Below the pieces are notes generated by a model. That model searched no databases, had not been told where the DNA came from, and saw only the letters and a program-made list of their open reading frames with translations. A DNA stretch of 64,000 bases, taken from positions 16,071,701 to 16,135,700 of the forward strand of contig NC_092662.1 in assembly GCF_032118995.1 (NCBI RefSeq), given 5' to 3'. Shown in pieces: positions 1-64,000 of the stretch (position 1 is its first letter; each line of letters opens with the position of its first letter). The stretch comes from Asterias amurensis. Taxonomy: Eukaryota; Echinodermata; Asteroidea; Forcipulatida; Asteriidae. Both the position numbers and the translations under genes were made by a program.

Positions 1-1135
1 CGACAGAATCGTACAGAAATTGTCTACCTTTCTGTGGCAGTACTGCAATCGCACATTTGACCAGAAATACCCATCTAACTTTGTTGAACCACCACACAGA
101 GTGATTGAGTGTTAAAAGGATTCAGGGGTCAACCGAAAGGCAGTTATACATTAAAATAATTTGTTTCAAATGCACACCGTTAAGCATTTTACCTCGTCCC
201 ACAAAACTACTTTTTGCACTATACAAAATTTCCTTTTGTTCAAGTTCCAGTTCACCGAACATTCACTTCTGGAAAAAAATATCATCTCACTTTCTTTACA
301 TTCAAATGAACACACAACTCAATGCAGAGTATTTTATAGTCCTACAGGCATTGATGTTTACGGTTCAGTGACGTTGCTCTACATAACTTCCAAAACCTTC
401 AAACTAATCTCCTCAAACAACAATTAGTTGGCTACAGGCTTGTTCACTCATCCATCTTGGACTGTCAGATTGGTAGTGACTTCAATTTTTTGAGTGATTT
501 ACTGTAATTCTTCATCACTCATAATTACACATTCCGTAACATGACACCCAATCTGATAATGTTGGTGATCATGCTTACTTGATCAGTTTACTAGAGTGCA
601 GTACTTAGTTCATCACCATTCAGTTACTCAACAACCAAAACCGTTGGACTGTGACTGTATGCCTCATCTTACGTAAAGCAGTTACTTTTGCAGTACTCAG
701 TCCAACACCAGGAGTAACTACCACCCAAACTGTTTATGGTGGCAGCCCAAATCCCATGTAAAGCATTAATATAGTGCCAACCACAGTCCAACACCTATCA
801 GTAACTCAACAACCAAACAGTTCGACAGACTCAAACAAATCAAGCAGTTGGATTGATAGGGGTGTGGGTGGCAAGGGTTTCAAAAGGAAAATAAGCAAAG
901 TTTGGTAGATTACGAAAAATGGAATAAAGCTGTTGGAATGGCTCCTTGTTCTACATCTCAGCAAATCAAGAGTGTATAGGTGGGAAGAAGCAGAAGGCTT
1001 GGTTTCACGCTCAAACTTTCTACTAATGACGTAAAGACCACCTGAAACCTTGAGTTAACCGGTTCCTAGAAGAGACTCGTAACCACATGGTTTTTACCAC
1101 ACATTTCATCAAGTATAATGCTATATCAAACTTAC
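1..1135 (-). other. Intron of partial SLC6 gene
   Basis: Intron 3 of the partial SLC6 gene. No exon is recognisable. Degenerate repeats of a phrase like CAGTTACTCAACAACCAAA recur at about 620-660, 690-720 and 790-830, suggesting an old minisatellite. Confidence 0.5.
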
Positions 1136-4100
1136 CTCTGAACATTGGTACGGCTCTCCAGCAGGTGATTGGACCTTGACTGCAATATTGACCAAAGCTG
1201 ACTTCAAGGAAGAACAAGGGTAGACCGGCAAACGCCAACATGATGACGTAGGGGATAAGGAAAGCACCTGGGAAGAAAGAGAAGACATCGTTTATAATTT
1301 ATCAGGTCTTGAATTCACCCATGGCACCCACAGTGGTGCCTGTCCTTTGGCCGTGGTGCCCTAGTTGGAAAGTTCCAATCTAATTTACATTTTCCTCATA
1401 GAGGCACCCCTTGAAGACAGTGGACACTATTGGTAATTGTCAAAGTTTAATCTACTCACTTGGTGTATCTCAACATATGCACAAAATAACAAACCTGTGA
1501 AAATTTTAGCTCAATTGGTCATCGAAGTTGCGAGATAATAATGAAAGAAAATAACACCCTGTCGCATGAAGTTGTGTGGTTTCAGATGCTTTATTTCAAC
1601 ACCTCAAATACTAAACTCCAGGTCTCGAAATCAAATTCGTGGAAAATTACTTCTTTCTCAAAAACTATGTCACTTCAGAGGGAGCTGTTTCTCACAATGT
1701 TTTATACTATCAACCTCTCCCCATTACTCATAATCAAGAAAGGATTTGTGCTAATAATTATTTTTGAGTAATTACCAAAAGTGTCCACTGCCTTTAACAA
1801 AGCAAATTTTCTGTGCCCTTTTCAGGAGAGAAGTTTAAGGCCTGTTTTTGGATCACCACTAGTCACAAGCAAATAAGCACACATTCAGGTCTCAAATTTG
1901 GGTGAAAATATCTACAAGACAGCTACAAATCTTCACCGGACCAGAAAGTTTGTTCTGAGCTAGATCACAACAAAAAATGAAACAAAGAATAGGTTCACAA
2001 CCGTTGACAGGAACAATTAAAGCTTTTTGAGAAGTTCTTTTCATTTTTTTTTATGGGATCAGAATAGAAAGATAAAAAGTCAGCTTTTGAACATATTTTC
2101 TTTTGAAGTTAATAATGCCGTGAGGTACTCAACAAACAAAAACATGTCGGTAGCCACTACCTTTTGCATTCGATATGAAATAAATTAGAATCTTATTTAC
2201 TCAAATGAGATATATTCATTTTGATAATTAAAAAAAGAGGAAAAAGTGGTGGCAGGAGCGGGATATCTTTCCCAACAAAGTAGGGGGGGGGAAATTGATA
2301 ACTCACCTCCTCCATTGCGGTAACAGAGATAGGGGAATCTCCACACATTACCGAGGCCTACAGCGTACCCAGTACAGGACAAGAGGAACTCAAACTTGTT
2401 GGACCAGTTACCTCTCTCCTCATTCTCATCCCCATCACTGGACTCGACCAGCTCCACCTCACCCTGGAATACAAAAAAAAGTGGATTCAAATTAGTTAAC
2501 CCTTTAAAGCCATTGGACCCTTTCGATAAACAGTGTTGTCCAAGGCCCTTACTTTGTGTACCACAACTTCTATATCAAATAACAAACCTGTGAAAATTTA
2601 GGCTCAATTGGTCATCGGAGTCGGGAGAAAACAACGGAAAACCCCACTCTTGTTTCCGCGCATTTCGCCGTGTCATGACATGTGTTTAAATAAATCCATA
2701 ATTCTCGTTAACGAGAATTTATATTGTGTTGCTGTTTTCTCAAAAAGTAAAGCCTTTCATGGAATAATATTTCAAGAGAAGTCTTTCACCATTGCCTTCT
2801 GTAAGCCCTGTAAGTTATTTGTAAATCTGTTACGTTTTTTTTTCTGAACCGAAAGGGTCCAATGGCTTTAATACTACAAAATCCCACAAGAGACTGTGGA
2901 GATTAACACTACAAAAAACCACATAAGAGATGTATTCTCCAACAGGCCCTTTCTACAAAATGCCACATGAGACTGATGGAGGACATTTTCACAGTACACA
3001 AGCCACTATCGGTGTACGCTTTTGCCTAACTCCCCATGCAACAAATGGCCTACGCTACAAATTACCACAGGAGACAGTGGAAACCAAGTGCACTGTTACT
3101 CTCCTTACATAGTGGCCCTTGCTAAAAAATATCACAGAAGACTGGAGACTGGGTCCACTTTACTCTGGCTCTTTCCACAACATACCACAAGAGACTGAGG
3201 GGTACAAAAAGTTCACAGTACACTAGGTACTAATGACGAACTATTGCCTAAAAGGGCCTTGCCACAAAATCCCACAGGAAGACTGTGGACACCAAGTCCA
3301 CAGTACGCAAGCTAGTGAAGTACCCTTCTGCCCAAATGTTACCTATGTCTTCCCTCTTTATATGTGTATGTGTCACTATCAGACTTTACACAACTACATC
3401 TCTTTAGTGCTAAAAACGGATCCAAGTAATATGTCCAGCTATTTACGATTGGGTTCCATCGTGCATGTCACATGGCGGATGCTACCAGGTAAACAAGGAC
3501 ACTATAAAAGGTTTGAACAGTAGCTTGGCTAATGCTAGCAGCCCAAGTTGTAGAACTATATTGTAAACCAAACATCAAACAAATCTGTTTTCTCCAAATG
3601 TCCTTGAATTGATGACAGAACAAACTGTATGAAACCCTGCAGTGGGCCGGGTTGTATTTTAGCAGCGAGGCGTTTAGTGGCGTGATAGCACAATAGCAAA
3701 TATTTGCCGCTGTGGTATGAATTGAACCATGGGTGTGGGGATTGGCTGTCCCATGCATGGGCTTTCTATTCCACTCGTAGCTTAATTACCCATAACAACA
3801 GATTTTTATAAAGGTTTAAAAAGTAATGTGCACAAGTCGACCCTCCTTTTATCAGTTATAAAGAGTTCTGCTCATAAATAGTACATTCTGAGTTTATTCA
3901 TCTTATCTCCGCTTTGTGTTTAGTCGGTTTGCTGTCCCCTAAGCAAAAAGCAAATCACCTAGTCTTGACAGGAGGAGCTTCCCGTTATAAAGAGGTAGTT
4001 TGCTAGTCACAGGGACCTTGTTATAACAAAGTTGACTGCCAACCAAGGAACATAAATTTCGAAGCAAAGAACTCTCAATTATCTGCCCAATAAAATGTAA

Positions 4101-7095
4101 TTCATTGGTAATAAACCTGAAGGTTTACACACACAGACATGTTCTCAAGTATTTTCCTACCCACCAAAATATTTTTGTCTGTAAAATCCACTTTTCTTTT
4201 TAAAGTTTATGTTAACTTTCAAACCATAAATTTACACAAATAATTTCTCTAATTGATAAAATAAATTACAAATTGCTTGGCCAAAACTGCTTGTTATTGG
4301 TGTTTTTCAAGCAGATTTTGGCAGTTTTTCAAGCATGTAGAAGAGTTGGAAAATGATTAATTATTCTGATATGTTGATGAAAGCATATTGAAAAGAATGA
4401 AGTCATCATCAACCTTTTCAGTGGCCTCCTTTCCCCACGCCTGTACACAACTCCATAAGAATAAACTATTGAATATTTTCTTTACTTATGATCTGGAAGG
4501 TCATTCATTTACACCGAAGGGACAGCCACTATGACATTATAACCACGCTGTAGTGTGGACATTTTTGTTAAGCAAATAAAAAAAACTCCGACCTCACAAG
4601 TCCTTTGTATTGACAGTAAGCAAGTACAAACCATGTACAAACTAGGCCAACTAAATATTTGCCAGCTATAACCAATGTAATGTGGGTGGCATGCACCCTT
4701 GACATACTCATTCACAAACAAATTTGTTTCACCCTTTAGCATAAATTCATGTTTTTGTTTTTTTTTAATCTTTGTAATTTAATTTAGATCGATGTAATAT
4801 TGCTGAGGATATTTTACTGGTACTTGTCCATCAACTTCTGTTCTCTAACACTCATAGGCTTTAGGGGACAATAAGGAGATATACTTTATAGGCCCAAATG
4901 ATTTGATATACTTTTCATGCCATCCAAAAGTTATTTTGCTGGTTTTTTTTCTGAAGGCAAAGTGGTTTCTTTTCAATGATGAGCTCAGAAGGGACCATAA
5001 AAAATGGGATAAAACCTAATTTTAACATGTCATGATTTGTTTATTCGGACTTCCAACATGCAACTTCTTTATATATCTATATAAAGAAGTTGTCTAGAAA
5101 ACTACAATTAACAGTTTTCAATGTCACTACAAAATAAGGAACACAAGAATTTTATTTTTAAATTTCATAAAACGTCGCACAAGTTGGGTTTTTTTGGCCA
5201 TGTTGTTTTGCTATAGATTTGCTCTGGTGGCTGATGTAAGAAAAAGGCTTAGCTGCAAACCTGAGAGAGCTAAGTCCAAAATCCTGTCTTAAAATTAGTT
5301 AATCACCTAAAGTATCAAAGCACCATTGAAGACTTTGCTGGATTTACAAAACTACTTGCTTCATGGTCATTCTTAACAATGCTCCCATTTTTTGCCAGCA
5401 AAACTGTTGTGTGTAAGAAAACCCTAAGTCCCTAGGACCTTTGGCTCGGCATACCTCCCAAATCCTTTTTTGTCCCCATTAGACAACTCTCGTCAGATTA
5501 TCTTCTTTTTTTACTTTTAAAATGGCATAAAACAAGAGCGCTGAAAAGGGGCTTGTTTTTGCAAACTGAAACCAAAGTTTAAATTACCCAAAGTGCGACC
5601 CATTTGCCCCCTAAACGTTACCCTACTTTCGGGCTACATACACTGTATGAATTGGTGGCAGTGATTGATTACATTTGTCATGGGCTATTCAACATTCATT
5701 GCTACTACCATCACATCCAGCCATTCAACAAATTATCTCATAGAAAACTTTTAAAATGGTGAACAAGAGCACTGAAAAGGGGCTTGTTTTTTGTAAATTG
5801 AAACCACAATTTAAATTAGCCAAAAGTGCGACCCATGTGCCCCCTAAAATGTTACCCAACTCCGGGGCTACATACACTGTATGTGATGTATTGAATTTGT
5901 GACAGTGATTTATTTATTACATTGCCATGGACTAAATCAAGTTCATAGCTAATACCATCCCATTCAACCATTCAACATTATCAGCAGATTAACACAAAGG
6001 CTATTTTGTATGCGAGTCTAAAATTATACATGCTGCCAAAATGTTTTGGAATCAGAAATATTTATAGCACCTTTCACTAACCTAGGATTTCACTGGGTTT
6101 TTTTTTAAGACAGATTCTTTCCTTTTTTGGTTTTCATCTAAATAGTTCAATAGTCCAACTTGAGGCGTTTTTTTTTACACAATTTAGCAACATTTTTAAC
6201 AATTATTGTGCAAGATTTCATGATTTTAAAGATTTTAAAAATAGCTTTATATCTTGAGGGCAAGTAATAACAAAAAGTTATTTTAAACCTTAATTTACTT
6301 TGCATTTATAACATCAATTTCGGCAAGATGTCATGATTTTAAAGATATGAATAACAGTACTGATGAATAAATAACCTCAATAACTTGAAGGCATGATTGA
6401 TAAATCAAAAAGTAAACCCAAATTTTCTTTGATATATACCCACAACTGTTTCACTCACAAAATTATACTAACATGTTTTAAAATTGAAAATGAGACTTAT
6501 CGAGAGATAGGATTCATGAGTAAATCAAATTGAATATCTGGAACAAATAAACACCAATTCACCCAAAATTGTGACGAATTTGAAAAAATAAAATATATGT
6601 GTCACAAACATTTAATCAAAAGCAATTTCTCATTTGAATAAATAAGATACTTATCTATTTCACAGTTAATGAAAAAGTGAGTCAGAAAACGAACTTCGCC
6701 CTAGTCCCCCCCCCCCCCCAAAAAAAAAGTCTTTACACTCGTTCAATAAAAGTCAACCCCGACTTGTTCAACAAGTTTCATTTTGTTAAAAATAAAAGTT
6801 TACCCAATTTATTAACACATTTTGTAGATATCAGAAGACATTTGCTGCCAATAAGCTGGCAAAACTGCCCACTCAAATTACCACACGACAAATTATGAAC
6901 TTTATAAACCAATTAAATTTACGTGTTCAGTCAAACCACACAATTAAACTTAGAGTAGACCAACCCAATGGAATTGTGTGAAAAGTATGACGCAGTTTTG
7001 TGAAGCTTCAAATATTTTCTAGTTATTTTAAATGTTGTCAGTTTATCCTTTAATACTTTAAATCTTACCTGATAATCATCAATTTCTTTCCCCAT
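1136..7095 (-). CDS. SLC6 transporter, downstream tandem paralogue (first three exons only)
   Basis: These are the first three coding exons of a sodium- and chloride-coupled solute transporter of the plasma membrane. Exon 1 is 7069-7095 (ATG at 7095, reading MGKEIDDYQ), exon 2 is 2307-2463 and exon 3 is 1136-1267. All junctions are GT-AG, in phases 0, 1 and 1, exactly as in the complete paralogue at 11447-30261. Exon 2 carries an acidic cytoplasmic tail and TM1 with [15 protein letters not shown], the family's most conserved segment, which lines the Na+ and substrate site. Exon 3 is TM2 ([16 protein letters not shown]). Exon 4 onward lies left of base 1, so whether the copy is intact cannot be judged. 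The start is supported by the MGK shared with the neighbour. Nearest families from memory are GlyT2 (SLC6A5) and B0,+ (SLC6A14). Confidence 0.88.
1411..1797. mobile_element. TTAA-type foldback MITE, family M1
   Basis: A 387-bp element with inverted ends: GACAGTGGACACTATTGGTA at the left and its complement (gtgtccactg) at the right. The right end finishes in TTAA and the left in the diverged TTGA. The interior contains a short palindrome around 'cctcaaat..' and no coding capacity. It lies in intron 2 of the partial SLC6 gene. Family M1 recurs at least ten times in the window. Confidence 0.85.
2504..2871. mobile_element. TTAA-type foldback MITE, family M2
   Basis: Starts TTAAAGCCATTGGACCCTTT and ends with the exact complement ...GGGTCCAATGGCTTTAA. 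The interior shares the phrase AACAAACCTGTGAAAATTTA with family M1, so M1 and M2 look related. It is non-coding and lies in intron 1 of the partial SLC6 gene, 41 bp from the exon 2 acceptor. Confidence 0.88.
2872..3330. repeat. Degenerate minisatellite, unit about 65 bp
   Basis: Roughly seven diverged units built on 'ggccctttccacaaaat.ccacaagagactgtgga', each followed by 'aagtccacagtac'. Seen by eye only. It starts directly at the right end of the MITE at 2504-2871. Confidence 0.7.
3331..5510 (-). other. Intron 1 of partial SLC6 gene, no feature
   Basis: AT-rich intron sequence. No exon, convincing transposon end or conserved motif was seen, except a short palindrome at about 5068-5092 (tttatatatctatataaag). 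Confidence 0.5.
5515..5915. repeat. Direct duplication, period about 233 bp
   Basis: The phrase 'acaagagcgctgaaaaggggcttgtttt' and about 130 following bases, including 'gtgcgacccat' and 'gctacatacactgtat', occur at about 5519-5670 and again at about 5752-5910 with point differences. It lies in intron 1 of the partial SLC6 gene. Confidence 0.8.
5916..7068 (-). other. Intron 1, AT-rich, no feature
   Basis: Very AT-rich intron with a C run at about 6706-6719. No exon or mobile-element ends recognised. Confidence 0.5.
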
Positions 7096-7504
7096 GTTTG
7101 GTTGCCGACTACTCGTCGAATTTCGGCAGAGAATTCAAAGCACTTTCTGGGGTCTAGCGAGTTGAATTGGTATGCGACTTCATAAAATGGCGACGCCCTG
7201 AAAATGAAGTTCCACTTTAGCCCCACTGCAAATCAATGTGTACACTCTTTCTGGTTCCGCTTCGGTGAACGGCCTCAAAGAGAGCCCTTTTCACCCTCAA
7301 GAACTGTCTTTATTATGGTAATTTTTCAAGGAGGCTTTCTGGTCGAGTGAAGATGCTTTAGAATTAGTCATTTCGTTTGGTCAACTTCTATTGTGGGGAC
7401 ACCATGCAGGCCTGAACCAATCAAAGTTTACTTGATATTTTTTTTTGGCGGTGGAAAATTACTAGCGCCACCTTCCGGTTGGCAAAAGTTGAACTTTTTT
7501 TTGA

Positions 7505-7575
7505 GGGGGGCGGGGCGGGGGCGGGAGCGGGGGGGGGGGGGGCGGGGGCGGGGGCGGGGTCGGGGGCGGGGGGGG
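7505..7575. promoter_or_regulatory. G-rich tract upstream of the partial SLC6 start
   Basis: About 70 bases of almost pure G broken by single C residues (repeated GGGGCGGGG), 410-480 bp upstream of the ATG at 7095. It contains many GC-box-like GGGGCGGGG units and enough G runs for quadruplexes. A promoter role is inference; it may simply be a low-complexity expansion. Confidence 0.4.
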
Positions 7576-8195
7576 TATAATATTCAAATTATTCTCCCCA
7601 CTTCTGTCAAACATGACTACCTCCTTCAAACGTTGACTTGAGCTGGAATTTAGTATTTAGAAAGCACACATTAGGCTGTCATTAGTTATTTTATTATATT
7701 GTTGCAAAAGCCCACAGTAGCACCCCCCCCCCCCCCCTCTCGTCTGCTCAAAATTGATAGGATCACTAATGTATTCTTTGTATGGGTCTGATAAAAAATA
7801 CTTTTGTACCATGTTTATTTTGCAACTCATAGTAAACCTGGTTTATTTATCAAGCACTTTTCATTTATTGAGCAGAACAGTGATTTTAACAAAATAAAGA
7901 TTAAAAAAAAAACGGTCTGTACTTTTCAGATTTCCTCAATTATTTTTGCTTAAAGATAGGCCTACTTTTTAAAACAAATTCGAAATCCCTAGCCCTAACC
8001 GTAACCCTGACCCAAAATCGACAACACAAAACAAAAACAACACAATCAACAACAACAAAAACATTTAAGAATCACAAAAGTTGTATCAAGAGCTTTTTCT
8101 TTTATTGGAAATGCAAAATCTGTGTCAATCAAAATTTACATACAGAATGTATTGTCCCCCATCACATCCACATTGAGTCAACTGAGGATTGAGTA
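7576..8195. other. Intergenic, low complexity
   Basis: Between the two SLC6 genes. Contains a C run at about 7722-7737 and a degenerate 'ccctagccctaaccgtaaccctgaccc' stretch at 7987-8013. No gene seen. Confidence 0.5.
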
Positions 8196-8204
8196 TAAAA
8201 ACGC

Positions 8205-8530
8205 TTTTTCCTACAGATTCAATTAATAATAATAATAACAAGTTCTTATATAGCGCATTTCACAATAAACTGTATCAATGCCCTTCACATTAGTCCCCTG
8301 GTCATTGGGCCAATAAACATCCCTTTAATCTTTCTTAGCTCCCATTTAGGGAGTATACAGCCCCGAGCTTCTGTGGCGCTCCGAAAGCTTTTCATTCACA
8401 ATATCAACCTCTACCCTCGCAGGTACCCATTTATACCCCTGGGTGAAGAGAAGCAATTATAATAGAGTATCTTGCTCAAGGGCACAAGTGTCACGACCAG
8501 GATTCGAACCCACAATTCATCAACCTGGAG
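8205..8530 (-). mobile_element. tRNA-derived SINE, antisense copy
   Basis: Read on the minus strand it has a pol III B-box-like GGTTCGAATCC (8502-8512 complement), then 'cacttgtgcccttgagcaagatac', a 'cttcacccaggggta' body, and a tail ending in 'gcgctatataagaac' plus (TTA)n. This is the usual head, body and microsatellite-tail order of a SINE. Confidence 0.7.
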
Positions 8531-8899
8531 AAAAAATATTTTAAAAATTACCCTAAATTATTTTTTGCAAAATGCTGTAAAAAATGTCCCGTGATACAAT
8601 TTAAAATGAGCTCCTTAAAGCATCAACTTATTTTGAAATTGATTTATTTGTGTGCTCAATCAAATTGGGCTCTATAATCACAATTTTGCAGAAAATTTCA
8701 CAAACAAAGACTTGGAGATAAGACCTACAAAACCGTCTGCTAACTTTGAAAATACAACATTGGATAAAAACTGACGTTGACTAAAAGTTGCAAGTTGAAA
8801 ATAAAATAGAAATGTGCAGGATGGCTAATTATAAATGATTAATAATAATAATAAATTAGTACAGTGGACTTTTGTCAGAGTGCCGCCATACTTGCCGAG

Positions 8900-9276
8900 T
8901 GCCATGTGTGATAAGATCTTGGGTCTCTACTTCAACCCAAAAAGTAGCTTAGCTCGACTGTGCTCACTTGAGCCATCTTGCCAAAAACGTCATTTCTTAA
9001 ATCCAATCTGTGACTGGCATTGTGCTAATATTGGCTTAGCAGGAAAAAAAGTATTAAGCGATATTTTCTGCTTAAGCAGCTCTATGAAATTGGGCCCTGT
9101 ATAAAGCCTCTAAGCACCCCAACTTGCTAAGCATAGACAACTCTTGCTTAGTAAAAATAGGTTACCAGCCAAAATACTGTACATTGCTGTGACTGGTACC
9201 CTGATCATCTCTCGCTAAGCAAAGATTTTGCAAAACGGAATTTTCTGCTAAACAGTTCTTTTGAATTGGGCCTTAG
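8900..9276. mobile_element. Two adjoining GGGCCC-family MITE copies
   Basis: Both carry the shared end 'gcagctctatgaaattgggcc' or its diverged form and interior 'cttagca' palindromes. The first spans about 8900-9104 and the second about 9080-9276. The family recurs at 18867, 37862, 43368, 48880, 49030, 50697 and 53266. Confidence 0.7.
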
Positions 9277-11446
9277 TCTGCATCAATATAAATGAGATAT
9301 AAAACAAAATGGCGGCACACTGACGTATAAGCCAATTCAAACACACAACATAATGATAAAGGCTGTTTCTGGATTAAAGGCTTGGGCAACGGCTATGACC
9401 ACGGTTGGCTAGCTGATAAAGCCAGTTACTCTTCAGCAGTATGGCACTGTAGCCAACAGCCATAGCCACAACAAAGACACTTAATCTGAACACAATTCAA
9501 ACAAAAACATGTAAACAAAACATATACATTTAAAGAAGATAATTTCATAATTTACAGTATAAGAATTTCCAGTATTGATACAAACATATCTAAACTGTAC
9601 AGAAATATTAATTATTCATTATTGGAATGCAATTATTAAACTCACAAAAAAAAACACCTAAAATATACAAATATTGGCAACTTGTTCCTTTCTACAGTGC
9701 ATATAAAAACTGGTTAGAGGAGAGACATACATATTTGTGTACAAAATGGAATTTTAAAACAAGAGATAAAAAGGAAAAAATGCTTAGTGTAGGCCTATAC
9801 TAATAATGTACTCTTTGAAAATAATTTTTGTCCAGAGGCGAAATGAGATGACTTATTTATTAGGGCTGTTTCAGAATTGTTGACAAATTATGGCAAAGGA
9901 AACATTTTGTATTACAAAAGTTTGCGTTAGGCTGATTTAGGTTTTTCCATTAGACTGTGGCACATTACACTCAGCAGCCACTGCCAGAAACGTCAGAGCA
10001 AACACTTTCTCTTTTTAACTGGGTTTATTTGTGTGTACATTACACAACACTAACATGTCTTGAAACACCATTTCACGAAACATCCTGAATACAATATCTA
10101 TTAAAATATCTCACTCTTGCCTTTTGTGATATGACTCAAATCTTGCTTTCCCAAATATATATTTGAGAATATCTTGCTGAGAACATTCTTAAAGGCCTGC
10201 ATGTATAATATTTATCATAAAATATACTTTATATTAAATGATACAACTATCACAATTAAATTCAGTAAAGTAGACTACTTTTCCCAATCAAGTTTCACAA
10301 ACTATATCTAAATATATATATCATTATATCATTATATATCAATATAATCAATTGTAAAAATACAATATATATTGTAGGTGTGACCCCTCCCAACCCCACC
10401 TCTGCCCCGCCCCCAATTATCAACTCTGGAACCCCTTTATGTCATATACGTTTTGGTGACTGTAATATATTATACAATTATTGATAAAAATATTATTTTC
10501 ATAGAAAACTGCTTTCCACAGATGTTAAAAATCACAAGGCACTGATTAGTGGTGTATACAAAAAACATCAAGTTCATTTTTTAAGATAACTTAGAAATGT
10601 ACAACTACTTTACATTTCCCTCTACTTAAATTTTTTTTAAAATATAATTCATGAATGTGAAATCTTTGTTTCAAACATGAAAGGCGTTGGTGAATTGTGA
10701 ATTATTTTTTTTAAATCTACTTGCCGAGTTTTGCAAGTTCCAATAAAATTTTGTTTTTAAAATATTTTGCATATAAAAAAGCACTCTGCACTAATACTTA
10801 AAACTTAGAATCAAGATCTTAGACAACTAGTCAAATTTCACAAATGTATGCGTTATGTAAAATGTCTGTACATAGGCCTAACTAATGGACGTGGTTTCAT
10901 GTTGGAATCCCAAAAATACTTCTTTTAGCAGACGTCTCTTGGTGCAAAACCTTCAATAAAAGTTCATAACTTGAACTTATAAACAGAGCTATAATAATAA
11001 TTTGAAATTTTGAAATTAAAAAAGAAATATATTCCACAATAGAAATAAAATGTCCTGATAAAAAGGTTTTGAGCATTGAAGCTACAAGAATACACGTACA
11101 TGTATAAACAATGAGCTCTGGTTTTTGGAAGACTTTATACATACTGATGAGATCTTGAATTTGCGAAGAGAAATCCACTTTGATCCGTTCAGCCAGATTG
11201 TATACATGGTTGAACCTTCAAGTTTACTATTTATAGTTAATTCTTATCTTAAGTTAAAAAATACTGTATCATATTTTGATTTATAAAATAATAACAAAAG
11301 TGGCACTTTGTATTTAGCTCAATAAGTCAATGATGTATACTAAATAAAGGCTACTGGAGTAGTCAGTATAATGTCCAACTTTAGTGACAAAAAACTTGTT
11401 GAAAAAGAAGATGTGATTCTGTTTTAATAACTTTGAGGAGTTGTCC
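9277..11446. other. 3' flank of complete SLC6 gene, no gene seen
   Basis: AT-rich. It probably holds the 3' UTR of the complete SLC6 gene (stop at 11447); candidate AATAAA signals on the minus strand (TTTATT on plus) occur at about 9857 and 10025. An AT dinucleotide-rich patch lies at about 10305-10380. Confidence 0.45.
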
Positions 11447-30261
<18,815 letters not shown>

Positions 30262-31100
30262 TTTGCCTCCTTTTGTGGTGCGATGAACTAAAATGGAGGC
30301 TGGTTTTCACAATGACGTCAAAACCAGAATTGAATATTTCAGGTACCACCAGGTTTCGACGAGACGTGAAATCCTAACTGTACCCGCCAGTGACCCACCG
30401 GTTCAAAAAATGATAAATGGGGAATCGTAAACCGGGGGTAATTTAACTGTGAATCGGGGTCAGGCCGGACCCATCACGGTGATATGGGGACGGTTTGTAC
30501 GATCCTTTTGTTATGTAAATTGAGCTCGAGGAAATAATTCTCGGTCTACGATCACTGTGTGATACTGTCAGGTGAGATTTCAGTGCCTCACGTACGGCGC
30601 CATACGCTTAGGGCAGTGCTCAACCATGCGTATATTTTGACTGTATTTAGATATCAGGTATATAGCCATGTAATAATGCTATTGTTACGTGATCATCATT
30701 GGTAGGTTGGAACAGCGCCATCTGTTGTCGGTTGTGTGTGAAATTGAATCCTTTGCTTTAAGATTGTACATAAAAAAAAGATCCAACCCCCAATTTTTAT
30801 CCTTCAGCAGTGTAAAAATTGGTGCTGAAAGGTTCTTTTACGTTTGATAACATAAATTGCAATAAAAACTTGCATGGTAAAACGTAACAGCAGCCTCGGA
30901 TTGAGCAACATTGAATAATACCACTCCACTTAATGGAAAAAGATATCACTTTATGCCCGACAAATTGACTATAGATTTTGATTTCTAAAGGATTACTCAT
31001 TAAGTGAACATTCGCTCCGGAGTTTCGGGACATCTGAAAAACGCAACCACTTTGGAAATGAAATGAAAGGTTAATTCTATTACATAATCTTTTATATAAT
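30262..31100. other. Upstream flank of complete SLC6 gene
   Basis: Must hold the SLC6 5' UTR and promoter. No TATA box or other core element can be named with confidence, and no other gene is seen. Confidence 0.4.
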
Positions 31101-31102
31101 GA

Positions 31103-31474
31103 TTAAAGCAGTGGACACTATTGGTAATTACTCAAAATAATTATCAGCATAAAACCTCATTTGCAACGAGTAATGGGGAGAGGTTGATGGTATAAAACAT
31201 TGTGAGAAATGGCTCCCTCTGAAATGACGTAGTTTTCGAGAAAGAAGTGATTTTTCCATTAATTTGATATCGAGACCTCAAGTTTAGAATTTGAGGTCCC
31301 GAAATCAAGCATCTGAACGCACACAACTTGGTGTGACAAGGGTGTTTTTTCTTTCATAGTTATCTCGCATCTCCACGACCAATCGAGCTCAAATTTTCAT
31401 TTATGCATATGGTGAGATACACCAAGTGAGAAGACTGGTCTTTGACAATTGCCAATAGTGTCCACTGTCTTTAA
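31103..31474. mobile_element. TTAA-type foldback MITE, family M1
   Basis: TTAAAGCAGTGGACACTATT at the left, AATAGTGTCCACTGTCTTTAA at the right, with the typical M1 interior. Intergenic. Confidence 0.88.
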
Positions 31475-32251
31475 AATCACCGAACGGTTTCCAAACAAAG
31501 GTGTACAATAACATTATCCCTGTTCGTCAGCAGGCATAATTTTTAGACTACTCCTCAAACTTTCTCACTTCTTTGGATTAAAAAAAGTGTCATTGGAAAA
31601 GCTTATTCTCCAGAGTGTATATACACATAAAAACAGCATTATCTAAGATTATTTAAGTCCTTGCCCCTATCATTCGTCAACCGGGAGCGCCGGGCGGTCC
31701 CCTGTGGCATGAGTAATAATTTCCTATAGTGAGTCCCTACTTTACATCACCACAGGAGAAAACTAAAAGGTTACATATAAACAGTTTCTATTTTTCCCCC
31801 GTGATTTTTACTCATTGATAATGCCAGGGTCATGTTACCAGACCGGTGGAAATAACAAGAGCTGTTTCAGAATAATGGCATAGAAAACTTATGCCTGCGA
31901 GTTATTGGTAAATCTTTCATTGAACTGAAGGAAGGTGGCGTTTAATCCGCAGAGAAGATTGTCTTTTCCACTCTGCGAGTTGTTTTTCTCTCATACATCT
32001 GACAGAAATGGCCGTAGGAGGGGGGGGGGAGTGTCATTGAACTTCAAACTCGTGTTTTTCCTTCGCCCCCGCACAAAGAATAGCGCCACCTATTGGTTAC
32101 ACTGATAGTTCGCCCTGGTTGGTCCAAAGTTGGACTGGTCCCCTGTAAGGATAAGGATGGGTATTGGGTTCATATGAGACAGAATGTTCAGTAGTCCATA
32201 GTTTCTCACCCACAGTGTGACAGCAACCAAATTTTGTTATGAGGCCTAATG

Positions 32252-32530
32252 TTAAAGACCTGGACACTATTGGTAATATTGTCAAATACCAGTCTTCTCA
32301 CTTGGTGTATCTCAACATTATGCATAAACTAACAAACCTGTGAAAAATGAGCTCAATTGGTCGTCGAAGTTGCAAGATAATAACGAAAGAAAAAAGCACC
32401 CTTGTCACACGAAGTTGTGTGCTTTTTAGATGGTTGATTTCGAGACCTCAAATTCTAAAGGTCTCGAAATCAAATTCGTGGAAAATTACTTCTTTCTCGA
32501 AAACTATGTCACTTTTCCCATCATCCACTG
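32252..32530. mobile_element. M1 MITE, right end deleted
   Basis: TTAAAGACCTGGACACTATT at the left. M1 homology runs to 'gaaaactatgtcactt' at about 32514, then a possible stub 'atccactgcct' replaces the normal right arm. Confidence 0.75.
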
Positions 32531-33990
32531 CCTCAATACACGCATGTCTGTGAAAAGGAAACTCTAATCAATATTGTTTGCAACAACAACTCAAGCTTAA
32601 AATAATCTATCTTTCTTTTTTTATAGTACAAAATATTATTTCCTTGCATTTCTGTTCAGCAGTGACAATGGTCAACCATACGAAAGACAGCACAACTTAT
32701 GTGTGATGACAAATAATCGTTTTGATCATTCGCTCGACCGGACCTATACTAAAATAGAAACATAGACCATGCCATCATTTTGTATAGCTGCTTGCACAAT
32801 AAGTAGCCAAGCACACATTGACAAAATGGTGCGCAGGCAAGAGATTGTCAACGGAGGTTTTCTTCACTTTTGTCATGTATGCCTCATCTCCCGCATGAAA
32901 ACGTTTTGCCTTTTTAGCTATTTTTAGCTGCGGCGAGATGATCAAGATGTTGCGTGTGCAGTGTGTTCAGAGGTCCAAACAGTCCTTGCCATTGATTTTC
33001 ATGACGTCATCAAGCCGCCATCTTTAGGGGGACTGATGCACGAGGAAACTTTTGCGGGCAACCAAACTGCAGCGCATGCCTACGCGACCAGCATTGTTCA
33101 AACAATGTTGATCCCAAAAACAAATAAATGAACATTATAGTGTGAATAAATTCGCTTCGTTGGGACTGGGTTGCCTGTAAATTGCCTCGTGAATAATGAA
33201 TGGAAACGCGCAGTTTTGTACGCACGGCGCATGCACAGGATTGGCCAATGAACAACCTCTTTTTGACCTCTAGGCGCGAGGGCGCCGTACTTAAATTACG
33301 CCATGTGCACGGTGACAATGCTGCAGACTGATGTTTAAGGAGTATTGATTTCGGTGATTATAGTTATTGATTATGATGTTTTCACGGTCACATTTGATTA
33401 GTTTATAGGAACCTTAATTTCCTCTCGTAAGCAGTATTTTGTTTCGAAGCCAACTATGTTGTGTATGTAAGGATAAACACCGTTGATGGCTTTTACCCTT
33501 GCATTACTACTCATTATGACTTGTGAGCGGGATGTCGACGCTTTGCACGGCACCCGCTAGGATGGACGCTGCTTGCGTATAAAACAAAATGACGCAAACG
33601 TACTTCGATTATAAGAAAGATCAACCATTCTTTAGAGCAATTATCTCTGGCAAATTAATTGTACTCCGAGAAATAACGAAAGAAGCTATATTACAATGTT
33701 AACACTGTGACAGTAAATGTACTTTAATTAAACTCAACTCAATTCAAACATTGTGACCAGTCGATGCTGAGGTCTATCGAGCAAACTGCCAATACGCAAA
33801 CTGCCAATACGCAACTATATAAATATAAATATAAATATAAATATAAAGTACATTATTCTTGAAAATAAAGCCACACAAAGGGTGCGTGCAGTTACTTAGA
33901 AATGTAATTCCTCACTAATGCAGACGCTCAACTCACACCGCCCGTTTAAAAGTCAATCAATTTAATCTGCTCAGCGTAAGTGTTCGCTTT
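32531..33990. other. Intergenic, no gene supported
   Basis: Between the SLC6 and GPCR genes. A short (ATAAAT)n run lies at 33814-33846. Short reading frames here resemble no family. Confidence 0.5.
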
Positions 33991-33994
33991 AAAT

Positions 33995-34350
33995 GGAGTG
34001 TATACCTTTGGCAAATACTCAAATAAATAACAACAAGAACTTACTTTGTATAGAGCACTGACGAAATTATAAAACACTGTTAGAAACGACAGCCTTTGAT
34101 TAGTAATTAGTCTATAGAGAAAGAGGCAATTTTGAATCTAAGAAAAGCTTCGGGCATGAAGCCTTTCCCGGGTATCTCACTGTCTTACACCGCACAATTC
34201 TTTACATGAAGAGTGTTTTTCCTGTCATTGTTTTCTTGCAACCAACTGAGCACAGTTCACAGGTTTGTTATTATATGCATAATGTTAGGATACACCGAGT
34301 GAGGGAGGATACTAGTCTTTGACAATTACCAAAACGATACCGTGCCTTTT
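33995..34350. mobile_element. Diverged M1-type MITE
   Basis: Interior phrases 'caaccaactgagcacagttcacaggtttgtta' and 'tctttgacaattaccaaaac' match M1; the ends are degraded. It abuts the GPCR stop codon, so it may supply part of its 3' UTR. Confidence 0.6.
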
Positions 34351-34351
34351 T

Positions 34352-35671
34352 CTAACAATGGAATATTTTTCGCAGGACATCTATGCAATCTTTTCGAAAG
34401 CGTCTATTTGCAATCCCATAGATTAAAGGGTTAACCACGTTGTTCATAAACAGTATGGGCTTGAGGTTGAAAACAGCATCGGCAGACACGGGAGGCGTAC
34501 CAGTTTGTCCAGCATCACCTCCGGTTAGCGCGGTCCCAGCGTAAACTCCTTGCGGCAGCCATGTCAGGATGAACACCACACTGGTAAGAAATAACATACG
34601 GGTGGTTTTCCGTTGCAGGGACTGACCGTTTCGATTGCCGTCGTTGCGGTTTGTTTCCACGGCGTCATTAGCACGTCGGCCCTGGTCTCCGTCCTCGGTG
34701 GATGCGGTCCAGGCTACGGTGGCATACTTGGCAGGTCTGGCAGGCCTATCTGGTGACTCCATAGGCCCATTTCCTTGGTGGACCGTAACTGGGTCCGGGA
34801 GGATGGCCGCCCCGGAATCAGACGCACTCGAACCCGCCACTGTTGAGAGGTTCATCACGGTCAGATCTGTGCCTCTTGTGGGGTACGCAGACGTCATTGT
34901 TGAGACTACACGCTCTCCAACTTGTCGCTGTCCTCTGTTTGAGCCACCAGGAGAAACGCGTGGTCGCACCTCCACCACGCCAACACCCACTCTAACATGT
35001 TGCCTGATTCGGTAGTACACTTTAGAGTAGCACACGATAATCAAAATGAACGAAGTTAGAAAAGTGATTACCTGAAACAAGGTTTTCAGAAAAACGACGA
35101 ACAACGGGCGATAGTCGGATGGAAGAGAAATCTCCACAACTAGAGGTACGTTTGTAATGATGGACAGCACAACGCATCCCACCGCTGCCACCAATGTCCT
35201 TTTGTGCGTCAGGAAACGTTTGTACGGGCGGCACACGCAGTCGTACCGGTCAAATGCTATGACACCAGTCACTGCAACTGTGGTACCAATCGCAATCTTG
35301 TCCGGTATCTCAAAGTACAAAATTGCCGGGGAGACCGTGCCCTGCGTCGCGGCAGCGTGGAGGAAAGCTAAGTTTCTGAAGCGGAACAGACAGACGAAGA
35401 GGTCAGATACTGCAAGCACCTTGACAAGGGTACTGGTAGTGGTCTTATTGGTGCTGTTGTTACCAGATTTGATAGAGTAGACGTGGAGGATGAGGCTGTT
35501 TCCAAGAACACCTAAGATGATTACAAACACGTAAAAAACAATCTGGAACACAATCCATGGGTCGGTGTTTTGGGTAGGACCGGGCTCGAATCCACCAGCA
35601 ACGGTCGTGGTATCTCGGGGATCAAACACCAATTCCTCGGTGATGTTCTCTGGAAATCTTGTGTCTCCCAT
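34352..35671 (-). CDS. Rhodopsin-class orphan G-protein-coupled receptor, intronless
   Basis: A 439-aa seven-pass plasma-membrane receptor in one exon, ATG at 35671. There is a short N-terminus with one sequon (NIT, residue 9). TM1 has GNSLIL, TM2 LAVSDL, TM3 ends in FDRYDCVCRPY (the G-protein-contacting DRY motif), TM6 has TWLPQ in place of CWxP, and TM7 has NPLIYG. A third intracellular loop of about 130 residues (roughly 225-355), rich in Pro, Gly and Arg, is long for the class. The C-tail is short and ends in Cys, a possible lipidation site. The Cys normally at the top of TM3 is absent and no Cys is visible in the second extracellular loop, so the usual disulfide seems missing. The general fold suggests an invertebrate orphan peptide- or amine-type receptor; no ligand can be assigned. 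Confidence 0.9.
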   Translation of the reverse strand: MGDTRFPENITEELVFDPRDTTTVAGGFEPGPTQNTDPWIVFQIVFYVFVIILGVLGNSLILHVYSIKSGNNSTNKTTTSTLVKVLAVSDLFVCLFRFRNLAFLHAAATQGTVSPAILYFEIPDKIAIGTTVAVTGVIAFDRYDCVCRPYKRFLTHKRTLVAAVGCVVLSIITNVPLVVEISLPSDYRPLFVVFLKTLFQVITFLTSFILIIVCYSKVYYRIRQHVRVGVGVVEVRPRVSPGGSNRGQRQVGERVVSTMTSAYPTRGTDLTVMNLSTVAGSSASDSGAAILPDPVTVHQGNGPMESPDRPARPAKYATVAWTASTEDGDQGRRANDAVETNRNDGNRNGQSLQRKTTRMLFLTSVVFILTWLPQGVYAGTALTGGDAGQTGTPPVSADAVFNLKPILFMNNVVNPLIYGIANRRFRKDCIDVLRKIFHC

Positions 35672-37320
35672 AACTGCCGGGTGTCTGACTGGCTTGTTGG
35701 CTATTGTTGGATAACGGTGCCTGCTGTATATTAAGTTGTCGATCTCTCGAGTCGACCATGCGAAGTGAAATACGCGGTTGAGTCCATGCTCTTAAATAGT
35801 TGCAGACAAGATAATCGGAGACTTTCCCGCCTAAAGTGAAAAAATCGCCATCCGCGGAGGTTAATACTCATTTGCAATGTAAAGTTGCGGAACAGTGGGC
35901 AAAAACACATCACGTCAGTCGCAGGTTTGATGAAATACTATGCATACATGCAGACTGTTGCCTTGTGACTTATCAGTTGTCTTGGTAACGCAAATGTTGA
36001 CGTGTTAAGGACTCAGGTGACTGAAACCGTTTGCAATTCTCAGATAGTGTACTCTAATCATAGTGCGGGCCGCCCTTGTCTTTCGGCTGATAAAAAGTCA
36101 GACTTCCCTACACACATCACGGGTCATTAACAAACCAATTTGTGGTTGTAAACAGCATTGCGTGTGACAAATTAAGGCAGTATTGGTGTTTTTGGTAATT
36201 GTCAAAGAAAATACTAGCTGTGACATTTTTTTCTTCTTCTTCATTTGTCTTTTCCTTTCTATAAAAAAAACTTTCATGGGTGACGTTTGTTGTTTCTTTC
36301 ATGATCATTTCCCAAAGTCGCCTGATGCGGGTCTTCTTTGGAGATTATCAATAATGTCAACACATTTTTTTTAATGATTTCTAATGAATTCAGACGAAAT
36401 AATTTCAGTACTTTTACACAGGGTTTAAAAGAGGATCTATAACTGTTTTTAATACTACTATTTCTGTTCTCTGTTTTTCTGGTTATGGAAGGACTCACTC
36501 TTAAAATGATTGGCAACACAAACTTTTGGCTTTGACTTTAAAAAAAAAATAAAAAAAAAAAAAAGTAAGAGAAGAATTACTTAGAAAAATCTTTTAGCAA
36601 CACCAATTCTATTGAGTGCACTAAGTGCTGACCTGAAAACTAGGCCGGGCACCTGTAATTCACCCCTAATGTCTTGTTAGTCATTAATGCCCCCACTGCG
36701 CCCAGGAGTGCGATAATGGTCAGAATGACTGATTATATAGTTCAGTGTTCAGTAAAGTAGGACTGCCACAGGGATGACATGATCTTTACACTTCCAGAGT
36801 TGAGAGTTGAGATGGGGTTTTCTTTTCAATAAGAAAATACTTTCATCTGGAACAACAACCGAAAGGCATTTTTTTTTAGGGTTTCGGATTAAAATGGCTT
36901 TGGATTGAAGAAGAATAAGACGACCACGCTACAGAAAAAAATATTTTGACTAAATGCAAAAGGTTTTTAAGAGCAGGTGTAAAGTTATGCAGTCTGTAGT
37001 CGTCATTGCTCAGAAACACAAGGCTGGAATTTTGGATGGAAAATCCATATGACCTTGGGGCTTTTGCAGCTTAAACTCTTTACTGTACCCAAAACACATC
37101 TTTACAAGTTTGAAAACAAAATAAGAAAACAAGTTTCTACTCAGTTGATTGTATAACCTTTTTTTATTATTTGAAAGCACTTAAAGAAGATTAATCTAAA
37201 TTTGTCTTGTCAAATTTACAAAAGATATTTATCGGGTTAAAAATCAACATTTTAAACATAATATGATGTCCGAGTCATAGATGTTAAATTTGCATTGGGG
37301 ATAAAGAACTTTATTTGGTT
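35672..37320. other. Upstream flank of GPCR, no gene supported
   Basis: Contains an A-rich run at 36539-36565 and a short M1-like fragment (ttggtaattgtcaaaga) at about 36173-36215. No exon recognised. Confidence 0.5.
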
Positions 37321-37324
37321 TTAC

Positions 37325-37700
37325 CCTTACACCCAAGTAATATGCCTACGATTGTTTTCCACAGAGCTCGGGAAAGTACCGAGTATACAGTGCTTACACG
37401 CATTTATAGTGTAAGGTTAAACCCAAATGATATTCTATATCCCCCAATGCTTATTTAACATCTACTAAATCGTTGCTGTAGCAACTGCTATAGGATTCCA
37501 CTGCCTCTAGCAACCGCTGGGCAAGCTTGGTTGAATTGTGGTAAGACATCTGCTCTAGCAACACAAAGGTCAGGGTTCGATTCCCATCAGACAGATTTGC
37601 CCATGATTTTTTTTACAGAGCTCGGGAAAGTACTGAGTAAACAGAGCTTACACACATCGGCGTGAGGGTAAAACCAGATAATATAATTTATATTACAATT
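37325..37700 (+). mobile_element. tRNA-derived SINE and an adjoining truncated relative
   Basis: At 37530-37690 an A-box-like 'ttgtggtaagacatctg' and B box 'gggttcgattccc' lead to 'acagagctcgggaaagtactgag' and 'acacacatcggcgtgagggta'. The same tail without the tRNA head occurs at 37325-37455 and at 52630-52750. Confidence 0.65.
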
Positions 37701-37861
37701 GAAGGTATTACAGTTGAAAACACAAGATATCAGGACTTCTCAGGGCATGCAATCCAGTGTGAATTTCAAGCCAAGAATGATTGGTTCAAAAACCTACCCC
37801 CTTTTATTCAAAACTTTCTTCACAGTGTAAATAAAATGTACAGCACAAACAAGTAAACAAC

Positions 37862-38055
37862 AGGGCCCTATTTCATAAAGCTGATAAGCACAAAATACTG
37901 CTTGAAAAATCTCGTTGCTAAGGTAAAATTGAGTCGGGCACCAGCCACAACAATGCAAGCTTAATGTAATTTCGGCTGGTAACCTGATTCTGCTAAGCAA
38001 TACCTTCTGTGCTAAGCAAGTTATTGTGCTTACAGGCTTTATGAAATTGTGCCAT
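37862..38055. mobile_element. GGGCCC-family MITE
   Basis: 'cagggccctatttcataaagctgataagcac' at the left and a diverged complement 'ggctttatgaaattgtgcc' at the right. Confidence 0.75.
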
Positions 38056-38225
38056 GATTGGATCTTCCATTTTTGATTTTCTCCAATTCGACTCATTGTA
38101 ACCAAATCGAGGCTGAAAGGAAAAAAAGTATGGATCCTTCTTTGTACAATGAATACCAGCATCCATAACTGTTATTGGATACAGGGAACTTGACCAAGAC
38201 GGTGGCAGCATGATCAAGGTCTGTT
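38045..38225. mobile_element. Foldback repeat, 'ccatcttg' family
   Basis: Inverted arms 'gatcttccatttttgattttctc' and 'ttgaccaagacggtggcagcatgatcaagg'. Related copies lie at 50294-50482 and 58905-59078. It ends 22 bp from the ANKRD45 stop. Confidence 0.55.
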
Positions 38226-38247
38226 CGTCAGTCTTTAAAAATTTGTC

Positions 38248-41223
38248 TCATCTTCTGTGTGGCTTTTCGGGTGCTGGATAAAGAAAAGAAAAAGGAAGGG
38301 AAAACAAATTTGGGTGTAAAAAAGTTTGTTTTTGTTGTTGAAAATTGTTGAGTGACTTCGTGGAAATAGAAACATAAGAAGTTGGTAGTTGATTTTCCCT
38401 TTCCCTTTTGGACTTTATCATTTGAAATGAAAATAACTTACGAGGTTCGGACATTTTGACGACGATGGGTTCAAGAATCTCGCGGAGGACCTGTTTCTGT
38501 TTGTTGAAGTCCGCCACCGTTAAATTCTCTCCTCCGTTATCAAGCCATTCCTGCTTCTCTGTGCATGCATTCAGGGCCGTCATCTGTAAGTTCATTTTTA
38601 TTGATTAGTTCTGGTTGTGAAGCCTAGGACTCTCAGAAAAGAAAACTAAATCCCTACACTAGCCAAGAACCCAAAAAAGAAAAGACAAAGAAGGCATTTT
38701 CAGTTTCTAGATGTAAGAGGAAGACCACAAATAATTATCTCAGGGAAAAACTGTGCAGTCCTTATAGTGCCCTCAGCGAAATTCCAGGGCTGGGTTGTAC
38801 CAAGATTCTGTTTGTTTTCTTACCCGTTCATCCTTGGTGAGTCTGCCCTGGACCTTTTGAACATCCTCCACATTCTCTTTAATCTCTCTTAAGACGGCAA
38901 GAAGGGCACGGCGGGCTTCTATTGTAACAATTACACAATGAAGATGGGTTTAAGGGAAGGTATACGTTTGGCGATCAGTCTTAAAGCCATTGGACACTTT
39001 CGGTAAACAGTATTGTCCAAAGGCCCACACTTTGTGAGTCACAACTGATATAAAAAATAACAAACCTGTGAAAATTTAGGCTCAATCGGTCATCGGAGTC
39101 GGGAGAAAATAACGGGAAAACCCACTCTTGTTTCCATGCGTTTCGCCGTGTCACGACATGTGTTTAAAATAAATCCGTAATTCTCGCTATCGAGAATTGA
39201 TATTGTTTTAATGTATTCTAAAAAAGTAAAGCATTTCATGGAACAACGGCGACGAAATCTCCTGCCACACCGGCACATTACTTCAAAGGTCACAGGTTCT
39301 AATCCTTCCTATGTCAATGTTTCTTTGTTCAACCCGAAATTGAGCAAAAATTTGCAGGAAACCGTTCACTTACCAGACCAGTTTAGGTACTGCGCACATT
39401 TTTCATGTTGATATCTCAATGCTGTCTCGTGAGGGCGCTCTCCATGGCTCGTCCTAACCTGAAGATTGGCACCGAACTGAATCAGTAGTTTTAAGCAGGC
39501 TAGTTTACCCCAGGCTGCAGCATGATGCAGAGCTGTGTACCCTTGTAGCAATAAACAAAAACAATTTATACAAATTTATTTGAATTTGACGCTACTAAGT
39601 CAGTGACAAAAGCTATTAAAACTGTGATATCATATTACAATCTTTACAATGAAGTATAATTCAATACAACTTTTGGCTACAAATAAATTTCAAATAAAAG
39701 TTTAATTATATGCAAATTTTCAAAGACCTGTAAACCAATTCTTTCAGCCATAAATAGTTACTCTGTTCATAATCTTGTTACATTGCTATGGTGTGTGTGG
39801 TGGGGGGGGGGGGGGGTCATGTTCAAGTCAACATTTTCAAAAAGTGCCTTCCGAAGCCAAAAAGCATCCTCACTGAGGCCAAAGGAAGCAAATCATTGGA
39901 TAATAGCTGTTCATTGTTCGTATTAACAACAGGTGCGTGTGTAGCGTTTTCGCGTTATGCAAGGCTATTGCAGGTTATTTTTCCTTTAAAGTTTTCTGCA
40001 GGATGTTTTTCACAACTGTGAGGTGGGGGGGGGATTGTCATTCCTTTTTATACCTCTCTCTGTTGAGGAGTCCCCATCAGCTCCTTTCTCGAGAAGTTCC
40101 TTCACCATATCCTCCCTGTCCAAGATGCAAGCCATGTCCAGCGCTGTGCGTCCTGTGCTTGGATTTCTCATATTGGAATCAGATCCCTGTAGTAGAAAAA
40201 ATATCAATAATCAACATCAATACAATTTTCGTTTGCAGGCTAGGCCTGATGTCTCGTTTTGAAAGGGCACAGGCACAAATGTTTTCTTTGGTAAAAAAGG
40301 CCAGTACACGCGTCTGGGAACACACTCTTCGTGGTTCTCAGACGCGTGTCCATATGATTTGTACACAAAGGACAAACATGTGCAGATAATTCTCCACATT
40401 TGCACATTTGTCCTGGGAAAAAAATCCGCGCACGGTCAGGGACAATCAGCACTTGTAGTGTAGTGGTAGTGGTAAAACGGAGTGGTTGGGGACTGAATTA
40501 CGGTAAGAATTTATTATTTTAAACATTTTTTGAGATTGCGGAGTGGATTTTCTGTCGCCCCCAGGGCCAATGAGAGTTCAAAGGACACATAGAGCCTAAT
40601 TTTGGCAAGAAAAAAAAGAGATTTGCGTTGACAAAGTTAAAACTTTATAAAAGAACCAGACAAAAAGCACACTCATTATTGTCGTGAGAGATGTACGAAA
40701 CGAAACGAAGAGAAACCGCATAAATAGTTCTAGGAGTAGATCGCGACGTTATCGCAACTAGACTATTTCTATTTTTTATTTAATATGCTAGCTAGGCTAG
40801 GGTCTTTAGCGAGCATGGTGAGCTAGCTGAGGAGGGTATAGGCCTAATTCATTTTGTCAAACGACCGTTCGTCTTCTTTATTTAATTAAATGTTTAATTA
40901 AGCATTACTTAATTTCAATTCCCTTAAATTAACCCAAATATCTGCAAAATGCTATGAGAAATAACCTTTTCAATGAGCAATTTTAGTATCTCCATATGGC
41001 CCTCGGTGCAAGCGATCTCGACCGGGGATCTGCCGCCATCGTCCCGGGAGTTCAACTGGCCCTCGACCCGCTCGTGGTACGGGTCGTCCTCCTTCGAAAA
41101 GCAATCTTGAAGACGGGCTGCGTCGCCTTTTGCGGCACACTGCAACACGATGTTGAGCCGTTTGCTGGATTTCTTCGGCTGAGAGGCAACCTCTGTTTCT
41201 GAATTTGAAGGTTCAACTGTCAT
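38248..41223 (-). CDS. ANKRD45: Ankyrin repeat domain protein 45 orthologue
   Basis: Six coding exons: 40966-41223, 40054-40186, 39374-39541, 38824-38918, 38442-38583, 38248-38273 (822 nt, 273 aa, close to vertebrate ANKRD45). ATG at 41223; all introns are GT-AG with phases 0,1,1,0,1. Ankyrin repeats cover roughly residues 28-150. The exon 3 segment GYTALHHAAAWGKLACLKLL parallels human GYTLLHCAAAWGRLETLKAL, and the C-terminal helical part keeps ACTEKQEWL and EPIVVKMSEP, matching the human ACRAKNEWL and TPIFTKMTTP regions (from memory). ANKRD45 is a small ankyrin protein linked to cilia and cell division in vertebrates; here it is named by sequence only. The intron 1 donor, GTTATT, is weak. 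It is divergent from KLHL20, about 1.3 kb away. Confidence 0.9.
38605..38795. repeat. Dispersed repeat, partner of 23448
   Basis: 'gttctggttgtgaagcc', 'agccaagaac' and 'agatgtaagaggaagacca' match the unit at 23448-23700. It lies in an ANKRD45 intron. Confidence 0.5.
38981..39250. mobile_element. M2 MITE, right end missing
   Basis: TTAAAGCCATTGGACACTTT at the left, with M2 sequence to 'aagcatttcatggaacaa'. A SINE fragment with B-box-like 'caggttctaatcc' follows at about 39255-39345. It lies in an ANKRD45 intron. Confidence 0.8.
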
Positions 41224-42546
41224 TTTTTGAGGAAAATGTTGGGTTTTCTATTAATTTTTTTTTCGTGATGTCAAAACCTGACATCGACAGCGTTCGGTTT
41301 CCAGGATGACTGACCTCTAACAACATTATTATTTTAATAACTTATTTATATCAATATTTTTATATTTTTATAAACATAATACAGTTATTATTTAATTTAG
41401 AACATGTAATTCATTTATTTTGTATGAAATAAAGAAACATATTATACATTTAATTAAATTTGTTGCCTGTTTTCACAAGAATTGCAGAAAGAATGTTTAC
41501 CTGACCAATTTTGAAGATTGGTGGCGCTATTTAATTTAAAGGTCAAAGATTCTGCTGAATTGACGCCATTTTCGCCCTTCAAACATGTCAAAGGAGATTT
41601 TATAACTCTTTTTGAGTGGAAAATTAAACAACAATTTCTGTGTGGCAAGTAACAGACTCCCTGAAAATTGTGTAAGTTAATTTGTTTTTCATGTTTGTAG
41701 TGAAAATTTGGGGGTTTCGTTGGTTAAAATTTAATTTCTTCACCGTTCCGCCGCGTTCGTTGCTGCGGATCGACAGGCAGCAAGTCACAAAAGTTGAATT
41801 TGCATTTTTCTTGGCTGTATTTTATGATTTATGATTTATGTTTTAAAATTAAGATAAGCAATTCTATTTTTATATTGGCGTCCACTACTACCAATTACTT
41901 AATGCGTGCTCTAGGGACATTGAAAACCCTCCAAAAATAAAGAGGTTTTTGTGCCTAAATGCCGCCCGCAAAATTCAATTTTTCATTCCATTTAAATTAA
42001 TCTTTATTTACATTGTCAATTTTGTGTATGGATTGAAGGAAGGAATACCCGATTGAAGTGGTGTGGCTGTGGGATGACTCATTTCATTAATTAGTCATTT
42101 TTTGTGTTTTTATTTTGTAACGATTTTTGGGGTCTGCCACCATCTTGTAACTTAATTTTACACAAGAAAAAGGAATAGCCTATCGCATCTGAAAATAAAT
42201 TAGAAACTTTTTATTCCATGACATATTAATGAATGGGTGGGCGGCAGGATATAGACATTTTTCCACCGTCTCTTTCAGAAAAGATATCCCTGTCCGACTA
42301 CAACTATATTTCACTGTTTCAAAGGTGGAAAGATGTTTCAATTCAGTGTGCTTTTGCCAAGCATCAACAAATGTGGGTGCAGAATGCCAGAAAAAATCCT
42401 CGGGAAAACCTGGCCATGGAACAGGAAGAATTTTACATGACAATAACTCACCTAAACTGGACTTTGTTTTTCAAGTTTAATGTAAGTTTTTGTTCATATG
42501 ATTTACTGCAGCATATAGGAGTCCTCTGCACAAATCATTCTTCAAA
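41224..42546. promoter_or_regulatory. Shared divergent promoter region of ANKRD45 and KLHL20
   Basis: 1,323 bp between the two ATGs, which point away from each other. AT-rich, with no mobile element recognised, unlike most gaps in this window. No TATA box or single core motif can be assigned. Both 5' UTRs must lie here. That it works as one bidirectional promoter is inference. Confidence 0.5.
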
Positions 42547-45500
42547 ATGGCAGGGGCCCAACAAGTGTTTGAGACGCCCTCACAGTCGACACGCTTCGTC
42601 TACACTTCAGACCGCCACCCGCGAGAAACGTTAGAGATGATCAACATTCTTCGCAGGCAGCGTGAACTTTGCGACGTCGTCATCGTAGTCAACGAAAACA
42701 AAATCTATGCCCACCGGATAATCCTGTCTGCATGTAGTCCGTACTTTCGTGCAATGTTCACCGGAGAGTTGGCCGAGAGTCGCCAGACGGAGGTGACGAT
42801 ACGAGACATTGACGAGCGAGCCATGGAGCAACTCATAGACTTTGCGTATACGTCGACCATCACGGTAGAAGAGAGCAATGTACAGACGCTCCTTCCTGCG
42901 GCGTGTCTCTTGCAACTGTCCGAGATTCAGGAGGCGTGCTGTGAGTTTCTGAAGAGACAGCTCGATCCATCGAACTGTTTAGGCATCAGGGCATTTGCCG
43001 ACACTCACGCCTGTAGGGACCTGCTGCGAGTGGCGGATAAATTTACACAACAGAACTTTTTGCAGGTAAATAGAAGGTCGTGTCGTAGACTTGGCTACAC
43101 TGGCTACACAGCAGTTAACGGTTGTATTGCTTCTGACTGGCACCTCTGAACAAAGATATTGACAAAATAGGGAAACTGCCAGCATAGGGCTATAAAGTTC
43201 AGTTGGTAAAGTACAGACACATTACTTCAGAGGTGTTGGTACAAATTCCAGTCTAGAAAACTTTTTTGGTGTTCAACCCAAAATCATGTAAACATTAATT
43301 CAATTCAATTCAATTCAATTTTTATTGGTCCTATATGTCAGTTTTCTCTGTAGTGTATTATTTGAGGCCTGGGCCAAATTTTAGAGAGGTGCTTTACACA
43401 AAATCTAGCTAAGCACAACAAAATTATGCTTACAACAACAAGGTTGCTGCCCAAACTACCATGTCACATGTACAAGTTGCGACTGGTGTCCTGCTCGTTT
43501 TTGCTTAGCAGAAAGTTGTTAAGCAGTATTATCTGGGTAAGCACCTCTATGATATTGTGACTTTGATTTGATCTTCTTCTTCCTTGGTGATAAGGTCATG
43601 GAGAGTGAGGAGTTTATGCTTCTGCCAGTCAATCAGCTGATCGAGATCACGGGCAGCGACGAGCTGAATGTACGCAGTGAAGAACAGGTCTACAGTTCAG
43701 TCATATCGTGGGTCAAATACAACATACCGGAGAGGAGGAGTGAATTATCAAAGGTAAGAACCAGCCTTGTGGGTTCTTGGCCCAGTTTCATGGCTCTGCT
43801 TACTGCCGAATAATGCACTTATAATCACCATTCTCCACTTACAGTGCAAGCACCAAATTTCTGCGCTAGCTGTGTAAGTAAAGAATGCCTAGCAATGTGG
43901 AGTATGCATGTCTACAAGCAATCATTCCCTGCTAACACGTGAAATTCGGTTGACGTAAGCGCGGATTTCCCTGCTTCTGTAAGCGCCATTCTTTGCTTGT
44001 GGTAACCAGAGCCATGAAATTTGACCCTTATCTTTAGGTCCTCAATATACTCACAGTGATCTTTTAACAACTTATGTTGCGTGTCATGGCCGAGCCTTTA
44101 AGAGCATCGTACTCAAGCTCTGGTGTTTATCATCAGAGAAGTGATGGTTCGAGTCTCTATGGGTTTGAGTCCCTCGCTTGTATTCTTGAGCCAGATGCTT
44201 TACGATATAACTATTCCATGCTCTCCCCAACCAGGTCCTCCAGCACGTCCGTCTCCCTCTTCTCAATCCCAAATTCCTAGTGGGCACCGTCAGCACAGAT
44301 CTTCTCATCCGGAGCGACGAGGCATGTCGAGATCTCGTTGACGAGGCCAAGAACTACCTCCTGCTTCCCCAGGAGAGACCATTGATGCAGGGTCCGAGAA
44401 CAAGACCCAGGAAGCCCATCCGGTGTGGAGAGGTGCTCTTTGCTGGTAAGGTTGTTGTACTTACAACCCCTTTTCACACTGTATCTCTTATCCCCGTGGA
44501 ATATAGCCCCGCCCGGGGAGGCCACAGAACTTTTTCACCCCAAGGTTACCCCCGCGCACTTTTACACTGTGTCCGTATTCCATGGGGTTCTGGTTGCTTG
44601 TTTCAAGAATAGCCCCTGGCTTTACTGCATACCCCTCTTCCAGAGCAGGGCTGGCTAGTCCCAAGGGTATACCTGTTTGCCAGGCGTTTACCAAAAGGTA
44701 GAAATGTCAACATTTCAACTTACCTCCTTAAATTAGTTTGTTGTTCGTCATGACTCTTACCCATTAAGTGACTGTGACCGGAGGTAAATAGAATATTTTG
44801 TGGAAACAACTTTTCTGTCTGTCTGAAGATTTATTCTCTAGAGTCACAGATCTGTCGGAGAAATAACATGAACATGTGCGTGTTGTAAAGATGTGACTAA
44901 ATCTTCTTTTCTCTCTTGTCTTTGTACCTCAAAATTCAAATTCTAAAAACTAGTCTTATGTCACAGGTTTTCAAGGACTGTTTTCTTTTGTTTTGTAAGT
45001 AATACTACGTACGTAATACTACTTTTTGCGTAAGTAATACTACGCTTTGAGCACCCAACAGGGTGGATATTTGCGCATTACAAATCTTGATTAATATTAT
45101 TATTTATTACTCTAGTTGGCGGATGGTGCAGCGGCGATGCCATCTCCAGCGTGGAGCGGTTTGACCCTCAGAGCGCTGAATGGCGGATGGTTGCACCAAT
45201 GAGCAAGAGACGTTGTGGGGTGGGCGTGGCAGTGCTAGATGACCTTCTCTATGCGGTCGGAGGTCACGATGGGTCGTCGTATCTCAATAGTATAGAGAGG
45301 TAAGTTTAAAAGAAAATAATATGTACCGAGAGAGAGGTGCAGATTTAATTGTTAACTATCGGATAAAACCCTTGGTTTACACAAGGTTCAATCCTCATAT
45401 ACATTAGTGCCCTCGTCACTGACCCAAAAAAATTACGATAATCTTTCTCAACTCCCTGTGTAGAATACAGCCTTAGGCTGCCTGTGGCGCTCAAAGGTTT

Positions 45501-47489
45501 TTTCACACACAATTTGAACTTCTACTTATACCCGTGGGTGAAGAGAAGCAATTATAATGAAGCATCTTGCTCAAGGAGACAAATGTCATAACCGGGATTT
45601 GAACCCTCAACCCAGAGACTAAACCACCAGAACTTGAATTTGATACTTGGCCATGTCACCCTTAAAGAGTCTGATTCCTTTGTACAAATCGAAAATTGTT
45701 ACTATCAATGTCATTGTGTATACTAGGAACATGGGTTGTCTCATTCTTTATAATTTCAGTGTTGTTAAGTGCATCAAGATTTCTTCAATCAATATGATTG
45801 ATCTATTATTAATAGAATATTTTTGTTTCTAACTTCCCTCCTGAATATTAGATACGATCCTCAGACCAACCAGTGGAGCAGCGACGTTGCACCGACGAGC
45901 ACCTGCAGGACCAGCGTCGGCGTCGCTGTGCTGGATAACTTCATGTATGCAGTGGGCGGCCAGGATGGGGTGTCGTGTCTCAACATAGTAGAAAGGTAAG
46001 AGTATGTTTGTGGAAACGATACCAAATGTATTTTGTCTTTTTAACTTCAGAGTGCTCAAACATAAGGTCATAGACGGTAAATACTCTTAAAGTCAAATAG
46101 GTAAGGAGCCCTACAGCTGATGAAAGTGAGAAAGGATTCTTCAAAAGATTGTTTGAGAAATTTGTCACAAAAAATATTTGAATCTGAGAAAAAAATCTTG
46201 AATAAGTCGTTCCTCAGATTTCTGAGCGTTGGTGTTTGTTTGTAATAATGCTGTGGCAGATGCATTTGGTACATGTCGTCACCTTTGTAAATTGTGTTAA
46301 TAAAAAAAATAAATTTAATTGAAATGTTAAGTAGGATTTGAAACTTTGCATAGTGCAAATACGATATGGAAAGGTTTGCGGTAACACTATGTAATGACTA
46401 TCTCTAATGAGTTGGGGTGGTTCTGAAACAAACCGTTGGTTTCAACTTGATGTTTCGATCAGTATGCTCTGATCGTCTTCTGGAGAAAGCTGTTTGGAAG
46501 ATACTGAAATGTTATCATCATAACAAGAAGGAATGCATGTTTTATAAGTAACCAATTGAAAATAACATATTTAGAGCATTTTTATCTTTGGTACCTTGTG
46601 TGTATCTACTTACAGGTAGAATTATAACTTTAACTGTTGAGTTGCAGTCGATACAAAAACACAAATGTTTCTACTTAGGTTTTGCCTTACATATCAATTT
46701 GAATTATTTTCTGTTTTTACTTACAAAGATACGAACCTCACGCTAATCGTTGGACTCGTGTAGCCTCCATGAGTACGCGTAGACTCGGTGTCGCCGTGGC
46801 CGTTCTCGGTGGCTTCCTGTACGCCGTAGGGGGCTCGGACGGCACGTCACCCCTCAACACTGTCGAGCGCTACGACCCCCGGTCCAACAAGTGGACGCCG
46901 GTCGCCCCCATGGGGACGCGGCGGAAACATCTCGGTTGCGCCGTCTATAACGATATGTTGTACGCTGTCGGGGGGAGAGACGACCAGACTGAGCTGAGCA
47001 GTGCGGAGAGGTACGATCCGACGACGAATACGTGGAAGCCCATTGTCGCCATGAATTCAAGACGAAGTGGGGTAAGTTTTGTTTTGTTTCTCCTCTTGTG
47101 AATAAGAATAAGGGAGGGTTTGATTAGGTGTAAATCCTTGTTTGAATGAGATTTATTCTTATAGTTGGATTGCCCCAAAACGCCAATAACAGACGTCTTT
47201 GATGAAAACAAAATGGAAACGTGCATGAGCTTTGTCGGGTTACTTTGTTTGTCTTAGTGAAACAGTTAACAAGAGTTGTCGTTCTTTTTTTCCACAGGTT
47301 GGACTAGCGGTAGTCAATGGCCAGCTGATGGCTGTTGGAGGTTTTGATGGCACAACGTACCTGAAGACAGTGGAAGTCTATGACCCAGAAACAAAATCGT
47401 GGCGCATGTGCGGCAGTATGAACTATCGACGGCTCGGTGGAGGGGTTGGGGTGGTCAAGCTACCACAATCAGAACCCAGTGTCTGGTGA
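42547..47489 (+). CDS. KLHL20: Kelch-like protein 20 orthologue, CUL3 ubiquitin-ligase adaptor
   Basis: Seven coding exons: 42547-43065, 43595-43753, 44235-44445, 45116-45299, 45852-45995, 46729-47071, 47298-47489 (1,752 nt, 583 aa; human 609). All introns are GT-AG, with phases 0,0,1,2,2,0. The ATG has a good context (aaaATGG). A BTB domain (about residues 30-140, with [20 protein letters not shown]) dimerises and binds CUL3. A BACK domain follows (about 145-250), then six Kelch blades from about residue 290 (repeated YAVGG and ERYDP) ending GGGVGVVK. Long stretches, such as [16 protein letters not shown] and [10 protein letters not shown], equal the human protein as I recall it. In vertebrates KLHL20 directs CUL3 to substrates such as DAPK1 and PML; that is known for the family, not shown here. 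The shorter N-terminus relative to human is the only clear difference. Confidence 0.97.
43185..43290 (+). mobile_element. tRNA-derived SINE fragment in KLHL20 intron 1
   Basis: A-box-like 'agttcagttggtaaag', then 'cattacttcagaggtgttggtacaaattcc' (B-box-like). A related piece lies at 39255-39345, and a bare A-box region on minus at about 58860-58895. Confidence 0.5.
43368..43560. mobile_element. GGGCCC-family MITE, diverged
   Basis: 'cctgggccaaattttagagaggtgctt' at the left and 'aagcacctctatgatattgtg' at the right, with 'cttagcagaaag' inside. It ends 35 bp before KLHL20 exon 2. Confidence 0.6.
44085..44220 (+). mobile_element. tRNA-Leu-like SINE abutting KLHL20 exon 3
   Basis: A box in 'atggccgagcctttaagagc', 'gtactcaagctctggtgttt', B box 'gggtttgagtccct', then 'cttgtattcttgagccagatgctttac'. 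The 5' two-thirds of the SINE stop about 15 bp from exon 3 (44235). Confidence 0.75.
44465..44680. repeat. Dispersed repeat shared with 21038
   Basis: 'tcttatccccgtggaatatagccc', 'cacttttacactgtgtccg' and 'ttcaagaatagcccctgg', in the same order as at 21038-21310. It lies in KLHL20 intron 3. Confidence 0.6.
45420..45625 (-). mobile_element. SINE, antisense, in KLHL20 intron 4
   Basis: 'gtgaagagaagcaattataatgaag', 'catcttgctcaaggagacaa' and 'ccgggatttgaaccc' (B box on minus) match the SINE at 8205-8530. Confidence 0.7.
46370..46510. mobile_element. Copy of the hairpin repeat in KLHL20 intron 5
   Basis: 'ggtttgcggtaacactatgta' and 'gatgtttcgatcagtatgctctgatcgtcttc'; the cleanest hairpin arms of the four copies. 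Confidence 0.6.
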
Positions 47490-48330
47490 CGAACTCTAAC
47501 CCAAGTTGCCATATGTTATATGAGAGTGCTTCAGCAGCAGTCCTGGTACCTGATGACATTCTACCACATGAGGGTGCCGCAGGGCTAAAAGCTTGGCCCT
47601 CTAGGACTCGTTGCTTGGCCCTCCAGGAGGGTGTCACAAGGGTCTTTGTTAGGCCCTCCAGCTTTGTCCACAGGAGAGTGCCTCATGGCTCATTGCTTGG
47701 CTCTTGGGCACTTTTCTAAAGGATGGTGCTGCAGGGCTCACTAGTTGGCCCTTCAGCACTCAGACACATGAGGGTGCCACGTGGCTCATTGCTTGACCCG
47801 CCAGCACTCAAACACAGGAGGGTACCACAAGGCTCATTGCTTGGCCCTTCACCACTCTGCCACAGGAGGGTGCCGCAGGGCTCAATGCTCAGCCCTCCAG
47901 CTGTATCATATCGTGAGGTCTCAAGTCCAGCTTTGTCTGATTGTTTTATAGTCTACCAAATTGTGAGTGTGGTTTTGTAGGTGTCGTCAACATTTTTGGT
48001 TTGTGCAGAATTAAACTAGGTGTATGTCAATGTCAGTACCAATGTCAACTCAAACTCTAAAATTGTGGGCTCTATGAAAGAACTGAAATTGTTCTTGATG
48101 CGTGCCTGCCTACTGACATGAAAACCATGTGCACACAAGGCCAAATTTTTTTTTTCATTTACAGTAAGAAAACATTGTATTTTAGTTTGCGCTACTGTTG
48201 AAGAGGATTGTAGATGATGGCTCCTTTGCCTCAACAAAGTGAAAGAACAGGAGAGTCCATATTTTGTTTGACAAGATTCTGCAGTATGTTTACAACTCAA
48301 TCGGTTTCACTAAGTATTTCCTCATTGTCT
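47490..48330 (+). other. KLHL20 3' flank including a minisatellite
   Basis: Likely begins as KLHL20 3' UTR, since the first repeat unit starts about 80 bp after the stop. No polyadenylation signal is chosen with confidence. Confidence 0.4.
47565..47915 (+). repeat. Seven-unit 48-55 bp minisatellite encoding a PQGS motif
   Basis: Units begin 'gagggtgcc.cagggctcattgcttgg' at about 47570, 47626, 47671, 47721, 47770, 47819 and 47867. The last four are 48 bp apart and stay open in one frame, each reading like RVPQGSLLGPSPLCHR, which resembles the PQGS block of LINE reverse transcriptases. There is no other reverse-transcriptase sequence nearby. Confidence 0.8.
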
Positions 48331-48870
48331 TAAGATTAGTTCATGTCAGGGGCTCACCCAGAGGAGCACATTGGGGTCGACCTGGAAAAGCTAAAGGAAC
48401 GCACGAGTTCGTTGTGAGTAGAAAGAAAACTGGAGGCCTGTAAACCTTATCGCAAATACTCAGTACGCATGTGTTGGGCGTGGAATGAGGCTAATGCTGG
48501 TCTAGCTAGTCATAGCTAGTTAGGCCAGCATGCACCTCATTCAACACTTAATGGGTTTTTGCGGAAAAGGTCTATGGCCACCCATACCCAAAAGTAAGAT
48601 GTTTTGCTACTACTCTGAGGTAGAAGTTTTCCAACATACAAAGGCTTTCGAAAATATTATTGCCAAACAAGCAATGTTTGGCCTTCAAAGATTTGAATAT
48701 TATACACATTAAGTTTGTCAACAAATGAGGTTTAGGCTTTTTTCAAAACAGAGAAAAAGATATTTCAGCTGTGTTGTATTCATCAGAGCCAGTAGCTTTG
48801 TAAAAATGTAACCTTATGCAGAAAATTTACAGTATATAATTTAAAACATTGCTAAAAGATTGTCGTCAAT
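48331..48870. other. Intergenic, no feature
   Basis: No gene or clear repeat, apart from a short palindrome 'tagctagtcatagctagttaggccagca' near 48500. Confidence 0.45.
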
Positions 48871-48879
48871 GAAAGACTT

Positions 48880-49560
48880 TTGAAAATTGAGCTAAAATTT
48901 AGCTGAGCACCAGTCACAACAATGTAAACTTAATGTAATTTTGGCTGGTAACCTGTTTCTGTTAAGCAATTCGTTTCTGTGCTTAGCAAGTTTTTGTGCT
49001 TTACAGGCTTTATGAAAGTGGGCTCTTTTTGTGTGTGGCACAATTCAGTTTCATAGAGCTGGTTAATTGTGCTTAAAGACACTGGACACTATTGGTAATT
49101 GTCAAAGACCAGTCTTCTCGTTTGTTAAATCTCAACATATGTATTAAATAACCAACCTGTGAAAATCTGAGCTCAATTGGTCTTTGAAGTTGCGAGATAA
49201 CTATAAAAGAAAATTCACCCATGTCAGACGGTGTTGTTTGCCTTCAGATGCTTGATGTCGAGACCTCAAATTCTAAATCTGAGGTTTCGAAATCAAATTC
49301 ATGGAAAATTACTTCTTTCTCGAAAACTAAATCACGTCAGAGAGAGCCGTTTCTCACAATGTTTTATACTATCAACCTCTCACCATTGCTTGTTACCAAG
49401 TAAGGTTTTATGCTAATAGTATTTTGAGTAATTACCAATAGTGTCCTCTGCCTTTAACAGAATAAGGTTACCAGCCAAACTACTATGTTGTGTAAAGCGT
49501 GCAACTGGTATCCTGCTCATTTCTGCTAAGCAGAAGCAGCTCTATGAAGTTAGGCTCAGA
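48880..49560. mobile_element. GGGCCC-family MITEs, the second split by an M1 MITE
   Basis: One diverged copy ends at about 49025 ('ggctttatgaaagtgggctc'). A second starts 'cacaattcagtttcatagagctgg' at about 49040, is interrupted at 49073-49457, and resumes 'cagaataaggttaccagcc' to 'gcagctctatgaagttaggctc' at about 49556. Confidence 0.7.
49073..49457. mobile_element. TTAA-type foldback MITE, family M1, nested
   Basis: TTAAAGACACTGGACACTAT at the left and TGTCCTCTGCCTTTAA at the right. It is inserted inside a GGGCCC-family element; removing it with one TTAA restores 'gtgcttaacagaataagg'. Confidence 0.9.
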
Positions 49561-50290
49561 ACAAGAGGCATGTGATTGGTTGTTGCTTTTGGCGGGGCTC
49601 ACTGGATCTGTGTACTGTTATATTTATAAAAATAATATTGCAGATAATCAGAAATTTTAGATTGGCATCTGAATTTAGACTTATAATTGCTGTAATTTTC
49701 TTCAGATATAAAGAAATCCTGCTCTTTGATTTACTTATCTAGCGCTGAGAATACGGTTCACAAAAGCTCTATGGTAATCTATAACCCCCAGGGGTTCAAA
49801 AGGTGGAAATACCATCTTTTTCACTGTATGTTTTTTTTTACCCTTACACCGATTTGTATTTAGTATTGTGTTTTTAGTCGGTGTAGGAGTAAAAAAACAA
49901 ACTGTATTCTTTATCCCTGGTGCAAAAATAACCCCTAATTTCAATATATAAATTTTCATCTTAGTTTCAGATCATTTTGTCAGCAATGTCTCTTACCCAT
50001 GCTGCTCACAGTGTATATTTTCTTTCCCCACAATTTAACATTACCACTGAAATTAACTGTAATACTTTTTGTCTCCATTTGTGAAAAACCCATTGCTGAA
50101 CTATTGTTAAATATTTCCCGATAGTTTTTTGTTGCCATGGTGTTTGTGAAAACTTGGACCATATATACTTGCCAGAGATAGTATGAAGGGCTCGCTAGAT
50201 CCTTTTTGTTTTAAATTTAGAATTGGGTGCATTGCAAGAATTAAGTGTGTTTTTTATCGTCTCTAGAGGGCTACACTCAGGCCTACAGAA
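49561..50290. other. Intergenic, no feature
   Basis: No gene. A foldback-like pair 'cccttacaccgatttg' and 'agtcggtgtaggagt' lies at about 49840-49893, perhaps a SINE-tail relic. Confidence 0.4.
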
Positions 50291-50293
50291 ATT

Positions 50294-50482
50294 GCTAATA
50301 GACCTTTATCACGGTGCAGCCGCCATCTTGAATTTCTCTCATTGATATCACTGTCACCAAACCAAGGCTGGAAGAACAAAATAGTCTGGTTCCTTATTGG
50401 AAGGTGATTATTAACATGCATTACTGTTATTCGGTACGGGGAACATGACGAAGATGGAGGCAGCATGATAAAGGTCTATTGA
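50294..50482. mobile_element. Foldback repeat, 'ccatcttg' family
   Basis: 'tagacctttatcacggtgcagccgccatcttg' at the left against 'gaagatggaggcagcatgataaaggtcta' at the right. Best-preserved of three copies. Confidence 0.75.
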
Positions 50483-50696
50483 CTTCGAAGGACCCTTCGT
50501 TTCATAACCAAAAAGATATGATAGTAAACATCACATGGTTTTATGCCACAAGGTGAGGGCTACGCTAAACTTATTTGGGCTATCAACCCAAATCAATTGT
50601 CACCAGGGGCATGTTGCCACCTACTCCTAGGGCTGAAATAGGGTAACCCCCTTCACAGTCTTTAGAGATGTAGACATGGGTATTATTCAGTAAGAG

Positions 50697-50945
50697 CCTG
50701 GGCCCAATTTCATAGAGCTGATAAGCACACAAATTTGCTTAGCATGAAATTTCTTCCTTGACAAAAACAGGATTACCGACTAGATTTCCATTTGTTGCAT
50801 ATAGCTTGTTACTGGTATTCAGCTGTTGTTTGCTTATCCTGAAAACCACATGGAAATTTGTTTGGTAATCCTGTTTTTATCAAGGAAGAAATTTCATGCT
50901 AAGCAAATTTTTGTGCTTAGCAGCTCTATGAAATTGGGCCCTGGT
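50697..50945. mobile_element. GGGCCC-family foldback MITE
   Basis: CCTGGGCCCAATTTCATA at the left and TATGAAATTGGGCCCTGG at the right; inner arms 'atttcttccttgacaaaaacagga' and 'cctgtttttatcaaggaagaaat'. Sister of 18867-19115. Confidence 0.88.
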
Positions 50946-51178
50946 TGGTAGCAAAACGTTACCTTTCATTATTTTTCACAAACATGTCTCTAGTAAAGAA
51001 TACAAAAACATGTCCAACGGGCACATTTCTCCTTATCTAAACGGTTTGAGTCCCCCCCCCCCCAGATAAAACCGCAGAACTATTATTAAGTAGTAGTCTG
51101 AACAAAAGTCTATGAAAGCTTATACATGTACTCTTTGTAGGTCAGTCTGTGTTGAGTTATCAACATTTATTATTTTTT

Positions 51179-51530
51179 TTAAAGGCAGTGGACACTATTG
51201 GTAATTATACAAAATGTTGATTAGCATACGAGTAATGGGGAGAGGTTGGTATTATAAAACATTGTGAGAAACGGCTCCATTTGAAGTGGAGTAGTTTTCA
51301 AGAATTTGAATTTCAAGACCTCAGATTTAGAGTTTGAGGTCTCGAAATCAAGCATCTGAAAGCACACAACTTCGTGTGACAAGGGTGGTTTTTCTTTCAT
51401 TAATATCTCGCAATTTCTACGACCGATTGAGCTCAAATTTGCACAGGTTTGTTATTTTATGCATCTGTTGAGATACACCAAGTGAGAAGACTGGTCTTTG
51501 ACAATTACCAATAGTGTCCACTGTCTTTAA
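51179..51530. mobile_element. TTAA-type foldback MITE, family M1
   Basis: TTAAAGGCAGTGGACACTAT at the left and AGTGTCCACTGTCTTTAA at the right. Intergenic. Confidence 0.88.
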
Positions 51531-51624
51531 CTATATCGATTTTGACATTTGCTAAAAGACTACATAACTAAAAAGGCTTCTGGGGGTCGCAATCCACACA
51601 CCAAGTGGAGGGACGTGTCAGAAA

Positions 51625-51810
51625 CCTAGGCCCATTTCGAAACCACGGCTTCGGATTTGGATTCGGCTTTAGGCTCCGCCCTCTCGTCTGAAGCCCTGAG
51701 CAGCCACACAAAGCTGGCATAATAATTGTCAAAACAACCGGGGGGCCCAGCTAGCCTGAAACGAATCTGGACCCGAAGCCGTGGATTCGAAAAGGCAGTA
51801 ATGCCCCTTC
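51625..51810. mobile_element. Foldback repeat with 'ccacggcttcgg' arms
   Basis: 'tttcgaaaccacggcttcgg' at the left and 'ccgaagccgtggattcgaaa' at the right, enclosing a GC-rich centre. Single copy in the window. Confidence 0.65.
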
Positions 51811-51933
51811 GGTGGCAATTTTTCTGAAAGTTGTTGTCCACAGTTTCATGAAATTGGACCCAGAAAAATGTGTTTTTCTTCTACTATTTAAGTACAAACA
51901 ATTTGTAGTACATAATAATGTATAATATTAACA

Positions 51934-52261
51934 TTAAAGGGTCTGGGTACTTTATAAAGGGCACAAAACACAATGTCCACAGATTGACATTTAACTCACT
52001 CAGTTTGAAAATATGATGGTAGAAAGCTCCCCTGAAATTATTACTTACTGAGGTGCTATAGTTTTTGAGAAATGAGTAAAACAAATCCTGAAAAATGTAT
52101 TTTCGTGCAATTGTTCTACTCATTTCTCAAAAACTACATCACCACAGCAAGTAAGATTTCAAGGGAAGTCTTCTACTATCATTATCTTCAAACTGTGTAA
52201 GTTTAACGTAAATATGTGGACATTGTGCTTTGTGTTACAAAAAGTACCTAGACCCTTTTAA
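51934..52261. mobile_element. TTAA-type foldback MITE, family M5
   Basis: TTAAAGGGTCTGGGTACTTT at the left and AAAGTACCTAGACCCTTTTAA at the right; long inner arms around 'ttttcgtgcaattgttc'. Confidence 0.88.
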
Positions 52262-53265
52262 AGAACGATGTAAAGAGTAACTAATATTGGATATAATGAG
52301 CTGTTCTATTATGAAATAATCCTGAATGTTATTTGTTTATTTAATCATCTGCAATAGTTGGATTTAAAAAAAAATCTTTGCAAAATTATTGCTTTCCTGT
52401 GAATAAACTCTGACGCTTTCCTATCAAAAACATTTTATTTTGCACAGTGGTTCTGATTTTTTCTTTCACAGATTTGTTTGTTTGTTTATAAAGCATAAAT
52501 TGTGTTCTGATTTCCTGAAGTGCTAGCACTTGCATAAAAATAAGTCATACATGTTTTTTCCGTTTTTTTTCCCGAAATATATTTCATGCAATCATGGCTA
52601 TAAATTTAAATCCTAGTATTTTCGAGTAATATGCCTGTGATTTTTTTTTCACAGAACTCAGGAAAGTACCGAGTATTAACACACATCGGTGTAATGGATC
52701 AAACCAAAATGAATATTCTCTATCCCCTATACAAATTTAACATCTATTAATATTTTTTTGGTTTTCAAAACTTTATTTAAATACTAGAAAATGTAGGCTG
52801 TTCACAATGTGTCTAGGAGAGTTGACTTCACTTCAGAAAGAAATATTTTACAGAAATATTTGTTCCAAGTATGAACTTCATATTATGTTTTCATCCAATA
52901 TGAATTTAGATATATTATATACAATTTAGTTTCATTTCAAAAGGCTGTAGTAGCACTTTTAGATATATCAACGAAAATCTAGAGCAGTTTGTTCATGCAG
53001 GAAGAATAATCATTGGAATACACAATATGAGAAACATTTCATGTTGAAACATTTTTTCTGGATCCCTCTGTCTAAGAATTTTGATTTTCAGTTGTTTCTT
53101 TTGACCCACCCTCCCATAATTTCGAAAAAAGATTGATATTGTTTTACATTGACTGTTATGAATTGCTCCTTCACGTCCGACACGTTCAATCCGAAGGACA
53201 AAACAGTAATGGTATCTATAACGCAATACTGCACACAGATGATACATAAACACTAGAGCTTCAGT
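52262..53265. other. Intergenic, no gene
   Basis: Holds a SINE-tail relic ('cacagaactcaggaaagtaccgag') at about 52630-52750; otherwise AT-rich with nothing recognised. Confidence 0.45.
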
Positions 53266-53468
53266 CTGGGTGCAATTTCATAAAGTCTATAAGCACAAAA
53301 ACGTGCTAAACATAGAAAAGTATTGCTTACCAGAATTAGGTCACCAGCCAAATTTACATTAAGTTTACACTGTTCTGACTCTGTGGTGCTCCACTCAATT
53401 TTGCTTAGCAAAGACAATTTTTAAGCAACAACTTTCAAAGCTAACAGCTTTATGAAATTGGGCCCAGG
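53266..53468. mobile_element. GGGCCC-family MITE
   Basis: 'ctgggtgcaatttcataaagtctataagcac' at the left and 'agctttatgaaattgggcccag' at the right. Confidence 0.8.
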
Positions 53469-53489
53469 TGTGATAATGGTGTATTCTAT

Positions 53490-53770
53490 TCTGATCTCGT
53501 TCTAAAGTCCGTAAGCCAGTTTATAGCTAGGTCCTCAGCCAGGTGAAGGGCTTCAATGCCACCATCAAGGTGAGAGAGTGGGCAGTCAGCTATCATGTGG
53601 CGCATCGTCTGGGGTACACCACAGTCACAAAGCAGAGATGCAAGGTAGCCCCACTTGCGTAGGCTGCTGCGGCATATCCCTGCGACGGTACGGAAGCGGT
53701 TCAAGAGGCACCAAACGGCCGTGAGGGAGGTCCCTTGTCCACAACATGCCACACATGATACAGAGAGAAC
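53490..53770 (-). mobile_element. LINE ORF2 3' remnant
   Basis: Minus-strand translation gives LNRFRT, a WGY..S..CDCG core, QTMRHMIADCPL and a closing helix. This matches the Cys/His block at the C-terminus of non-LTR retrotransposon ORF2 (Jockey/RTE/CR1-like, from memory). No reverse-transcriptase domain precedes it. It starts about where the RING/B-box reading frame stops. Confidence 0.75.
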
Positions 53771-53771
53771 T

Positions 53772-55190
53772 CTATGGTTTTGGTGAACGCGGCAGTGAGC
53801 TTTGGAGAACCATTGCAAGCTTGTTTCTGGCTGCTAGCATTTCTGTATCAATTTCCTCCTGGGGGTTCCTTGCTGGTGGTTTGTTGCTAAAATGAGACCC
53901 ACAAACAAATTGACAACTTTGTTGGGAACTTGGTGAAACCGCAAAAGATTGAGGACGAGACTTGCAAACAGGCCCATACAGGCCAATAGGCCTCCCCGAT
54001 GGACTAAAGTTAGAGGGAGCTGGGCCGTAAGGATCTTCAGATGAAGTCACTGTAGTGGTTTGTTGGGAACTTGGCAAAAATGCAGCAGAATGGGGACGAG
54101 GCGACCTTTGAGCAGGCGTAAGCAGGGCGTTGGGCCTCCCCGATAGGCTAAAGTTAGAAAGAGCTGGGCCGTAAGGATCTTCAGATGAAGTCACTGCTGA
54201 TTTTTGTTGGGAACTTGGCGAAAGTACAACAGAATGAGGGCGAGATCTGCGAACAGGCTTAAGCAGGGCGTTGGGCCTCCCCGATAGGCTAAAGTTAGAA
54301 GGAGCTGGGCCGTAAAGATCTTCAGTCGAATTCACTGCTGATTTTTGTTGGGAACTTGGCGAAAGTACAACAGATTGAGGGCGAGATCTGCGAACAGGCT
54401 TGGGCAGGATGGTTGGCTTCCCTGACAATCTCAAGTCAGAGGGACTTGGTAATGACCGTGTCTTTTTCAGCCTTGCTTGAGCATTCTGTATCTCATCAAG
54501 CACTGCTCCATCAGCTTTGTCGAGAGCTGCTGTCTCTTGATCAGGATTGGAAACAAGTCCGCTGTCACCTGGGCTGAGATTAGTCTTCAGAAGCTTCCTT
54601 GCTCCCACTATTTCCGCTAGTGTAGTGTTCGATTTGGTCTGACTGTTGTTGTCGCTGGGGTTTGGTTTTGAAATGGCAATTGAAGAACTGCAGCTCAGCT
54701 CAGAGTTTCGCTGTTGGAGTTCCAGAACCTTTCTCTGGAGTTCGGCTTTTTCCTTCTGCTCTCTCTCCATAGCAGTTGAGAGGTTAACGATCCGGTGTCC
54801 AGTTGTTGGTTGATGCTTTGACTTGACGCACTGCCCACAAACCAACTCTCCACTGCATGTCTCGCAGGAGTATTCAAGAGCCTTTCCAGTATGTATAGAG
54901 CAGGTCTTTTTAGACACATCACTGCCATCATCCACGGATGCTTCACTTTCTTCGACCAAATCCAACAGAGCAAAATTTGTTGGCAGGGAAGCGACGCCAT
55001 CACCAGATGCTGGAAGGGGGGTGCTTCTCCGACAGATAGGACATTGTACAGTTTCGCTTGGTACGAAAGACTGTTCTTGCTGGGTTCTAAACCAATCACT
55101 GATGCACTCCAAGCAGAAAGTATGTCCGCAAGTCAGGACTTTCGGCTGTTGGGTTTGGTGGAATTGCTCCGTACAAATTGTGCAGGACAT
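53772..55190 (-). CDS. Intronless RING and B-box protein with repeated low-complexity tail
   Basis: A 472-aa TRIM-like putative E3 ubiquitin ligase. The start chosen is the ATG at 55190 (MSCTICTEQF), directly before the RING; the open frame further upstream has no ATG. The C3HC4 RING spans residues 3-53 (CTIC, CGHTFCLEC, CPIC). A B-box type 2 zinc site spans 96-135 (CSIH, CETC, CGQC, then H residues). A charged coiled coil covers about 139-166. Instead of a usual TRIM C-terminal domain there are 3.6 tandem copies of a 47-residue unit (255-426) with SGRPNALL, RSRPHSVVLSPSSQQ and SSEDPYGPAPSNFS, rich in Ser and Pro and probably disordered. Short helices LAEIVGARKLLKT, LDEIQNAQARLKKT and TEMLAARNKLA resemble one another and loosely recall WH2 actin-binding motifs (weak). 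The single exon and flanking LINE fragment would fit a retrocopy, which is inference. Confidence 0.82.
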   Translation of the reverse strand: MSCTICTEQFHQTQQPKVLTCGHTFCLECISDWFRTQQEQSFVPSETVQCPICRRSTPLPASGDGVASLPTNFALLDLVEESEASVDDGSDVSKKTCSIHTGKALEYSCETCSGELVCGQCVKSKHQPTTGHRIVNLSTAMEREQKEKAELQRKVLELQQRNSELSCSSSIAISKPNPSDNNSQTKSNTTLAEIVGARKLLKTNLSPGDSGLVSNPDQETAALDKADGAVLDEIQNAQARLKKTRSLPSPSDLRLSGKPTILPKPVRRSRPQSVVLSPSSQQKSAVNSTEDLYGPAPSNFSLSGRPNALLKPVRRSRPHSVVLSPSSQQKSAVTSSEDPYGPALSNFSLSGRPNALLTPAQRSPRPHSAAFLPSSQQTTTVTSSEDPYGPAPSNFSPSGRPIGLYGPVCKSRPQSFAVSPSSQQSCQFVCGSHFSNKPPARNPQEEIDTEMLAARNKLAMVLQSSLPRSPKP

Positions 55191-55660
55191 CTTGGACACC
55201 TTACGAGGCACAACAGCCCATTCGATTTCAGTGAGAGTAAAAATCTTGTGGACGGGAAGCAATTACTAATAAAGTTGTTTGCCTCACTCCCTAGCACTTG
55301 AATGAAACTTTGGATGCCTATAGCACAGAACTTTGAATTTGATGTTGTGGTAGTGTAATGGCACAGTTGAAGCACACATACAATTCAGCGAGCTTATGTA
55401 TACAAGTTTGAGTTCTAGATGACTGCATATCTTGAAAGCCATGATTGAGGGAAGTACAATTCCATTTTTCCCCCCAGTTTTGACAATGGACTTGTGACTC
55501 TCCGAACAAAAAAATAAAGCTACCCTTGGACTTTCCAACTACATATAAATAGAATTCAATGTACTAGGCTCTTGATTGCTCAACATCGCGGGGGAATCCC
55601 AGTCTGGCACAGTGTCTGCTAATACTCCAGGGCTATTAATAATTCTGACCTCATAGAATA
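55191..55660. other. 5' flank of RING/B-box gene
   Basis: No further exon or mobile element recognised. Confidence 0.4.
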
Positions 55661-55663
55661 GAA

Positions 55664-55828
55664 TACAAATATTGAGTGGCTCAGAGTGGAATGGTAGGAA
55701 TATTATTGCAAGGTAAAATTTGGACTGTTCCATTTCACGAGGCGAAGCCGAGTGAAACGGAACAGTCCAAATTTACCGAGCGATAATATTCCTTCCATTC
55801 CACGAATTAAAGCCACTCAATATTTGTT
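55664..55828. repeat. Long imperfect hairpin
   Basis: Arms 'aaatattgagtggct ... ggaatggtaggaatatta ... aatttggactgttcc' and their complements enclose 'atttcacgaggcgaagccgagtgaaac'. Almost the whole 165 bp can fold on itself. Confidence 0.8.
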
Positions 55829-56118
55829 TTATATAACTGACATAAAGATCCTTGTTATTTGATGTATTTTAAAAGTATAACCAAAAATCATAATAGCAAT
55901 CGGGTCACAACCTTTTGCACAGGTGCTCCTTTGTTTTAGCAGCGGCACGGCTGCGCTGTACTGCTAAAAAACATGATCCCAACTGTTGAATGGGGAATGC
56001 TATTTCCCATGGGCAAATTGGTCTTTTTGATCACCGCTGCGGTTAATAATAGTGAATGTCACCTGAAGTAAGTTCCAACCAATCAAATATCAAGGATCTG
56101 TATGTTAGTTATATAATA
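55829..56118. mobile_element. Foldback element with TATATAACTGACAT ends
   Basis: 'tatataactgacataaagatccttg' at the left and 'caaggatctgtatgttagttatata' at the right, directly beside the hairpin at 55664-55828. Confidence 0.7.
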
Positions 56119-56227
56119 GGGAATATGTTTCTTTTCCAACCTGAGTTTTATTGTAAGTATTGTAAAATTGAGTCCAATAAAACTCAACAAAATGCAAAAA
56201 TAAGTACCTTCGAATTCAATATTTTTG

Positions 56228-56518
56228 TACAACATTGTGAGAAATGACTCCCTCTGAAGTAACATATTTTTTGAGAAAGAGGTTAGTTCTCACTCAAATT
56301 TTTGAATTCTAGTAAAACTTCAGGCCTGAAGCCTTTCTCGGGCATCTTAAAGCACAACAATTTGTGCAACAAGGGTGTTTTTTCTTTGACCACTTTCTTG
56401 CAACTTCGTTGACCAATTGAGCCCAAATAATTTAAGCATATGTTGGGATTAGATACACTAGTGAGACTACTGGTCTAACTCTTACCAACCTAATTACCAA
56501 ATGTGTTTAGTACCTTAA
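56228..56518. mobile_element. Diverged M1-type MITE, left end missing
   Basis: 'acattgtgagaaatgactccctctgaagtaac' through 'gttgaccaattgagccc' to 'gtaccttaaat'. Confidence 0.65.
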
Positions 56519-56699
56519 ATTAAGGAAAAAAGGAAATCAAATTATCATTGGGAGGAAACACAACAGAATGAAGTAACAATTGATACGTCTTCGCCATTTT
56601 ATTTATTTTAATTTTATTGAGCTTTGTTTAAATTTAAAATAAAAAAGAGATTGATAAGTCCAGCCTTAGGTTTTTCTAAGGGGTTAACAAGGATAGTCA

Positions 56700-57597
56700 T
56701 AACTTAGTCCACTTTCCTTTATCTCATACCTTTGGTTCGAATCCCAATCTAAAAAAGAAAATCTTCCCGCCAAATTGAAAACATTTTTTATGACAATTAG
56801 AACTGGTATGATTTGTAAAAAAAAGCAGACTAGTCCACTAATCAACAAATCACGTCTGATAACTTAGTATATTTAATATTGCTAAGTCCACTTCCCTTTA
56901 TCTCATACCTTTGGTTCAAATCCCAATCTAAAAAAGAAAATCTTCCCGCCAAATTGAAAACGTTTTTTATGACAATTGGAACTGGTATGATTTGTAAAAA
57001 AAAGCAGACTAGTCCACTAATCAACAAATCACGTCTGATAACTTAGCATATTTAATATTGCTAAGTCCACTTTCCTTTATCTCATACCTTTGGTTCAAAT
57101 CCCAATCTAAAAAAGAAAATCTTCCCGCCAAATTGAAAACGTTTTTTATGACAATTAGAACTGGTATGATTTGTAAAAAAAAGCAGACTAGTCCACTAAT
57201 CAACAAATCACGTCTGATAACTTAGCATATTTAATATTGCTAAGTCCACTTTCCTTTATCTCATACCTTTGGTTCGAATCCCAATCTAAAAAAGAAAATC
57301 TTCCCGCCAAATTGAAAACATTTTTTATGACAATTAGAACTGGTATGATTTGTAAAAAAAAGCAGACTAGTCCACTAATCAACAAATCACGTCTGATAAC
57401 TTAGCATATTTAATATTGCTAAGTCCACTTTCCTTTATCTCATACCTTTGGTTCGAATCCCAATCTAAAAAAGAAAATCTTCCCGCCAAATTGAAAACAT
57501 TTTTTATGACAATTAGAACTGGTATGATTTGTAAAAAAAAGCAGACTAGTCCACTAATCAACAAATCACGTCTGATAACTTAGCATATTTAGTATTG
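56700..57597. repeat. 179-bp satellite, five near-identical copies
   Basis: Units start at about 56707, 56886, 57064, 57243 and 57422 ('agtccactttcctttatctc'). Copies differ at only a few bases. Each holds a B-box-like ggttcgaatcc (units 1, 4, 5) or ggttcaaatcc (units 2, 3). Each gives a short shared minus-strand reading frame that has no start context or family match and is regarded as incidental. Confidence 0.95.
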
Positions 57598-58345
57598 CTG
57601 TGTCGCTTCTGTTCATTTCTTTCTGAAATTTGGAAAACATATTTTGTTACTTTTATAAACTTATAAAATCTTAAGAAACTCAAAAGCTCTTTATATGAAA
57701 ATAAATGCATACACATTTTGTCATAATATTCTAAGAAATAATTAACCAAAATAATTTAATACAAAAGTTTTCACAAAACATTTCACGACAGGCAAAGCTG
57801 TGTTTTGAGAAAGCTGAAACACCGAGGTACCAGTTTTCCTAGTATTCAAGTGGTTGTTGGATTTCATTTTTCGGTCCAAATATAGCACGACCCAATGATC
57901 AGTCTATAGTCTTACTTTCCGTCGCAAGTTGTCGCAACTCTCTCAATAAGAGGCTCTGAACACAGGGATTGAAAATCGCAAAAGACCACTGACCAGAGTC
58001 CAGAATTAAAGCGTTAGACCAGTAACCAACACTACCAGGTTTCTTGGGGGATGGGGAACAAGCTGAGGAAAAGACATATTTTGACTCTTAGTTGTATGGA
58101 GTCATTCATTTTGTGCGTATGTAACAATTTCATGCAGTAAAATGTTTACACTTTTTTAAAGTAAGGGTCTATACTATTGCAATCAAGTGATGTAAATTGG
58201 AAGAAGCTTCCAAAGTTTAAAGTGTAGCACCAGTGCACATTGTTACTCTTGGTAGAAGAGCCATTTGAAACTGAAATATTTATAAGAGCTTTCACCCGGA
58301 GCTTGTGCTTTCTCTGGCGCGTGGGTCCTGTCCGGCCTGCCATGG
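57598..58345. other. Intergenic or intronic, no feature
   Basis: No exon. It may lie in an intron of the EGF gene if that gene continues leftward. Confidence 0.4.
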
Positions 58346-58349
58346 AAAA

Positions 58350-58625
58350 GCTGTCTAGCTTAAATAAAATAAATAATAAGCTGGCATTTTGAGAGTGCCA
58401 TTTCCATAGGATGCAAAGCGCTTGGATGTCTCTAACATAGATCAAATCAAAATCAAAGATGTCAGAAAACAAATAAAATCACTGTGAGCAAAACAAGTGA
58501 GTCTTCAACAGTTTCTTGAATGATTCAAGCGAGTTTGCGTTTCTGCCGCTATCTGGTAGTGAGTTCCACAGGCTGAGTTCACATTCGAGAAGGCACCGTC
58601 TCCTGCTCCTACACTAATAGTGTTT
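58350..58625 (-). mobile_element. LINE 3' end (CR1/L2-like)
   Basis: On minus, ECELSLWNSLPDSGRN then SLESFKKLLKTHLF and a stop, the standard last residues of CR1/L2-type ORF2, followed by a 3' tail 'caagcgctttgcatcctatgg'. A 5'-truncated remnant. Confidence 0.75.
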
Positions 58626-58904
58626 GTTTGATCGATGCTCGAAGAGTAGAGAAAGTTGCGTGAGGTTGCAAGTTGGTTGATGCAGCAGAAATCTTAGATT
58701 GCAGACTTTCTAATGACATTGATGGGTTGCTTTCATCTATGTGGCTGTTCATCGAGATGGACCTCACAATGCCTACCTCCATAACCTATGACAAAATGAA
58801 AGAATTTTGAGTCAAAGAAAAATTCTCCAGAGCTGGATATATGACTTGCAGAATAACGTGCCATCACTCTACCAAATGAGCTATCTAGCCTTTTTTGTGC
58901 TTGG

Positions 58905-59078
58905 TTAGAAAAGTTGCCCTTATCATGCGACTGCCATCTTGATCATGTTCCCTGTATCCAATCACAGTAATGGATGCTTAAAGAAACCAGACTATTCACC
59001 CTTCGAGCCTCGATTTTGTTGCATTGAGCTAAATGGGAGAAAATCAAGATGGCCGCTTCATGATAACGGCCTATTGGA
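58905..59078. mobile_element. Foldback repeat, 'ccatcttg' family
   Basis: 'cttatcatgcgactgccatcttgatcatg' at the left and 'caagatggccgcttcatgataac' at the right. It ends 27 bp left of the EGF exon. Confidence 0.65.
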
Positions 59079-59105
59079 ACCCATGGCTGTAACTGCAATC
59101 CTTAC

Positions 59106-62100
59106 CTGGTAAACATATACACTTGAATCCTCCCCTCTCTCGTAAACACGTCCCAGCTTCCGAGCACGGGTTTCCCGCGCAAAAGTCAATGTCAATCTCA
59201 CATAGTTCTCCGGTGAACCCCTTCTCACACTGGCACACAAACCGTTCGTGAGTGCCGTCAAACAGTACACACTGACCACAGTTGTGGCAAGGTTGCGAGT
59301 GGCACGGGCCTTCTGGTATCTCACAGAATTTGCCGACCCAACCGTCCTCACAGTGACACCAGAAGTCATCACCGGCTCCGACGTTACTGATGCATGTTCC
59401 CCCGTTCACACACAGATCATGCTTACATGGGTTCCTCACTTCCTTACAGCCCTTGCCGGTGAACCCTGGCTGGCACACACACAGGTACCCGCTGATCATG
59501 TCCAGGCAGGTGGCCTTATTCTCACAGGGATTGACGGGCTCACAGTCATTGATGTTCTTCTCGCAGTGTTCTCCTGCAAATCCGACGGAGCATCGGCAGT
59601 GGTACGACTCCAGCCCATCGATGCATTGACCATGTTGGCACGGCCCACTGGCACAATCGTCTATATTTGTTTCACAAGTTGTTCCTGTGAAACCAGAGCG
59701 ACAGGCGCACATAAACTCACCCTCTTTCGAAAAGCAAGTACCCTGGTTCTCGCACGGCTCATTCAAGCAAGCGTCTATCCACACATCGCATCTCTGGCCT
59801 GTTCTTGTCACTGGGCAGATGCATTTGTACATCCCCACACCATCAATACACACACTCCGATTGCCTGGTATTTCTTCCCTATCGCCGACGCATGGTGAAC
59901 TTGCACACTCATTTATATCATCTACACACAGGGTTCCATTGAACCCCGATGGACAATCACAGATAAAATGTCCCACCAGGTCCTGGCAGGTACCGCCATG
60001 CATGCACGGGTTTGAGCCACACTCGTCTACTTCTGTTTCGCAGAACATTCCGGTGTATCCCGTCAGACACATGCACGCAAACGCATCCTCTAAATCCTGA
60101 CATGTTGCGTTGTGCTGGCATGGGTTGCTGCTGCATTCGTCCGTGTGGTTCTCGCAATGTATGCCTGTGTACCCCGCTCGGCATTGACACCAAAACCCGT
60201 CAATTTGATCCACACACTCTGCGCCATTCAAGCAAGGACTACTGCTGCACTCATACAATTCAACATCGCAAAGAAATCCAGTCACTCCTGACGGGCACGC
60301 GCATTTAAATCCCTCCGGGGAAGCGTTACACGTGGCGGAGTTCATACAGGGGTTGCTCCAGCATGCATCAATCCAGATCTCACAGTGTTCCCCGGTTCTT
60401 AATGGAGGGCAAATGCACTTGTAACTATTCACCAAATCGAGGCAGGTACTCCCTTGGGATCCGCCCTCCTCACTGACACACGGTGAGCTCTCGCATTCAT
60501 TAACATTGTCCTGGCAAAGTGTCCCCTCGTACCCCGCTGTGCATTCGCATATGAACCCATTAACTTCATCAACGCATTCACCGTTGTGCATGCAAGGCGA
60601 GGACACACACTCGTCTTGTTCGACTTGGCAGTGCAGGCCGGCGTAACCCGCCGCACATTCACACAAGTACCCATTGACCAAATCCAAGCACAGTCCGTTA
60701 TTAAGACATGGTTCACTGTGACATTCCGCAATGTCAGTTTCACAATGAGTGCCTGTAAATCCAGGCAAACAGCGGCACTTGAATCCGTTAACTTCGTCTT
60801 CGCACAGACCGCCATTTTGGCATGGATTGCTCTCGCATTCATACAGATTCACATCGCATAGAGTTCCGGATATCCCAGGCAGGCATAGACATGAGAATCG
60901 TCCCTCTTCATCTATACAAGTTGCATTTCTTGCACAAGGCTCGGACTCGCATTCATTCCTCCCCACGTTACATGTCTTCCCTTCAAACCCTGGTGGACAC
61001 AGACACTCAAATCCATTCGGCAAATCCACACATGTCGCATTAGGATGCACGCAAGGAATCTCCGCACATTCGTCATTATCCACCTCACAGTTGACCCCGA
61101 GGTAGCCTGGTGCACAGACGCATTGGTACCAACCATCCCTGTCCACACACCGTCCGCCATTTTCACACGGCAAACTAAGGCACTCATCCACATTACTCTC
61201 ACAACGAGTTCCGGTAAATCCATCCGCGCAATCGCAGATGAACGAGGTTTTCTCATTTTGGCATGTTCCATTATGAAGGCAGGGGGCCGAGAGGCAGTAG
61301 TCTACATCAAGCTCACAGAGTCGCCCTTGGGTTCCGATCGAACACTGGCAAACAAAGCTGTCTATCCGATCGACACATGTACCGTTTTGTTGGCAGGGAG
61401 AACTGGCACATTCATCTATTTCGGTTTCGCAGTCTTGGCCATTGTAACCTAATAAAGATAAAAGCAAAGATTATTTTACAAACTATCCTGCCTCATTCTC
61501 TAATGAATTACTTTTTCTCTATTGTCCCACCTTTGATTTCATCTGTGTACACCAATTCTTAGAAGTCTGATCTCAGATTTAACGTTTTCTTTTATGGATT
61601 TCTAATCAACGTGTGCATTTTAGATGAAGTAGTTTTGCTGGATATTTACCTACTATTAGCACCTTTACAACGAGTTATCTTTTTGCTTGAAATAACATAA
61701 TTTTTTCTTTGGGGTCATTACCCAAGTATAACCCTGCAATCCAGCTATGAAGTTAACTTACCGTCTTGACAGGAGCAGAAGTACTTGTTAACACCGTCCA
61801 GACACGTTCCATGTAGGCAAGGCTGTACCTCACAGTCATTGATGTTCTCTTCACAATACACCCCTGTGAACCCAGCCTCACACAGGCATATGAAGTCATC
61901 CACCATATCCAGGCACACTGAGTCATGCATACATGGGTCCCCTGCACACTCATCCGTCTCACTACCACAGCTGTGCCCTACAAAACCCGGCGAGCAACGG
62001 CAGTAGAATCCAGCCACCTGATCGTAGCAGACCCCGCCGTTCTCACATGGGTTTGACTCGCAGTCATCGATGTTGATCTCGCAGAAGGCCCCGCTGTAAC

Positions 62101-63766
62101 CATCCAGACAGAAGCACTGGAAACTGCCGATGCCATCCATGCATGTCGCTCCATTGAAGCACGGCCGGCTTGCACACTCGTTGATGTTAGTCTCACAGTT
62201 TGGCCCAGAGTATCCGACAGGGCATTCACACCTGTACGATGCAACAAGATCGAGACACTCTCCGCCATTTAGACACGGTGATGAGACGCATTCCTGTACA
62301 TCAATCTGGCACTGTCTGCCCGTATAACCTGGTGCGCACACACATGTAAAGTCATCTACGAGATCGAGGCAGCCGCCAAAGTTCTGGCACGGTTCTGACC
62401 AGCATTCGTTGATGTCATGCTCACATATAACGCCGTAGTATCCCGGTGCGCATGCACAGTAGAAAGTCCCAATTCCATCAAGGCACGTGCCGTTGTTCAA
62501 ACAGGGACTCATCTCACAGTCGTCTACCAAAATCTCGCAGTGGAATCCTTGGAAACCGAGGAGACAAAAGCATGAGTATCCTCCGATAGTGTCTACGCAT
62601 GTTGCGCCGTTCTGGCACGGCTCAGACACGCATTCGTCAATCTCTATACTGCATGTTTTTCCCGTGAAACCGACTAGGCACTTGCAGATGAAGTCCAGTC
62701 CGATATTTTGACACACCGCGCCATTCTGGCAAGGGTCAGACTTGCAGCGGTTGATTAGAGTCTCGCAGTGGTTCCCGCCGTAGTCTGGCGGACATGCGCA
62801 GAAGTAGCCGCTGAGGAGGTCAATGCATGTTGCATTATTCATGCAGGGGTCGCTGTTACATTCATTTATGTTAAACTCACAGTGGGTACCGCTGAACCCT
62901 AAGAGGCAGACGCATCTATAACTGTTATGACGGTCCTCACAGACCCCATACTGGCATGGAGAGCTTTCACATTCGTTAATCTTGGTGCTGCAGTGTTTCC
63001 CTTTGAAACCAGCCATGCAATGGCACTGGTAGCCACCGATCAGGTCCTCACATCTCCCTCCGTTGTTACATAGTCCGTTAGAACGAGGTCGTCGCCTCCC
63101 CTTTAATCTCTGTTGACACTCGTCAATGTCAAATTGACACCTGTCGCCATTGTACCCGTCGACGCACTTACAGGTGAACCTCTGCTTGTGGTCAATACAA
63201 GTCCCGCCGTGCTCACATGGGTCTGACTTGCAGGCGTTGATCCTTAGGATCTGACAATTCTTCCCTGTGTAACTTGGCTTGCAATCACATTTGTAGTCTC
63301 CACTCAAGTCTGTGCACTCCGCTCCGTGCTGACACGGTTCACTCTCACATTCATCAACGCTGTATTCGCAGTACTTCCCATAGAATCCCGTTGGGCAAAT
63401 ACATGCGTAATCAGCCACTAAGTCCACGCACGTTCCGTTGTTCTGGCACCGTTCCGGCGAGCAGTCGTCACTGTTGATCTGGCAACGCGTTCCCCGGTAA
63501 CCCATTGTGCAAATGCAGGTGTAACTCATCGAGCCATCAATGCACATGGCACCGTGAAGACATGGGTTGGAATCACAATTAGTGGTATCGGTTTCGCAGT
63601 TTGTTCCAATGTATCCGTCGGCGCAGAGGCATTTGTAGCCAGTTTGCGCTTCCTCGCACGTCCCATGATGAAGACATGGCCAGCTTTCGCAGAAGCTCAA
63701 ACGCTCTTGACACAGGGGGCCTTTCCATGGCGGGGAACAAATACAGCGAAAGCCGGATTCAAGTCT
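59106..63766 (-). CDS. Giant EGF-repeat protein, two internal exons
   Basis: Two very large exons, 61762-63766 (2,005 nt) and 59106-61448 (2,343 nt), joined by a 313-bp GT-AG intron in phase 1 that cuts EGF 17 (CSCQDG / YNGQDC). They encode 1,449 residues of an extracellular or secreted protein with about 37 EGF modules and little else. Most modules begin D/N-x-D/N-E-C and have the C-x-D-L/G...F/Y-x-C pattern of calcium-binding EGFs. About 27 of 37 carry CxSxPC, the O-glucose site, and many CxxGGTC or CxNGxTC, the O-fucose site, as in Notch and Crumbs. EGF 6 has a basic insert (RLKGRRRPRSNG). Both ends are open: the right exon starts in phase 0 after TTTAG and the left exon ends in phase 1 at GTAAG. 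No signal peptide, membrane span, LNR or laminin-G domain is visible here. Notch, Crumbs, EYS, SNED1 and fibropellin relatives cannot be told apart. Confidence 0.9.
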
Positions 63767-64000
63767 CTAAATAAAGAAATAATACAAAAAGATATTTTTA
63801 CTACTATTATATTTCTGATAGTGAAACCAAAGGATGGCTCAAAAGTGAACTTTATTATTTTAAAAATTACAAGAATCCTTGACTACTGATAGCCGGTAAT
63901 AGCGCTATTAGTGCAAGGGGGCAGATGACCATAAACATTTTAATTTGTACAATTATCCATTTTATGAATGACACCCATTGGAACAGACGTTGATGTACAA
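63767..64000 (-). other. Upstream intron of the EGF gene
   Basis: AT-rich sequence upstream of the acceptor; no further exon within the window. Confidence 0.5.

Follow-up and report, generated by a model that had tools for sequence, protein, structure and literature searches.

A divergent ANKRD45–KLHL20 gene pair of the sea star Asterias amurensis on a conserved but shuffled linkage group

Two complete genes in head-to-head orientation

The window analysed here is a 64 kb stretch of sea star DNA, positions 16,071,701–16,135,700 of contig C15, which has a length of 18,103,274 bases. The genome searched comprises 491,506,623 bases in 23 contigs. The Asterias amurensis assembly is reported with 491.53 Mb, 22 chromosomes and 16,531 genes in the passage available from PMC10625585, which corresponds to one gene per roughly 30 kb, against 1.3 kb for the gap described below. 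Two genes are found in the window with their 5′ ends facing each other, ANKRD45 on the minus strand and KLHL20 on the plus strand. Their start codons are divergent and 1323 bp apart (gap 41224–42546). Such an arrangement across 1.3 kb had been proposed from the DNA letters alone, and the intact gene models bear it out; the interval 38248–47489 proposed with it corresponds exactly to the stop-codon ends of both genes. All introns of the two models end GT–AG. The coding exons are listed with their support in brackets.

40966–41223, minus strand: ANKRD45 coding exon 1, start codon 41223–41221 (splice site and frame; genome match of 177 bits)
40054–40186, minus strand: ANKRD45 exon 2, ankyrin (splice site, frame, Pfam, genome match)
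39374–39541, minus strand: ANKRD45 exon 3, ankyrin (splice site, frame, Pfam, genome match)
38824–38918, minus strand: ANKRD45 exon 4, where the HSP70-lid-like C-terminal segment begins (splice site, genome match, PDB)
38442–38583, minus strand: ANKRD45 exon 5, HSP70-lid-like segment (splice site, genome match, PDB)
38248–38273, minus strand: ANKRD45 exon 6 and stop codon, short (acceptor AG and frame only)
42547–43065, plus strand: KLHL20 coding exon 1, BTB and start of BACK (splice site, Pfam, genome match)
43595–43753, plus strand: KLHL20 exon 2, BACK (splice site, Pfam, genome match)
44235–44445, plus strand: KLHL20 exon 3, BACK to Kelch (splice site, Pfam, genome match)
45116–45299, plus strand: KLHL20 exon 4, Kelch (splice site, PDB)
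45852–45995, plus strand: KLHL20 exon 5, Kelch (splice site, PDB)
46729–47071, plus strand: KLHL20 exon 6, Kelch (splice site, PDB)
47298–47489, plus strand: KLHL20 exon 7, Kelch, with the stop codon (splice site, PDB)

The spliced ANKRD45 model (minus strand, 41223–38248, six coding exons) encodes a complete protein of 273 amino acids in which ankyrin repeats are identified by Pfam. No Pfam family is recognised in its C-terminal segment. When this segment is compared with the PDB, 13 of the 16 hits at E values up to 10 are HSP70-family chains, with BiP as the best hit (E 1.2e-6). The whole protein retrieves 490 generic ankyrin hits from the PDB, which were set aside for identity. The alignment with human ANKRD45 is collinear over residues 4–265 with 78 of 262 positions identical (E 8e-43), and the C-terminus by itself also matches (E 1.6e-14); the human query was consistent with all six oligos printed in the part of PMC6628321 that was available. 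Against the sea star genome at E 1e-5, the protein gives 17 matches. Its own exons account for five, and the remaining 12 cover ankyrin residues 56–184 only, with up to 48 bits. No second or better ANKRD45 candidate is found in this whole-genome search.

The spliced KLHL20 model (plus strand, 42547–47489, seven coding exons) encodes a complete protein of 583 amino acids with BTB, BACK and six Kelch_1 stretches (Pfam). Its PDB matches span the Kelch domain only, and the best five of 89 sequences with E below 1e-30 are all KLHL20 (592–607 bits). Among the matches listed, these chains are followed by designed SAKe proteins (up to 463 bits), KEAP1 (415 bits), the best natural chain other than KLHL20, and KLHL17 (314 bits). 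With the first 296 residues as query, the genome yields 61 matches, including three to the gene's own exons. The next-best one is a 46%-identical stretch on contig C16 with 243 bits, and no second KLHL20 copy is found with this query. Since no second copy of either gene was found, the orthology of both is unambiguous.

An upstream 5′ exon of KLHL20 was considered but finds little support. An acceptor-like site is seen by eye at 42510–42511, without a good donor upstream: five plus-strand donors above 1 bit precede it, and the sole one above 2.2 sits about 30 bp upstream. On the minus strand, a strong splice donor (6.9 bits) is present at 42451, which would be compatible with a 5′ ANKRD45 exon near KLHL20. 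The neighbours of the pair in the window are SLC6-type, GPCR, RING/B-box and EGF-repeat genes, and no Rfam match at gathering score is found within the window. In the 50-kb flanks on each side, inspection by eye of the 30 longest six-frame reading frames (at least 110 amino acids) revealed an ASS1-like exon and transposase-like frames, and no further 1q25 gene.

The gap between the start codons

Three features are distinguished in the gap:

41224–42546, no strand: divergent gap, 1323 bp, mostly single copy
41224–41900, no strand: ANKRD45-side part of the gap, candidate promoter zone, GC 0.30, 16 CpG versus 15.1 expected
42334–42408, no strand: piece of a dispersed repeat family, with seven further matches in the genome, 79–85% identical over 53–77 positions

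The stretch 41224–42510 (1287 of the 1323 bp) matches itself and eight weak loci in the whole genome, compared with at least 93 rows, itself included, for an intergenic control of similar length, one hand-chosen stretch at 36900–38187 for which 40 of 7755 candidates were scored. The seven genomic loci matching 42334–42408 resemble one another over up to about 140 bp, and thus this segment represents part of a dispersed repeat. A single weak genome match is found at 42167–42265. The sequence-only reading had described the gap as free of recognisable transposons; its mostly single-copy character agrees with this, but the fragment at 42334–42408 does not. The window-shared repeat score of the gap is 0. 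Since the same score is obtained for 15 of 48 tiles of equal length, coding tiles included, the gap is unexceptional by this measure. Its internal repeats are two 2-copy direct families of 16–18 nt and three imperfect inverted pairs of 16–22 nt.

The two sides of the gap differ in CpG content. The ratio of observed to expected CpG is 1.07 over 40300–41223 and 1.06 over 41224–41900, drops to 0.52 over 41900–42510 on the KLHL20 side and reaches 1.15 in KLHL20 exon 1, versus a median of 0.56 for 500-bp stretches of the window. The high-CpG side of the gap holds 16 CpGs only, and the 500-bp stretch 41201–41700 dips to 0.70. In animals that methylate gene bodies, CpG-undepleted stretches mark unmethylated DNA. 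An amphioxus passage in the available part of PMC6292497 bears on the same point. Since undepleted CpG has this meaning, ANKRD45 exon 1 and the adjoining half of the gap are likely to form a promoter zone. The KLHL20 side is CpG-poor and carries the repeat fragment, so that promoter-like sequence does not extend as one block across the whole gap.

Motif scans yield no convincing core-promoter or factor motif in the gap. CCAAT and other motifs are at or near the window expectation. TATA-like strings (4 versus 1.0 expected), CRE-like strings (4 versus 1.2, palindromes counted on both strands), forkhead-like RTAAACA (2 versus 0.85) and YY1-like strings (2 versus 1.1) are slightly in excess, which we do not find convincing. 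A YY1-like 12-mer with one mismatch is located at 42136–42147. The 64 kb window contains 12 such 12-mers with up to two mismatches, five of them with at most one, so that one in the gap says little. A cilium-specific X-box was rejected as a candidate: the best match, at 41297–41310, has two mismatches, a quality shared by 31 rows in the window, and the count in the gap (5 found versus 5.5 expected, up to three mismatches) is at chance. Scans for sigma-type promoters and terminators (6 versus 5.4 and 1 versus 0.7 expected) were discarded as evidence, the consensus being bacterial.

Linkage on C15 and the mammalian neighbourhood

In the human genome, we take ANKRD45 and KLHL20 to be divergent and about 45 kb apart, and TEX50 presumably lies inside the ANKRD45 interval. 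Our gene models and searches concern the sea star side of the comparison. On the mammalian side, the available part of PMC8426623 gives a cattle BTA16 list, pooled from several studies, with SLC9C2, ANKRD45, KLHL20 and CENPL in a row. A horse ECA5 region list, as printed in the accessible text of PMC8532986, has 37 names whose order is not positional; it includes ANKRD45, KLHL20, SLC9C2, TEX50 and CENPL, and likewise DARS2, RC3H1, PIGC, CACYBP and PRRC2C. Human KLHL20 is placed on chromosome 1 at 172 Mb in the relevant passage of PMC3280201, and ANKRD45 and TEX50 are merged as one interval in that of PMC10877842.

Chromosome-level linkage was examined with six members of the horse list for which specific family models exist, plus SLC9C2 with a non-specific model, of the 35 names other than the pair itself. 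Five of the six are found on C15, the exception being CENPL:

DARS2: C15 near 0.97 Mb; seven of the 11 matches, the top one among them, with the remainder on C5 and C16; no match exceeds the whole-protein cut-off of the model, exons being scored singly
PIGC: C15 near 2.14 Mb; 4 of 4 matches
CACYBP: C15 near 2.69 Mb; 1 of 1 match
PRRC2: C15 near 2.99 Mb; 2 of 2 matches
RC3H1: C15 near 10.04 Mb; 1 of 1 match
CENPL: C3; 2 of 2 matches

C15 makes up 3.7% of the genome, and the chance of at least five of six genes falling there is about 4e-7; this and the following linkage estimates treat genes as independent and spread in proportion to length. With the exchanger search counted as a miss, five of seven genes are on C15, with a chance of about 1e-6. 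PRRC2 and RC3H1 have human paralogues elsewhere and are therefore weaker markers. Without these two, three of four genes (DARS2, PIGC and CACYBP, with CENPL as the exception) remain on C15, with a chance of about 2e-4. The pair itself is located at 16.1 Mb, and the five linked genes are 6–15 Mb away from it, the nearest at about 6 Mb. C15 thus corresponds to the mammalian 1q25-type region, and the linkage group is conserved but internally shuffled. Because the other five genes are scattered over megabases, the survival of the pair is an exception. Scaled from 16,531 genes, C15 carries about 609, and the chance that a random pair on it would be both adjacent and head to head is near 0.0008 (2/609 x 1/4). 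When the roughly six genes that were open to choice in the sequence-only reading are allowed for, the chance of adjacency is still well under 0.01.

A comparison with the mammalian order SLC9C2–ANKRD45–KLHL20–CENPL shows that ANKRD45 adjoins KLHL20 in the sea star as in the cattle list, whereas sea star CENPL is on C3 and no Na/H-exchanger match at E 1e-3 is found on C15. The 14 matches of the general exchanger model are distributed over C3, C12 and C22. With none of these matches on C15, the idea that SLC9C2 belongs to the block as a third gene is unsupported, though a diverged SLC9C could escape the model. The match of the sea star pair to the mammalian neighbourhood, first suggested for human 1q25, is supported as far as adjacency is concerned, by the cattle row, the horse region list and the shared contig; the human pair is taken to be divergent with a gap of about 45 kb. 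In the Senegalese sole, BAC12D22 carries ankrd45 with histone genes and tmem70, and klhl20 is not listed in the portion of PMC6236887 available, which counts mildly against strict conservation of the pair in that teleost. The end of the BAC or a teleost rearrangement could explain such a list. No paper naming ANKRD45–KLHL20 as a conserved pair was found in the open-access literature searched.

Explanations for the persistence of the pair

We consider it probable that ANKRD45 and KLHL20 are an ancestral deuterostome pair kept adjacent and head to head, with divergent promoters in the gap, and that the pair survives because breaks are costly. A conserved but shuffled chromosome would have kept the two genes together in this orientation. 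The 1.3 kb gap of the sea star would most likely contain two closely spaced divergent promoters. Being short and holding both promoters, it would be a small target for breaks, and a break within it would harm one or both genes, so that few such rearrangements would be kept. The survival of the pair would thus follow from the cost of breaks in a promoter-holding gap, and a common purpose of the two proteins would not be required.

The same arrangement could reflect passive inertia, with the two genes as chance-surviving neighbours on a slow chromosome, regulated independently across a gap without special role. Linkage is indeed common, as five of six region genes were kept on C15, the mammalian gap, taken as about 45 kb, is long, motif counts in the sea star gap mostly stay close to the window expectation, and window-shared repeats are absent from 15 of 48 tiles too. 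Inertia nevertheless has to account for five other genes scattered over megabases, none within 6 Mb of the pair, and for a gap that, at 1.3 kb, is small compared with the genome average of one gene per roughly 30 kb. We regard it as somewhat unlikely. A separation of the two genes followed by independent reunion in the sea star or in mammals is hardly credible. It would draw on the absence of klhl20 from the sole BAC list in the available part of PMC6236887 and on the fact that one non-mammal genome was examined. It is opposed by the presence of both genes on one contig with five other region genes, and by the head-to-head adjacency chance of about 0.0008 on C15.

A different account is that one bidirectional promoter, or a regulatory block with cross-gene enhancers, drives both genes, for example in ciliated or dividing cells. 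The adjacency is conserved, and the CpG zone beside ANKRD45 is undepleted. The available part of PMC6628321 reports that zebrafish ankrd45 is enriched early in ciliated organs and later ubiquitous, and that cultured human cells require ANKRD45 for proliferation; the same source describes the zebrafish mutants as viable with grossly normal cilia, which argues in the opposite direction. According to the accessible text of PMC11317154, ANKRD45 is one of 28 ciliary candidates reportedly with experimental validation. In the gap, the YY1-like 12-mer at 42136–42147 with its one mismatch and the two forkhead-like RTAAACA strings (0.85 expected) would suit such a programme, but 12 YY1-like 12-mers are present in the 64 kb window, five of them with at most one mismatch, and X-box-like matches are at chance (5 versus 5.5 expected). 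Nothing in this analysis links KLHL20 to the programme of ANKRD45, and a human spacing of about 45 kb would preclude one shared core promoter in mammals. A present-day common control of both genes is, in our judgement, very unlikely. The suggestion of a shared promoter or regulatory block, which accompanied the original reading of the locus, is plausible but finds no clear support here: the mammalian gap, at the length we assume, is too long for one core promoter, and the motif scans reveal nothing clear. Its bolder form, in which the gap is a single bidirectional promoter of deuterostome age that couples ANKRD45 (cilium/cytokinesis) to KLHL20 (CUL3 ligase adaptor), tight in echinoderms and pulled apart in mammals, is quite unlikely as well. 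If it were true, ANKRD45–KLHL20 would provide a dated example of how promoters become disentangled.

The pair of divergent promoters guarded by costly breaks remains the reading we favour, and under it the locus adds a new and fairly ordinary case to the retained ancestral microsynteny already known. Irimia et al. reportedly described ancient conserved microsyntenic pairs in animal genomes in 2012. Like such pairs, ANKRD45 and KLHL20 are unrelated neighbours kept together in both the echinoderm and the vertebrate lineage, in this case within a conserved linkage group. Echinoderm examples of conserved microsynteny in the available part of PMC13317027 are Pax1/9, Foxa, Tbx2/3 and Egr. These developmental genes are accompanied by plentiful conserved non-coding sequence, whereas neither ANKRD45 nor KLHL20 is a developmental regulator. 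The same source has ATAC-seq data for the sea star Patiria miniata. With one pair intact and five co-regional genes scattered over megabases, the locus offers a clean example, free of second copies, of the question why some neighbours persist while the rest of the chromosome shuffles.

Head-to-head orientation and a short gap are shared with divergently paired genes and bidirectional promoters. The former are defined by starts less than 1,000 bp apart, as reported for PMC2670823. The sea star pair differs in that no single shared CpG-rich block is present and in that its 1323 bp is the distance between start codons. If transcription in the sea star begins at sites separated by less than 1 kb, and if amphioxus too has a tight pair, the locus would become a testable case of vertebrate promoter disentanglement. 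The available text of PMC6292497 gives the share of bidirectional promoters among neighbouring protein-coding genes as 25% in amphioxus, 12.8% in mouse and 7.8% in zebrafish, and states that, of 372 such promoters considered putatively ancestral, most have disappeared in vertebrates. These proportions would be in keeping with a pair that is tight in the sea star and looser in mammals.

The C-terminus of ANKRD45

The last 87 residues of ANKRD45, encoded by exons 4–6 (window 38918–38248), resemble the C-terminal lid of HSP70 in a PDB sequence search. Members of the HSP70 family account for 13 of the 16 PDB matches at E up to 10, the best being BiP (E 1.2e-6), and a Pfam search with the same 87 residues gave no family match. 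The combination of ankyrin repeats with a putative HSP70-type lid is an unusual architecture.

Co-regional genes on the contig

Of the five co-regional genes, DARS2, PIGC, CACYBP and PRRC2 cluster outside the window, at 0.97–3.0 Mb, within the first 3 Mb of the 18.1-Mb contig. They are far from the ANKRD45–KLHL20 pair at 16.1 Mb and may form a loose sub-block.

Other gene-like frames in the window and its flanks

Frames in the window (frame search, all on the minus strand) and in the flanking stretches L031, L034 and L035 (by eye)
2197–2574 and 22874–23200, minus: two similar SLC6-type N-terminal exons
34352–35791, minus: rhodopsin-class GPCR, single-exon frame, 479 aa
53772–55262, minus: RING and B-box protein, one long frame
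59071–63766, minus: EGF-repeat protein, in a pair of very long frames of 799 and 673 aa
L031 6740–7282: further SLC6-type frame, by eye only
L034 4766–5143: ASS1-like (argininosuccinate synthase) exon frame
L035 446–2692 and 7891–9999: two piggyBac-type transposase-like long frames in tandem

Exons of SLC6-type (SNF) transporters occupy the minus strand at 1–23200, with all five tested frames matching. Since the two N-terminal exons are similar, their sequences suggest a tandem array of SLC6-type genes. The GPCR frame is placed between these exons and ANKRD45. Proline/serine-rich units are repeated internally in the RING/B-box frame, as seen by eye.

To the right of the window, the ASS1-like frame lies at ~25 kb and the piggyBac-like frames at ~30–40 kb. 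Human 9q33-34 carries ASS1, PRRC2B and RC3H2, which may indicate a paralogous link with 1q25.
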